A DNA stretch of 53,837 bases from Heminiphilus faecis (GTDB taxonomy: Bacteria > Bacteroidota > Bacteroidia > Bacteroidales > Muribaculaceae): assembly GCF_008728965.1 (NCBI RefSeq), contig NZ_VSMC01000021.1:1-53837 (forward strand), given 5' to 3'. Of the stretch, positions 1 to 53,837 are shown in pieces (within the stretch, counting starts at the first letter, position 1; every line of letters starts with the position of its first letter). The notes under the pieces were generated by a model. It was given only the letters and a program-made list of their open reading frames with translations, searched no databases and was not told the origin of the DNA. Position numbers and translations under genes: made by a program.

Positions 1-101
1 AGGCAGAACTTGACAGAATACAAGCAAAAATCAACAGAAGACCGCGAGAAAAATTAGGTTTCTCAGCGCCTCGTATTGAGTTCTTCAAACTATTGACTTA
101 A
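1..101 (+). CDS. IS30-family transposase, C-terminal end (partial)
   Basis: An open frame runs in from the left edge (codons start at base 3) and stops at TAA 99-101. The last 32 residues contain NRRPREKLGFSAPRIEFF, which matches the conserved C-terminal end of IS30-family transposases (N-x-RPR-K-LG-x-x-P-x-E-x-F). The rest of the element lies outside the window, so it is unknown whether the transposase is intact. The element would end somewhere in 102-150, just before the folP promoter. No terminal inverted repeat can be verified because the other end is not present. Confidence 0.7.
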   Translation, partial: AELDRIQAKINRRPREKLGFSAPRIEFFKLLT

Positions 102-151
102 TTTTGCACTTGCTTGTTGACTCTACACCATCTAAATGCAAGAAAAGTTTT

Positions 152-182
152 TTTGCCGTTAAACGGATTTTACGTATATTCG
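152..182 (+). promoter_or_regulatory. Candidate Bacteroidetes promoter for folP-cdaA
   Basis: TTTG at 152-155 and TATATTCG at 175-182 are separated by 19 bp. They resemble the Bacteroidetes -33 (TTTG) and -7 (TAnnTTTG, one mismatch) elements. The position is about 37 bp before the GTG start of folP and just outside the presumed IS30 end. Confidence 0.4.
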
Positions 183-218
183 CACATATATTAATACAAT
201 TTTAACGAATCTTTCAGC

Positions 219-1076
219 GTGAGAGAGTTTAAGCCGTTTTCAATCAATCTACAAGGCAGACTTATAATATATGACCGGCCGGTCATAGCAGGCATAGTCA
301 ACGTCACTCCCGACTCATTTTACAGCGGTTCGCGGGTTATAGAACGTGAGGCTGTATGCCGGCGTGTCGCGGAAATGATAAACGACGGAGCCGAATGGAT
401 AGATGTCGGGGCTTACTCTTCACGTCCTTCGGCCGACGATGTATCGCCTTCAGAAGAGCTCGACAGGCTTGCCGAAGGCATTGAAGCCATAAGAAAAACG
501 GCTCCAGACATCATAGTGAGTGTCGATACATTTCGGGCAGAAGTAGCCCGATATGCCGTCACCCAACTCGGAGCCGACATTATCAACGACATATCGGGAG
601 GTGATCTTGACCCGGAGATGGCCGCTACGGTGGCACGGCTCAACGTGCCATACATACTCATGCACATGCGGGGCACTCCATCGACCATGAGCACACTTAC
701 CGAGTACAACGATGTCACCGCCGACGTGCTTGCCGAAATCGCAGAAAAAATAAACCGCTTCGCCCTGCTCGGCGTCAATGACATAATCATCGATCCGGGA
801 TTTGGGTTTGCCAAAACGGTAGAGCAGAACTACCGTTTGCTTCACGACCTCGAACTGTTTCAAGTATTCGAGCGTCCTGTCTTAGCAGGCATGTCGCGTA
901 AGTCGATGATCTACAAGCCCCTCGGAACAGGACCGGACAATGCGCTGTACGGCACCGTGGCCGCCAATACGATAGCTCTCATAAAAGGAGCGTCGATACT
1001 TCGTGTACATGACGTGAAAGCAGCTGCCGACACGATAAAGACAGTATCATTAACCCTAACAAACTCAGGTCTATGA
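219..1076 (+). CDS. folP: Dihydropteroate synthase
   Basis: This enzyme condenses 6-hydroxymethyl-dihydropterin pyrophosphate with p-aminobenzoate to give dihydropteroate in folate synthesis, and is the sulfonamide target. The 285-residue length is normal. The family signature NVTPDSF is at residues 28-34, followed by DGAEWIDVGAYSSRP, the DTFRAEVA and INDISGG segments, DPGFGFAKT and the C-terminal RVHDV typical of the TIM-barrel fold. The start is GTG at 219; it places NVTPDSF at the usual distance from the N terminus. The stop overlaps the cdaA start by 4 bp (ATGA), so the two genes are probably translationally coupled. A folP-cdaA pair is common in Bacteroidetes. Confidence 0.95.
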   Translation: MREFKPFSINLQGRLIIYDRPVIAGIVNVTPDSFYSGSRVIEREAVCRRVAEMINDGAEWIDVGAYSSRPSADDVSPSEELDRLAEGIEAIRKTAPDIIVSVDTFRAEVARYAVTQLGADIINDISGGDLDPEMAATVARLNVPYILMHMRGTPSTMSTLTEYNDVTADVLAEIAEKINRFALLGVNDIIIDPGFGFAKTVEQNYRLLHDLELFQVFERPVLAGMSRKSMIYKPLGTGPDNALYGTVAANTIALIKGASILRVHDVKAAADTIKTVSLTLTNSGL

Positions 1077-1855
1077 CTCCATTCGGCATAAAAGACGCCC
1101 TTGACGTAATCATAGTGGCCCTGCTGCTCTTCTACCTGTACCGCATAATGAAAGAATCGGGCACTATCAATATATTTTTCGGTGTGCTCGCGTTTATCAT
1201 AGTATGGGTTGTGGCATCGGAGATATTCGAGATGAGGCTTATAGGCACCATACTCGACAAAGTCATGTCGATAGGCCTTATAATACTTGTCATACTGTTT
1301 CAGGATCAGATAAAACGGTTTCTCGTGGAGCTCGGCAACCACAAGAGATGGCACTTCCTGCGCAATATCCTACGACATCACCGCGGCCACAAAGACCACA
1401 GCGCCGATGCCCGACGCTGGGTCATGCCTATAGTGTATTCATGCATGTCCATGTCCAAATCCAAGACAGGAGCGCTGATTGTGATAGAGCAGTCCATTCC
1501 GCTCGAGAATTACGAAAAGACCGGCGACATCATAGACGCAGCCATCAACTCGAGGCTCATAGAAAACATCTTTTTCAAGAATTCGCCACTCCACGACGGC
1601 GCGCTCATCATAGCCCATGACCGCATAAAAGCTGCGGGATGCATACTGCCTGTAAGCCATGACACAAACATTCCACGGTCAATGGGACTGCGACACCGTT
1701 CGGCACTCGGCATAAGTCAAGCCACCGATGCCGCCGCGATAGTAGTCAGTGAAGAAACGGGAGGGATATCGTTTGCCTACAAAGGCAAAATCACAAGCCG
1801 CATGTCATCGACCGACCTTGAGCACAGACTGTCACAGCTTGTACAGGACGAATGA
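1073..1855 (+). CDS. cdaA: Diadenylate cyclase, membrane-bound (CdaA/DacA type)
   Basis: It makes cyclic di-AMP from two ATP molecules. The 260 residues begin with three hydrophobic segments (about 10-25, 33-50 and 62-76) that anchor it in the inner membrane, followed by a cytosolic DAC domain. The catalytic DGA motif is at 175-177 (HDGALII) and the RHR motif at 207-209 (GLRHRSALG), both intact. Length and layout match CdaA rather than DisA. It overlaps folP by 4 bp. No regulator such as CdaR or GlmM is adjacent. In many bacteria c-di-AMP controls potassium transport, and this window also holds trkA-trkH far downstream, but a link here is only inference. Confidence 0.93.
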   Translation: MTPFGIKDALDVIIVALLLFYLYRIMKESGTINIFFGVLAFIIVWVVASEIFEMRLIGTILDKVMSIGLIILVILFQDQIKRFLVELGNHKRWHFLRNILRHHRGHKDHSADARRWVMPIVYSCMSMSKSKTGALIVIEQSIPLENYEKTGDIIDAAINSRLIENIFFKNSPLHDGALIIAHDRIKAAGCILPVSHDTNIPRSMGLRHRSALGISQATDAAAIVVSEETGGISFAYKGKITSRMSSTDLEHRLSQLVQDE

Positions 1856-1867
1856 TAACGGCGGCCG

Positions 1868-2101
1868 TCAGCAACAGCATCCACTGTCGCCGTCCTTGTC
1901 AGCACACTCCGATACACGTGCGTCGTCTTTGACACATGTATCGGCAATAGGGCAATCGGCACATTGCGGAGATCTGGCATTACGTACACGTAGCCATGAT
2001 TTACGGAAATGCCTTACGGCCAATATGACAGCACACACTACAATCAACGCCACCCACATCCATTGCAGCAGAAAATCGGTCGAAGTCCAGCAAACAGTCA
2101 C
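1868..2101 (-). CDS. Small Cys-rich membrane protein (FeoB-associated type)
   Basis: A 77-residue protein has one hydrophobic segment (about residues 11-28) followed by a Cys-rich tail: CADCPIADTC, then a lone Cys, then a terminal CCC. This resembles the FeoB-associated Cys-rich membrane proteins of Bacteroidetes, which may handle iron or zinc; no feoAB is present here. The start is GTG at 2101, overlapping the NUDIX gene stop as GTGA, which argues for translational coupling. Its 3' end is only 12 bp from the convergent cdaA end. The family assignment is tentative; existence as a gene is supported by the coupling and by the membrane-plus-cysteine layout. Confidence 0.6.
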   Translation of the reverse strand: MTVCWTSTDFLLQWMWVALIVVCAVILAVRHFRKSWLRVRNARSPQCADCPIADTCVKDDARVSECADKDGDSGCCC

Positions 2102-2607
2102 TTTATATAATCTTTTATAAGTTCAAACTCATTCTCAAAATTGGGAGTAAACACATCACGCCCTACATTGGCCTTTATCTCATCAACATGCCAGAAGCGG
2201 CCTTCGGTTATCTCTCCCGGATCGGGTGCAAGCACCTCATCCTCCGCCACAATGACATAATAAGGATTAACCAGTTCCCGCTCCCTGTCTGACGTAAAGA
2301 CATAAGGCGGCAGTTTGGTCGGAACAAAGCCGCGCAGTCCGAGCTCTTCCGAAGCCTCCCTGAAAAGGGCTTCGGCTATCGACTCGCCGAAGTCGACATG
2401 TCCGCCAACAGCCGTGTCCCATTTGCCGGGCTGGATATCCTTGTCCATAGCGCGTTTCTGAAGATACAGAAAGCCGCCCTCACGCATCACATGCAGATGC
2501 ACGACAGGATGCAGCAACATAGAGCCGCCGTGACACTCGCTCCGGGTGGCTCTTCCGGTGACATTACCGACTTCATCCACTATGGGAAACAATTCTTCAC
2601 TGATCAT
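2098..2607 (-). CDS. NUDIX hydrolase (YfcD/Idi-like)
   Basis: The 169-residue protein carries a full Nudix box, GHVDFGESIAEALFREASEE followed by LG, with the G-x5-E-x7-RE-xx-EE-x-G pattern that binds Mg2+ for cleaving nucleoside-diphosphate-X substrates. The N-terminal EELFPIVDEVGNVTGRATR segment and the HPVVHLHV strand resemble the YfcD/isopentenyl-diphosphate-isomerase-like branch, so the substrate is not predictable. Its start overlaps the end of topB by 11 bp, and its stop overlaps the start of the Cys-rich mini-protein, so topB, this gene and the mini-protein probably form one transcript. Confidence 0.88.
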   Translation of the reverse strand: MISEELFPIVDEVGNVTGRATRSECHGGSMLLHPVVHLHVMREGGFLYLQKRAMDKDIQPGKWDTAVGGHVDFGESIAEALFREASEELGLRGFVPTKLPPYVFTSDRERELVNPYYVIVAEDEVLAPDPGEITEGRFWHVDEIKANVGRDVFTPNFENEFELIKDYIK

Positions 2608-4642
2608 GTCTATATTTTTTCTTTATATAAGCCGCTACCTTTGCCGGAGTGAGGTCGGCGCCGCATTCCGAAAAATCGATACGCAATGCGCAGCCGCTGC
2701 GAAACTCGCTGCACCCGTAGGCGCTTCGGCCCTTCAGCAGATGGCCTTTGCCACATAACGGACACAGTATCTCTTCAATACTCTTGACCGAGGGCGCACG
2801 TGTACGCTTCTTCTTAGGCTTGTCAGGCTGCACTTTTTCCTCGCTCTTGACTTCAATCTGTCTTGACGAATTGTCGCTCAACACATTTATGACTATATCG
2901 CCTATAAGTGTCTTCAGTTCCGAGATAAACTCGGCGGCTGAAAACTCGCCACGTTCTATGCGCCGCAACTTGTTCTCCCACAAGCCTGTCAGCTTGGCGC
3001 TTTTCAGCAGCTCCTCGTTGATTGTGGCTATAAGGTCTATTCCGGCTTGTGAGGCCTGAATGTTTTTACGTTCACGATATATATAACGGCGCTTGAACAG
3101 AGTCTCGATTATCGACGCTCGCGTTGACGGACGGCCTATGCCGTTCTCTTTCATAGCCTCGCGCAACTCCTCGTCGTCGACAGTCTTTCCGGCCGACTCC
3201 ATGGCTCTCAACAGCGTACCTTCGGTATACAATTTGGGCGGCTGCGTCTGTTTTTTCAGAAGCGACGGTTCGTGCGGGCCGCTCTCACCGACTTCAAAGG
3301 GAGGCAATATCTTGTTGTCGTCATCCTTGTCGGCACCATCCTGCTCCGCATTATCTTTGCCGGCGTATACTGCCCGCCATCCGGGAGCCACAATGACCTT
3401 GCCGCTTGCCTTGAAACCGACATCGCCGGCCACACCGTTGACTGTCGTCGAACGAAACGTGCAGTCGGGATAAAACGCCGATATGAAACGCAGGGCTATG
3501 AGGTGGTATAGCTTGCGTTCGTCACCTACAAGCGACGACGGCAACTGTCCGGTAGGTATTATGGCATGGTGATCGGTCACCTTCGAGTTATCGAATACTT
3601 TCTTTGATTTAGGCAGTTTTTTATCGACAATCGGGGCCGTAAGTCCGGCATAGGGAGTCATCTGCTTCAATATGACGGGAACCTTGGGGTATATGTCATC
3701 GCTAAGATAAGTCGTATCGACACGCGGATAGGTCGTGACTTTCTTTTCATACAAAGACTGGATGAGCCTTAGTGTATCGTCGGCGGTCCACCCCCACTTT
3801 TTGTTGCACTCAACCTGAAGCGACGTAAGGTCAAACAGTCGCGGAGGCGCCTCGCGCCCCTGCTTGTCAGCCACGTCAACTATGGAAAACGGTTTATCGG
3901 AAATCATGGCGAGCGCCTCTTCGGCAGCCTGCTGCGTCTTGAAGCGTCCCGACACGGCATTGAATGTCACGTCGCGGTATAGGGTCTTCAGCTCCCAATA
4001 ATCCTCCGGCTTGAAGTTGGCTATCTCATGATGGCGCTGCACGATAAGCGCAAGCGTGGGTGTCTGCACACGGCCTATCGACAGCACATTGCCCGGAGCA
4101 GAGTACTTGAGCGAATACAGGCGGGTGGCGTTCATACCGAGTATCCAGTCGCCTATGGCCCGCGAGAGTCCGGCATGATACAGCCGGTCGTAATCCTGTT
4201 CGGGCTTTAGCGACTTGAAGCCTTCGCGTATCGACTCGTCGGTAAGCGAACTTATCCACAGGCGCCTCACAGGGCACTTTATCTCGGCTTTCTGCATGAC
4301 CCAGCGCTGTATGAGCTCACCCTCCTGACCGGCATCGCCGCAGTTTATCACCTCGTCGGCCTCGCCTATAAGATTTTTTATAATTCCGAACTGCTTCTCG
4401 ATGCCCTTGTCGGCTATAAGTTTTATGCCGAAACGTCCGGGTATCATGGGCAACGCGCCCAACGACCAGCGCTTCCACAGGTCGGTATAGTCAGCCGGCT
4501 CTTTCAGGGTACACAAGTGGCCGAAAGTCCAAGTGACCTTATAGTCACCCCCTTCGTAATAGCCCTCGCAACGGTGGTCGGCGCCCAATATGGCGGCGAT
4601 GTCCTTGGCTACACTCGGTTTCTCGGTAATACACAGTTTCAC
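2597..4642 (-). CDS. topB: DNA topoisomerase III (type IA)
   Basis: This enzyme relaxes and decatenates DNA by single-strand passage. The 681 residues start with the Toprim domain (KLCITEKPSVAKDIA; acidic NCGDAGQEGEL, the DxD-like region). Next are IGRVQTPTLALI and the catalytic tyrosine in TTYPRVDT (Tyr305 by position), then DHHAIIPTG and GIGRPSTRASIIETL. The C-terminal zinc-finger-like CPLCGKGHLL...YGCSEFRSGC (four Cys) follows a basic linker (PDKPKKKRTRAPS). All type IA signatures are present. Bacteroidetes carry both chromosomal and mobile-element TopB copies; the surrounding mazG and NUDIX genes make this look like the chromosomal one. Confidence 0.95.
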   Translation of the reverse strand: MKLCITEKPSVAKDIAAILGADHRCEGYYEGGDYKVTWTFGHLCTLKEPADYTDLWKRWSLGALPMIPGRFGIKLIADKGIEKQFGIIKNLIGEADEVINCGDAGQEGELIQRWVMQKAEIKCPVRRLWISSLTDESIREGFKSLKPEQDYDRLYHAGLSRAIGDWILGMNATRLYSLKYSAPGNVLSIGRVQTPTLALIVQRHHEIANFKPEDYWELKTLYRDVTFNAVSGRFKTQQAAEEALAMISDKPFSIVDVADKQGREAPPRLFDLTSLQVECNKKWGWTADDTLRLIQSLYEKKVTTYPRVDTTYLSDDIYPKVPVILKQMTPYAGLTAPIVDKKLPKSKKVFDNSKVTDHHAIIPTGQLPSSLVGDERKLYHLIALRFISAFYPDCTFRSTTVNGVAGDVGFKASGKVIVAPGWRAVYAGKDNAEQDGADKDDDNKILPPFEVGESGPHEPSLLKKQTQPPKLYTEGTLLRAMESAGKTVDDEELREAMKENGIGRPSTRASIIETLFKRRYIYRERKNIQASQAGIDLIATINEELLKSAKLTGLWENKLRRIERGEFSAAEFISELKTLIGDIVINVLSDNSSRQIEVKSEEKVQPDKPKKKRTRAPSVKSIEEILCPLCGKGHLLKGRSAYGCSEFRSGCALRIDFSECGADLTPAKVAAYIKKKYRHDQ

Positions 4643-4653
4643 CGGCGCCGCAA

Positions 4654-5079
4654 TTATTGTTTGGTCATTGTACAGCTGTCAGTGCCGCGAGGAGTCACTA
4701 TGACAAGTCTGCCTGTCTTTATCTCGGGCATCTTGTCAAAATCGATCTCAACCGCAATCACTCCGTCCTCCTCCCACTGAAACCAACGGTCGAAGTCCAC
4801 TCCGTCAATGTCGGTAGCCGCATAACTGCGTGAGCCGTTGTGCAGGGTTATAGACTTCACCTGCTGAGAAGTATGGGGGCGACCTACAAACTTACCGTAC
4901 ATGCGGGTCAGGTCGGCGCGATAATCTATGCTGTCTATGACGAGAGTCAAGTGCTGGCCGTCGCTAAGGCTATAGCGGGGTTTGCGCTCACTCCGGGCAT
5001 ATGATACAAATGCGGTGACAAGCAGAAACATCACTGCAAGTCCGAAAATCCAAACTCTGTTATTTTTCTTGCTTTCCAT
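4654..5079 (-). CDS. Hypothetical membrane-anchored protein
   Basis: The 141 residues start with a short basic stretch and one hydrophobic helix (about 10-27), consistent with a signal anchor, followed by a roughly 110-residue beta-rich soluble part. No cysteine sits in a lipobox position. I recognise no family. It lies between mazG (10 bp upstream) and topB (11 bp downstream) on the same strand, so it is probably co-transcribed with both. Confidence 0.7.
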   Translation of the reverse strand: MESKKNNRVWIFGLAVMFLLVTAFVSYARSERKPRYSLSDGQHLTLVIDSIDYRADLTRMYGKFVGRPHTSQQVKSITLHNGSRSYAATDIDGVDFDRWFQWEEDGVIAVEIDFDKMPEIKTGRLVIVTPRGTDSCTMTKQ

Positions 5080-5089
5080 AACGGATGTA

Positions 5090-5884
5090 TTATTTTATCG
5101 CATCTATGCGTTTAGCTTCATTCCACAACCGGTCCATCTCTTCAAGTGTCATATCCTTCAGCTGACGTCCCGACTCTTTAGCCTTGGCCTCGACGTAGTT
5201 AAAGCGCGATATGAACTTGCGGTTGGTCTTTTCCAGAGCATTCTCCGGATTTATTTTGTACAGACGTGCGGCATTGATCATGCTGAAGAGCACGTCGCCG
5301 AACTCCTCCTCCATCTTTTCGCGGTCCATGCGGTCAATCTCGCGGTCAAACTCCGCAACCTCCTCCTTGACCTTATCCCACACCTGACGGGGCTCCTCCC
5401 AATCAAAACCCACGTTGGCGGCCTTCTCCTGTATGCGGTCGGCCTTTATCATGGCGGGAAGCGATGCCGGCACACCCGACAGCACCGTCTTATTGCCGTC
5501 TTTCTCCTTCAGTTTTATCTGCTCCCAGTTCAGCTCCACGTCATGAGCGCCGTCGACATGCACAGAGCCAAACACATGGGGATGTCGAAATATCAGTTTC
5601 TTATTCAGGCGGTCGGCCACTTCGGCTATGTCAAACTCATCTTTTTCCTCACCGATTTTGGCGTAAAACAGCACGTGAAGCAGCACATCGCCAAGCTCCT
5701 TGCATATATTGGAATTGTCATCGTTCAGCAAAGCGTCACAAAGCTCATAGACCTCCTCTATCGTATTTGTACGCAACGATTCGTTGGTCTGCTTGCGGTC
5801 CCACGGGCACTCCACCCTAAGCCGGTCAAGCGTATCGATCACGCGCCCCAACGCCTCTATTTTCTCCTGACGGGAATGTTTCAT
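5090..5884 (-). CDS. mazG: Nucleoside triphosphate pyrophosphohydrolase MazG
   Basis: It hydrolyses NTPs and dNTPs to monophosphates and pyrophosphate, acting as a house-cleaning enzyme. The 264-residue length is typical of the two-domain MazG. The N-terminal domain carries LRVECPWDRKQTNESL, the EExxE-type metal site in NTIEEVYELCDAL, and KELGDVLLHVLFYA. The second domain repeats the pattern in KVKEEVAEFDREI and EEFGDVLFSMIN. It is the first gene of the minus-strand cluster ending in topB and the NUDIX gene. A TAAATTTG -7 box on the minus strand lies about 20 bp upstream. Confidence 0.95.
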   Translation of the reverse strand: MKHSRQEKIEALGRVIDTLDRLRVECPWDRKQTNESLRTNTIEEVYELCDALLNDDNSNICKELGDVLLHVLFYAKIGEEKDEFDIAEVADRLNKKLIFRHPHVFGSVHVDGAHDVELNWEQIKLKEKDGNKTVLSGVPASLPAMIKADRIQEKAANVGFDWEEPRQVWDKVKEEVAEFDREIDRMDREKMEEEFGDVLFSMINAARLYKINPENALEKTNRKFISRFNYVEAKAKESGRQLKDMTLEEMDRLWNEAKRIDAIK

Positions 5885-5903
5885 ATCCTATAATTTATTG
5901 ACA

Positions 5904-5911
5904 CAAATTTA
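5904..5911 (-). promoter_or_regulatory. Candidate -7 box for the mazG operon
   Basis: On the minus strand 5911-5904 reads TAAATTTG, a full match to TAnnTTTG, 20 bp before the mazG ATG. A -33 TTTG is not clear at the expected distance. The rest of the 5885-6156 intergenic region holds the divergent promoter of the HAD gene and nothing else recognised. Confidence 0.35.
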
Positions 5912-6097
5912 CACATAAAAATCCAAAAACCGAAATTCCCGCCCGATTTCAATCCTCTGGCACAATCAGCCGCTTCCTGCACTTTATGAAGAAGTCGCAG
6001 ATAATTTGAGCCCCCTTTGATTGTAGCTATGATAATCTTAATAACATCACGGCAATGTACGGCGCATGTTAATATAGCTGAAAGGGAGGGCCCGATT

Positions 6098-6128
6098 TTG
6101 GCGGGTAAGGGCAAATGACTTACCTTTG
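6098..6128 (+). promoter_or_regulatory. Bacteroidetes promoter for the HAD phosphatase gene
   Basis: TTG at 6098-6100 (within TTTTG) and TACCTTTG at 6121-6128 are separated by 20 bp, matching the Bacteroidetes -33/-7 consensus. The -7 box is 28 bp upstream of the ATG at 6157. Confidence 0.6.
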
Positions 6129-6156
6129 CAGAGTAATTTACAATGAGTATTGAATC

Positions 6157-6945
6157 ATGAGCCATGTACTATTTTTCGACATCGACGGCACACTTGTCAG
6201 TTTCGAGACACACAAAGTGCCTCAATCGACTGTCGAGGCCCTGCAGAAAGCCCATGACCGGGGCAATAAAATCATAATATCGACCGGACGGCCTTACTGC
6301 ATAATCAACAATCTGCAACCGCTACAGGACCGCAATCTTATAGACGGATACATAACGATGAATGGCTCATACTGCTTCGCCGGCGACAAAGTACTGTACA
6401 AGAATCCGATACCGGCCGCTGATGTGACTACACTCGGACAGATATGCACCGAACGGGGCTATCCATGTATAATTGTTACCGAGAAAGAGCTGAAAGTTGT
6501 AAACCCGGACTCACAGGTACGCATGATATTCAATGAATATCTCAACGTTGACGAGATAGCGGAAACTACATTTGAAGAGGCGCTTAATAGCGAAATCTAT
6601 CAGATGACGCCATTCTTCGACGCAAAAGCGGAGGCTGATATAGCTCCGCTCATGCCGGGATGTGAGTTCAACCGCTGGTATCCGGCATTTGTCGACGTGA
6701 CGGCAAAGGGCAACACCAAAGCCCACGGCGTGACCGTGATGCTCGAGAGCCTCGGCGTGCCCCTGTCATCATCGATAGCTTTCGGCGACGGCGGCAACGA
6801 CGTATCCATGCTAAAGGAAGCGGCCATTGGCATAGCAATGGGCAACTCCGCTCCCGATGTACAAAAAGAGGCCGACATGGTCACCGACAGCGTTGACAAC
6901 GACGGCATACTCAACGCACTTAAGCGTCTTGATATTATAGATTAA
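6157..6945 (+). CDS. Cof-type HAD-superfamily phosphatase
   Basis: The 262 residues begin with the HAD motif I FFDIDGT (nucleophile Asp8, acid Asp10). Motif II is IISTGRP, and motifs III/IV appear as the conserved Lys (TKAHGV) and FGDGGNDVSML. The large C2 cap between motifs II and III defines the Cof/YidA group, which usually dephosphorylates sugar phosphates or flavin and PLP phosphates; the substrate cannot be read from sequence. It stands alone behind its own promoter. The next gene begins 80 bp later behind a separate -7 box. Confidence 0.9.
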   Translation: MSHVLFFDIDGTLVSFETHKVPQSTVEALQKAHDRGNKIIISTGRPYCIINNLQPLQDRNLIDGYITMNGSYCFAGDKVLYKNPIPAADVTTLGQICTERGYPCIIVTEKELKVVNPDSQVRMIFNEYLNVDEIAETTFEEALNSEIYQMTPFFDAKAEADIAPLMPGCEFNRWYPAFVDVTAKGNTKAHGVTVMLESLGVPLSSSIAFGDGGNDVSMLKEAAIGIAMGNSAPDVQKEADMVTDSVDNDGILNALKRLDIID

Positions 6946-6989
6946 TGCTCAATTACTACAAAAATAGCGTTATTGTCAGATTTTTTTCG

Positions 6990-6997
6990 TAACTTTG
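6990..6997 (+). promoter_or_regulatory. Candidate -7 box for the glycogen-synthase-like gene
   Basis: TAACTTTG at 6990-6997 matches TAnnTTTG, 28 bp before the ATG at 7026. The nearest TTG (6973-6975) is only 14 bp upstream, so the -33 element is uncertain. Confidence 0.45.
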
Positions 6998-7025
6998 CAT
7001 TTATTATACAGCAATTATCAGTTTA

Positions 7026-7835
7026 ATGGACATTAATAAAGTTCTTTACATTTCGCAAGAAATATCCCCTTATCTGCCTGAAACCCCTATGGCCGAGCTT
7101 AGTCAGAAACTGCCGCAGGGCATTCAGGAAAAAGGCATCGAGGTACGCACTTTCATGCCTAAGTACGGGTGCATAAAGGAACGTCGCAACCAATTGCATG
7201 AAGTAATACGACTGTCGGGGCTTAATATCATCATCGATGACGCCGACCATCCGCTTATAATAAAGGTGGCAACCCTGCAGCCCACCCGCATGCAAGTATA
7301 CTTTATCGACAACGAAGACTTCTTTCTGCGCGGCCAGACAGCCAAGGACCTTGAAATAAATTTAATGCCGGATGACAATGACGAGCGTATCATGTTTTAT
7401 GTGCGCGGAGTCGTGGAGACGGTAAAGAAACTGCGCTGGGACCCCAATCTCGTCCACTGTTCGGGATGGGTGTCGGCATTGGCCCCTATATATCTGAAGC
7501 GCATATATGCCGACGATCCGTCGTTTAAAAACGCAAAAATAGTTTATTCGATATTCGATGACAAGTTTGAGGGCACCCTCGATCCTCGCTTTCTCGAAAA
7601 GCTCAAGATGGAAGGACTCACCGACGAGGACCTGTCGTCAATAGCCGCGGCTCCCGTCGACGCCACAGCGCTCAACAAGCTGGCCATCGACTACTCCGAC
7701 GCCGTGATACAGGCATCGCCCGAAATCGACCCGGAACTTCTCGAATATATCAAGGCGTCAGGAAAGCCGTTCATGCCCTACCCCGGCAATACGGACTACA
7801 CCGACCGTTACGCAGAGTTTTACCACTCCTTATAA
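7026..7835 (+). CDS. Glycogen/starch synthase-like protein, N-terminal GT5 domain only
   Basis: The 269 residues resemble the N-terminal Rossmann domain of GT5 glycogen synthases: KVLYISQEISPYLPETPMAE..LPQGIQEKGIEVRTFMPKYG, then YFIDNEDFFLR, then LVHCSGWVSALAPIYLK. Full-length GT5 enzymes are about 480-550 residues, so the C-terminal GT-B half with the second nucleotide-sugar-binding lobe is missing. The ADP-glucose-binding KxGGL motif is also absent (PETPMAELSQ stands in its place). It is therefore unlikely to be a working synthase; a scaffold or regulatory role is possible. The frame is intact with a normal stop, and it is followed after 24 bp by the DUF4270 lipoprotein gene, a pairing I recall from Bacteroidales. 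Confidence 0.8.
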   Translation: MDINKVLYISQEISPYLPETPMAELSQKLPQGIQEKGIEVRTFMPKYGCIKERRNQLHEVIRLSGLNIIIDDADHPLIIKVATLQPTRMQVYFIDNEDFFLRGQTAKDLEINLMPDDNDERIMFYVRGVVETVKKLRWDPNLVHCSGWVSALAPIYLKRIYADDPSFKNAKIVYSIFDDKFEGTLDPRFLEKLKMEGLTDEDLSSIAAAPVDATALNKLAIDYSDAVIQASPEIDPELLEYIKASGKPFMPYPGNTDYTDRYAEFYHSL

Positions 7836-7858
7836 TTCATCACTTTGTTGTTACAGCA

Positions 7859-9232
7859 ATGAAATTTTTAAGATTGATCCCTGCCGCATGTCTGCTTCTG
7901 TCGGCGGTGGCTTGTGAAGAAAACAGCACCATAGGCTCGTCAATCATACAGGATAAGGTCGACATAATCATCGACTCGACATTTACTATAAGCGGATACT
8001 CCGTAGCCAATCCTGTCATACAATCACGTACCGACAACCAGCTTCTCGGCAACATCGACGCAAAAGGCTTCGGCAAACTGTCGAGCGACTTCATAACCCA
8101 GTTCATGCCCGCGACCACACTTGATACCGTAGGCGTGACAGTTGAAAGCATCGACTCGATAAAACTGCGCATGTTCATGAACGAAGGAGCACTCATAGGC
8201 GACTCCATCATACCGATGGGCCTTGAAGTATATAAACTCAACCGCGGACTCACCTCACCCATATACAGCGACTTCGATCCGACCCCGTACTACTCGGAGC
8301 AGGATAAGGTGGCATCGACCACATATTCAGCCACGGTCATAGGACTACCCGACAGTATAGCCGGCATATACACCGGAGCCAAAGCCCGCGTGGTAGACGT
8401 AAAACTGCCCGTCGAGATGGGACGCGAATTCTACCGCAAGTACAAGAGCGACCCCGAGATATATAATGACCCGGTCAAGTTCTCACAATGGTTTCCCGGC
8501 CTGTATATAAAAAACAGTTTCGGTTCGGGACGCGTGATGCGCTTCTACTCCACGCTCATGTATCTTTACTACAAAAAAGACACCAAGGTCAATGACAAAG
8601 ACACGACCATCAACACTCTAAAGGCATTTCTGGCCGTGACCCCCGAGGTGATCAACAACAACAACATAAACATGGCCCTGAGTCAGGAAGTAAAGACAAT
8701 GGCCGCATCATCGCCCATGCTGGTAGCACCCACAGGATATGACGTGGAAGTGAAGCTGCCCATACGCGACATGGTGGAAAAATACAGCAAACAGGACAAC
8801 AGCTTTACCGTCATCAACAGCATGACCCTCGAGGTGCCTGTAGAAGAGGTGACCAACAACTACGATATAGAGCCGCCGGCCTATGTGCTGCTTGTCAGAA
8901 AAGATAAAAAAGAAGAGTTTTTCGCCGACCAGCAGATAAATGACAACATCAGTTCGTTCTACGCTGCTTACGACGCCACACGAAAAAGCTACAACTTCAG
9001 CTCCATGCGCCAATACTTCTTGGAGATGAGCAAGAAAGACAATATCGCAGCCGCCGACGGCGAGTTTGTACTTGTACCGGTGTCATTGGTTACAGAAAGC
9101 ACCCAAACCGGTTATTACCAGTACGAAACGGTCGTAGTGGCCATAGTACCGTATGTAGATACTCCGGCAATGGCCAAAGTCAATGTCGACAAAGCAAAAA
9201 TAAAATTGACTTTCAGCCGCCAGTCGATGTGA
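7859..9232 (+). CDS. DUF4270 family lipoprotein
   Basis: The 457 residues begin with a lipoprotein signal peptide, MKFLRLIPAACLLLSAVAC, with the lipobox Cys at residue 19, so it should be lipid-anchored in the envelope. The following STIGSSIIQD and the repeated pattern of short beta strands match the DUF4270 family of Bacteroidetes, whose function is unknown. It sits 24 bp downstream of the truncated glycogen-synthase-like gene and is probably in its operon. It is followed by the tRNA-Thr gene. Confidence 0.85.
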   Translation: MKFLRLIPAACLLLSAVACEENSTIGSSIIQDKVDIIIDSTFTISGYSVANPVIQSRTDNQLLGNIDAKGFGKLSSDFITQFMPATTLDTVGVTVESIDSIKLRMFMNEGALIGDSIIPMGLEVYKLNRGLTSPIYSDFDPTPYYSEQDKVASTTYSATVIGLPDSIAGIYTGAKARVVDVKLPVEMGREFYRKYKSDPEIYNDPVKFSQWFPGLYIKNSFGSGRVMRFYSTLMYLYYKKDTKVNDKDTTINTLKAFLAVTPEVINNNNINMALSQEVKTMAASSPMLVAPTGYDVEVKLPIRDMVEKYSKQDNSFTVINSMTLEVPVEEVTNNYDIEPPAYVLLVRKDKKEEFFADQQINDNISSFYAAYDATRKSYNFSSMRQYFLEMSKKDNIAAADGEFVLVPVSLVTESTQTGYYQYETVVVAIVPYVDTPAMAKVNVDKAKIKLTFSRQSM

Positions 9233-9250
9233 TATTTAGTAAATAATTAC

Positions 9251-9258
9251 TATCTTTG
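9251..9258 (+). promoter_or_regulatory. Candidate -7 box for tRNA-Thr
   Basis: TATCTTTG at 9251-9258 matches TAnnTTTG, 12 bp before the first base of the tRNA. No clear -33 TTTG is present; the region upstream overlaps the DUF4270 stop. Confidence 0.5.
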
Positions 9259-9270
9259 CACTCGCAATCA

Positions 9271-9343
9271 GCCACAATAGCTCAGTCGGTAGAGCATTTC
9301 ATTCGTAACGAAAAGGTCAGGGGTTCGAGCCCCCTTTGTGGCT
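9271..9343 (+). tRNA. tRNA-Thr (anticodon CGT)
   Basis: A 73-nt cloverleaf is visible. The acceptor stem is GCCACAA/TTGTGGC, the D stem GCTC/GAGC, and the anticodon stem TTTCA/CGAAA with an A-C mismatch at 31-39. The anticodon loop is TTCGTAA with CGT at 9304-9306 (codon ACG), and the T arm is AGGGG TTCGAGC CCCCT. The discriminator is T at 9343. CCA is not fully encoded (the next bases are CAA). Confidence 0.95.
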
Positions 9344-9352
9344 CAAAGATAC

Positions 9353-9396
9353 AATCGCAGGAAGTCATCCGCTTAACACGGTCTCTTTCTGCGATT
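9353..9396 (+). terminator. Inverted repeat after tRNA-Thr
   Basis: AATCGCAG at 9353-9360 is the reverse complement of CTGCGATT at 9389-9396, with a 28-nt loop and flanking GAA/TTT that extend the pairing. It could end tRNA transcription or act in the purT leader. The T tract is short, so the role is uncertain. Confidence 0.3.
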
Positions 9397-9442
9397 TCCG
9401 TTAAAACACGTTTAATAAATTTTAATACCGAAATTTAGACAG

Positions 9443-10633
9443 ATGGCTAAGATTGGTTCAGTAATGACCCCCGTCGGCCGAAAGGCTTTGCTTCTCGGCA
9501 GTGGAGAATTAGGAAAAGAGGTGGCGATTGAGTTGCAGCGCTACGGAGTGGAAGTAATAGCATGCGACCGGTACGCCAATGCACCGGCAATGCAGATAGC
9601 TCACCGCAGCTACGTGTTCAACATGCTTGACCCCGAGGCATTGCGCGATGTCATCGAACGCGAGAAGCCCGACCACATCATTCCGGAAGTGGAAGCGATT
9701 GCCACCGACATGCTTCGCACTCTTGAAAGCGAAGGCTACAACGTGACCCCGACAGCACGTGCCGCTTGGCTCACCATGAACCGCGAAGGCATAAGACGTC
9801 TTGCCGCTGAAGAACTCGGCATACCTACATCACGCTACAAATTCGCATCGGACTACGACGAGTTCAAGGCAGCCATAGAAGAAATAGGCCTGCCGTGCGT
9901 GATAAAGCCGATCATGAGTTCGTCGGGACACGGACAGAGCGTAGCCCGCAAGGCCGATGACATAGAACACTCTTGGGCCATATCGCAGGAGGGCGGACGC
10001 GCCGGTGCCGGACGTGTAATAGTGGAAGGTTTTGTGGATTTTGACTACGAAATAACTCTGCTGACCGTAAGAAGTTGCGACGGAACCACATACTGCCAGC
10101 CCATAGGACACATACAGATTGACGGCGACTACCGCTACTCTTGGCAGCCCCAGCCTATGAGCACCACTGCACTTGAAAAAGCACAGCAGATAGCTAAAAA
10201 GGTGACTGACGCACTGGGAGGCTACGGCATATTCGGAGTTGAGCTCTTCATAAAGGGCGACGACGTCATATTCAGTGAGGTTTCACCACGCCCTCATGAT
10301 ACCGGCATGGTGACCATGATATCGCAGGACCTTAGCGAATTCGGTCTTCACGCCCGCGCGCTTCTCGGACTTCCCGTGCCTGACATACGCTTCTACGGCC
10401 CCTCGGCTTCACGCGCCATAGTGGTTGAAGGCGACAGCGACAAAGTGGTTTTCGACAATCTTGAAGAGGTCCTAAAAGAGCCCGGAGTACAGATACGCAT
10501 ATTCGGCAAGCCCGAAGTCAAGGGCCACCGCCGTATGGGTGTCATACTTGCCACCGCCGACACTGTCGACGCCGCACGCGAAAAAGCGGAACGCGCCTAC
10601 AACTCGCTTAAAACGGAAGTGCTTCCACGCTAA
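9443..10633 (+). CDS. purT: Formate-dependent phosphoribosylglycinamide formyltransferase
   Basis: PurT makes formyl-GAR from GAR, formate and ATP in purine synthesis. The 396-residue length is standard. The ATP-grasp architecture is visible: the N-terminal Rossmann segment [20 protein letters not shown], the [13 protein letters not shown] strand, [16 protein letters not shown] (ATP-binding Lys and glycine loop), and [14 protein letters not shown] with metal-binding acidic residues, ending in RRMGVILA. It stands alone between tRNA-Thr and the convergent helicase gene, separated from the latter by 35 bp. No purine operator was recognised. Confidence 0.95.
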
Positions 10634-10668
10634 CAAGCCGGCAGTTCACGAAATAAACGCCGCAGGTG

Positions 10669-12675
10669 TCAACGCTTGCGGCGTCCTTGTTTTTTACGCA
10701 GTTTGGCGGCTTCAGACCTGTGACGCGAAACCGCTTCATCATCTCCGACTTTCTCATAAAGGTCGGCCATATATTCATGAAGCAATACCGACCGGTCATC
10801 AATGTCAAGTGCTATAAGATACCAGTTCAGAGCCTCAGCCAAATTATCGGCGGCAAAATACAGCCGCCCGAGTTCACACGGGGCTGTAAACCGAGCCGCA
10901 TCAATACGATAGGCATTCATGAACGCATTTATAGCCTCGTCACGGTCGTTTATTTCAGCATAAGTGAAGCCCTTGCCTGTCCACGCCTCGTAACATCGGG
11001 CATATATGGACAGAGCCTTGTCATAATTGGCTATGGCAGGAGTGGGTTCCATGCCCTCCCTACGGCATTCGTCGCCCATAGACACATACTCCGCAGCAAG
11101 ACGGCGAAACTTAACCCTGTCCTCCTCCAGACGGTCTTCCAGCTCCCGGCAACGACGGCTGAAACCGCCCAATTCCGATAGTTTACGCCGTATAAGACGG
11201 CGTACCGCTGGGTTGTGCCACTCGTCGCGGTAGTCCGACGCCTCGACAAATAAATCAAAGGCCCGCTCTACATCGCCTTCTCCGACCGCATCCAACGCCG
11301 CGGTATAAAGATCATCGGCTTTTGCCTTGTCAAGAGCCTCCTTGATAAGAGAACTGTCATTGAACAAACGGCTGAAATCGACTACCGACGGATTAACAAA
11401 TATATCACGCTCGTTAAGCGTGCTAAGCAACGACAGTCCTTCAAGGCTGCGGCATCGGCTCAGCGCCACATAAGTCTGGCCTCCGGCAAAGGTGCCGTGC
11501 CCTACATCAACCACAACATCCTTAAACGTAAGCCCTTGGCTCTTATGTATGGTCAATGCCCACGCCAGTTTTACGGGAAACTGGGTGAACGACCCGAGCT
11601 CCTTTTCGATAACCTTGCGGTTTTTATCATCATACTCGTACTTAATGTTATGCCATACTGAAAGCTCCACACTATGGCACTCGCCCGAGTCAAGTTCGAC
11701 CATGAGTCTGTCGTTCTGCGCGTCATATACACGTCCTATTGTACCGTTCACCCATCGCCTGTCGGGATCATTCTTTATAAACACCACCTGCGCCCCCACT
11801 TTCAGAACAAGTTCAATCGATGTAGGGAGCGAGTTCATCGGAAAATCGCCTTTGACCATGCCGGTGTATACGATTTCCGACGCATGCAGTTCGTCAAGAC
11901 GTCGTGAGTTTATATTGTCGACGATATCGCGTGTGGTGGCAAGCGTCATCACCATACGTCCGTCATCGCGCCGTATAACCTTGGCATTAAGCCTCGAAAT
12001 GTCGTCGCGCAACGGACGCCCTACCCTCACACGGTCAAGCAGTCCTACAAAATCGCTATCGGTCTGCCTATATACCTTAAGCAACTCTACAGGCACAATC
12101 TTCATATCGCCGAACACTCCGGCATTGAAAAAATAAGGCTGCGGATAATAACGGGCAAGCACATCGCGCATATCGCCGGTGACTACCGGTTCAAGCTGAA
12201 ATATGTCACCGACAAAAAGCATCTGCTTGCCGCCAAAGGGTTCGCGGAAGTTTCCCGTATACACTTTCAGTATCTTGTCGACGAAGTCTATTATATCGGC
12301 CCGTACCATCGATATTTCATCGATCACGATCAGCTCCACGTTTTTAATAAGGTTTATAAGCTCCTTAGGGTACTTCATCCGGTCGCGCATACGTTTCATG
12401 TCAAACTCCGGATCGTCGGGTAGCAGCGGCTTGAAAGGTATTCTGAAAAAAGAGTGCAGCGTCACTCCACCGACATTGACGGCGGCTATACCGGTTGGTG
12501 CGAGCACAACGTGCTCCTTACGCACATTATCACATATGTACTTTAGAAACGTCGACTTGCCCGTACCGGCCTTTCCGGTAAGGAATACCGACTGACGGGT
12601 GAATCTAATAAGTTTCCACACATTCTGAAATTCCGGATTTTCAAGATCGATGCTGACTTCCTTTTCCATGACCAT
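10669..12675 (-). CDS. Pif1/RecD2-like SF1 helicase with C-terminal TPR repeats
   Basis: Numbered from the ATG at 12675, Walker A GKAGTGKST is at residues 34-42. It is followed by LAPTGIAAVNVGGVTLHSFF (Ia), VIDEISMVRADIID (Walker B), GDIFQLEPVV (III), ALTIHKSQGLTF (V) and TYVALSRCRSLEGL (VI), all typical of Pif1-type SF1B helicases. After about residue 430 comes a region with tetratricopeptide-like helices (ALDAVGEGDVERAFDLF, AIANYDKALSIYARCYEAW, AEALNWYLIALDIDD) and a basic tail. The open frame extends upstream to 12735, but that part reads like non-coding sequence; ATGs at 12675 or 12669 fit the protein start better. The TPR extension suggests a protein-protein partner. Confidence 0.88.
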   Translation of the reverse strand: MVMEKEVSIDLENPEFQNVWKLIRFTRQSVFLTGKAGTGKSTFLKYICDNVRKEHVVLAPTGIAAVNVGGVTLHSFFRIPFKPLLPDDPEFDMKRMRDRMKYPKELINLIKNVELIVIDEISMVRADIIDFVDKILKVYTGNFREPFGGKQMLFVGDIFQLEPVVTGDMRDVLARYYPQPYFFNAGVFGDMKIVPVELLKVYRQTDSDFVGLLDRVRVGRPLRDDISRLNAKVIRRDDGRMVMTLATTRDIVDNINSRRLDELHASEIVYTGMVKGDFPMNSLPTSIELVLKVGAQVVFIKNDPDRRWVNGTIGRVYDAQNDRLMVELDSGECHSVELSVWHNIKYEYDDKNRKVIEKELGSFTQFPVKLAWALTIHKSQGLTFKDVVVDVGHGTFAGGQTYVALSRCRSLEGLSLLSTLNERDIFVNPSVVDFSRLFNDSSLIKEALDKAKADDLYTAALDAVGEGDVERAFDLFVEASDYRDEWHNPAVRRLIRRKLSELGGFSRRCRELEDRLEEDRVKFRRLAAEYVSMGDECRREGMEPTPAIANYDKALSIYARCYEAWTGKGFTYAEINDRDEAINAFMNAYRIDAARFTAPCELGRLYFAADNLAEALNWYLIALDIDDRSVLLHEYMADLYEKVGDDEAVSRHRSEAAKLRKKQGRRKR

Positions 12676-12753
12676 AGATATGACAGACCGAGGGCGCCGT
12701 CCCCGGACAAAGATTCGGGCGGCACCCTCAGGCACAAAGTTATAAAATAATTT

Positions 12754-14406
12754 TTAAAATTTATATCCCAGACTCAATATCACCTGATTGTTGTTGTCAG
12801 TGACCTTGGCCGAAGGCGAGCCCTGCAACAGAGCCGTATCCTCAAGCACAGGCGAGAATGCGTGATATGTCGACTCACGGTTCTTGTGCACATAAGCGAG
12901 GTCGGCATAGAAACCCTTGTAACGGTAACCGAGGCCGGCGGTTATGTACTGTGTGGTCTTGTCAAACGTATAGCTCGGTATTGTACCGGCAGTCCATATG
13001 ACTTCACCGTCATTGGCGGCTTCCTTCTTTACCGGCGACGACTCCCAGCTGTATCCTGCACGCAGACTGAACTGCGGTGTTATGCGGTATTCCGCACCCA
13101 AGCGCAGTATGTTGGTGCCCTTGAAGTAGGTCTTCATGTCGTCATTTATATAACCCTCGCCCTGAACATCAGATATATGGGTCGATGATGTGCCGCGATA
13201 TTCATAATCGAGGCTCAATATACCCTGTCCGCCTATGACTCCGGCCACGCCAAACATCATGCGCCACGGAGTACGCATGTTATAGTCGTTCCAGCTGTCA
13301 TAGCCGTCGTTGGTCTCCGGAGCCGGGTTCTGACGGTCAGTCATGTTGTCGTAAAACGAGTTCTGGTCCTGAGGGGTATAGCGGTACGCCACCGTGCCCC
13401 AGTATGTATCGGTCATGCTGTACCATGTCGGAGTATGTACAGCGAAACCGAAACGCAGCTCATTGATAGGCTTCACAATGACTCCCAGCTTTAGGTTAAA
13501 GCCGCTGCCGTTGGAGTTAAGATAGTTGGACAGGCGATAGTCGGCTTTGCCGTTGACGATATTGTATTCACCGTTGACCTTTGATTCTGCCGCGATATAA
13601 GCATTGTCAAGGTTCTCCTGATAGTAGCTAAGCTGTGTGTAATTTATATCGGTTATACCGAGACCGATACCCCAGTAAACCGTGTTATACAGGTTTCCGC
13701 CGAAGTTGATCGAATACTCGTCGACATATCCTTTCTCTCTAACTTGGAAAGAAGCGCTGCCGGTAGTGCCGTTACCCATAAGCCCGGAATAGTTAACCTT
13801 GCCGTCGACTTCACTGTCATTTATCATATAACCCTGATAAGCCAACGTACTCAGCCACGGAGCGTTTCCGTCAAGCCACGGATTATAATTATCGCCGCTG
13901 AGCATTTCACCGGGTTCAATACCTTCACTGTTAGTGAGCGCGGCAACATAATTGCTAAGCGACGCCCCGTTCAGATTGCCGATACCGCCGGTAAATATAC
14001 GGTCAAACGATGCGGTACGGGCATATGTGGCTCCCCATGAGAATGTCGGCATGACATCGCTCATCGTACTGATTGAACCGATATAACCGAAGTTGTTGAA
14101 ACTGAAGCGCGTCTGCGAGTCTGATATCTTGGAGCCCTGAGCTTCAGTCGATGTCGACTGAAAGTCAAGGTTAAGTGTCATACCTATCTCGCTGCTGCGG
14201 TATACACCTATACCCGCGGGATTCTGGTTAAGCGACGATATATCGCCGCCAAGCGCGGTAAATGCGCCGCCCATCGACATAAACCGGGCAGTACCGCGCA
14301 AGTCGGGCCGCGACAGATTGTATAGGTCGACAGCCGCCTGTGACATACCGGCTACAGGCACAAGCCCGACAGCGGCAACTATAAATAAATGCTTGATATT
14401 TCTCAT
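12754..14406 (-). CDS. Outer-membrane porin of the OMPP1/FadL type
   Basis: Starting at the ATG at 14406 (MRNIKHLF), a signal peptide runs to about residue 23 (GMSQA). The mature protein begins with the FadL-type NPAGIGVYRSSEIG segment preceded by FMSMGGAFTALGGDISSLNQ. The rest is alternating aromatic and polar beta strands ending in a C-terminal Phe (LSLGYKF), as expected for an outer-membrane barrel of about 550 residues. FadL relatives carry hydrophobic compounds; the substrate here is unknown. The frame continues upstream to 14451 but lacks signal-peptide character there. It lies 53 bp downstream of the Trp-rich secreted protein gene and probably shares its promoter. Confidence 0.88.
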   Translation of the reverse strand: MRNIKHLFIVAAVGLVPVAGMSQAAVDLYNLSRPDLRGTARFMSMGGAFTALGGDISSLNQNPAGIGVYRSSEIGMTLNLDFQSTSTEAQGSKISDSQTRFSFNNFGYIGSISTMSDVMPTFSWGATYARTASFDRIFTGGIGNLNGASLSNYVAALTNSEGIEPGEMLSGDNYNPWLDGNAPWLSTLAYQGYMINDSEVDGKVNYSGLMGNGTTGSASFQVREKGYVDEYSINFGGNLYNTVYWGIGLGITDINYTQLSYYQENLDNAYIAAESKVNGEYNIVNGKADYRLSNYLNSNGSGFNLKLGVIVKPINELRFGFAVHTPTWYSMTDTYWGTVAYRYTPQDQNSFYDNMTDRQNPAPETNDGYDSWNDYNMRTPWRMMFGVAGVIGGQGILSLDYEYRGTSSTHISDVQGEGYINDDMKTYFKGTNILRLGAEYRITPQFSLRAGYSWESSPVKKEAANDGEVIWTAGTIPSYTFDKTTQYITAGLGYRYKGFYADLAYVHKNRESTYHAFSPVLEDTALLQGSPSAKVTDNNNQVILSLGYKF

Positions 14407-14459
14407 ATTCTTATAGTATTGAAAAATGATTATGCATTGCTTCACACTCACCCCGCATG

Positions 14460-15560
14460 TCAGCGACGGCCGCCGCGGTGTGAACCGCCACCGCCTCCTC
14501 CACCGGAGTAACCGCCGCGCGAACCGCCGCCATAGCTCGGTGTCGAGTAGGAGCGGTTGTAGTTGTTGTTGCTGCGGTTATAGTTGTAATTGTTGTTGCG
14601 GTTGTTACTGTTGCGATTACCGGTAGTCGTGCCATAGCTGCCGTTGTTTGACGGACGGCTGTTGTTTGACGGACGACCGTAATTACCGCGATTGCCCGAT
14701 GTCGAGCCGGGACGGAAATTGCCTGTCGAACCGGTGGCGAAACCACGGTGATTGCCTCCGTTGTATGACGGACGGTAATGATTGCTCGTCACTCCGGTAT
14801 ATCCGTTACGCACACCCACCGGACGACGTCCGTTAGGCGTATATGAACCGGGATTGTAAGCCCAACCCGGGCCCCATCCGGGTCTCCACGCAGGACCGCC
14901 CCAGCCCCAGCCGGGTCCCCAACCCCATGACGGGCCCCAGCCCCACGACCAAGAGGGTCCCCAGCCCCAAGCCGGACCGCCCCAGCCCCATGACCATGAC
15001 GGACCCCACCACCATGATGAAGAGTATGGCCACGACCATGACGGGCCCCAATACCAGTCATAATAATTCCAAGCCCACGGCGAATACCACCCGGGGCTGT
15101 TGATTATGATATTGACATCAGGCTGTGCCGAATAATAATATTCAACCAAAGCCGGATCGTTTATATCCGATATAATATCGTTGTTATGATACTTCTCTAT
15201 ACGACGTGTATAGGCGAAATCATCACTCATGGCCTGACGGCCGGCCGCAGTATCGACCGGAGCGTATTTTCCGCGCCGGTTATACTCGTCCACGTCACGG
15301 GTCGATGTACCGGTCACGCTATAAGTGTCAGCTCCCGCATAATCATGTCCGCCCAAGGTCGGATCATAATTATACTGATTATAGTATTGACTCGCAGCGG
15401 CAGCCTGCTTGCGCTTTGTACGCTCAAGTTTTTCCTGTTTCGCCTTTGTGTCTTTTGCCGGATCGTAGTATATGTCGTCATCATAGTATCCTTGTGCTGC
15501 AACCGACATGATGCCCGCACCCAGCATAACCATCGATAATAAAAGTTTTTTACCTACCAT
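14460..15560 (-). CDS. Secreted Trp/Gly/Asn-rich low-complexity protein
   Basis: The 366 residues start with a clear signal peptide ending in VAAQ (about residue 23). A charged YDDDIYYDPAKDTKAKQEK segment follows, then a folded-looking part to about residue 150. About residues 155-235 are made almost wholly of W, G, P, S and Y in repeats such as WGPSWSWGWGGPAWGWGPSW. About residues 255-345 are rich in N, R, S, G and Y, and the end is poly-Gly then HRGGRR. No known domain is recognised. It precedes the OMPP1-type porin on the same strand and has a good promoter at 15652-15683. A cell-surface or matrix role is only a guess. The plus-strand frames here are shadows of the repeats. Confidence 0.8.
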   Translation of the reverse strand: MVGKKLLLSMVMLGAGIMSVAAQGYYDDDIYYDPAKDTKAKQEKLERTKRKQAAAASQYYNQYNYDPTLGGHDYAGADTYSVTGTSTRDVDEYNRRGKYAPVDTAAGRQAMSDDFAYTRRIEKYHNNDIISDINDPALVEYYYSAQPDVNIIINSPGWYSPWAWNYYDWYWGPSWSWPYSSSWWWGPSWSWGWGGPAWGWGPSWSWGWGPSWGWGPGWGWGGPAWRPGWGPGWAYNPGSYTPNGRRPVGVRNGYTGVTSNHYRPSYNGGNHRGFATGSTGNFRPGSTSGNRGNYGRPSNNSRPSNNGSYGTTTGNRNSNNRNNNYNYNRSNNNYNRSYSTPSYGGGSRGGYSGGGGGGGSHRGGRR

Positions 15561-15651
15561 AAGACTTGGTTCCTTAATTAAAAAATAAACAATTATACAG
15601 TTTTATATCATTGGACTCGCATCTTAATGCGTAGTTTAATCCAATAACAGA

Positions 15652-15683
15652 TAAAGATACATTATTTATCAGCCGGAGTCAAA
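15652..15683 (-). promoter_or_regulatory. Promoter for the Trp-rich protein-porin operon
   Basis: On the minus strand TTTG (15683-15680) and TATCTTTA (15659-15652; one mismatch to TAnnTTTG) are separated by 20 bp, giving a leader of about 85 nt before the ATG at 15560. Confidence 0.45.
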
Positions 15684-15830
15684 ATATTCGCTATTTTTTA
15701 CTCTCTTCTAAGATTATTTAACAGATTGTCGCGGCCACTTCAGCGTTTATATAACAAGAGGGCTACGGAACAGTTCCGTATGTTAGTGAAAATTCAAAAG
15801 AGTATCAATCAACTAAAAAAGCACTACGTT

Positions 15831-16394
15831 ATGACACGTTTCACGCTAATAATCGGCTTACTCGCCGCGCTGTTATGCTCATGTGCATCGACAGCCAATC
15901 TCAGTCCAGAACAAAAAGAGGCCCGAGAGCAGGAAAAACGCATCAATGCCATACGCGACTCAATAGCTCACGAAGTGGCCGTACAATCGCTCGACAATCT
16001 TGACTTCGTACTCGAGGCCGGCAAACTGATCTTCAAACGCGGCCGTTCGGCTTATGTATCGCCATCGACCAACTTTATTTCAGTAGTCAACGGAAAGGCC
16101 ACGGTACAGATTGCCGTATTCAAATCAATACCGGGCATCAACGGCATCGGCGGCATAACAGTTGAAGGAACCCCATCGTACGTAAAAAAATCAGTTGACA
16201 AAAAAGGCAACTACAGCCTATCCATGAGTGTGTCCGGCACAGGCATATCGGCAACGGTCCACATATCATTGCCTTCAGGAAGCACTTACGCCACAGCTGT
16301 GATAACGCCCAACTTCCACTCCTATAACATCACCTTGCAAGGCACGGTCATACCGGCGTCGGCCAGCAATGTCTACAAGGCGCGCCCGCTATAA
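15831..16394 (+). CDS. DUF4251 family lipoprotein
   Basis: From the ATG at 15831 the protein has 187 residues. It begins with a lipoprotein signal, MTRFTLIIGLLAALLCSC, with the lipobox Cys at residue 18. A charged helix with NLSPEQKEAREQEKR follows, then the beta-rich DUF4251 domain with FVLEAGKLIFKRG, STNFISVVNGKATVQ and GGITVEGT. The family is common in Bacteroidetes and of unknown function. The open frame extends 35 codons upstream to 15726, but that part has no signal character; the inner ATG is the better start. A strong hairpin terminator follows. Confidence 0.85.
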   Translation: MTRFTLIIGLLAALLCSCASTANLSPEQKEAREQEKRINAIRDSIAHEVAVQSLDNLDFVLEAGKLIFKRGRSAYVSPSTNFISVVNGKATVQIAVFKSIPGINGIGGITVEGTPSYVKKSVDKKGNYSLSMSVSGTGISATVHISLPSGSTYATAVITPNFHSYNITLQGTVIPASASNVYKARPL

Positions 16395-16411
16395 CCGCAA
16401 CGCTCATCATC

Positions 16412-16458
16412 ATAAAAAAACAGAGGATAAGTTGTGACGCTCATCCTCTGTTTTTTAT
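16412..16458 (+). terminator. Rho-independent terminator after the DUF4251 gene
   Basis: AAAAAACAGAGGAT (ending at 16428) pairs with ATCCTCTGTTTTTT (16443-16456) across a 14-nt loop, followed by AT. The A-tract and T-tract make it usable from both strands, so it may also stop transcripts from the convergent esterase gene. Confidence 0.85.
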
Positions 16459-16550
16459 GATGAAGTTGCATTTTATCTCTTCTGTTTTTATAAATTGTAC
16501 TTATTATACACATAATAAAGTTAGATAATCGGGCAAATATTCTTTTCAAG

Positions 16551-17381
16551 CTAATTAGCTTGTTTTATATAGTTGTCCAATTTCAGCAACCCTCTGTAAT
16601 ATCCTTCAAAAATGGTATGGCTATGTTTTTCTATGTTCAATGAATCATAGTTCAGAACTATCTCCGAACAATTTGAAAATATATCGGCAGCTTTCTTTAT
16701 TTCGGGGGTGAAAGATGCTTCCATCTTGTCTTTCTTCCCATTTGCCAGATAAATATAAAGTGAACCGTTCTCATGACATTCATCTGCGAAACAGGTAATT
16801 CGGTCAATCATCATCCGCTGGCTATACACATAGTTAGGAGAAACAGCTAAAATGCACCGAAATAAATCAGGGTTAGCAAGCATAGCATATGTCACGAAAG
16901 TTCCTCCCAAAGAATGCCCAGCTAAAATAATTCGTGAAGAAGTACCATATTTGCTCTTTATGAAAGGAATTACTTCGTTTTTCAATGATAACAACAAAGA
17001 ATCTGCCTTACCGGGATTATCATATCCGCTTACTGAATCAAAATCGGTATAAGGAGGTGTCAGTTCACTCTGCCTATTAGGATTGGAAACACCAACTATG
17101 ACACAAGCCACATTGGGATATATCAACTCGAAGGTAGAACAAAACAGATTGAATGTAGGTGGATATTGAGCATCAAACACATAAATGGTCAACAAGGAAT
17201 CACTTTCTAAAGTAGCGTCTACTCCACATCGATATACTTGAATTTCACGTGGATCATTAAAATATTTGGAATCATAGATGTATCTGTCTCCCAGAGCCTG
17301 CAAAGAATAAAAGTCCGCCTGCGCATTGCTGTTCAAACAGAATGCAATACAGAACAAAGCAAAAGATAAAATCAATTTCAT
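16551..17381 (-). CDS. Secreted alpha/beta-hydrolase esterase (IroE/esterase D type)
   Basis: The 276 residues begin with a signal peptide, MKLILSFALFCIAFCLNSNA, so it is periplasmic or secreted. The nucleophile elbow GHSLGG has Ser at residue 157. The upstream VVGVSNPNRQSELTPPYTDF segment and the C-terminal KHSHTIFEGYY histidine fit the putative-esterase family that includes siderophore esterases. The substrate is not predictable and no siderophore genes are near. Its DNA is clearly more AT-rich than the flanking core genes, and it lies beside a decayed mobilizable element, so it was probably acquired horizontally. Confidence 0.8.
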   Translation of the reverse strand: MKLILSFALFCIAFCLNSNAQADFYSLQALGDRYIYDSKYFNDPREIQVYRCGVDATLESDSLLTIYVFDAQYPPTFNLFCSTFELIYPNVACVIVGVSNPNRQSELTPPYTDFDSVSGYDNPGKADSLLLSLKNEVIPFIKSKYGTSSRIILAGHSLGGTFVTYAMLANPDLFRCILAVSPNYVYSQRMMIDRITCFADECHENGSLYIYLANGKKDKMEASFTPEIKKAADIFSNCSEIVLNYDSLNIEKHSHTIFEGYYRGLLKLDNYIKQAN

Positions 17382-17441
17382 AATCTAAACAATAATTTTA
17401 TAATCCATTTTTAACGTGTATCAGTCTTATTTTTTCGACTG

Positions 17442-17449
17442 CAAAGATA
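17442..17449 (-). promoter_or_regulatory. Candidate -7 box for the esterase gene
   Basis: On the minus strand 17449-17442 reads TATCTTTG, a full TAnnTTTG match, about 60 bp upstream of the esterase ATG. No -33 TTTG is present at the expected place; that sequence belongs to the relaxase remnant, which suggests the promoter was formed or cut at the junction. Confidence 0.4.
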
Positions 17450-17920
17450 CTAAAATTTCCTGCTTGTGTCTTTGTCTGCGAGCTCTCTGCCGTGCTTCTG
17501 CTGCATTTCCCATATCTCCCGGCTGTGGTCTGCCTGCATGGTCTGTATTCTATCTTACAGGACTTCGATGGTTTCTTCGTGGTCGGCTATCTCCCTATGC
17601 AGGGCGGTGTTTTCCTTTCCGAACGTGTCGGCGAAGTATTTCAGATTGTCGGCGCACCACTCGTCCAAACGCCCCTCTTCCTCTATCCGCTTCTTGTCAT
17701 CGTGCGTTCCCGACACGTTGATGCGGGTTGCCCGTACTTGGTTGCTTCCGATTTTGCGTGTCAGCCCTGCTTCTTCCAGTCTTCTCTGAACAGCCGAACG
17801 GTCTTTCACCCCGTCGGGTTAGTCGATGAGCCTGCGATTTAGGGGCGTGCGTGTGGGGTCGGCGTTCTTCGGTATGATGAAACGCTCGATGTGTGCGGTC
17901 GTGCATGCCTCGATATATGA
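17450..17920 (-). pseudogene. MobV-type relaxase (plasmid mobilization) remnant
   Basis: Reading the minus strand from about 17910 gives TAHIERFIIPKNADPTRTPLN, an in-frame TAA after LID, then PDGVKDRSAVQRRLEEAGLT, RKIGSNQVRATRINVSGTHD and DEWCADNLKYFADTFGKEN. This matches the N-terminal region of Bacteroides Pre/MobV relaxases. The histidine-bearing catalytic region (HLDExTPHxH) that should follow KEN is missing. The reading goes straight into coiled-coil-like sequence (TALHREIADHEETIEVL, stop, DRIQTMQADHSREIWEMQQK), ending at a TAG at 17450. At least two nonsense codons and one internal deletion make it non-functional. Confidence 0.7.
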
Positions 17921-17924
17921 TAGG

Positions 17925-18195
17925 TCAAAGTACCTTGAAGCCGCATTGTCTGCCTATCTCTTTGAGTATCTTATTGCAGCTTCCGTTACTCGGAACGTGA
18001 AAACTTGGCCGTCCTGAGCCAGTCCCTTGTATTTCTCTATGATACGCTTGGGAACGTCCAAAAGGCGGATGTTCGATTCGGTGTTGGTCTTCTTTCTTCG
18101 GGTGATTATCCACAGATTGACGTCAAAGAATGTTTGCAGGCGGTCGGCGGTGAGGTTCTTCACGTCCGAATACGCCAAACCCGTGAGAACCTTTT
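17925..18195 (-). pseudogene. Tyrosine recombinase (integrase) fragment, frameshifted
   Basis: The minus strand encodes TGLAYSDVKNLTADRLQTFF, then WIITRRKKTNTESNIRLLDV and PKRIIEKYKGLAQDGQVF. After a frameshift near 18000 it continues VPSNGSCNKILKEIGRQCGF. This is the middle of the catalytic domain of Bacteroidetes tyrosine integrases (the TGLAYxDVKNL arginine-box neighbourhood, then the NTESNI(R/V)LLD lysine strand). The N-terminal half, the HxxR box and the catalytic tyrosine are missing. It runs directly into the relaxase remnant, so a deletion has joined the two genes. Confidence 0.7.
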
Positions 18196-18299
18196 AGCAA
18201 GAAATCTGCACCCGTTACGGGAGTAACGAGGTGGTAACTGAACTTCTGCACCGTTTGGCTTCGAGGTGGTATTTCGTTGGCTCTGCCCCATAGAAAGAC

Positions 18300-18340
18300 A
18301 AAGCGTAACGAACGCTCTATCAGCTAATTCGCTACGCTTT
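18300..18340 (-). terminator. Inverted repeat downstream of the gal operon
   Basis: AAAGCGTAACGAA (18300-18312) pairs with TTCGCTACGCTTT (18328-18340) at 12 of 13 positions, loop 15 nt. It lies about 85 bp past the end of the nucleotidyltransferase gene on the minus strand and could end that operon; it might also be an element end. No long T tract follows. Confidence 0.4.
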
Positions 18341-18424
18341 GCTCTAATTCACTTTTTCGCTATGTGTTTATTTTATAAAGTTTTATAGCTACCGTAAATA
18401 GCCGTCTATCCTATAAAACGCTTT

Positions 18425-19327
18425 TTAGAAGAGTTTTTCAGGATATGTGCCGTCTTTATGCAGTTCGGCAAACTTTGCCACCACGCCGGGGCGGTCGCCC
18501 GCATAAGTAACGCCAAACCACTTGGAGTCAGTGTCAAGCACTTTTACCGTAGCTTCGCCGGAGTTGATGAGAGTATCAATTACAATAGGAATAAAGAACT
18601 CTGCTTTGGGAGTGTCAATATCCTTTTTCAGGAAGTTGACAAACTCGCGGTCGCTATATTCGAAGTAATCGGGAGTAAAGCCCCACAAATTCATCGACAC
18701 GGGAGTCTTGGGGTCGAGTTTGCATACCTCACCCTTCTCATCATGGAAGGTTATGTCATGGTTATCGTCGTAAGCTATGTCGGTACGCTCGGTGACAGTC
18801 GTAAGAAGACCGTTCTCGGTATTGCACACGCCACGTGCCACAGAACCGTTTTCCGACATTGTATTGCCTACTCTGAAACCAACCATACAATAGTCGCCCT
18901 TGCGGTCACGCGGACGGCTGAGTTCCTTGGCTATCACCTCAAAAGCATCGCGGCCATAGAAGTCGTCGGCATTGATGACGGCAAACGGCTCATTGATCAC
19001 ACCCTTGCCCATAAGAACCGCGTGGTTCGTACCCCAAGGCTTTGTACGGTCGGCCGGGCAGGTAAATCCTTCAGGCAGAGCGTCGGTAGACTGAAACACG
19101 ACCTCCACAGGCACATGACCCTCATATTTGGAAATGATCTTTTCACGAAAATCCTGCTCGAAATCCTTTCTGATGACAAACACTATTTTTCCGAATCCCG
19201 ATTTAACGGCATCATAGATCGAGTAGTCCATGATGGTTTCTCCATTGGGGCCAAGCGAATCAAGCTGCTTGAGACCTCCGTACCGGCTACCCATGCCGGC
19301 GGCTAAAACGAATAATGTTGGTTTCAT
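18425..19327 (-). CDS. Sugar-phosphate nucleotidyltransferase
   Basis: The 300 residues start with the nucleotidyltransferase signature LAAGMGSRYGGLKQLD (residues 8-23). Further family features are PWGTNHAVLMGKGVI and the metal-binding INADDFYGRDAF, then MNLWGFTPDYFEY. This fits the NTP_transferase superfamily that joins a nucleotide to a sugar 1-phosphate. It is the last gene of galK-galM-nucleotidyltransferase and overlaps galM by 4 bp (ATGA). No GalT (HIT-like uridylyltransferase) is encoded nearby, so this enzyme may convert galactose 1-phosphate directly to a nucleotide sugar; that role is inference from context. Confidence 0.85.
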   Translation of the reverse strand: MKPTLFVLAAGMGSRYGGLKQLDSLGPNGETIMDYSIYDAVKSGFGKIVFVIRKDFEQDFREKIISKYEGHVPVEVVFQSTDALPEGFTCPADRTKPWGTNHAVLMGKGVINEPFAVINADDFYGRDAFEVIAKELSRPRDRKGDYCMVGFRVGNTMSENGSVARGVCNTENGLLTTVTERTDIAYDDNHDITFHDEKGEVCKLDPKTPVSMNLWGFTPDYFEYSDREFVNFLKKDIDTPKAEFFIPIVIDTLINSGEATVKVLDTDSKWFGVTYAGDRPGVVAKFAELHKDGTYPEKLF

Positions 19328-20367
19328 TTTGTTGTAAATCTATATACTATAGTTTGATTGTATTCTTCTCCCGGACACAGAAGCTGACACGGAAAATTAC
19401 GATGATTGGGAGCATCGGGAAATCCCTGACACTCTATAGCCACACCGTCGTAGTCATTGTACGGACGGCCGCTTTTGCTCTCGGGACATCCTCCGAGCCA
19501 GTTACCGGAATATACCTGAGCACCCGGCTGGGTGGTAAGCACCTCAAGCACCCTGCCGCTCTTGGCGGCGGTAAGCACAGCCGCTTTCCCGAGAGAGTGT
19601 TTGTGCCAGTTGTCAAGCACCCAGCAGTGATCGTAGCCCTTGCCTATCTTCAGGGCCTCGAAATCGGCGTTGATATCGCGGCCTATGGTCTTGGGCTGCA
19701 AGAAGTCCATAGGAGTGTCCTTGACATCGGCAAGTTCGCCGGTAGGTATCTGCGTGGAGTCGGTAGGCAGATATTTCGATGCAAACAGCTGAAGTTCATG
19801 ATCGAGAACCGAGCCGCTGTTTTCACCGTCAAGATTGAAGTAAGCATGATTGGTAAGGTTGATTACCGTTTTGGCGTCGCTCTCGGCTTTAAACTCGATA
19901 GTAAGTTCGTTTTTTTCATTCCATGAATATATCACGGTAGCCTTCACCGCTCCGGGATAGCCTTCCTCTCCGTCAGCTGCGTTGTAAGTGAACTTGACAT
20001 GGCTGCCGGCTGCTTCCGACTTCCATATGCGGTTCATAAAACCTTCGGGACCACCGTGCAGTGCGTTAGGTCCATTGTTAATGGCAAGGCTGTACTCTTT
20101 ACCGTCGAGCGAGAAGCGGCCTTTACATATGCGATTGGCATAACGGCCGGGAGTCTTTCCGGCACACGGGCCGTCACCGAAATAATCTACCGGATTTTTA
20201 TAACCGAGTGCAACATCGGCCATAGTTCCTTCACTGTCGGGAACGACTATGCTTACTATACCGGCGCCAAGACTTGACAACGTCACTGACGCGCCCGACG
20301 CATTGGTCAATGTATAGAGAGTTATGTCACCTTTCGGCGACACAACTCTCTTTGTCTGTATATTCAT
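19324..20367 (-). CDS. galM: Aldose 1-epimerase (mutarotase)
   Basis: It interconverts the alpha and beta anomers of hexoses such as galactose so that GalK can use them. Starting at ATG 20367 (MNIQTKR) it has 347 residues. Family features are GKTPGRYANRI, ALHGGPEGFMNRIW, the catalytic-His strand INLTNHAYFNLDG, and the catalytic-Glu region VAIECQGFPDAPNH. The longer frame to 20382 adds five residues of no clear value. It lies 18 bp after galK and its stop overlaps the next start. No signal peptide is seen, so it is cytosolic. Confidence 0.93.
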   Translation of the reverse strand: MNIQTKRVVSPKGDITLYTLTNASGASVTLSSLGAGIVSIVVPDSEGTMADVALGYKNPVDYFGDGPCAGKTPGRYANRICKGRFSLDGKEYSLAINNGPNALHGGPEGFMNRIWKSEAAGSHVKFTYNAADGEEGYPGAVKATVIYSWNEKNELTIEFKAESDAKTVINLTNHAYFNLDGENSGSVLDHELQLFASKYLPTDSTQIPTGELADVKDTPMDFLQPKTIGRDINADFEALKIGKGYDHCWVLDNWHKHSLGKAAVLTAAKSGRVLEVLTTQPGAQVYSGNWLGGCPESKSGRPYNDYDGVAIECQGFPDAPNHRNFPCQLLCPGEEYNQTIVYRFTTK

Positions 20368-20385
20368 ATTCTTACAATTCAAGTG

Positions 20386-21525
20386 TTAATCCAGCTTACG
20401 TGCTCCGTCGGAAACAATCACATCATATACCCGAGGCTCATGACCGTACTTGGCCTCGAACTTCTTCTTTGCGGTAGCGATGAAGTTGTCGTAAAGGTCA
20501 TCTTTTACAAGATTGATGGTACAGCCTCCGAAACCGCCGCCCATAATGCGCGAACCGGTGACTCCGCACTCTTTGGCTATGTCATTGAGATAATCAAGCT
20601 CCACGCAGCTTACTTCATACAGCTTCGACATGCCTTCATGAGTCTTGTACATACGGTCGCCTACGGTATCGTAGTCACCTTTCTGCAAGGCCTCGCACAC
20701 GTCAAGCACACGCTGCTTCTCCTCTATGACATACTTGGCACGGTTGTAGTCCTCCTGCGATATGCGGTCCTTGATTCTTTCAAGGTCTTCCATCTCCGCA
20801 TCACGCAGAGTATCAACTCCGAGCTCCTTGGCTACATGCTCGCATGACGCACGACGCTTGTTGTAAGGAGAGTCGACCAGCTCATGCTTTACCTTCGAGT
20901 CAACAAGCACCAGTTTGTAACCGTCAAGTCTGAAGGGGAAGTACTCATACTCAAGTGACCGGCAGTCAAGACGGATAAGATGGTCTTTCTTACCGAACAC
21001 CGATGCAAACTGGTCCATAATGCCGCAATTGACACCGCAATAGTTATGCTCTGTCGACTGGCCGATCTTGGCAAGTTCAAACTTGTCGATCTTACCGTCG
21101 TTAAACAGATCGTTCATCGCGTAGGCAAAACAACTCTCAAGAGCTGCCGACGACGAAAGTCCGGCACCGAGAGGAACATTTCCGGCAAACACGGCATCGA
21201 AACCTTTTACAGAACCGCCGCGCTTGATGACTTCGCGGCATACTCCGAATATATAACGCGCCCACTGTTGGGTAGGTGCATCCTCTTCATTAAGACCAAA
21301 CTCGGCATACTCGTCGATGTCGACCGAATAGACACGTACTTTATCCGTTCCGTTAGGCTTTATTTCAGCCATGATGACTTTGTCGATGGCTCCCGGAAAC
21401 ACGAAGCCGCCGTTATAATCGGTGTGCTCGCCTATCAGGTTTATACGACCCGCCGATGCATAAAATACTCCGTTACCTCCAAAACGCTGGCTGAATTGCT
21501 CACGTATTGTCTCTCTCATTTTCAT
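20386..21525 (-). CDS. galK: Galactokinase
   Basis: It phosphorylates galactose to galactose 1-phosphate. The 379 residues show all three GHMP-kinase motifs: GRINLIGEHTDYNGGFVFPG (galactokinase signature), PLGAGLSSSAALE (ATP-binding loop) and GGGFGGCTINLV near the C terminus. It is the first gene of a minus-strand operon with galM and the nucleotidyltransferase. A TAAATTTG -7 box lies at 21567-21574. No sugar transporter or regulator is adjacent. Confidence 0.95.
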   Translation of the reverse strand: MKMRETIREQFSQRFGGNGVFYASAGRINLIGEHTDYNGGFVFPGAIDKVIMAEIKPNGTDKVRVYSVDIDEYAEFGLNEEDAPTQQWARYIFGVCREVIKRGGSVKGFDAVFAGNVPLGAGLSSSAALESCFAYAMNDLFNDGKIDKFELAKIGQSTEHNYCGVNCGIMDQFASVFGKKDHLIRLDCRSLEYEYFPFRLDGYKLVLVDSKVKHELVDSPYNKRRASCEHVAKELGVDTLRDAEMEDLERIKDRISQEDYNRAKYVIEEKQRVLDVCEALQKGDYDTVGDRMYKTHEGMSKLYEVSCVELDYLNDIAKECGVTGSRIMGGGFGGCTINLVKDDLYDNFIATAKKKFEAKYGHEPRVYDVIVSDGARKLD

Positions 21526-21566
21526 AATGGTATCTTTAAATGTTGTTCAGGTTAATTATCTGTTTG

Positions 21567-21574
21567 CAAATTTA
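21567..21574 (-). promoter_or_regulatory. Candidate -7 box for the galK operon
   Basis: On the minus strand 21574-21567 reads TAAATTTG, a full TAnnTTTG match 41 bp upstream of the galK ATG. A CAAA (minus-strand TTTG) lies at 21601-21604, a spacing of 26 bp, longer than usual. Confidence 0.4.
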
Positions 21575-21646
21575 GCAAAATAATTCTAATAACCTTAGTG
21601 CAAATCGGTCAATTTACCATTATGAATCGGACAAAACAACAAGGGT

Positions 21647-22369
21647 TCAATCCACTTCGACACTCATGCCCGGATTGTGAAGACAATGACATGCCGTGAC
21701 GCTCTCGTCAACATAAGCCGGGAAGTCACAGGCATCCTTGAAGTCACCGTGGATGTGCATCGGAAAAAACTCTGTAACTTTTATCTTCTCAAGAAACAGT
21801 CGCGCCCCACGTTCAAAATCGGAACCTTGTCTTGTATCGACAGGGAACATGGCTATATCAAACGACGGATTCTCCGAGGCTATACGATTCAGTATGACGT
21901 TGAAATGTTCGTCGGCCTTGCGCACTTCGCGTTCCGACGAGTCATCCTGCCAGTGCCAGTCGTTGAGGTCGCCGGCATGAAATATCTTCCTGCCGCCGGA
22001 AGTCGTTACGAGAAAACTTACTCCGGCATCGGTAGAACCGTAAGCCTTGACTTTTATATCGCCCGGCAGATTTTCAAGCACGTCGCCGGCGCTCATGCCG
22101 GCTATACGCTCAGCTCCCGGTATATCCTGCCCGTAAACGTCATTGGACAGCACATATACCCTTTTGTGATTTTGGGCAAGGTCAAATATACATTTGTTGT
22201 AATGGTCATGGTGATGATGACTTACAAAGAACACCACCGGCAGTTGTGGATTGGCTTCAAGAGCCTTATGCAGAGCGTGGGCCGGGTCACGATAATAATC
22301 AAAAACAAGAATAACGTCGGACAGAGTCAGGATGAATCCGCTGTTGTCCATATAGGTAACTTTAATCAT
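21647..22369 (-). CDS. Metallo-beta-lactamase-fold metal-dependent hydrolase
   Basis: The 240 residues carry the metal-binding HHHHDH at 51-56, a later KIFHAGDLNDWHW (His/Asp ligands), an MFPVDTRQG turn and a C-terminal FFPMHIHGDF His. This resembles UlaG-like and other stand-alone metallo-beta-lactamase-fold hydrolases. The substrate is unknown. It is flanked by about 120 bp on the galK side and 180 bp on the hisS side and is probably its own transcription unit. Confidence 0.88.
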   Translation of the reverse strand: MIKVTYMDNSGFILTLSDVILVFDYYRDPAHALHKALEANPQLPVVFFVSHHHHDHYNKCIFDLAQNHKRVYVLSNDVYGQDIPGAERIAGMSAGDVLENLPGDIKVKAYGSTDAGVSFLVTTSGGRKIFHAGDLNDWHWQDDSSEREVRKADEHFNVILNRIASENPSFDIAMFPVDTRQGSDFERGARLFLEKIKVTEFFPMHIHGDFKDACDFPAYVDESVTACHCLHNPGMSVEVD

Positions 22370-22510
22370 AATAAATTAAGTTTGGTTTGAATACAATATA
22401 AACATACGGTACTGACAATAGTTCGTATACAACATCCTGACTTAACATGGCAAAAACCGCCATATAATAACTATCGGAGCAATAAAATGACGTATTTGCG
22501 AAAAATGCCT

Positions 22511-22518
22511 TAAATTTG
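22511..22518 (+). promoter_or_regulatory. Candidate -7 box for hisS-umuDC
   Basis: TAAATTTG at 22511-22518 matches TAnnTTTG, 31 bp before the hisS ATG. No convincing -33 TTTG is present 19-21 bp upstream. Confidence 0.45.
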
Positions 22519-22549
22519 CATTCTAAAATAAACTATACAATTTATACAT

Positions 22550-23914
22550 ATGGCACAGAAACCTTCCATACCCAAAGGTACACGCGACTTCTCACCCACC
22601 GAGATGGCACGTCGCAATTATATATTCAATACCATCCGCGAAGTTTTCAATCTGTTTGGCTTCAATCAGATAGAGACCCCCGCCATGGAGAACCTGACGA
22701 CCCTTATGGGAAAATACGGAGAGGAAGGCGATAAACTTCTGTTCAAGATACTTAACTCCGGCGACTACCTGAGAGGAGCTGACCGCCAATTGCTCGACTC
22801 GGGAGAAGCATCGGGCAAACTCACGGCACAACTTTGTGAAAAGGGTCTGCGTTATGACCTTACCGTACCCTTTGCCCGCTATGTCGTACAACATCGCGCG
22901 GAACTGCAATTTCCATTCAAGCGCTTCCAGATACAACCTGTGTGGCGTGCCGACCGCCCCCAGAAAGGCCGTTATAGAGAGTTTTATCAGTGCGACGCCG
23001 ACATAATAGGCTCCGACTCGCTTGTCAACGAAGTCGAGTTGCTTCAGCTTATTGATGAAGTGTTCAGCCGCCTGAAGATCAACATCACGATCAAGCTAAA
23101 CAACCGAAAAGTACTTGCCGGAATAGCCGAACTTATAGGCGCACCCGAAAAGATAGTAGACATAACCGTAGCCATCGATAAAATCGACAAAATAGGAATG
23201 GACAACGTAAAAGCCGAGCTTGCAGAACGTGGTCTGTCAACTGAAGCGATAGCCGCCCTTGAGCCTATATTGTCAATTGACGGCACGGTAAATCAACGTC
23301 TCGAACGCCTTGCAGAAGTGCTGTCGGCATCACCCACAGGACTCCGTGGCGTCGAGGAGCTTAAAGAAGTGGTAAGAAACACCGACGCACTCGGACTTCG
23401 TGCCGAACTTGACCTTGACGTGTCGCTCGCCCGCGGCCTGAATTACTATACCGGCACCATAATCGAGGTAAAAGCCCGCGACGTGGAGATAGGCTCCATA
23501 ACCGGCGGAGGCCGCTACGACAACCTCACGGGTGTATTCGGCATGCCCGATGTGTCAGGAGTGGGAATATCGTTCGGCGCCGACCGCATATACGACGTGC
23601 TCAATGCACTCGACCTATATCCCGAGGACACATCACGCTCGACAAAAGTGCTGTTCATGAACTTCGGCGAAGCGGAAAAGGCTGAATCGCTGAAAGTCAT
23701 CAAGCAACTTCGCAGTCACGGCATCTCGTCCGAAATATACCCCGAGACTTCAAAGATGAAAAAGCAGATGGCCTACGCAAATGCCAAGTCAGTGCCTTTC
23801 GTGGCCATGATCGGCGAAAGCGAACTTCAGGAAGGTAAAATCACCTTGAAAGACATGGCCACAGGTGAGCAGGATACCCTTGATACTACGGCCCTCATTG
23901 ACCACCTGAAATAA
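22550..23914 (+). CDS. hisS: Histidyl-tRNA synthetase
   Basis: It charges tRNA-His. The 454-residue length is normal for the Bacteroidetes version. Class II motifs are visible: motif 1 in [12 protein letters not shown], motif 2 in [20 protein letters not shown], the histidine-A signature [14 protein letters not shown], and motif 3 in [13 protein letters not shown]. The C-terminal anticodon-binding domain has [20 protein letters not shown]. The gene begins after a TAAATTTG box and ends 5 bp before umuD, so an SOS-type polymerase seems to be co-transcribed with a housekeeping synthetase. Confidence 0.97.
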
Positions 23915-23919
23915 AGCGA

Positions 23920-24369
23920 ATGACAAAACCGCGAAACGACTTGGAGCTGTATGGTGTGGACAGCCGTTCATCCATGCCGTTGCCTTATGCCGATGGAGGC
24001 ATAAAGGCAGGCTTCACGTCACCGGGGCAGTCGTCGATGAACGAGTCGATAGACCTAAACGCAGAGATAGTGACCCATCCGGCGTCGACATTTTACGGCC
24101 GGGTGACCGGCGACTCAATGTGTGAGGAGGGTATTGACGACGGCGACATAGTGGTCATCGACAGGTCGCTTGAACCGACCAACGGTGACCTTGCCGTATG
24201 CTGTATTGACGGAGAATTTACCGTCAAACGCCTCAAAGTCGAACGACATCGCATACTTTTAATGCCGTCCAACAGGCATTATGCACCGATCGAAGTCACC
24301 GCAGATGACGATTTCACCGTGTGGGGCATAGTCACCTATACAATCAAGAAAAACCGCCGCAAGCGGTGA
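23920..24369 (+). CDS. umuD: UmuD-like protein, S24/LexA-family autoprotease
   Basis: UmuD cleaves itself on RecA filaments and the product joins UmuC in polymerase V. The 149 residues show the A30-G31 cleavage site in IKAGFTSPGQSS, the nucleophile Ser66 in GRVTGDSM and the general-base Lys103 in EFTVKRLK. The distances A30-S66-K103 (36 and 37) equal those known for E. coli UmuD C24-S60-K97. It starts 5 bp after hisS and ends 10 bp before umuC. No SOS box is visible upstream because the gene lies within a transcript. Confidence 0.93.
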   Translation: MTKPRNDLELYGVDSRSSMPLPYADGGIKAGFTSPGQSSMNESIDLNAEIVTHPASTFYGRVTGDSMCEEGIDDGDIVVIDRSLEPTNGDLAVCCIDGEFTVKRLKVERHRILLMPSNRHYAPIEVTADDDFTVWGIVTYTIKKNRRKR

Positions 24370-24379
24370 GTGCTCCTCC

Positions 24380-25678
24380 ATGACAGGCCTTATTGACTGC
24401 AATAACTTTTTTGTATCGTGTGAAAGAGTCTTTCGTCCCGAGTTGCGCGACAAACCGGTCATTGTACTGGGCAACAACGACGGATGCGTAGTAGCCATGT
24501 CCAACGAGGCCAAAGCTCTCGGCATAACACGAGGCATACCTCTGTTCAAGATTCGTGACATTGTATCGCGACATAACATAACCACACTCTCGGGCAATCA
24601 TCGACTGTACAAAGACATGTCATCGCGTGTCATGATGACGTTGGCATCGCTCGCCGACGGGCTTGAGATAAGTTCAATCGATGAAGCGTATATAAACCTT
24701 GATGCTGTCGATGACGATGAACTGCCGGCTTACGGACAGTCGATAGTAAAAACGATAAGGAAAAATGTGGGCATACCGGTGTCGCTCGGCATGGCCCCTA
24801 CACGCACACTTGCCAAAATAGCGGCACGGTTTGCCAAAAAGTATCCGGGCTACAAAGGAGCATGCCTTATCAATAATTCCGACAAGATGACAAAAGCTCT
24901 CTGCCTTACCGGTATAGGCGACGTATGGGGCATAGGACGGAGGCTTTCGGAGCGTCTTAAGGCACACGGACTCAACACGGCTCTTGACTTCGCACAACTG
25001 CCAAAAGAGATTATACGCGACCGATACAACATAAACCTTGAAAGAGTGTGGCGCGAACTCAACGGAGAAGCCTGCATCGGCATCGAAGAGAGCATCGACG
25101 GTCCGCAGAAATCACTTACATGCTCACGGACTTTCGCAACAGAAGTCTATACCATCGATGAACTCAACGACGCTGTGGCGCAGTATGCGGCATACGTGGC
25201 TGAACGGCTACGACGACATGACTGCCACTGCACGGCCATATCAGTATACATAGCCACCAACCGCTTCAAGGAGTCATACTACTCCAACATAGCACAACAT
25301 CGTATACCGGAAGCCACCAACGACACATCCATACTGTGCAAAGAGGCAAAATCGGCACTTGCCACGATATTCCGCCCCGGATACGGATACAAACGTGCAG
25401 GCGTCACAGCAACACAAATCATTGACGGAAACGGCCTTCAACAGAGTCTGTTCAGTGACCATGACGACCTGAAAAAACGCAAGCGGCTCATGTCGGCTCT
25501 TGACAAAATAAACAGCGAGTTCACAAGCCACGACAAAGTACATGTAGCGTCAATACCGTCAAAGTCAATAGCCATGAAAGAGCACACACCGCGGTTATAC
25601 ACCTCGCGCATGAGCGACATAATCGATATAAAATGCACCGACCGGTCAGATAACACCAAGGCCGGAAAGGGAAACTAA
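24380..25678 (+). CDS. umuC: DNA polymerase V catalytic subunit (Y family)
   Basis: The 432 residues carry the Y-family features of UmuC: ALIDCNNFFVSCERVF-like start (GLIDCNNFFVSCERVFRPEL), VVLGNNDGCVVAMSNEAKAL, the catalytic SSIDEAYINLD, GMAPTRTLAKIAARFAKK, and the helix-hairpin-helix segment VWGIGRRLSERLKAHGL. It carries out error-prone translesion synthesis with UmuD'. It overlaps the 3' end of the convergent transporter gene by 33 bp (25646-25678). Confidence 0.95.
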   Translation: MTGLIDCNNFFVSCERVFRPELRDKPVIVLGNNDGCVVAMSNEAKALGITRGIPLFKIRDIVSRHNITTLSGNHRLYKDMSSRVMMTLASLADGLEISSIDEAYINLDAVDDDELPAYGQSIVKTIRKNVGIPVSLGMAPTRTLAKIAARFAKKYPGYKGACLINNSDKMTKALCLTGIGDVWGIGRRLSERLKAHGLNTALDFAQLPKEIIRDRYNINLERVWRELNGEACIGIEESIDGPQKSLTCSRTFATEVYTIDELNDAVAQYAAYVAERLRRHDCHCTAISVYIATNRFKESYYSNIAQHRIPEATNDTSILCKEAKSALATIFRPGYGYKRAGVTATQIIDGNGLQQSLFSDHDDLKKRKRLMSALDKINSEFTSHDKVHVASIPSKSIAMKEHTPRLYTSRMSDIIDIKCTDRSDNTKAGKGN

Positions 25679-26989
25679 AGCAATACCGGCAGGAGCCACG
25701 TAACGAAGGCAGAACACAATCACCCTCAGTATCCATTCCTTTATGGATCCGGTACCGCGCAACTGCGTCCGCAATATTCCACGATCAACAAACCAGCCTA
25801 CAAATATAGAAATCATCATACCACCGAGAGGCAACAGGATATTGCTTGACACATAATCAAACAGATCGAAGACTGTAAGTCCGAATACAGTCATATCCCT
25901 GAGCGGTCCGAACGACAAAGCGCACAGAGTGCCAAGCACCATGGCTATAAGGCAGTTCAGCAGAGTAGCTTTCTTTCGGGTAAGTCCGAACTGCTCGCAA
26001 AAGAAGGCTATGCCTATCTCACTCATTGATATCGTCGAAGTCAATGAGGCAAGGAACAGCAGGAAGAAAAACAATGACGACCATAATGCACCCCACGGCA
26101 ACCGGTGGAAAATGTCGGGCAGTATCTCAAAAACGAGCTTAGGCCCGGCAGAAGGCTCTGCGCCAAACGTAAATACCGCGGGAAATATAATGACTCCCGC
26201 AAGAACCGCGACACATGTGTCAAGAGCCGAAGTAACCACAGCACTTTTAACAAGCGGAGTGCGGTCAGAGAAATAACTTGCATAAGTCAACATCGTACCG
26301 AGACCCAGAGACAACGAGAAAAAAGCCTGTCCGAGCGCCCCGAGAAGCACTCCGGAGTCCACTTTAGAAAAATCGGGACGGAAAAGGAAAGCCAGTCCCT
26401 CCGATGCTCCCGGCATAAGCAGCGAATTTATACAAAATATAATCAGAATGACAAACAGCACCGGCATAAGCACATTAGAGACCCTCTCTATACCGCCTTT
26501 CACGCCCCGCAGCAGAATCACAGCATTCACAGCGAGGAAGACCAAAGTCCACATAACCGGCTTCCATCCGGTACAGAACATGTCGAAAGCCTCATGTCTG
26601 CTCCCTGCATCAAGCGAAGCGAGAGTACCGGTGACCGACTGCACGAAATACTCCACGGTCCATCCCGCCACGACAGAATAGAATGACAATATCAATATCG
26701 AGGCCAGAATGCCCATATATCCGATCCATGCCCATTGAGGACGTCCGTGCAGTGCGCGGAAGGCTCCGAATATATTGCTGCGTGTACTGCGCCCCATAAT
26801 AAACTCAGCGCATATGACCGGCACACCTATAATAAAAATAAATCCTACATATATAAGAAGGAACGCTCCCCCGCCATGAACACCGGTTTCATACGGAAAA
26901 CGCCATATATTGCCGAGTCCTACGGCCGAACCGACCGTGGTGGCTATAACTCCGAGACGGGTTGCAAACTGTGCTCTGTTCTCTTTCAT
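25646..26989 (-). CDS. Sodium-dependent transporter, NSS/SNF family (second of pair)
   Basis: The 447 residues have about 11-12 hydrophobic helices. TM1 contains the family signature TVGSAVGLGNIWRFPYE, with the unwound GLGNIWRFP that binds Na+ and substrate. The LGLGTMLTYASYF and LASLTSTISMSEIG segments match TM6-TM8 of bacterial NSS transporters. Substrates of this branch are usually amino acids, but none can be assigned. It is a close paralogue of the gene just upstream (5 bp apart), and its C-terminal codons overlap umuC on the other strand. Confidence 0.92.
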   Translation of the reverse strand: MKENRAQFATRLGVIATTVGSAVGLGNIWRFPYETGVHGGGAFLLIYVGFIFIIGVPVICAEFIMGRSTRSNIFGAFRALHGRPQWAWIGYMGILASILILSFYSVVAGWTVEYFVQSVTGTLASLDAGSRHEAFDMFCTGWKPVMWTLVFLAVNAVILLRGVKGGIERVSNVLMPVLFVILIIFCINSLLMPGASEGLAFLFRPDFSKVDSGVLLGALGQAFFSLSLGLGTMLTYASYFSDRTPLVKSAVVTSALDTCVAVLAGVIIFPAVFTFGAEPSAGPKLVFEILPDIFHRLPWGALWSSLFFFLLFLASLTSTISMSEIGIAFFCEQFGLTRKKATLLNCLIAMVLGTLCALSFGPLRDMTVFGLTVFDLFDYVSSNILLPLGGMMISIFVGWFVDRGILRTQLRGTGSIKEWILRVIVFCLRYVAPAGIALVSLSGLGVI

Positions 26990-26994
26990 AATAT

Positions 26995-28371
26995 TTAAAA
27001 TATCTTTGCCAGAAGTATAGCGGCAATCAATACCGGAGCCACATAACGCACTACAAACAATACCGGCTTGTAAAATCTGCGCGAAACTGCATTGCCATTG
27101 GTCAGTTCTTCACGGAAATACTTCTTCGGCGCAAACCAGCCCATATATATACACGTCGAGATAGCCACCAAAGGCAACATGATATTGGTAGCCGTATTGT
27201 CGAGAAAATCAAACAATGTAAGGCCCGCAATGGTAAATGAGGACAGAGAACCAAGCGACAGTGAGCAAAGCGCACTAAGCACAAAAAGCGGCAACATGAC
27301 CACAAGACAAGCGGTAGAACGCTTCATACCAAACCGCGACTGCATAAACGCAATGGATACCTCCGCCAAAGATATGGTGGATGTAAGAGCCGCCACAAGC
27401 AACAGAGTGAAAAACAAGATGGACCAGAACTGCGTCCACGGCATCTGGACAAACACCTCGGGCAAAGTGACAAAAACGAGAGCTGTGCCCGCAAGGTCGT
27501 GATTGTCAAGACCGAATGTCTTGACAGCGGGAAATATAATGATACCCATCATTATGGCCACAAGCAGATCGAGAAGCGATACGGTGACAGCAGTCTTGGT
27601 CAGCTTTGTCTCCTTAGGGAAATAGCTTGAATACGTGACAAGTATGCCCATACCGAGCGATAGAGAGAAGAATGCCTGACCGAGAGCATTGACAACAACG
27701 GTAGGCGTAATTTTAGAGAAATCGGGATTAAGGAAAAATTCAAGGCCTTCAGAAGCCTTGGGCAAGGACAGTGACACCCCGGCAAAAAGCAACAGCAGCA
27801 GAAAAAGCACCGGCATAAGAATATTGGACATCTTTTCGATACCCTTACGCACTCCCATAAGAAGTATGCCGAGATTCACCAGCAGCATAATATAGGTCAT
27901 GACAATAGGCCTTACATCGGTAAGAATATACTCCTGCATCTTGCCTTGAAAACGGGCGTCAAGAGCCTCAGGGGATGCCGATGCGGCTCCCGGACCTACC
28001 TCGTAAAGCGCTCCCGTGACCGACTGCCACAAGTACTCGGCCGTCCATCCGGCCACGACCATATAAAACGACAATATGAGATAAGAGGCAAGTATGGCTA
28101 CAGCTCCTACTATCCACCACTTTTTACCGGGCGACAAAAGCCTGAACACTCCTACAGCATCGCTTCGGCATCCCCTGCCGAGTGAAAACTCAGCGAGCAT
28201 AACCGGAATACCGAGTATAAACACACATACTATATAGAGTAACAAAAACGCAGCGCCTCCGTTGCTCTGCGTCTCTGCTGGAAAACGCCATATATTGCCG
28301 AGTCCCACAGCCGAACCTACCGTGGCGGCTATCAAACCTATCTTACTGCCAAATTGTGCTTTAGTGGCCAT
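26995..28371 (-). CDS. Sodium-dependent transporter, NSS/SNF family (first of pair)
   Basis: The 458 residues have the TM1 signature TVGSAVGLGNIWRFPAET, a GMGILVTYSSYFPKETKL segment and LVAALTSTISLAEVSIA, as in the neighbouring paralogue. It should use the Na+ gradient to import amino acids or related amines across the inner membrane. The tandem arrangement with 5 bp between stop and start suggests an operon born by gene duplication, the two copies having diverged strongly. A minus-strand -7 box is at 28392-28399. Confidence 0.92.
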   Translation of the reverse strand: MATKAQFGSKIGLIAATVGSAVGLGNIWRFPAETQSNGGAAFLLLYIVCVFILGIPVMLAEFSLGRGCRSDAVGVFRLLSPGKKWWIVGAVAILASYLILSFYMVVAGWTAEYLWQSVTGALYEVGPGAASASPEALDARFQGKMQEYILTDVRPIVMTYIMLLVNLGILLMGVRKGIEKMSNILMPVLFLLLLLFAGVSLSLPKASEGLEFFLNPDFSKITPTVVVNALGQAFFSLSLGMGILVTYSSYFPKETKLTKTAVTVSLLDLLVAIMMGIIIFPAVKTFGLDNHDLAGTALVFVTLPEVFVQMPWTQFWSILFFTLLLVAALTSTISLAEVSIAFMQSRFGMKRSTACLVVMLPLFVLSALCSLSLGSLSSFTIAGLTLFDFLDNTATNIMLPLVAISTCIYMGWFAPKKYFREELTNGNAVSRRFYKPVLFVVRYVAPVLIAAILLAKIF

Positions 28372-28391
28372 ATCGTTTATTATTTAGTCTG

Positions 28392-28399
28392 CAAAAGTA
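28392..28399 (-). promoter_or_regulatory. Candidate -7 box for the NSS transporter pair
   Basis: On the minus strand 28399-28392 reads TACTTTTG, matching TAnnTTTG, about 21 bp upstream of the first transporter's ATG. A -33 element at standard spacing is not visible. Confidence 0.35.
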
Positions 28400-28454
28400 A
28401 TCAAAAAGCGACAAAATGTAGCACGATACATTTCCAAATAATACTTTTTGTGAT

Positions 28455-28462
28455 TATTTTTG
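28455..28462 (+). promoter_or_regulatory. Candidate -7 box for the VanZ-like gene
   Basis: TATTTTTG at 28455-28462 matches TAnnTTTG. TTTC at 28431-28434, 20 bp upstream, is a near match to the -33 TTTG. It is 16 bp before the ATG at 28479. Confidence 0.35.
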
Positions 28463-28478
28463 CAAAAATTTCAAGAAA

Positions 28479-28907
28479 ATGTCAATAACTAACTTAATAA
28501 AACGTCTTCCTCCATTTGTCTTCACGATAACGGTAGTACTTGCAGTGCTTTATCTGACCCTAATGCCCGATCCGCTTCCGGACAATGACATAAGCCTGTT
28601 TCCGGGCGCCGACAAAGTGGTCCATGCCATAATGATGCTCGGAGTCATAGGATGCCTCGCGCTGGACTATTTACGAAAGCACCCCGGACGCACAAAGGCA
28701 CCCGGGGCACTTCTAATAATATTCTGTATAGCCACAACAGCTTTCGGTGGGGCCATAGAACTTGTCCAAGGGTCGATGGACATGGGCCGTGGCGAAGACA
28801 TATATGACTTTTACGCCGATACAGCCGGAGCGTTGCTCGGACTTTTTATAGCCTATGCCCTATGGACAAAAGTCAATCGTTGGATTTTTGGAGACCGGCA
28901 GTCATAG
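28479..28907 (+). CDS. VanZ-like family membrane protein
   Basis: The 142 residues have four hydrophobic segments: about 14-31, 45-63, 75-92 and 118-135. PLPDNDISLFPGADKVVHA lies between TM1 and TM2, and GGAIELVQ with GRGEDIYDFYADTAGALLG comes near the end. The conserved K/H in the loop and the E-x-x-Q ... D-x-x-A-D-x-x-G pattern define VanZ-like proteins. VanZ confers low-level teicoplanin resistance in enterococci, but most relatives have unknown roles. Its 3' end overlaps the convergent thioredoxin-like gene by 35 bp. Confidence 0.85.
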   Translation: MSITNLIKRLPPFVFTITVVLAVLYLTLMPDPLPDNDISLFPGADKVVHAIMMLGVIGCLALDYLRKHPGRTKAPGALLIIFCIATTAFGGAIELVQGSMDMGRGEDIYDFYADTAGALLGLFIAYALWTKVNRWIFGDRQS

Positions 28908-29916
28908 TCTCGCGCACTACACGGCGCAACGAGTCGCCCTGCATACCACGGGCCACGATCAAGCCCTCCGGGTCGACAAGCATGATATGAGGAATACCCG
29001 ATATACCATAAAGGTCGGTAGGCACGCTTTTGGCATTCAGTATCTGCGGCCAAGGAAGTTCAAGCTGCTCCATGGCTTTTTTAGAGTCTTCAGGTTCATC
29101 CCATACGGCAACACCAACCACATCAAGGCCTTTTGAGTTAAATTCGTCATAAAGTTCTTTTATGACAGGCATCTCGCGACGGCACGGTCCGCACCAGCTG
29201 GCCCAGAAATCGACAAGCGTATAACGGCCTCGGCCTACATAATCGCTAAGTTTCTGAACAGAATCGCCCTCGACCGTAAAATCGACAAACTTGTTGCCGG
29301 CGGCTGTAGCAGCAGCACGTTTATGCTTCTCCACAAGTTCTTTGATGCGTTTATACTCTCCGTAAGAGGGATACAATGCCAGAACACTGTCAAGCTGTGC
29401 GGCATCATATTCATAAGCCACGTTTACAAAAGCAAAGTATCCTACAGGATTAGTACTGTTTTCGGCGATAGTGCGGTCATTGGCTGCATTGTAGGCCTCC
29501 TCTATGGCATTGCGCGCTGAATCGCTTTCCGCTGTCTGATATGCCTTCACAAGCGAGTCAAGTGAAGCCGTATACTTCACAAACAGGTCATTGCCGGATG
29601 TACCCGCGGGCATGCGGTCATCATTAAATGATATATTGCCCGGTTCAAGTACAAAAGTACCGTTGCGCTGATTGCCTACGAGCAGACGTGCGAGAACAGG
29701 AGTTTCCACCGTTCCTGAAATTGATAGCACACTATCAGCCACAAGCACACTGTCAATACGCTCGCCACTGTCGTAATTAACCACATAAGCCCACTTGCCG
29801 TTGTCATCGGCCGATACTTTCGCAGTCACGGTATAAGGCTCGCCCTGTGACTGATTGCGGGCACACGATACCGTCATCAGTGTCGCGGCACCCAATAGCA
29901 AAATTGAAAATCTCAT
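28873..29916 (-). CDS. Thioredoxin-like lipoprotein (DUF4369 + TlpA-type)
   Basis: The 347 residues begin with a lipoprotein signal, MRFSILLLGAATLMTVSC, with the lipobox Cys at 18. The N-terminal half looks like a DUF4369 beta domain (YTVTAKVSADDNGKWAYVVN). A helical linker follows. The C-terminal TlpA/AhpC-TSA domain has the active site WASWCGPCRREMPVI and the cis-proline region YGISGIPHIMLVDPEG. It is probably a periplasmic thiol reductase. It lies 10 bp downstream of the OmpA-like gene on the same strand and overlaps the VanZ-like gene on the other strand. Confidence 0.9.
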   Translation of the reverse strand: MRFSILLLGAATLMTVSCARNQSQGEPYTVTAKVSADDNGKWAYVVNYDSGERIDSVLVADSVLSISGTVETPVLARLLVGNQRNGTFVLEPGNISFNDDRMPAGTSGNDLFVKYTASLDSLVKAYQTAESDSARNAIEEAYNAANDRTIAENSTNPVGYFAFVNVAYEYDAAQLDSVLALYPSYGEYKRIKELVEKHKRAAATAAGNKFVDFTVEGDSVQKLSDYVGRGRYTLVDFWASWCGPCRREMPVIKELYDEFNSKGLDVVGVAVWDEPEDSKKAMEQLELPWPQILNAKSVPTDLYGISGIPHIMLVDPEGLIVARGMQGDSLRRVVRETMTAGLQKSND

Positions 29917-29925
29917 AAATATAAT

Positions 29926-30645
29926 TTAGTTTCGGAATTGCAATTTATCTGATTTGGCCATTTCAAGAATCAGCATGTCAGGAACGACATAAATCTCCAC
30001 ACGACGGTTTTTAGCCCTGTTATCACGAGAATCATTAGGCACACAAGGCTCCGCGGCACCAAGAGCATATGACAGCAGGTCCACACTCTCCAGTTGATTC
30101 TTCAACAGGTAATCATATACGGCCGAAGCCCTCGCCTCACTAAGACGATCGGTATAATTTTCAGAACCGGTGTCGTCAGTATGACACACTACTATTATCT
30201 TATACATGCCTACCTGCTTCAGCAGATCGGCATAAGGACGCAGAAACTCCTGCGCATTATCGCGCAACACCGTGTCATTGGGAGCAAAAAGCTGGTCGGT
30301 GCCTATAGTGGCCACAACCACCTCACCTCCGCGAGTCAGCTCTATACGCGCCAGTTTACGCGAAGCGAGTTTCTTGGCAAGCTGCCCCATGTAATCAGCC
30401 ACAGCCTTATGCTGCTTGTCGCCGACACGAGGCAACATCACATTCTCATCAAGCGACAACTCGGCAGGATCAATGGCCGTGACCGACTTATCACTCTTTT
30501 TCTTGGAAGCTCTTTCACCGGCGGCTGATTTTCCCGACAATTTGTCTTTCAGACGCCCGAATATGTTTTGTGCACCGGCATCAGGCACCGAACAAGTCAA
30601 CAGACCTACTACGAGAAGCAAATATATGTAACGGCTTACAGACAT
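29926..30645 (-). CDS. OmpA-like peptidoglycan-binding envelope protein
   Basis: Starting at ATG 30645 (MSVSRYIY) the protein has 239 residues with a signal peptide that could be cut after DAGAQ or lipidated at the Cys in GLLTCS. A short basic linker follows (RLKDKLSGKSAAGERASKKK). The C-terminal OmpA domain shows DTVLRDNAQEFLRPYADLLK, VVCHTDDTGSENYTDRLSEA and NDSRDNRAKNRRVEIYV, with the peptidoglycan-binding Asp/Arg pair. The frame can also be opened at a TTG at 30663, which overlaps the stop of the preceding gene (TTGA), but ATG 30645 fits the signal peptide better. Confidence 0.88.
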   Translation of the reverse strand: MSVSRYIYLLLVVGLLTCSVPDAGAQNIFGRLKDKLSGKSAAGERASKKKSDKSVTAIDPAELSLDENVMLPRVGDKQHKAVADYMGQLAKKLASRKLARIELTRGGEVVVATIGTDQLFAPNDTVLRDNAQEFLRPYADLLKQVGMYKIIVVCHTDDTGSENYTDRLSEARASAVYDYLLKNQLESVDLLSYALGAAEPCVPNDSRDNRAKNRRVEIYVVPDMLILEMAKSDKLQFRN

Positions 30646-30659
30646 AATATCACGATCTG

Positions 30660-30995
30660 TCAATCCTCAAGACCTATGGATTTCTCATAAGCCAACTCTC
30701 CCTCCACGATATAATGAACGTCATCGCTGTCAACAACGGCAAGTTTATCCTTGCCAAGCATCTTATTCACGTACTTCAGGAGGTCATCGGCAGCCGGTGA
30801 AGAGGAAAGCCCCTCATCGGTGTCGGCCGCGGGAATTTCGAGATAACCGTTGTCCTCATAATAGTCCCATATCATATCAAGCACGTTTAGTATCTCGTCA
30901 TCGGTATAATTGTCCCGAATATTTTCGGGCATATAGTCGCGGATAAACTTTATCGCTTCATTTTCATCATATTGCAAGTCATTATCGGCAGCCAT
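30660..30995 (-). CDS. Hypothetical acidic protein
   Basis: The 111 residues are strongly acidic and mostly helical, with EAIKFIRDYMPENIRDNYTD and LNVLDMIWDYYEDNG near the front and a likely disordered middle (ADTDEGLSSSPAADD). No signal peptide or membrane helix is seen. I do not recognise a domain. It is the first gene of a same-strand run with the OmpA-like and thioredoxin-like genes, its stop lying 15 bp before the ATG of the OmpA-like gene. Confidence 0.7.
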   Translation of the reverse strand: MAADNDLQYDENEAIKFIRDYMPENIRDNYTDDEILNVLDMIWDYYEDNGYLEIPAADTDEGLSSSPAADDLLKYVNKMLGKDKLAVVDSDDVHYIVEGELAYEKSIGLED

Positions 30996-31096
30996 GATTT
31001 TTCAGATTATGATTAATAATATCGCTAAGTTAATGAAAAGTATTCACACAAGGTGACGCTATAAATAAAATTTCATAAAATTTAGCATTAAATAAA

Positions 31097-31125
31097 AAAG
31101 GCGCATCATTGAAAGATGCGCCTTT
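31097..31125 (-). terminator. Terminator of the exbB-exbD-exbD-tonB operon
   Basis: GGCGCATC and GATGCGCC form a perfect 8-bp stem (11 bp with flanking AAA/TTT) around a 7-nt loop. On the minus strand it is followed by a run of T residues. It lies about 20 bp past the tonB stop. Confidence 0.9.
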
Positions 31126-31146
31126 AAGCTATAGGTTATATCAAGA

Positions 31147-32001
31147 TTATACGCCTTGAAGTTTGAATGTGATGGGCAGTGTGTACCAAACGTTAACCGA
31201 CTGACCGTTCATCTTACCCGGGATAAAATCGGGAAGAGTCTTTACTACACGAACAGCTTCTTTGTCAAGGTCGGGGTCCTTGCTTCGGGCCACCTTCACC
31301 TCACCAATCTTACCGGTCTTCGTTACCACGAACTGTATCACGACACGACCCTGAATATTATTCTCCATAGCTACAGGAGGATATTTGAGGTGGTCTGCGA
31401 TATACTTCATCAACGCTCCGTCACCACCGGGGAACTGAGGCATCTGCTCAACAGCGGTAAACACTTTGTTGTCCTCAACCGGCTTCTTTTCTTCAACTAC
31501 GATTTCGTCCTTATGTTCAAGCAGTACGTTACGGTCGTCAGTACCTTTATCGAAGTCGCTCTGACCGAATGCGGTAGTGGTTTCCTTAAGTTCGTCAGCG
31601 TCCTTAACTTCATCCTCAGCCGTCACCTTATCGTCGTCCACGATAGCGATTTCGGTAACCTTAACAGTGTTAAGGACCTCTTCAGGAAGCACTTCAGGCT
31701 TCTCCTCTTCGTAACGCTGCTGCTCCTCTTCGGGCTCCGGTTCGTCCTCGACAGCCTCACCAAGGTTAACCATGGTCTGTTCTGTCACGTCTTCAGGACG
31801 TTCATCGGCCTTAGGCAATACAGTGTTAACAATAAGCGGGAGGATGAAAGCTATAGCAATGATAATAACTACAACTATCATAGCCTTATTATGACGGGCG
31901 TCAGACTCCTTACGCAATTCATATGCGCCAAATTCTTTGTTTTTACCTTCAAAGACTATATCGCGCCATTCTTTTGATGAAAGATCTACATCTTTTGCCA
32001 T
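31147..32001 (-). CDS. tonB: TonB-family energy transducer
   Basis: The 284 residues start with a cytosolic Bacteroidetes-type segment (SKEWRDIVFEGKNKEFGAYE), then one transmembrane helix (about 43-63). A long acidic, Glu/Pro-rich periplasmic spacer follows (EDEPEPEEEQQRYEEEKPEV). The C-terminal TonB domain has QMPQFPGGDGALMKYIADHL, KYPPVAMENNIQGRVVIQFV and VWYTLPITFKL. It carries proton-motive energy from ExbB/ExbD to outer-membrane receptors. It is last in the operon, 42 bp after exbD, and is followed by a strong terminator. Confidence 0.92.
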   Translation of the reverse strand: MAKDVDLSSKEWRDIVFEGKNKEFGAYELRKESDARHNKAMIVVVIIIAIAFILPLIVNTVLPKADERPEDVTEQTMVNLGEAVEDEPEPEEEQQRYEEEKPEVLPEEVLNTVKVTEIAIVDDDKVTAEDEVKDADELKETTTAFGQSDFDKGTDDRNVLLEHKDEIVVEEKKPVEDNKVFTAVEQMPQFPGGDGALMKYIADHLKYPPVAMENNIQGRVVIQFVVTKTGKIGEVKVARSKDPDLDKEAVRVVKTLPDFIPGKMNGQSVNVWYTLPITFKLQGV

Positions 32002-32043
32002 TTTCTTCTGTCATTTAATAGTTAAACATATAGACACTCATCA

Positions 32044-32778
32044 TCAATTGCGAGGATGTTTAGCAAGATAATCGAAAATCATCAAAGAGTCAACATCGTT
32101 GATATTATCGATCTGGTAACGAGAAATCTGGTTGATCTGCATCTCGTCAAGAGCACCGATCAAACTTTCCCAAGATGCGTTGGGTCCGGCCTTGATAATC
32201 ACCACAGGACGATCGGTAATGAGAGAGTCATTACGAATCTGCTTGGCACGGGCCTGATACTCATCGTCGGAAATCTTCTTATCCTTCCAGTCGGCTTTCA
32301 GGACAGCGATCTTTTCGAGCACGGTCTTGTTTTTGTCATGAAGGATTTTACGGATACCTTGGGTCTCGCCGTTTACATTACCTACAAACTTCTCTACCTG
32401 AAGATTAGAGTTGTCGATACGACCGTCATGGTCCTCATCGGCAATCTCGGGTTTACCGAAATAATAGTATATCAGGTGAGCGGGCTTGCCGGTTTCGGGA
32501 TCAAACTTTACGTTTCCATCGGCGTCACGTTCGGTGTCGAGGATGAGCGTAACAGCCTGCGACTCCTTAGCCTTGTTTTGCTGCTCTTGCTCCACTTTCT
32601 CATTAGAAGGGAGTGAAATCTGCAAAGTCTGCGATTTAATCATCGTGGTACAAAGCATGAAGAACGTGATCAAAAGCATGTTCATATCCACCATAGGCGT
32701 AAAGTCCACGTGGATCGACATCTTCTTTTGGGCGCCTTTTTTCTTTTTGCCGTTATCGGATTGTTCTATCTGTGCCAT
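32044..32778 (-). CDS. exbD: Biopolymer transporter ExbD (second copy)
   Basis: The 244 residues have a basic N-terminal cytosolic end (KKKKGAQKKMSIHVDFTPMVDMNMLLITFFMLC by parts) with one transmembrane helix holding the proton-path Asp in FTPMVDMNMLL. A long periplasmic part follows with the ExbD/TolR-type C-terminal segment VVIIKAGPNASWESLIGALD. It is longer than E. coli ExbD (141 residues) through an insertion rich in charged residues, as common in Bacteroidetes. It lies 5 bp after the first exbD copy. Confidence 0.9.
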   Translation of the reverse strand: MAQIEQSDNGKKKKGAQKKMSIHVDFTPMVDMNMLLITFFMLCTTMIKSQTLQISLPSNEKVEQEQQNKAKESQAVTLILDTERDADGNVKFDPETGKPAHLIYYYFGKPEIADEDHDGRIDNSNLQVEKFVGNVNGETQGIRKILHDKNKTVLEKIAVLKADWKDKKISDDEYQARAKQIRNDSLITDRPVVIIKAGPNASWESLIGALDEMQINQISRYQIDNINDVDSLMIFDYLAKHPRN

Positions 32779-32783
32779 AATGA

Positions 32784-33485
32784 TTAATCGTTTTCAGTTT
32801 TCAACGCAGTCAAGAGACTGAATTTGTTCATCTTCAATGTCTGCAAGTTGTCAAGAACGTCATGGACGGTGTTGTAGGGAGTGTCCTTGTCGGCCTTGAT
32901 TGCAATACCCTCGCCCTTCTTGATAGCTGCTTCAAGATTGGGATTGGATGAATTGTAGATGGCACGCATCCAGATCTGGAACTCATTAGGTTTCGTAAGG
33001 TCCTTGTTGTCGTCGACGGGTATACCTACAGCAGGGTCGCTGAGGTTGGCAATGACTTCATCCTGCTTGGCCTGAGGAAGGTCAAGGAATGCGGGGAGGT
33101 CAGCTATACGCACACCGAACATGTTCAACTTGGAGAATTTTGAAACCTGTTCTTGAGTGAGCTGTACTTGTTTACTATGGGTCTTGTTATACTCTGCTAC
33201 GGCTGTCTGGATAAGCTCGGCACGCACCTTTTCACTTGAGAAGGTCGAGTCGGCGTCACCTGAAACCGAAAGGAACACCTTTCCTTCGGGAGAAATGAGC
33301 ACTGTCGTACAGTTGGTAAACGGCACTTTGATTTCCGACACAGAGGACGGAGTCATAACCGTTACCGGCTCCTTCTGAAGGAAGGTCGAAGTCAACATGA
33401 AGAAAGTAAGCAAAAGAACAGTCACGTCACTCATCGCGGTCATGTCGATGAGGGTACTCTTTTTCTTTATTTTTACTTTACCCAT
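32784..33485 (-). CDS. exbD: Biopolymer transporter ExbD (first copy)
   Basis: The 233 residues start with KVKIKKKSTLIDMTAMSDVT and one transmembrane helix (VLLLTFFMLTSTF), where the Asp in MTAMSDVTVLL is the expected proton-path residue. The periplasmic part ends with GIAIKADKDTPYNTVHDVLD, the ExbD/TolR C-terminal motif. It follows exbB by about 50 bp. Two non-identical ExbD proteins in one operon are usual in Bacteroidetes and may form a mixed dimer inside the ExbB pentamer. Confidence 0.9.
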   Translation of the reverse strand: MGKVKIKKKSTLIDMTAMSDVTVLLLTFFMLTSTFLQKEPVTVMTPSSVSEIKVPFTNCTTVLISPEGKVFLSVSGDADSTFSSEKVRAELIQTAVAEYNKTHSKQVQLTQEQVSKFSKLNMFGVRIADLPAFLDLPQAKQDEVIANLSDPAVGIPVDDNKDLTKPNEFQIWMRAIYNSSNPNLEAAIKKGEGIAIKADKDTPYNTVHDVLDNLQTLKMNKFSLLTALKTEND

Positions 33486-33538
33486 TGTGTTTCGTTGAGT
33501 TGATTAATAAAATCGTTTATTTTCCGAAAGACAACGGA

Positions 33539-34369
33539 TTAGTGAGTAGCAGCAAAAGTCTGAACGATTGAAAAACCGATCTCGTCGATTGCGTAAGTAA
33601 GGTTATCGATCTTGTTGGTGTAGAAGTTGTAAGAGATTACAGCAAATGCACCGGTTGCGATACCGAATGCGGTATTGATAAGTGCCTCGGAGATACCGGT
33701 AGAAAGCTCGGTAGCATCGGGAGCACCTGAAGCAGAAAGAGCTTGGAATGACTTGATCATACCCATTACAGTACCGAGAAGACCGACGAGAGTACCGAGA
33801 GTGGTAAGAGTTGCGACGATCGGGAGGTTCTGCTGAAGAGCGGGCATTTCGAGAGCGGTAGCCTCTTCAACTTCTTTCTGAAGAGTGGCGATCTTCTGCT
33901 CCTTGGAAAGAACGGTGTTCTTGTCCATTTCTTCGTAACGAACCAAAGCGGCAGAAACGACGGCAGCCACACTACCCTTCTGCTTAGCGCAGAGAGCCTG
34001 AGCACCGGCGATGTCATTTTTCTTAAGGCAAGCCTTTACGTTAGCAACAAACTTGGAGATGCTGCCTTTACCTTTAGCGCTTGAAAGAGCAATCCAACGC
34101 TCAACAGACAGAACGATAACGGTAAGGAACAAAGTCTGAAGAATAGGCACGATGAAACCGCCCTTGTAGATTGTACCCCAAAGATCCTGAGGATGGCCGG
34201 CTTCGTCGAAGTGCATGTCATGACCAAACCAGAAGATGAACAACAATAATGCTACGATAAAGCACACTACGATAACCAAGAATGCGTTCTTGATACCACG
34301 TACGTTAGAACCTTCGTTCTTAGGTTGTTTAGCCGTAGCGGCTCCAACATTGGTTTTTTGAGTTTCCAT
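33539..34369 (-). CDS. exbB: MotA/TolQ/ExbB proton channel protein
   Basis: The 276 residues have three hydrophobic helices: about 28-48, 70-90 with FIVPILQTLFLTVIVLSVERW, and the long TM2-TM3 pair in PIVATLTTLGTLVGLLGTVM and ALINTAFGIATGAFAVISYN. The conserved Thr/Gly/Pro pattern and the large cytosolic loop fit ExbB/TolQ. It forms the proton channel that powers TonB. It is the first gene of the four-gene operon; its promoter appears to be at 34635-34666, leaving a leader of about 260 nt. Confidence 0.92.
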   Translation of the reverse strand: METQKTNVGAATAKQPKNEGSNVRGIKNAFLVIVVCFIVALLLFIFWFGHDMHFDEAGHPQDLWGTIYKGGFIVPILQTLFLTVIVLSVERWIALSSAKGKGSISKFVANVKACLKKNDIAGAQALCAKQKGSVAAVVSAALVRYEEMDKNTVLSKEQKIATLQKEVEEATALEMPALQQNLPIVATLTTLGTLVGLLGTVMGMIKSFQALSASGAPDATELSTGISEALINTAFGIATGAFAVISYNFYTNKIDNLTYAIDEIGFSIVQTFAATH

Positions 34370-34634
34370 AATTTTTGAATAGAATGAATAATGTTATTAA
34401 TAATGAATTATTTTGATTTATGGTTAAATGCTGCGTCAATCAAGCCGGTGTGATCGGTATACATAAAACCGAAGCGAACTGTCGGCAGGCTCATTACCTA
34501 CGCAAAACGCCTCGTGCTTACTATATCGGGCCGTATCGATGAAGGCCATAAAACTGTGATTCATGTTCAAACTGCAACCGGTATCGATTTATAAACATTT
34601 GCTCCAACAACGGCTTTTGCCGTGATTGGATATG
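34370..34634 (-). other. Long 5' leader of the exbB-tonB operon
   Basis: Between the exbB ATG and the candidate promoter lie about 260 nt with no convincing reading frame. A small perfect hairpin (ACGGC, TTTT loop, GCCGT) is at 34610-34623, next to the expected transcription start. No known riboswitch was recognised. The rest of the gap to nqrA (34667-34879) holds only the nqrA promoter region. Confidence 0.4.
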
Positions 34635-34666
34635 CAAATTTATTATTATATTTTTTACAAACCAAA
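34635..34666 (-). promoter_or_regulatory. Bacteroidetes promoter for exbB-exbD-exbD-tonB
   Basis: On the minus strand TTTG (34666-34663) and TAAATTTG (34642-34635) are separated by 20 bp, a full match to the Bacteroidetes -33/-7 consensus. Confidence 0.6.
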
Positions 34667-34840
34667 TTTTGTACCGTGATTTTTATTAATTTATCCTTTA
34701 CAGATGCTGTGTTAATTTTTTAATATGTTACAAAGCATAATTTAACAAAATACGCCACATAATATCTGAATTTATCGTTACCGGAGGGCCGTTCCGTGAA
34801 TTTTTCACAACCAAAGTTAAGACAAACCAAAATTATCAGT

Positions 34841-34848
34841 TAACTTTG
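34841..34848 (+). promoter_or_regulatory. -7 box for the nqr operon
   Basis: TAACTTTG at 34841-34848 matches TAnnTTTG and lies 31 bp before the nqrA ATG. A -33 TTTG at the expected position is not evident. Confidence 0.5.
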
Positions 34849-34879
34849 CATTATTAAATATATCTATAGTATAATCCAC

Positions 34880-36223
34880 ATGGCAAAAGCTATAAAACTT
34901 AAGAAAGGGCTTGACATAAGGATCCACGGAGTCGCTCCGTCAGAGAGACTGAAGCGGATAATACCGGCTTCATGCGCCGTGGTACCTGACGATTATCAGG
35001 GTATAACCCCGAAAATCGATGTAAAGGAGGGCGACGCCGTGCTTGCAGGCTCGGTGCTGTTTCATGACAAGCAGTACCCCGATGTCAAGGTAGTGTCGCC
35101 TGTGGCGGGAACCATACAGAGCGTCGTAAGAGGCGAACGCCGCAAACTTGAACGCATAGTCATCATCCCGTCGCAGACTCCCGAAGAGTCAAAACGGTTT
35201 GACACGTCGGGCATCGATGACAGCGTACTTGCGCAGCGCTTACTGCTTGACTCCGGACTTTGGGCATGGATGCGCCAGCGACCTTTCAATATAGTACCGG
35301 CCCCGGGCACAGAGCCGCGCGACATAATGGTGACCGGTTTTGACTCGTCACCTCTGGCTCCTGACTATGAGATGTCGCTCGACGGGCACAAAGAGGATAT
35401 AAATGCGGCTGTAAGGCTCCTCGGCAAGTTCACAAAGGGCAATATATATATAGGTATACGCCGCGGCAGCTGCCTGACCGACATCAAAGGTGCCGAAACG
35501 ATAATATTCGACGGCCCCCACCCCGCCGGCAACGCAGGCATACAGATAGCAAACATCAACCCTGTCAACAAAGGCGACGTGGTGTGGACACTTGACGCCG
35601 TGACGCTCATGCGCATAGGACACCTTGTCAACACCGGCACTCTCGACATGAACGTAGATGTGGCCGTGACAGGATGTGAAGTAAAAACCCCCGGATACAT
35701 CAACACCATAGCCGGCGCCGACATAGCATCGCTGACTGAAGGCAACATCCACGATGACAATGTGCACCACCGCATAATATCGGGCAATGTGCTGACCGGT
35801 CATCCCGTGGGCAAGGATAGCTACCTCCGCTTCCCATACAACCATATAACGGTAATACCGGAAGGCGACGATCACGCAGAGTTCATGGGCTGGGCATCGC
35901 TGTCGCCACAGAAGATGAGTGTATCGCGTTCGTTTCCGGGCCACTTCACCAAGCGCCTGTTCTGCCCCGATGCCCGCATACTCGGCGGACGCCGAGCAAT
36001 GATCATGTCGGGCTTATACGACAAAGTCCTTCCGATGGACATCATGGCGGAATTTCTGATAAAAGCCGTCATATCGCGCAATATCGACCGCATGGAGCAG
36101 CTCGGCATCTATGAGGTGGCTCCCGAGGATTTCGCATTGTGCGAATACGTAGATCCGTCTAAGCTTGAACTGCAGAAAATACTTCAGGAAGGGCTCGAAT
36201 ACATACGTAAAGAACTCAATTAG
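34880..36223 (+). CDS. nqrA: Na+-translocating NADH:quinone reductase subunit A
   Basis: NqrA is the peripheral, cofactor-free subunit near the quinone site of the Na+-NQR pump. The 447 residues begin with KAIKLKKGLDIRIHG and the barrel-sandwich segment KVVSPVAGTIQSVVRGERRK. They lack the CxxC Fe-S motifs of the related RnfC, which separates Nqr from Rnf. The VTGFDSSPLAPDY and GHPVGKDSYLRFPYNH segments are typical. It is the first gene of nqrABCDEF; nqrB follows after 24 bp. Confidence 0.95.
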   Translation: MAKAIKLKKGLDIRIHGVAPSERLKRIIPASCAVVPDDYQGITPKIDVKEGDAVLAGSVLFHDKQYPDVKVVSPVAGTIQSVVRGERRKLERIVIIPSQTPEESKRFDTSGIDDSVLAQRLLLDSGLWAWMRQRPFNIVPAPGTEPRDIMVTGFDSSPLAPDYEMSLDGHKEDINAAVRLLGKFTKGNIYIGIRRGSCLTDIKGAETIIFDGPHPAGNAGIQIANINPVNKGDVVWTLDAVTLMRIGHLVNTGTLDMNVDVAVTGCEVKTPGYINTIAGADIASLTEGNIHDDNVHHRIISGNVLTGHPVGKDSYLRFPYNHITVIPEGDDHAEFMGWASLSPQKMSVSRSFPGHFTKRLFCPDARILGGRRAMIMSGLYDKVLPMDIMAEFLIKAVISRNIDRMEQLGIYEVAPEDFALCEYVDPSKLELQKILQEGLEYIRKELN

Positions 36224-36247
36224 AATCACAATAACATTTCCATAAAA

Positions 36248-37456
36248 GTGAAATCGCTCAGAAAATATCTTGACAGGATAAAGCCTCAGTTTGAACCCGG
36301 CGGACGCTTGCATGCATTTCAGTCGGTCTTTGACGGCTTTGAGACATTCCTGTTCACTCCCACCACCACTTCACGGTCGGGAGTAAGCATCCACGACAGT
36401 CTCGATTCAAAGCGTGTGATGATTATCGTAGTTCTGGCCCTTGTACCGTGTCTGCTGTTCGGCATGTACAATGTGGGCTATCAGCACTGGCTTTCCATCG
36501 GCGAGACTCAATTTCCGTTCTGGCAGCTTATGGCATACGGATTTCTCGCTCTGCTGCCCCGCCTTTTAGTGTCATACATCGTAGGACTCGGCATTGAATT
36601 TGTAGTGGCACAATGGCGCAAGGAAGAGATACAGGAAGGCTTCCTCGTATCGGGTATTCTCATACCGCTAATATGCCCTATCGAGATTCCGCTGTGGATG
36701 CTTGCCGTAGCCACTGCATTCTCGGTCATCTTTGTAAAAGAGATATTCGGCGGCACAGGCTACAACATATTTAACGTAGCTCTGGTGACCCGTGCGGTTC
36801 TATTCTTCGGTTATCCGTCAAAAATGAGCGGCGACAGCGTATTTGTATCCACAGGAAGCATATGCGGATTGGGAGAAGGAGCGGTTGTCGACGGATTTTC
36901 AGGAGCCACTCCTCTGGGACAGATAGCATCAAACACCGGCGACACACTCACACTGACAAACGTCATCGGAGAGCCCTTGTCGTTATGGGACATGTTTGTC
37001 GGTCTGATACCCGGTTCGGTCGGAGAAACCTCTACCCTCTGCATACTTATCGGCGCCGCCATACTGCTGGCTACCGGTATAGCAAGCTGGCGCATCATGT
37101 TGTCGGTATTTGCCGGCGGGTTCGTCATGGCAGCCATAGCCCACGCATGTCCTTCGGCTTCATACCCGGCCTCGATGCTTACCCCGCTACAGCAACTTAC
37201 TCTCGGAGGCTTCGCATTTGCGGCCGTATACATGGCCACCGACCCGGTCACCGCATCGCGCACAAATCCGGGCAAATACATATACGGCTTCCTTATCGGA
37301 GTCATAGCAGTGCTTATACGCACCTACAACAACGGTTATCCTGAAGGAGCCATGCTCGCCGTGTTGCTGATGAACGCGTTTGCCCCGCTTATCGACTACA
37401 CAGTCGTTCAATCCAATATCAGACGCCGTCTGCGTCGCCTTAAAACCAAAGTATAA
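36248..37456 (+). CDS. nqrB: Na+-translocating NADH:quinone reductase subunit B
   Basis: NqrB is an integral membrane subunit with a covalent FMN and a riboflavin site. The 402 residues start at GTG 36248 (KSLRKYLDRIKPQF) and contain about nine to ten hydrophobic helices. The FMN-attachment motif SGAT is at 218-221 (GFSGATPLGQI), so Thr221 is the expected phosphoester-linked residue. MATDPVTASRTNPGKYIYG is the conserved loop near the end. Length agrees with the family. Confidence 0.95.
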   Translation: MKSLRKYLDRIKPQFEPGGRLHAFQSVFDGFETFLFTPTTTSRSGVSIHDSLDSKRVMIIVVLALVPCLLFGMYNVGYQHWLSIGETQFPFWQLMAYGFLALLPRLLVSYIVGLGIEFVVAQWRKEEIQEGFLVSGILIPLICPIEIPLWMLAVATAFSVIFVKEIFGGTGYNIFNVALVTRAVLFFGYPSKMSGDSVFVSTGSICGLGEGAVVDGFSGATPLGQIASNTGDTLTLTNVIGEPLSLWDMFVGLIPGSVGETSTLCILIGAAILLATGIASWRIMLSVFAGGFVMAAIAHACPSASYPASMLTPLQQLTLGGFAFAAVYMATDPVTASRTNPGKYIYGFLIGVIAVLIRTYNNGYPEGAMLAVLLMNAFAPLIDYTVVQSNIRRRLRRLKTKV

Positions 37457-37462
37457 ACAGAT

Positions 37463-38173
37463 ATGAACAAGCAAAGCAACACTTATACTATCATATATAT
37501 TGTCGCGCTCGTCATAATAGTAGGCACGGCTTTGGCATTTACGGCACTGTCGCTTAAACCGCTGCAGACCGCCAACGCCGACGCCGACAAGATGAAGCAG
37601 ATACTGGCGTCAGTCCATATCGCTCCCGCCAAAAGCGACATAATAACTGACTTCGACAAGTATATCACCGACCGTTTTGTCATCGATGCCGAAGGCAAGC
37701 GAGTCGAGGGCGACGCATTCGCCATAAACGTATCGGCACAAAGCAAACTTCCGCAGGCAGAGCGCAAGCTCCCCGTATATGAGTGCACGCTGACTCCCGG
37801 TGATGTCAAATACATACTGCCGGTATACGGCGCAGGGCTGTGGGGGCCTATATGGGGCTACGTAGCCGTAAACTCCGACGGCTCGTCAATATACGGAGCA
37901 TACTTCGCTCATCAGGGCGAGACTCCGGGTCTTGGCGCAGAGATAGAGAAGCCGGCGTTCAGCGACCAGTTCACCGGTCTGAACCTCTTCAAGGAGGGTG
38001 CCTTCAAACCCGTCAACGTCATAAAAGCCGGACAGGCTCCCATGAACGGAGAAGACTATGTCGACGCAATATCGGGCGGCACAATAACATCCAAAGGAGT
38101 AGCTTCAATGCTTGACAACTGCCTGTCAGGTTATAAGACCTTTCTTGAAAGTCTCACCAACAAAGGACAATAA
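37463..38173 (+). CDS. nqrC: Na+-translocating NADH:quinone reductase subunit C
   Basis: NqrC holds one N-terminal transmembrane helix (about 9-30) and a periplasmic FMN domain. The flavinylation motif is SGGTITSK at 204-211, where the family has SGATxTS; Thr209 is the expected FMN-bound residue. GLWGPIWGYVAVNSDG and GETPGLGAEIEKPAF are conserved. The flavin transferase ApbE needed for attachment is not in this window. It starts 6 bp after nqrB. Confidence 0.95.
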   Translation: MNKQSNTYTIIYIVALVIIVGTALAFTALSLKPLQTANADADKMKQILASVHIAPAKSDIITDFDKYITDRFVIDAEGKRVEGDAFAINVSAQSKLPQAERKLPVYECTLTPGDVKYILPVYGAGLWGPIWGYVAVNSDGSSIYGAYFAHQGETPGLGAEIEKPAFSDQFTGLNLFKEGAFKPVNVIKAGQAPMNGEDYVDAISGGTITSKGVASMLDNCLSGYKTFLESLTNKGQ

Positions 38174-38178
38174 CAATC

Positions 38179-38802
38179 ATGGCATCAAACAATAAAAACC
38201 TCATAACCCTGCTCAATCCGCTGTCAAAGGACAATCCGGTAATTGTACAGATACTCGGCATTTGCTCCTGCCTTGCCGTGACTGCCAAGCTCGAACCGGC
38301 ATTTGTAATGGGCATATCGGTCATAGCAGTACTGGCATTCTCCAATGTCATAATATCGCTTCTTCGCAACACCATCCCCACCAACATACGTATTATTGTA
38401 CAGCTCGTGGTGGTGGCCGGTCTTGTAGTTATCGTAAACCAGTTGCTCATGGCTTACCAATATGACGTAAGCAAGCAGCTTTCGGTATTCATAGGCCTTA
38501 TCGTCACTAACTGTATACTCATGGGACGCCTCGAGGCATTTGCCATGGGCAACAAACCGTGGCCGTCATTCCTTGACGGGATAGGCAACGGTGTGGGCTA
38601 TGCGCTTATCCTCGTCATCGTAGCCTTTGTGCGCGAGTTGCTCGGCAGCGGCACTATATGGGGATTTCAGGTCATACCCGACAGCTGGTACGAACACGGT
38701 TATGCCAATAACGGCCTTATGATATTGCCGCCCATGGCCCTTATAGTGGTGGGCTGCATAATATGGATTCACCGCAGCTACAACAAAGAGCTCCAAGAGT
38801 AA
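38179..38802 (+). CDS. nqrD: Na+-translocating NADH:quinone reductase subunit D
   Basis: The 207 residues form about six transmembrane helices. The family sequence LGICSCLAVTAKLEPAFVMG contains the Cys that helps bind the intramembrane Fe-S centre at the NqrD/NqrE interface; TNCILMGRLEAFAMGNKPW holds the second. Length and position between nqrC (5 bp) and nqrE (26 bp) are standard. Confidence 0.95.
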   Translation: MASNNKNLITLLNPLSKDNPVIVQILGICSCLAVTAKLEPAFVMGISVIAVLAFSNVIISLLRNTIPTNIRIIVQLVVVAGLVVIVNQLLMAYQYDVSKQLSVFIGLIVTNCILMGRLEAFAMGNKPWPSFLDGIGNGVGYALILVIVAFVRELLGSGTIWGFQVIPDSWYEHGYANNGLMILPPMALIVVGCIIWIHRSYNKELQE

Positions 38803-38828
38803 TAACCACAACACAGAGTTAGAATATA

Positions 38829-39446
38829 ATGGAAAATCTGAATATATTCATCAGGTCGATATTTGTCGACAACATGATATTTGCCTACTTTCTCGGCATG
38901 TGTTCGTTTCTTGCCGTATCCAAAAACGTCAAGACAGCACTTGGGCTCGGAGCGGCCGTGACATTCATGCTCGTGATATCGCTGCCGATAAACTATCTGC
39001 TCGAAACCTATGTCCTGCGTGCCGGAGCATTGCAATGGCTCGGTCCGGAATATGCCGACGTGGACCTCAGCTTCCTGTCGCTCATTATGTTTATAGCCGT
39101 GATAGCATCACTGACCCAGCTTGTCGAGATGGCGGTAGAGAAGTTCAGTCCGTCGCTGTACTCGTCATTAGGTATATTTCTGCCTCTTATAGCTGTAAAC
39201 TGCGCCATACTCGGCGGCTCGCTGTTTATGCAGCAGCGCGACTTTCCCGATGTGTGGACGGCATGCTGCGCCGGAGCCGGATGGGGCCTCGGATGGCTCC
39301 TCGCAATTGTGGCCATAGCCGCCATACGCGAGCGTCTTCAGGAGTACAGCAACATACCCAAGCCTTTGCGCGGGGTAGGCATAACATTTATCTTAACCGG
39401 CCTTATGGGAATAGCCTTCATGAGCTTCCTCGGCATTAAACTGTAA
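38829..39446 (+). CDS. nqrE: Na+-translocating NADH:quinone reductase subunit E
   Basis: The 205 residues form about six transmembrane helices related to NqrD in inverted topology. Conserved parts are NMIFAYFLGMCSFLAVSKNV (first Fe-S Cys) and LIAVNCAILGGSLFMQQRDF (second Cys). Length matches the family. It is followed after 5 bp by nqrF. Confidence 0.95.
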   Translation: MENLNIFIRSIFVDNMIFAYFLGMCSFLAVSKNVKTALGLGAAVTFMLVISLPINYLLETYVLRAGALQWLGPEYADVDLSFLSLIMFIAVIASLTQLVEMAVEKFSPSLYSSLGIFLPLIAVNCAILGGSLFMQQRDFPDVWTACCAGAGWGLGWLLAIVAIAAIRERLQEYSNIPKPLRGVGITFILTGLMGIAFMSFLGIKL

Positions 39447-39451
39447 CGGAT

Positions 39452-40756
39452 ATGGATACATTTGCAATGATAGCTCTTGCCGACACCGGCACACTCACAC
39501 TGTTGTCGGGAGTCGCGATATTTCTGGCAATCACGCTCATACTTGTAATCGTACTGCTTATAGCCAAAAAATTTCTTGTACACTCAGGCGAAGTGCGCAT
39601 AAACATCAACAATGACAAAGACGTATTTGCCATGTCGGGCAAAACCCTGCTGTCGACTCTTGGCGACCAGAACATATTTCTGTCATCGGCGTGCGGCGGA
39701 AAAGGCAGCTGCGGTCAATGCAAGGTGCAGGTTTTTGAAGGTGGAGGCGACATACTTCCCACAGAGACCGTGCACTTCTCCCGCAAACAGATGAAAGACC
39801 ATTGGCGACTCGGATGTCAGGTGAAGGTTAAAGAAGATATGGCCATAGGAGTTCCTGCCTCGGTACTTGACGTAAAGGAATGGGAGTGCGAAGTCATATC
39901 AAACAAAAATGTGGCTACATTTATCAAAGAATTCATTGTAGCACTGCCTCCGGGCGAGCACATGAACTTCATACCGGGTTCGTATGCACAGATAAAGATA
40001 CCCGCATACGAAATGGACTATAACACCGATATCGACAAATCGCTCATAGGCGACGAGTACTTGCCGGCATGGGAGAAATTCGGTCTGTTCACACTCAAGT
40101 GCAAAAATACCGAACCCACCATACGTGCCTACTCTATGGCCAACTACCCCGCCGAAGGCGACCGCATAATGCTTACCGTACGCATAGCCACTCCGCCTTT
40201 CAAACCGAAACCCGAAGTAGGATTTCAGGATGTCATGCCGGGTATAGCGTCATCCTACATATTCACCCTCAAGCCCGGCGACAAGGTGACAATGAGTGGA
40301 CCCTACGGTGATTTCCATCCCATATTCGACTCCAGTGCCGAGATGATGTGGATAGGCGGCGGCGCCGGCATGGCCCCTCTGAGAGCCCAAATCATGCACA
40401 TGACTCGAACACTTAACTGCACCGACCGTGTGATGAACTACTTCTACGGCGCAAGAGCCCTTAACGAAGTCTTCTATCTGCAGGATTTCCTACAGCTTGA
40501 AAAGGACTTCCCCAACTTCAAGTTCCACCTCGCTCTTGACCGTCCCGACCCGGCGGCCGACGCGGCAGGCGTCAAGTATACACCGGGCTTCGTGCATCAG
40601 GTCATATATGAGACATATCTAAAAGACCATCCGGCTCCTGAGGATATCGAGTATTACATGTGCGGCCCCGGCCCCATGAGCAAAGCCGTAGAAAACATGC
40701 TTTGGGACCTCGGCGTTCCGTCTGAAAATCTGATGTACGATAATTTCGGAGGATAA
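39452..40756 (+). CDS. nqrF: Na+-translocating NADH:quinone reductase subunit F
   Basis: NqrF is the NADH-oxidising entry point of the pump. The 434 residues have one N-terminal transmembrane helix (about 15-40), a [2Fe-2S] ferredoxin domain with Cys81, Cys87, Cys90 and Cys122 (SSACGGKGSCGQC, then RLGCQ), and a ferredoxin-reductase domain. In the latter, RAYSMANYPAE binds FAD, MIGGGAGMAPLR binds NADH and YYMCGPGPM closes the site. All cofactor residues are present. Confidence 0.96.
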   Translation: MDTFAMIALADTGTLTLLSGVAIFLAITLILVIVLLIAKKFLVHSGEVRININNDKDVFAMSGKTLLSTLGDQNIFLSSACGGKGSCGQCKVQVFEGGGDILPTETVHFSRKQMKDHWRLGCQVKVKEDMAIGVPASVLDVKEWECEVISNKNVATFIKEFIVALPPGEHMNFIPGSYAQIKIPAYEMDYNTDIDKSLIGDEYLPAWEKFGLFTLKCKNTEPTIRAYSMANYPAEGDRIMLTVRIATPPFKPKPEVGFQDVMPGIASSYIFTLKPGDKVTMSGPYGDFHPIFDSSAEMMWIGGGAGMAPLRAQIMHMTRTLNCTDRVMNYFYGARALNEVFYLQDFLQLEKDFPNFKFHLALDRPDPAADAAGVKYTPGFVHQVIYETYLKDHPAPEDIEYYMCGPGPMSKAVENMLWDLGVPSENLMYDNFGG

Positions 40757-40761
40757 ACATC

Positions 40762-40944
40762 ATGAACGGGTACGTGATATTCCGGGCAGTATGCCTTGCC
40801 CTGCTCTGGCTGGCACTATGCTGGCTGATGCTCTCGACAAGAGGGTTCAACGCATGGACTCTGTTTGTAGTGATAGTGTCGGGAGTTCTCGTATTTGTAC
40901 CAGTATATAAAAAGTACTTTCGTGACAGGAATGGAAAAAACTGA
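40762..40944 (+). CDS. Small two-helix membrane protein
   Basis: The 60 residues contain two hydrophobic helices (about 5-25 and 30-49) and a basic C terminus ([11 protein letters not shown]). It starts 5 bp after nqrF and its end overlaps the dxs start (40931) by 14 bp, so it is probably translated from the nqr-dxs transcript. No family is recognised; a role linked to Na+-NQR is only suggested by position. Confidence 0.55.
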
Positions 40945-42868
40945 CAATAGCATTGACAGTGTTTCCGCGCATTATCCGCTGCTTGAAACGATAGACTCCC
41001 CCGCCGACCTTAGGAAACTGCCGGCGGAGAAGTTGACGCAGGTGTGTGCGGAGATCCGTCAATTTCTTATAAACTCACTCTCTAACAATCCCGGTCACTT
41101 CGCATCAAGCATGGGGGCCGTAGAACTTACCGTGGCCCTGCACTATGTGTTCAACACTCCATACGACCGCATCGTGTGGGATGTCGGACATCAGGCATAC
41201 GGGCACAAGCTTCTTACAGGACGGCGCGACAAGTTCCGAACCAACCGCAAACTCGGTGGACTGAGCGGATTTCCCAACCCGGAGGAGAGCGAGTATGACA
41301 CTTTCACAGCCGGACACGCATCCAACTCCATATCGGCTGCGCTTGGCATGGCTGTGGCATCGGCGCTGCAGCACGAGTCGCCCAAGCGCAATGTCGTGGC
41401 GGTCATAGGCGACGCATCGATAAGCGGCGGCCTTGCATTCGAGGGCCTCAACAATGCCACCATGACCCGCAATAATCTGCTCATCATACTGAATGACAAC
41501 GACATGTCGATTGACCGTAATGTCGGGGCACTGAATTCATATCTTGCACACCTTACAACCTCCAAGGCATACAATACATTTCGCTACAGGCTGTACAGGC
41601 TGTTGAAAAAGATGCATCTCGTCAACGATGGCACCAAAGACTTCATACTGCGGTTCAACAACAGTATAAAATCATTGGTAACACGACAACAAAACATATT
41701 CGAAGGACTTAATATAAGATACTTCGGTCCGTTTGACGGGCATGACGTGGAACGCATAGTACGTGTGCTCGGCGACATAAAGGATATGGAAGGCCCGAGA
41801 CTGCTGCATCTGCGCACTACAAAAGGTAAAGGCTACACACCGGCAGAAAATGATCCGGCATCATGGCACGCCCCCGGCAAGTTTGATCCACAGACCGGAA
41901 ACCGTCAGTCGGAACCGCATGAAGGCGTACCGCCCAAATATCAGGATGTATTCGGCGAGACACTGCTTGAACTTGCACGCAGCAACCCCAAGATAGTAGG
42001 CATAACAGCTGCCATGCCTTCAGGTACATCCATGAGCATAATGCAACATGAGATACCCGGAAGAGTATTTGACGTAGGCATATCGGAAGGCCATGCCGTG
42101 ACATTTGCCGGCGGTCTCGCCAAGGACGGCATGAGGCCATACTGCGCCATATACTCATCGTTCTTGCAGAGAGCATATGACCATATAATACACGATGTGG
42201 CCATACAACAGCTGCCGGTGACCCTGTGTCTTGACCGCGCAGGTATAGTGGGTGAAGACGGAGTCACCCATCACGGAGTATTTGACCTCAGCTATCTGAG
42301 AAGCATTCCGGGAATGATTGTAGCCGCACCACGCGACGAAATAACACTGCGCAATCTTCTGTACACATCGCAGGTTGCCGACAACGGTCCGATGGCCATA
42401 CGCTATCCACGCGGCAAGGGTAAAAATCCTGACTGGAAAGTACCCATGAAGGCTATAGCCATAGGCAAAGGCGAACGGCTTCAGGATGGAAGTGATGTGG
42501 CGGTGTTGTCGATAGGCCCTATGGCCAATATCGTAAAATCGGCTATAGAACAAGCCGAAGCCGACGGCATATCGGTAGCCCACTACGACATGATATTCCT
42601 CAAGCCTCTTGACGAGGAGCTTCTTGCCGAAGTCGCAGCCAAAGGATGCCCGGTAATCACCGTCGAAGACGGTATAAAAGAGGGCGGTCTCGGCTCTGCA
42701 GTGACAGAATGGTTCAATGACCGCGGCCATAAGATACAAGTGACAAGAATCGGCGTACCGGACTCATTTGTCCCACACGGCAAAGTTCCGGAACTGATGA
42801 AAATGTGCGGCATGGACGCCGATGCCATACATGAAGCTATCGTTAACGCTCATAAATCTGACAAATAA
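40931..42868 (+). CDS. dxs: 1-deoxy-D-xylulose-5-phosphate synthase
   Basis: It condenses pyruvate and glyceraldehyde 3-phosphate with thiamine diphosphate, the first step of the MEP isoprenoid pathway. Starting at ATG 40931 (MEKTDNS) the protein has 645 residues. Features are [17 protein letters not shown], the ThDP motif [16 protein letters not shown]...NDNDMSID, and [18 protein letters not shown] in the Pyr domain, plus [16 protein letters not shown] at the end. The frame extends 12 codons upstream through the small membrane gene, but that part is not Dxs-like. Its TAA overlaps the trkA ATG by one base. Confidence 0.96.
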
Positions 42869-44205
42869 TGAAAATCGTCATTGCAGGAGCGGGAGAAGTG
42901 GGCTCACATCTGGCCAAACTGCTTTCAAGCGAAGAGCAGGATATAATGCTACTTGACTCCGATCAGGCACGCCTTGCCATGATGGACGCCAACTACAACA
43001 TCATGACCGTACGCGGCAATCCCATATCGTTCAAATCGCTGCGTATGGCGGGAGTGGAAAAGTGCGACCTGTTCATAGCCGTGACTCCCGACGAGACTCG
43101 TAATGTCGTAGCATGCTCAATGGCCAAAAGCATAGGAGCACAACGTACCGTGGCCCGTATAGACAACTATGAGTTCATGACCCCGGAAAACCGGGAGTAC
43201 TTCATACGCCTCGGTGTAAATGCCCTTATATATCCAGAACTGCTTGCAGCACAGGAAATCATAACCGCTCTGCGCCGTTCATGGGTACGCCATTGGTTTG
43301 AACTGCACGACGGCGAAATCATAATCGTCGGTGTGAAATTGCGCGATAACGCCCGCATTATCGGCATGCAGCTCAAAGACTTTGCCAAAACCGAACATAA
43401 CTTCCATGTGGCGGCCATAAAGCGTCATCATGACACTATCATTCCTCGTGGTGACGACAGCATACTCGCCGGCGACATACTCTACTTCGCCGTTACACGC
43501 GAGCATGTCAATGAACTTCTCGATCTTTGTGGCAAGACAAGCAAAAAAATAAAAAAAGTGCTCATAATGGGAGCGAGCCGCATTGCCATCAGGCTTGCAG
43601 CACTCGCCGGCGATGAATTCAAGATAAAAATCATCGAAAACAACATGAGCGCCTGCCGTCTGCTGCCAGAAAAGTGTCCTGATTGCGATATAGTATACGG
43701 CGACGGACGCGATATAGACGTGTTGCGCGAGGAAGGTATAGCCGACACCGACGCCTTCATAGCGCTGAGCAACAGCTCCGAAACCAACATATTGTCATGT
43801 CTGACGGCCAAGGAATTCGGTGTCCATAAAACCATAGCCGAGGTTGAGGACATACAGTTCATATCGGAAGCCGAAGGTCTTAACATAGGCACTGTAGTCA
43901 ACAAGAAACTCCTCGCGTCAAGCAAGATATTTCAATTACTGCTCGACCTTGACGTATCGTCATCTAAATGCTTGGCTCTTACCGATGCGGAGGTGGCCGA
44001 AATAGAGGCAAAACCCGACAGCAAGATAACCCGCGACGCCGTTAAAAACCTCAACCTGCCCCACGGCATGACCATAGCCGCGCTCATACGCGACGGACGA
44101 GGCATGCTCGTAAACGGTAATACCCGCATATGCGCCGGCGACCATGTCGTAGTATTCTGCCTTGCAGGGACAATCCACAAAATCGAACGCCTGTTCAACC
44201 GATAG
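42868..44205 (+). CDS. trkA: Trk potassium uptake protein TrkA (RCK domains)
   Basis: TrkA is the cytosolic NAD(H)/nucleotide-binding ring that gates TrkH. The 445 residues show two tandem RCK units: Rossmann start [19 protein letters not shown] with acidic DSDQARLA and RGNPISFKSLRMAGVEKCD, and the second VLIMGASRIAIRLAALAG with EDIQFISEAEGLNIG. Each unit ends in a TrkA-C domain. The start overlaps the dxs stop (TAATG) and trkH begins 2 bp after its stop, so dxs-trkA-trkH appears to be one transcript. Confidence 0.94.
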   Translation: MKIVIAGAGEVGSHLAKLLSSEEQDIMLLDSDQARLAMMDANYNIMTVRGNPISFKSLRMAGVEKCDLFIAVTPDETRNVVACSMAKSIGAQRTVARIDNYEFMTPENREYFIRLGVNALIYPELLAAQEIITALRRSWVRHWFELHDGEIIIVGVKLRDNARIIGMQLKDFAKTEHNFHVAAIKRHHDTIIPRGDDSILAGDILYFAVTREHVNELLDLCGKTSKKIKKVLIMGASRIAIRLAALAGDEFKIKIIENNMSACRLLPEKCPDCDIVYGDGRDIDVLREEGIADTDAFIALSNSSETNILSCLTAKEFGVHKTIAEVEDIQFISEAEGLNIGTVVNKKLLASSKIFQLLLDLDVSSSKCLALTDAEVAEIEAKPDSKITRDAVKNLNLPHGMTIAALIRDGRGMLVNGNTRICAGDHVVVFCLAGTIHKIERLFNR

Positions 44206-44207
44206 CA

Positions 44208-45683
44208 ATGGCCATTTTCAACAACACGCGACATATCAACTTCCCCATGCTTCTGCGAGTGCTCGGCTGGCTCCTTATCATAGAGTCGATTTTCATGCTG
44301 TGTCCGCTCGGAACTTGCCTGATATACTCCGAAGATGACTGGCTTTCATTCTTCATAAGCACAGTGGTGACACTCGTCACCGGCGTACTGATGACATTCT
44401 GCATACGTCCGACCAACACCTCGATGGCCAAACGCGAGGGCTTTCTGCTTACAGCACTCGTATGGGTGGTGTTTTCACTGTTCGGCATGCTTCCGTTCAT
44501 TATGTGCTCCACGCCATTAAGTGTTACCGACGCATTTTTCGAGACCATGTCGGGGTTCTCAACCACAGGAGCCACGGTATATCCTTCGGTTGACATTCTG
44601 TCACACGGCATCAACCTGTGGCGTTGCCTGACCCAATGGCTCGGAGGCATGGGAATCATTCTGTTCACACTTGCTGTTCTGCCCATGCTCAACCATTCAG
44701 GAGGCATGCAGATGTTCAATGCCGAAGTAACCGGCATAACTCATGAAAAACTGCGCCCGCGTATCAGCCAGACAGCCAAAAGCCTATGGACAATATACTT
44801 CGTGCTTACGGCCATGGTATTTATACTGCTGTGGATAGGCCCCATGGACTTCTTCGACAGTCTGTGTCATGCATTTTCCACCATGTCTACCGGAGGCTTT
44901 TCGACACGCAACAACAGTATAGCCGAGTGGGACTCCGACTACATCAAAATCATAGTAACCATATTCATGTTTCTCGGTGGCGTCAATTTCGCACTCATTT
45001 TCAAGGCCATACACGGCGATATGAAGAGTCTGTACCGCAATGACACATTCATGACATACGTGAAAATCGTCATAGCCGCCTACATAACGTTTGTCATAGC
45101 CATAATACTGAGCGGTCAGGCCCATACCATAGAGGATGTCACCATCGATCCTCTGTTTCAGATCATCACCACAATGTCGTCGACAGGTCTTACCGCCAGC
45201 AATTTCTTAAACTGGGGTCCGTTCGTTATGGCCCTGCTGTTTATACTTATGTTCTTTGGCGCATGCGCCGGATCCACCAGTGGAGGAGCCAAAATCGACC
45301 GTCTGCTGTTTCTGCTTAAGAACACCGGCAATGAGCTTTACCGCTCGGTACACCCCAATGCCATTCGGTCAGTACGCATAAACGGCAACATCGTTTCACC
45401 CGACATAGTAGACAAAGTGATTGCATTTTTGTGTATCTACGTCATGATTATATCGGTTGGAGGCATTGTACTTACAGCATTCGGGCTGCCGATCGTTGAC
45501 TCGTTTTTCAATTCGTTCTCATGCGTGTCCAATATCGGGCTCAGTTCCGACACGACAGGCATGGGCGGCTTCGCAGGTATGCCTGACGTAGCCAAATGGG
45601 TTCTATCCTTTCTTATGCTTACCGGACGTCTTGAGATATTTACTGTCCTTATTCTGTTTACCCCGGCTTTCTGGTCCAAATAA
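44208..45683 (+). CDS. trkH: Trk potassium uptake channel protein TrkH
   Basis: From ATG 44208 (MAIFNNTRH) the protein has 491 residues with four channel repeats. Their selectivity-filter loops are visible: SGFSTTGATVY, STMSTGGFSTRN, TMSSTGLTASN and SCVSNIGLSSD. It imports K+ under TrkA control. The open frame extends upstream to 44130 within trkA, which is out-of-frame read-through and is not the start. A palindromic hairpin follows 12 bp after the stop. Confidence 0.95.
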   Translation: MAIFNNTRHINFPMLLRVLGWLLIIESIFMLCPLGTCLIYSEDDWLSFFISTVVTLVTGVLMTFCIRPTNTSMAKREGFLLTALVWVVFSLFGMLPFIMCSTPLSVTDAFFETMSGFSTTGATVYPSVDILSHGINLWRCLTQWLGGMGIILFTLAVLPMLNHSGGMQMFNAEVTGITHEKLRPRISQTAKSLWTIYFVLTAMVFILLWIGPMDFFDSLCHAFSTMSTGGFSTRNNSIAEWDSDYIKIIVTIFMFLGGVNFALIFKAIHGDMKSLYRNDTFMTYVKIVIAAYITFVIAIILSGQAHTIEDVTIDPLFQIITTMSSTGLTASNFLNWGPFVMALLFILMFFGACAGSTSGGAKIDRLLFLLKNTGNELYRSVHPNAIRSVRINGNIVSPDIVDKVIAFLCIYVMIISVGGIVLTAFGLPIVDSFFNSFSCVSNIGLSSDTTGMGGFAGMPDVAKWVLSFLMLTGRLEIFTVLILFTPAFWSK

Positions 45684-45694
45684 TCACAAAAGTA

Positions 45695-45731
45695 GCGTAT
45701 GTCACCATAGCATGCCATACGCTTCCCTTTT
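45695..45731 (+). terminator. Probable terminator of the dxs-trkA-trkH transcript
   Basis: GCGTATG (45695-45701) and CATACGC (45716-45722) form a 7-bp stem with a 14-nt loop, itself containing a GCATGC palindrome, followed by TTCCCTTTT. Flanking AAAAG/CTTTT may extend the stem. It is 12 bp past the trkH stop. Confidence 0.6.
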
Positions 45732-46002
45732 GCTGCAAACCGAGTAAATTTACTCAAATTTGTGATATATGACGTAACTTGCTGGATTTTAGCGCGTCTA
45801 TGAAACGTAATTGTACTTAATTCGTACTGATTGAGAAAGTTGCCGCAAACGGAGGAATTTGAATTTTTGATTTTTAACATCTGTTTTTGATTTTTAATTG
45901 CCTCTTTTTGCCCCCACAAGGTCTGATTTTGGACTATGGCCAATTTTCAACCTTGTAACCGCATCCTCTTTTTCAGTACGAAAAAGACACGTTTAGACGC
46001 TG

Positions 46003-46034
46003 CAAAGATAGCGATTTTTATCGTCATGGGCAAA
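46003..46034 (-). promoter_or_regulatory. Full-match minus-strand promoter with no gene behind it
   Basis: On the minus strand TTTG (46034-46031) and TATCTTTG (46010-46003) are separated by exactly 20 bp. It would transcribe leftward through the AT-rich region into the 3' end of trkH antisense. No recognised gene follows, so it may drive a short RNA or be a relic. Confidence 0.45.
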
Positions 46035-46134
46035 CGTGGCGGGACATCGGCTTGCATCAGACCGTGCCGGGGATGTGTCCGGGAGGCCACGTTCCGACAC
46101 GGACATACTGCAAGCCCATGTCCCGCCTGACAGG

Positions 46135-46439
46135 TCCACGCGGATAGAGACCGTATGCCGTCCTCCCGATAGAACGATTGGGAGGACATCATCCGGTCAC
46201 TATCCCTTTTGCGGGACTATTTATCGCATTGCCGAAACCTGTTTGCACCGGCCGTCCTTTTTATCTTTCGTTGCCAAACGGTATGCCGGATATACAAAAC
46301 CGGTGAGAGTGAAAGTAAGAGACGGCCTTTCACCTGCCCCGGCATTTGCACATCCCGCATCCCGTTGATTTCAATCCACGCGGATAAAGACCGCTCACTT
46401 CCACGGATCGGCAATGCCGTACCGTTCCCTGTGCGGGAC
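46135..46439. repeat. Degenerate direct duplication
   Basis: TCCACGCGGATAGAGACCG at 46135-46153 recurs as TCCACGCGGATAAAGACCG at 46375-46393. Downstream of each copy GCGGGAC is followed by an AT-rich TTATC-like stretch (46211-46217 and 46433-46439), and upstream of each is a CCxxCCCGC-like stretch. The spacing between the shared blocks differs (about 57 and 39 bp), so the two copies are diverged, about 230 bp apart. A hairpin (GTCCTCCCGAT with ATTGGGAGGAC, 46160-46187) sits only in the first copy. Confidence 0.5.
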
Positions 46440-46515
46440 ATTATCCTCAGCTGGACTACATTTCCGTCTTTTTATTTTTTCTTTCCGCTGCCGCCGCTAA
46501 TGTATAATCCGCAAA

Positions 46516-46592
46516 ACGAAGCGTGCAACGCCTCCAGAACGAAACGTGCCAAAAATAAAACGAAACGTGAGGCTCAAACAAAACGAAGCGTA
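46516..46592 (+). repeat. Four iteron-like ACGAARCGTR repeats
   Basis: ACGAAGCGTG at 46516-46525, ACGAAACGTG at 46539-46548, ACGAAACGTG at 46560-46569 and ACGAAGCGTA at 46583-46592. The start-to-start distances are 23, 21 and 23 bp, about two helical turns, so all copies face the same side of the DNA. The distances are not all multiples of three, so this is not a coding repeat. Confidence 0.6.
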
Positions 46593-46610
46593 CCATCGGT
46601 GCGCTTTTTT
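46587..46610 (+). terminator. Hairpin with T tract
   Basis: AGCGTACC and GGTGCGCT pair (one G-T) around ATC and are followed by TTTTT. The left arm overlaps the fourth ACGAARCGTR repeat. It looks like a small plus-strand terminator although no plus-strand gene is upstream within 900 bp. Confidence 0.45.
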
Positions 46611-46658
46611 ATTACAGCCGCTACTCTCCCATTTTTCAAAAAATTTTCGCCCGACTTC

Positions 46659-46684
46659 GCCGGGGTCTGTGGGTTGACCCCGGC
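46659..46684. repeat. Perfect 9-bp inverted repeat
   Basis: GCCGGGGTC (46659-46667) and GACCCCGGC (46676-46684) are exact reverse complements around an 8-nt loop. No T tract follows on either strand, so it is not a standard terminator. Confidence 0.5.
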
Positions 46685-46722
46685 GCGACTCCGGCTCTCC
46701 CCTGCTCCACTCCACTATATTT

Positions 46723-46755
46723 GAACGGCCTCCGAACATCATTCGAAGGCCGTTC
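46723..46755. terminator. Bidirectional hairpin behind the tail-fibre gene
   Basis: GAACGGCCT (46723-46731) pairs with AGGCCGTTC (46747-46755), and inside it CGAA (46733-46736) pairs with TTCG (46742-46745), giving a 13-bp stem with one mismatch. TTTTC follows on the plus strand. It lies about 55 bp beyond the tail gene stop and probably ends that transcript. Confidence 0.6.
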
Positions 46756-46780
46756 TTTTCGTGTTGCGCTTTTCGCTTTG

Positions 46781-46795
46781 GGTCGCTGCGCGACC
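46781..46795. repeat. GC-rich hairpin just past the tail-fibre stop codon
   Basis: GGTCGC, TGC loop, GCGACC: a perfect 6-bp stem with a 3-nt loop, 16 bp beyond the stop codon of the tail-fibre gene. It is flanked by two direct copies of CGCTTTGG. Short GC-rich hairpins just downstream of the variable repeat help target recognition in known diversity-generating retroelements, so the position is suggestive. Confidence 0.5.
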
Positions 46796-46811
46796 GCTTT
46801 GGCTTCGCCGC

Positions 46812-49800
46812 TCACGCAACCTCGGCCAACGCTTTAAACGCGGCCACGCTCTGCGCCCTGACGAGTTTGCCGCGGAAGGCCAGGCGCGACCCGACATACG
46901 CGAACGCATTCGAAGCATCGTTATACGCATACGCGAACGACACGCCGCCACCCGCACTCGCGCCGCTGCCGCCGCGATAGACCACACGGCCTGTGCCGGT
47001 CGTCAGCCAGTACATATCGCAGTAGTGCGTAGAGGACGAACCGTTGGTGGTGCCTACGGGGATTACTGCCATATAGAGGCCGTGGGCCACAGCTGCTGTC
47101 CATGCGCCGGAGTTGGTATGGCCCTTGATCATTACCGTGGTGCCGTCGGGGAACCATATACGCCACTTGCCGACATTGCCGTTTGTGTTCGGAAGATCCA
47201 CCCCGTCCATCATGTCGTACTTGTGGCCGTATATGTCCTCATAGCCCAGACAGCAGATATTGTTCATCTGCTCGACGGTCTTTGAACCATACTCCTCCTT
47301 GATATACCAGGCATACTGGTGAACGAGGTTATCGATAAGCGAGTTGGTGACATTCGGGTTGACGGCCTTGGCCGCCTCGTAGCCCACGGTGTCGGTCATG
47401 CCGTACTTCATTGTACCGCCGACTGTGCGGTTGTTGGTATGGGAACCGGCTCCGCATTGTTCCTGGGCGTCCCTGCGACCATATTTGGCATAGAAGAGGT
47501 TGGCGATGCGGAAGTGCATAAGCGCGTCTATCTGCTGCATTCCCCGCTGCGCGCTATAATAGTGGAAGTCGGTCCAGGACATACTTGCCAGCGTGTATTT
47601 GCCGGCAACGGCCGCTCTGAACTTGCCGTTGACCTCGGAAGTGCCTACCACGGCACAGAGGTGTTCGTCATCGTAGTACCAGTCCGGCTCCATGTCCTCG
47701 ATCTTCGTGGAGTTGGACAGCACGACCTTGTCAAACTCTGCCGTGGGCAGTATGGTGAAGTGGAGCGAAACAGCACCTTCGGGCACATCAGATATGAGGT
47801 ACATGCCCGGCTCGAACTTGTTGGCAAGGGTCGGTACTATGACCTCGCTGACCTTGTTGCCCTGCGCATCGCAGAAGATGGATCCCATGAGGTTTGTTCC
47901 GGGAACGGTCGGGAAGCGCACACGCTTATGCTTTGACACATCGACGGAGCAGACAGCATAGGCACTGTCGGTGCTGTATGAGGCGGCAAGGGTAGCCTTC
48001 CCGGTCATGATCTTTCTCCCCTGCAGATAGTCGCCGGCAGTCTTAATATCCTCAAGGGTGAGGACATCGGCTTCAGGGCGCGCCGGGGCTTTGTCTTTGG
48101 CGTTGTTGCTGTAGCAGGAGTAGTGCTTGGCCTTGAGGTAGTCGTTGATTCCCTTGGACCACATTCCGGGTTCGTACATCATCAGATCGCCCTCGGTGGA
48201 ATCGAGTTTCGCCGGGGTGCAGTTGGCTGTATCCTCTGCGTCGGCGTAGTAGTTGGAGTTGCTATCGTGCAGGGGGAACCATGTCATCTCGCCGTCAAGG
48301 TTGTTCATCGTGGTCTCTACGTTGGCGATGGTGACCTGGCGCGTTGTGGCCTTTTTCGTCACTTTGGCGAGTGTCTTGTGGCGTTTGGCGAGTATCGCGG
48401 AAATATGGCCGCTGGGCCTGTATTCGTTGCCGTATTTGTAGCCTGTGCCGTTGTCGAGGTTGCTGACGTTGGCGTCGTCGCTGACGGAGTCGTCGAACTC
48501 GATCATGGTGTATTCGGGCTGAACGATGTTCAGTTCGGGGAAGTGGGCGCACATCTGCTCGTAACGGCCCTTCTCGATATACTTTGTAAGCCGTACGGTA
48601 CCGACAAGGGCGCATGTGTCGGTGTAGTTGCCTTCGGCATCGACGCCGCCCATCGTCATAAACTTGTTGAGCCATGTGCCGTCATCCTCGCGGTCTATGC
48701 CGGTGACACGGATGCGGTCGGCATTGGCGCAGCGGTTCAGCAGTGTCTCCCAGTTAAGCCCGGGGCAGTTGTCGAAGATGAAGGTGCGAACGTTGCCGTA
48801 GGTCTCCAGTGTCAGGCCGCCGGGGGTGAGCTTCGAGAGATACTCGAGGCGCAGGGTGGTCAGGGTTCCCGGAAGCCGGGCTATTGTCAACGGGGCGCCT
48901 TTGGCGAAGTTGACGCTCTGGACTTTCGTGCCTCTCGCGTCGAGTTCCTCAAGTCTTGTCTGGTTGCTCAGGTCGAGGGCGGTGCTCGTGCTGCCGCCGG
49001 TCTTGGCCTGGGCCTGGTTCCTCAGGCTGAGTCGACGCAGCTGACGGCAGTTCCCTATCGACAGCCACCACCCGGTGGAGCCGCCTCCCTGCGGCGCGTC
49101 GAGGTTGAGTTCGCGCAGCACGGAGCATTTGCCGAGGTCGAGGGCGTTCTTGAGGTGGCCTGCCGCCCCGGTCATGTCGAGGGTCCTTATCCTGCTGGCT
49201 CCGTAGAGACGCAGGGGGTCGTTGACGGTATAGGCCCCGGTGATGTCGAGGATGGCGGTGTCGCCGGCATCCACGATGCCGGTGTTGGCGATGTTGGGGC
49301 TGTTGTTGGTGCCGTACCCGTAGGCGTAGGGCTCGTTGGCCGTGATCCGCACGGTGTCGGCGGCGTCGCCAGCTGTCCTGGCGAGGTAGAGGTCTATGTT
49401 GTCGGAGGTGAAGTTGCTCGTGCCGTATTTGGCGTCGAGAAGGGCGAATCGGTTCCTGATGAAGTAGGTGCGGTGGCTCTTGTTGCTGCCCTGCAGGGCG
49501 TAGATGAAGGGCCACACCTTGCCGTACATGACCCTCGTGGCCGGGGCGATGTATTTCAGGTAGCCGCTCTTGTTGAAGGCGCGGTCGCTCCAGTTGCCGC
49601 TCTGCTCGTCGTTGAGCATCGACAGCACGCGCTCGACGGTCATCACGGCGCGGTAGTTGGCGGCGCAGCGTCTGAGGTCGTCCTGGAGGTTGGCCAGCAC
49701 GAGGTTCCACAGCACGCTGTCGAAGCCCTCCATCGCGTATTTGCCGGCCTCGGCATCCCATGTGTCGCGCATGGTGGTGTAGAGGTAGACAAGGAAGCAG

Positions 49801-52800
49801 TCGTTGCGCTTGCCTAACTGGGTGTCGCCGTCGTAGTAGGTGATGTACCATATCAGCCCGTCCCATGTGCGCAGTATCATGTTCTTGGCAAACTGATCGA
49901 CTCCAAGTCCGTATTCGCGGTCTATATAGTAGGTGAGTATGAAGTCCTTGTCGAAGTATCGGTCTATCTCGGCCTTGAATTTCGGACTGACATAGGTTGA
50001 CAGGTTTGATGACGTCGCTCCGGCCGGCACGCATGACCGCAGCCATGAATGCAGACGGAGGATGGCCTGCTGCTGTTTTGTTGACAGCCCGGCCCATTTG
50101 ACGTCGCCGTCGGTCTGTACCTTCCCGGCTGAGTCCACTCCGTAGTTGACCTCGGCGCCGCCGTCGAATTTCTCGATGAGTTCCGCGTCGGTCTTTGTCG
50201 AGAACAGGCACACCGGGGAGGTGTTGTTCAGGGTCTCGAGCGCTATGGGGCATTCGGGGGTGAAGCCTTCCACTCCCTCCATGCCGAACACCGGGCCGCT
50301 CTTGCTCTTCTCGTTGTTGAAGTTGTACTGGCCGTAATAGACGTTCTCGCCGTCTGCGGTCTCGGCGCAAAAGATGTCTATGGGCATACCGTCGATGGCG
50401 GTGCGCACGTTTATGGCCGCGAGGCTGTTGCCGCCCTGCTCGTACTGGTGACGCTGCGGCGGGGTGAGCAGCCCGAGTTCCTTCATGGTATCATTGAACA
50501 GCTTTGCCCAGCCGGTATTCAATGACATCGACGAATCGGAGTAGTCGCTCTTGCAGCAGACGATGGGGACAGGCACGGCACCGGGGCGCATGACGTATTT
50601 GTTGCCGGCAAGCACGTTCTTCCCTGTCATGGAGAGTTTCTCGCTCCCCTTGGTGAAGTAGATGCGGATGTTCTTGCTCGGATATTTGGTCGACGACGTG
50701 CCCTGTATCCTGATGTAGCAGTTGGAGAGGATGAAGTCGTAGTCCGGCCCGAGCGCGGAGTAATAATAGACGTCGGCCAGGAAGTCGGTCTTTTTGTTGT
50801 TGGTCTCGTAAACGTCGTCGAGCATGTTCTTCCTGACGATGCGCAGGACTCCCTTGCCCTGGGCGCGCAGTTTGTCGAGGTCGACATCGCCGTTGTCGCC
50901 CAGGATGTCGTTCATGGTGAATTCGCCCATCATCTCCTCGGTGGTCTCGCAGTCGACGATGCGGTTCTCGAGTTCCTCGTCGTCGCTGAGGGCGCGGTTA
51001 TATACACGTATGCTCTTTATCTCGATGTCGGCCTCGGTGCTGTCGATGGTGATCTCCTGCGGCGTGTCCTGACGGAAGCTGAAGGAGGAGTCGTAGATGT
51101 CGGCGCCGTTGCGGTTGCCGTTGATGTAGAGTTCCATCAGCCTGTCCTGTGCGGCCGTGCCTACTGTCAGGGCGACCTTGGTCCACTCTCCCTCGACGAT
51201 GTTGGTGGCGAGTTTGATCTCGCGCGTCACCTGCTCGTCGTCCTCGTTGGTGTAGGTGACGGTCTGCCCGGTTCTGAAGCTCGCCTCGGAGGTGGTTATC
51301 AAAAGGCCTTTGCCCTTGTCAAGGCAGGATACGACGGGGGCGGTGCGGTCCATGATGTTGCTGACGCGCATGGTCATCTCTATTGTCAGGCCTGTGGCCT
51401 TGACATCGGTGGCGAAAGGATTGTAGCCGATGGTGGCCCTCGCTCCGTTGGTGAGCTTCAACGCCCCGTCTATCCATCCGCTGCTGCCCCAGTCCACGTT
51501 TTCAAACGACGTTGTAATGCCGTTCGATTCCCATTTGGCGCGGTCATCGGGGCTTTCGTCGTTGCTACGTCCGGCTGCGTCGAGCTTGAACTGGAGGCCG
51601 AACTGCGCCTCGCCGATGTCGATACCGCTCTCGGCTACATCGACCTGTATGGTGTAGCTTGCTGAGCCGAGCTTGAGTTGCAGGGTCTGACGGCCTTTCT
51701 CGGTGAAGCGGTTGGTGTAGGTCTGCGCCGTCCTGGGCACGCTGACGGTGCGTGCCAGGGTGCCGTTGTGCCACAGTTCGACCGTGGCCGGAACCACGGA
51801 GGGGTCGTAGGCGGCGAAGTCGAAGGTGCATTTCTCGTACTGCCCTGCCTCGATGACCGGGACGGAGTGAGCCGCCCCGGTGAGTATGCGCCCGTCGGGG
51901 TGTATGATCTTGGTGCCTATGAAGGGCGCGCTGCTGCCGCGTTTGAGGATGTCGAAGTAGATGCTCTCGCTGCGGAGCGTCAGGCCGTCCTGCTCCATCT
52001 CGGCCACCATCTGAACGGTATGGCGCCCCACCGACAGCCCGGCCATGTCGAGGGTGAAGTTGGAGTTGGTAGTGCCGCTCCTGGTCACGGAGTGGAGGTT
52101 GCGCTGCACCCCGTCGACATACAGTATTACGGATTTAGTGCCGGCACCGGACACGGCATAAGGTATCTCGACCTTGTCGTGTAGGTCGTAACCGCCCTGC
52201 GCGAGTCCGGCGGCCACGTTGTATGAGCTTGAGAGGTTAAGGCTGACGACCTTGACGCTGACGTAGGCCGGCTTGCGCTGCTGCTTGCCGGTGGTAGGGT
52301 CGGTAGTGGTGGCGGTGACATAGATGTCGCTCGTGCCGAGAAGGAGGTATTTCGTAAGGTCGAGGGTATAGGTGCCTTTGCTCACATCCTGCCTGGTCTC
52401 GCTGTAGGTGGTGACGATGCCGCGCTTGACGGTGATTTCCACTGTGGCCTTCTGCCCGGTGCTTGTTCCGGCTTCCTCGCCGGTAAACTGGTGGTCATAG
52501 CTCCATGTAAGGATGGCGGAGCCGCCCTCCTTTATGGTAGACGCACTCAGCGATGCGTTCAGCACTATCTTGGTGCCGGCGGATTCTCCGCCGCCGCCCC
52601 CGCCAGCCGGTATGTTGAATTCGGTAATGACGGAGCTTTTGCTCTTGAGCTGCACGGTGACGGTGCCGTCCTCGTTCTCTATGACCTCGTTGTTGAAAAG
52701 AGTGCCGGATTCCAGTTCCGACAGCTTGGCTGTCACTACCCCGTTCTGCACCGGGTTGGTGCTCGAGGCGTTGAGGCTGTCGTCGACCTCCACCTCGTCG

Positions 52801-53774
52801 ATGGTGATGCCGACATTGCCCTCCGCGTCCGGCGTTTTCTTTTCGCCGTTGACGGTGATGCTCCTGACGGTGTTCTTCGAACCGTATTCTTCCCACGCGC
52901 CGGGATTGGTGAATGTCGACAGGCTCGTGCCGATGAAACGGTAGTCCTCCCATTTGCCGGCCGCGCTCTCGAAGGTGATGATCATGCCGCGCTTATGGTC
53001 ATCGTCTATGTCGGCCTCGGCGAGTTTGGCCACGGCGGTCGCCTTTGTGTAGTAGCCGGTTCTCAACGGATGCAGGGCTGTGACGTTGTAATATCCGCTG
53101 CCGCTCCCGGTCCCGGCGGTGGCGAACGGCATCCACTTGGTCGCGTCGGATATGTCGTTGTCCGGGTCGCCGGTAAACTGCCACGACTCCCAGCCTTTCG
53201 GGCCGCGGAATATCATCACGCAGCCAATGGACATATACTCCTCCCCATCGGATTGTGCTAGATTCGCAAGGGCGTCCTTTGCGGCTGACCAGTCGGCGAA
53301 CACCCGGTCTTTGTCACCGAGTATGTCGTTGACCAGTACGACCGGGTGCCGGCGTGCGGCCTCAATGGCCACCTGAAGTTGCGATGTGGCATCATTGGCT
53401 GCCGTGGCGGCATCCCGCGCCTGTGTAGCCGCAGTATTTGCTGCCACAGCAGCCAGTCCGGCCGCGTCCTTGGCATTGTTGGCTGCCTGCGCCGCTGTAT
53501 TAGCATTAGTGGCGGCAGCGTTGGCTGTCCTGGCCGCGTCCTCGGCCGGCTTGCGCAACAGCGACACAGGGGCGCTTACGACCTCCGTGCCGCGTATTGC
53601 CGGCAGTGTGGTGATTCCTTCGAGGCTCGATACTACGGGTAGTTCGTCGATGCTCTGGCTCTCGGCTTTGATCGCGTTGAGCATTTCGTTCTTTTCTGCC
53701 TGTGTAAGTGCCATATGGAAAAGCCACTCTACTTTGACCCTTTTGGCCAAACAGAATTTACCCACCTTGGCCAT
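46812..53774 (-). CDS. Giant phage tail-fibre/receptor-binding-like protein with C-type-lectin-like end
   Basis: Residues are numbered from ATG 53774; an inner ATG at 53714 (MALTQAEKNEML, residue 21) may be the true start. Residues 21-75 resemble the N terminus of Bacteroides phage tail fibres (LPVVSSLEGITTLPAIRGTE). About 76-141 are an Ala-rich heptad coiled coil (trimer stalk). About 170-310 hold two repeated tail modules (WESWQFTGDPDN; WEDYRFIGTSL). Gly6 at about 388 precedes Ig-like segments. LamG-like 720-925; CotH-kinase-like about 1013-1326; leucine-rich-repeat-like 1518-1690; lectin-like end about 2060-2320 with a hypervariable segment 2270-2293. No signal peptide, so export by phage or contractile machinery is likely. 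DNA is GC-richer than the core genes. No other tail gene is in the window. Confidence 0.85.
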   Translation of the reverse strand: MAKVGKFCLAKRVKVEWLFHMALTQAEKNEMLNAIKAESQSIDELPVVSSLEGITTLPAIRGTEVVSAPVSLLRKPAEDAARTANAAATNANTAAQAANNAKDAAGLAAVAANTAATQARDAATAANDATSQLQVAIEAARRHPVVLVNDILGDKDRVFADWSAAKDALANLAQSDGEEYMSIGCVMIFRGPKGWESWQFTGDPDNDISDATKWMPFATAGTGSGSGYYNVTALHPLRTGYYTKATAVAKLAEADIDDDHKRGMIITFESAAGKWEDYRFIGTSLSTFTNPGAWEEYGSKNTVRSITVNGEKKTPDAEGNVGITIDEVEVDDSLNASSTNPVQNGVVTAKLSELESGTLFNNEVIENEDGTVTVQLKSKSSVITEFNIPAGGGGGGESAGTKIVLNASLSASTIKEGGSAILTWSYDHQFTGEEAGTSTGQKATVEITVKRGIVTTYSETRQDVSKGTYTLDLTKYLLLGTSDIYVTATTTDPTTGKQQRKPAYVSVKVVSLNLSSSYNVAAGLAQGGYDLHDKVEIPYAVSGAGTKSVILYVDGVQRNLHSVTRSGTTNSNFTLDMAGLSVGRHTVQMVAEMEQDGLTLRSESIYFDILKRGSSAPFIGTKIIHPDGRILTGAAHSVPVIEAGQYEKCTFDFAAYDPSVVPATVELWHNGTLARTVSVPRTAQTYTNRFTEKGRQTLQLKLGSASYTIQVDVAESGIDIGEAQFGLQFKLDAAGRSNDESPDDRAKWESNGITTSFENVDWGSSGWIDGALKLTNGARATIGYNPFATDVKATGLTIEMTMRVSNIMDRTAPVVSCLDKGKGLLITTSEASFRTGQTVTYTNEDDEQVTREIKLATNIVEGEWTKVALTVGTAAQDRLMELYINGNRNGADIYDSSFSFRQDTPQEITIDSTEADIEIKSIRVYNRALSDDEELENRIVDCETTEEMMGEFTMNDILGDNGDVDLDKLRAQGKGVLRIVRKNMLDDVYETNNKKTDFLADVYYYSALGPDYDFILSNCYIRIQGTSSTKYPSKNIRIYFTKGSEKLSMTGKNVLAGNKYVMRPGAVPVPIVCCKSDYSDSSMSLNTGWAKLFNDTMKELGLLTPPQRHQYEQGGNSLAAINVRTAIDGMPIDIFCAETADGENVYYGQYNFNNEKSKSGPVFGMEGVEGFTPECPIALETLNNTSPVCLFSTKTDAELIEKFDGGAEVNYGVDSAGKVQTDGDVKWAGLSTKQQQAILRLHSWLRSCVPAGATSSNLSTYVSPKFKAEIDRYFDKDFILTYYIDREYGLGVDQFAKNMILRTWDGLIWYITYYDGDTQLGKRNDCFLVYLYTTMRDTWDAEAGKYAMEGFDSVLWNLVLANLQDDLRRCAANYRAVMTVERVLSMLNDEQSGNWSDRAFNKSGYLKYIAPATRVMYGKVWPFIYALQGSNKSHRTYFIRNRFALLDAKYGTSNFTSDNIDLYLARTAGDAADTVRITANEPYAYGYGTNNSPNIANTGIVDAGDTAILDITGAYTVNDPLRLYGASRIRTLDMTGAAGHLKNALDLGKCSVLRELNLDAPQGGGSTGWWLSIGNCRQLRRLSLRNQAQAKTGGSTSTALDLSNQTRLEELDARGTKVQSVNFAKGAPLTIARLPGTLTTLRLEYLSKLTPGGLTLETYGNVRTFIFDNCPGLNWETLLNRCANADRIRVTGIDREDDGTWLNKFMTMGGVDAEGNYTDTCALVGTVRLTKYIEKGRYEQMCAHFPELNIVQPEYTMIEFDDSVSDDANVSNLDNGTGYKYGNEYRPSGHISAILAKRHKTLAKVTKKATTRQVTIANVETTMNNLDGEMTWFPLHDSNSNYYADAEDTANCTPAKLDSTEGDLMMYEPGMWSKGINDYLKAKHYSCYSNNAKDKAPARPEADVLTLEDIKTAGDYLQGRKIMTGKATLAASYSTDSAYAVCSVDVSKHKRVRFPTVPGTNLMGSIFCDAQGNKVSEVIVPTLANKFEPGMYLISDVPEGAVSLHFTILPTAEFDKVVLSNSTKIEDMEPDWYYDDEHLCAVVGTSEVNGKFRAAVAGKYTLASMSWTDFHYYSAQRGMQQIDALMHFRIANLFYAKYGRRDAQEQCGAGSHTNNRTVGGTMKYGMTDTVGYEAAKAVNPNVTNSLIDNLVHQYAWYIKEEYGSKTVEQMNNICCLGYEDIYGHKYDMMDGVDLPNTNGNVGKWRIWFPDGTTVMIKGHTNSGAWTAAVAHGLYMAVIPVGTTNGSSSTHYCDMYWLTTGTGRVVYRGGSGASAGGGVSFAYAYNDASNAFAYVGSRLAFRGKLVRAQSVAAFKALAEVA
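46893..46967 (-). other. Candidate diversity-generating-retroelement variable repeat (VR core)
   Basis: Codons 2270-2293 of the tail-fibre gene read AGC, AGT, GGT, TTC, TAT, TAT, AAC, AAT, TTC and TAT at residues 2270, 2273, 2275, 2280, 2282, 2284, 2285, 2289, 2291 and 2293. All are NNY codons derivable from AAC or AAT by changing only adenines. They alternate with fixed GCG, GGC and TCG codons that contain no adenine. The GC-rich block 46892-46869 (20 of 24 bases G or C) follows and could be the initiation-of-mutagenic-homing region. The encoded part ends in GSRLAFRGK, as in C-type-lectin-fold variable proteins. Confidence 0.7.
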
Positions 53775-53831
53775 AATATGATTGACCCTTTAAAGTCCTG
53801 GTGTTAGGGGTCAATTTTATTTTACCCTTTT
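53734..53831 (-). repeat. Three TTKACCCTTTW repeats around the start of the tail-fibre gene
   Basis: On the plus strand TTGACCCTTTT (53734-53744), TTGACCCTTTA (53782-53792) and TTTACCCTTTT (53821-53831) recur at 48 and 39 bp. ATTGACCC (53781-53788) and GGGTCAAT (53808-53815) also form an inverted repeat just upstream of ATG 53774. The first copy falls inside the longer reading of the gene, which is one reason to suspect the inner ATG at 53714. Confidence 0.45.
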
Positions 53832-53837
53832 AATTCT

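Follow-up and report, generated by a model that had tools for sequence, protein, structure and literature searches.

Among the known systems closest to the locus analysed here is hankyphage p00 of Bacteroides dorei which, in the parts of PMC6199706 and PMC12135933 drawn on here, is a Mu-like transposable phage whose giant fibre open reading frame (ORF) carries a variable repeat (VR) at its 3′ end. Its VR and template repeat (TR) differ at adenines, and its reverse transcriptase (RT), homologous to that of the lineage described below, is followed by a DUF4376-type ORF, hp80, thyA, and an MTase gene; VR, TR, and RT are all annotated in its record. Another reference point is the mtd diversity-generating retroelement (DGR) of Bordetella phage BPP-1, in which changes are likewise confined to adenines at the 3′ end of the target gene and a hairpin downstream of the VR is required, according to the portion of PMC3240598 used here.

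The window (the whole stretch of 53,837 nucleotides analysed here) carries a close counterpart. With a probability of roughly 93%, we read positions 46991 to 46881, on the minus strand, as the VR of a DGR that diversifies the fibre tip of a Mu-like, hankyphage-type temperate phage, here apparently present as a prophage remainder whose VR is probably frozen. Hosts of this phage type are Muribaculaceae and related Bacteroidales. The giant tail-fibre gene (46812..53714, minus strand) encodes 2,300 residues from a probable start ATG at 53714 and is homologous to the p00 fibre ORF (31489-38226). The ORF as listed is longer (53774..46812, 2,320 residues), the 20 codons ahead of that ATG being read from the end of an insertion sequence (IS); ATG 53714 was preferred as the start because phage homology ends at 53715/53716 and the ORF of the closely related prophage in genome G062 begins at the equivalent ATG. 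The protein belongs to PHROG 14959, annotated as of unknown function. The sequence-only reading had placed the variable residues in a C-type-lectin-like part of the protein; by sequence, the fibre returned neither a Pfam family over the cut-off nor a PDB match, and a CLec fold is given for the homologous p00 protein in the consulted part of Benler et al. 2018 (PMC6199706).

That reading had proposed a DGR-type repeat at 46893..46967 on the basis of codon types. The location was right and the extent too narrow, the VR covering about 111 bases (46881..46991); the codon pattern is real, on the minus strand, which had been left unstated. Read from 46967 to 46893, 10 of 25 codons belong to the seven types originally listed, and 14 of the other 15 are free of adenine, much as claimed. 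The count of 10 is the maximum for the fibre gene, reached by 2 of its 2,296 segments of 25 codons (this one included); plain NNY content (16/25) is not unusual, being matched by 1,126 of the 2,296. On its own the codon count would prove little, and it is the comparisons with relatives that are decisive. Against the TR of relatives, 15 of the 111 bases differ, spread over 11 codons, most of them of the types originally given. Three changed codons fall outside those types (GGC at 46970, just beyond the range first proposed, GGC at 46964, and GCG at 46907, from ACG), and two codons that do belong to them, AAC at 46922 and AAT (46910), are the same as in the template.

The TR used as reference (L145:9676-9786, identical to L085:6281-6391 and to the TR of genome G021) has 26 adenines in 111 bases, and every one of the 15 differences in the window's VR lies at one of them (hypergeometric, 5.7e-12). 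Comparison with the G062 prophage is sharper still: window positions 46502-53715 align without gaps to L080:4453-11666 over 7,214 bases with 15 differences in total, all inside the 111-base VR and all at adenines of the G021 TR, so that a variable repeat sits amid 7,103 identical bases. The two prophages have hosts of different genera and different insertion sites. Beyond the VR, locus L044 has 0 differences from the window over 6,724 bases, and within it there are 11; its VR differs from the TR at 11 positions, 10 of them adenines and the eleventh the final base of its contig (L044 and L145 are parts of one IMG/VR contig, 3300019364_000022). Locus L045 is identical to the window over 6,745 bases, its contig ending about 20 bases into the VR. 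Such endings inside the VR occur in 4 of 9 loci checked (of 37), as would be expected if assemblers meet many variants there. The alignments demonstrate recent, adenine-confined VR divergence between otherwise identical phages. The DGR reading of the codon pattern gains support from the mismatches at TR adenines (15/15), and the anticipated restriction of variation to adenine positions was borne out: near-identical phages differ only in the VR, at template adenines where a TR is comparable, the exception being the last contig base of L044.

By tblastn, the last 195 residues of the fibre match 26 phage records (22 carry the name Bacteroides phage, and p00 is included) and 37 IMG/VR loci; a match is present in 16 of 198 whole genomes, the window's own counted, and G062, G090, G021, G105, and the window's genome share one family label. 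The sequence-only reading had called for a TR and an RT with an (I/V/L)GxxxSQ motif, and both are found in close relatives, though not in the window's own draft assembly. L145, in a near-identical phage, couples its TR to a stop-free RT of 434 residues with the motif IGLRSSQ. GLRSSQ is conserved in all 10 aligned RTs of relatives; the motif in its full proposed form holds for 7 (I in 6, L in 1), the first position being F in 2 of the others and K in 1. The RT of the window's lineage is homologous to that of p00 (71% at the amino acid level). In intact relatives, the error-prone RT would copy TR RNA with misincorporation opposite adenines, and the resulting cDNA would take the place of the VR in the 3′ end of this gene; TR and RT would act across a distance of about 26 kb and from the opposite strand, not from directly downstream. 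We infer these molecular steps, as well as the receptor-binding role of the fibre tip.

Receptor-binding tips are variable in many phages, and ordinary diversifying selection on the fibre tip, operating without a retroelement, would draw on that general tendency. It is refuted by the contrast between 7,103 unchanged bases around the VR and 15/15 changes at template adenines inside it, the TR and RT of the relatives also speak against it, and we give it practically no weight. A less remote alternative is that the VR differences of near-identical phages arose by recombination with the VRs of other phages, not by de novo DGR activity in each lineage. These phages are indeed mosaic, G062 matching the L044 end of the shared IMG/VR contig at 99.9% and the L145 stretch of the same contig at 75-90%. 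Yet the non-adenine bases of the VR are alike in the window, G062, and L044 (bar the last base of L044), and donor VRs would themselves be products of a DGR; we consider such exchange an improbable source of the differences.

How much of that system persists here is a separate matter. The window is a complete contig (C25) of a 91-contig draft assembly, within which a DNA search for the TR found the VR to match only itself beyond chance, and a protein search gave a single match, again the VR. No DGR-type RT was found in this genome. Two RTs exceeded the Pfam cut-off and were rejected as DGR RTs: one in C42 (L001:1240-2586) has UG27 as its best PADLOC match and lies downstream of a gene that we take to be PcfJ-like, and the other, in C59 (L002:1357-2193, minus strand), is best matched by retron type VI. 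For the remainder of the phage, about 29 kb (9.0 + 15.5 + 4.6 kb) of the G062 phage contig, its last 2.4 kb lying outside the query, was searched at the DNA level against the 3.05 Mb of this genome, and no part matched beyond the fibre gene, VR/TR similarity, and five pieces of C41 at 65-84%. A Portal_Mu search was empty here and equally empty in control genomes and is hence uninformative. Contig C41 was rejected as the missing part of the prophage: it holds the right end of another hankyphage-like phage, with hp80, thyA, and an MTase gene (L119:15470-17525; MTase 58-62% and ThyA 79-81% amino acid identity with the phages compared), cut by the same IS as the fibre gene of the window. The end of this multi-copy IS forms the last 122 bases of the window (53716..53837), adjoining the fibre start codon and extending to the contig end. 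Of 22 other near-full-length matches to it at ≥97% in the genome, 20 lie no more than 6 bases from a contig end, one is internal to C90, and one is in C20; in L100 (L100:1-606) the IS occurs with an ORF that is presumably IstB-like. Because the IS abuts the start codon, and because no TR, DGR RT, or other matched part of the phage was found in the assembly, we regard the VR as probably orphaned and frozen in this genome, as far as the draft assembly shows, and the fibre gene resembles what is left of a prophage of this type.

Alternatively, this strain could hold a complete and active prophage of which the assembly, broken at the IS, has lost the remainder. The contig does end within a multi-copy IS, TR and RT could be unassembled in a draft of 91 contigs, and a VR that differs from that of G062 without change elsewhere implies recent diversification. 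Set against this are the roughly 29 kb of a near-identical prophage contig left unmatched, the second phage end in C41 that was likewise cut by the IS, the assignment of the only two RTs to other types, and a listed genome completeness of 99.98%. A complete prophage is therefore unlikely, if less so than the recombination account above, and an orphaned repeat in a prophage remainder is favoured.

In relatives of the window's lineage, TR and RT do not lie beside the VR; they lie about 26 kb from it on the opposite strand. Eight VR-TR pairs of this remote layout are separated by 25.65-26.27 kb, all on opposite strands, and in the eight such pairs on one contig 78 of 80 mismatches fall at a TR adenine (78 of 81 counting the last base of L044); G062 was left out of this count on account of its altered TR, its own VR and TR differing at 13 sites of which 4 are adenines. 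The block TR-RT-DUF4376-hp-thyA-MTase that follows the fibre gene in p00 is found inverted beside MuF/portal in G062, G021, and G090. In the wider family, 78 distinct adjacent VR/TR pairs were identified; with 3 set aside for having over 45 differences, 793 of 952 VR/TR differences in the other 75 are at a TR adenine. Counting against the main reading, 8 of the 75 have a VR with adenine at two or more positions that are not adenine in the TR assigned to it. Where a pair has no more than 25 differences (70 pairs), 59 of 781 differences are not at adenines. The VR itself is one more case of a known kind, and the layout is a variant: the lineage has a phage DGR whose template, on sequence evidence, acts on an opposite-strand target at a distance of 26 kb. 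Remote targets are, in the section of Roux et al. 2021 consulted (PMC8144416), a class that the authors' own survey would miss.

The TRs themselves vary in this phage group. A repeat upstream of the RT was taken as the TR in at least 178 of at least 184 RT loci (at least 99 distinct), a set to which one search contributed the best 80 of 117 loci, in which some loci repeat one genome, and in which a VR could pass for a TR where no second repeat lies near. Adenines number 13-20 in 6 of the at least 99 distinct TRs and 22-30 in the rest. One TR is common to L145, L124, L122, L123, and G021, and in three lineages, G062 (L081:10590-10700), G105 (L086:12208-12318), and L187 with L189, the TR appears altered at adenines, the direction of change being presumed from which TR is the more common. 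The TR site of G062 differs from that of L123 by 13 changes, all at adenines (3.5e-10); the 1,489 bases downstream show no substitutions and a single inserted base, and the upstream side is divergent (42/161 columns). The inserted base, an extra C in a C run at about L081 position 11988, real or a sequencing error, shifts the frame of the G062 RT near its C-terminus. Only 7 of 15 differences between the window's VR and the G062 TR site, and the 4 of 13 for G062's own VR, are at adenines, a poor fit that we attribute to the rewriting of that TR. The G062 VR keeps adenine at 7 of the 13 changed sites and was therefore probably made before the TR changed, and for G062 these retained adenines led us to reject the idea that the TR is a plain copy of its own present VR. 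In G105, 8 of 10 TR changes relative to G021 are losses of adenine (downstream identity 95.8%); its VR carries all 8, and the 5 VR/TR differences left are all at adenines. The prophages L187 (Phocaeicola coprocola) and L189 (P. plebeius) share one TR with 3 of 3 changes at adenines, which both VRs carry, and L187 differs from L237 by 1 substitution in 1,489 bases downstream of the TR and 0 in 160 upstream. Further TRs low in adenine (L166, L193, L229, L255) are less clear cases, L229 being mixed (14/25). Separately, L251 has a repeat near the RT with an internal deletion. The 24 TR changes comprise 14 to G, 7 to T, and 3 to C, and the VR changes 349 to T, 295 to G, and 78 to C. Ordinary small TR changes occur too: 2 of 6 TR pairs with at most 1 substitution in the flanking 1,489 bases differ only at a non-adenine site.

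We lean, by a small margin, toward the view that in this group the TR too is a target of the DGR, with rewriting at its adenines, and that a TR changed in this way is passed on and serves as the new template; cDNA might home into the TR, or a VR might convert it. The changes may be assembly errors, against which stand the origin of L187 and L189 in two species and the presence of the changed bases in the VRs of G105, L187, and L189. Our literature search, which left bioRxiv and most subscription journals uncovered, found no report of altered TRs, including in the parts consulted of PMC10907252, PMC4372165, PMC10743442, PMC10053308, and PMC12875486. The B. thetaiotaomicron hankyphages of PMC12135933 are described there as having identical TRs, which speaks against frequent TR change, and the TR sequence is said to stay unaltered in the corresponding part of PMC10907252, a statement that natural TRs altered at adenines run against. 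If TR rewriting is real, a tested VR could become the new baseline or the system could burn out, and DGRs are able either to fix or to erode the sequence space that they search.

The right end of the transposable phage lies at 46502..46590, with its boundary at about 46502 and AAAACGAARCG repeats at 46513, 46557, and 46580 that may be sites of the transposase-binding type. Homology starts at 46502/46503 in G062, L054, L061, and L039 (G021:C10), and, under a slightly looser pattern, three end repeats spaced by 44 and 22-23 bases recur in L080, L054, L061, L121, and L087, with two in L083. The host side of the boundary begins after trkA/trkH-like genes. Two near-copies of ccacgcggataRagaccg are visible by eye at 46136-46153 and 46376-46393, in the host spacer that adjoins the end of the phage. 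Between the fibre gene and the phage end, a hairpin (GGTCGC-GCA-GCGACC, 46781..46795, minus strand) begins 86 nt past the VR and is a candidate post-VR hairpin; of 16 loci scanned, 8 have a 6-bp hairpin at +86 (the window, G062, L043, L054, L061 with one loop change, G090, G105, and L049). An imperfect GC hairpin before CGAAAA (46650..46665, minus strand; one stem mismatch, by eye) is possibly the counterpart of a perfect 6-bp stem with a loop of 3-4 nt that ten other loci of the 16 have at +121 to +174 (in p00, ACGGGC-GTCA-GCCCGT). A motif scan of 15 loci, counting non-overlapping matches, gave G090 and p00 and not the window. A terminator-like inverted repeat follows the fibre gene at 46723..46755 (minus strand, by eye), and its stem is perfect in G105.

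Set beside p00, the window's lineage shares the phage type and the target. The relatives carry p00-like transposase, capsid, tail, and fibre genes (MuA 29% in G062 and G021 and absent from the G090 stretches compared; MuB 29-30%; MCP 73% and 76% in G062 and G021, with none listed for G090; fibre 66-67% amino acid identity between p00 and G062, G021, and G090), and the window retains the fibre gene and right end only. In p00, TR and RT directly follow the fibre gene on the same strand, whereas in the window's lineage the TR-RT-thyA-MTase block is about 26 kb away, inverted, and adjoining MuF/portal, and no cassette accompanies the window's own copy in the assembly. The order fibre-TR-RT-thyA-MTase at the right end is thus absent from this lineage, which we file as related to the hankyphages, not as hankyphage proper, because its cassette is inverted and remote; the genus threshold given in the consulted part of PMC12135933 is an intergenomic similarity over 70%. 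BPP-1 is a different phage with a different target, and its hairpin, as described in part of PMC3240598, has a 4-nt GRNA loop within 4-34 bp of the VR, whereas that of the window lies 86 nt from the VR with a loop of 3 nt, and other loci have loops of 3-4 nt at +121 to +174. Thiohalocapsa PB-PSB1 (PMC10907252, in the part consulted), with VRs distant from the RT, lost DGR parts, and mobile elements, and the DGR loci of Nanoarchaeota (PMC4372165, likewise in part), with VRs away from the RT and loss of DGR parts, resemble the present case in these respects; they differ in being bacterial and archaeal loci, whereas the window's lineage is a phage with a fixed inverted layout.
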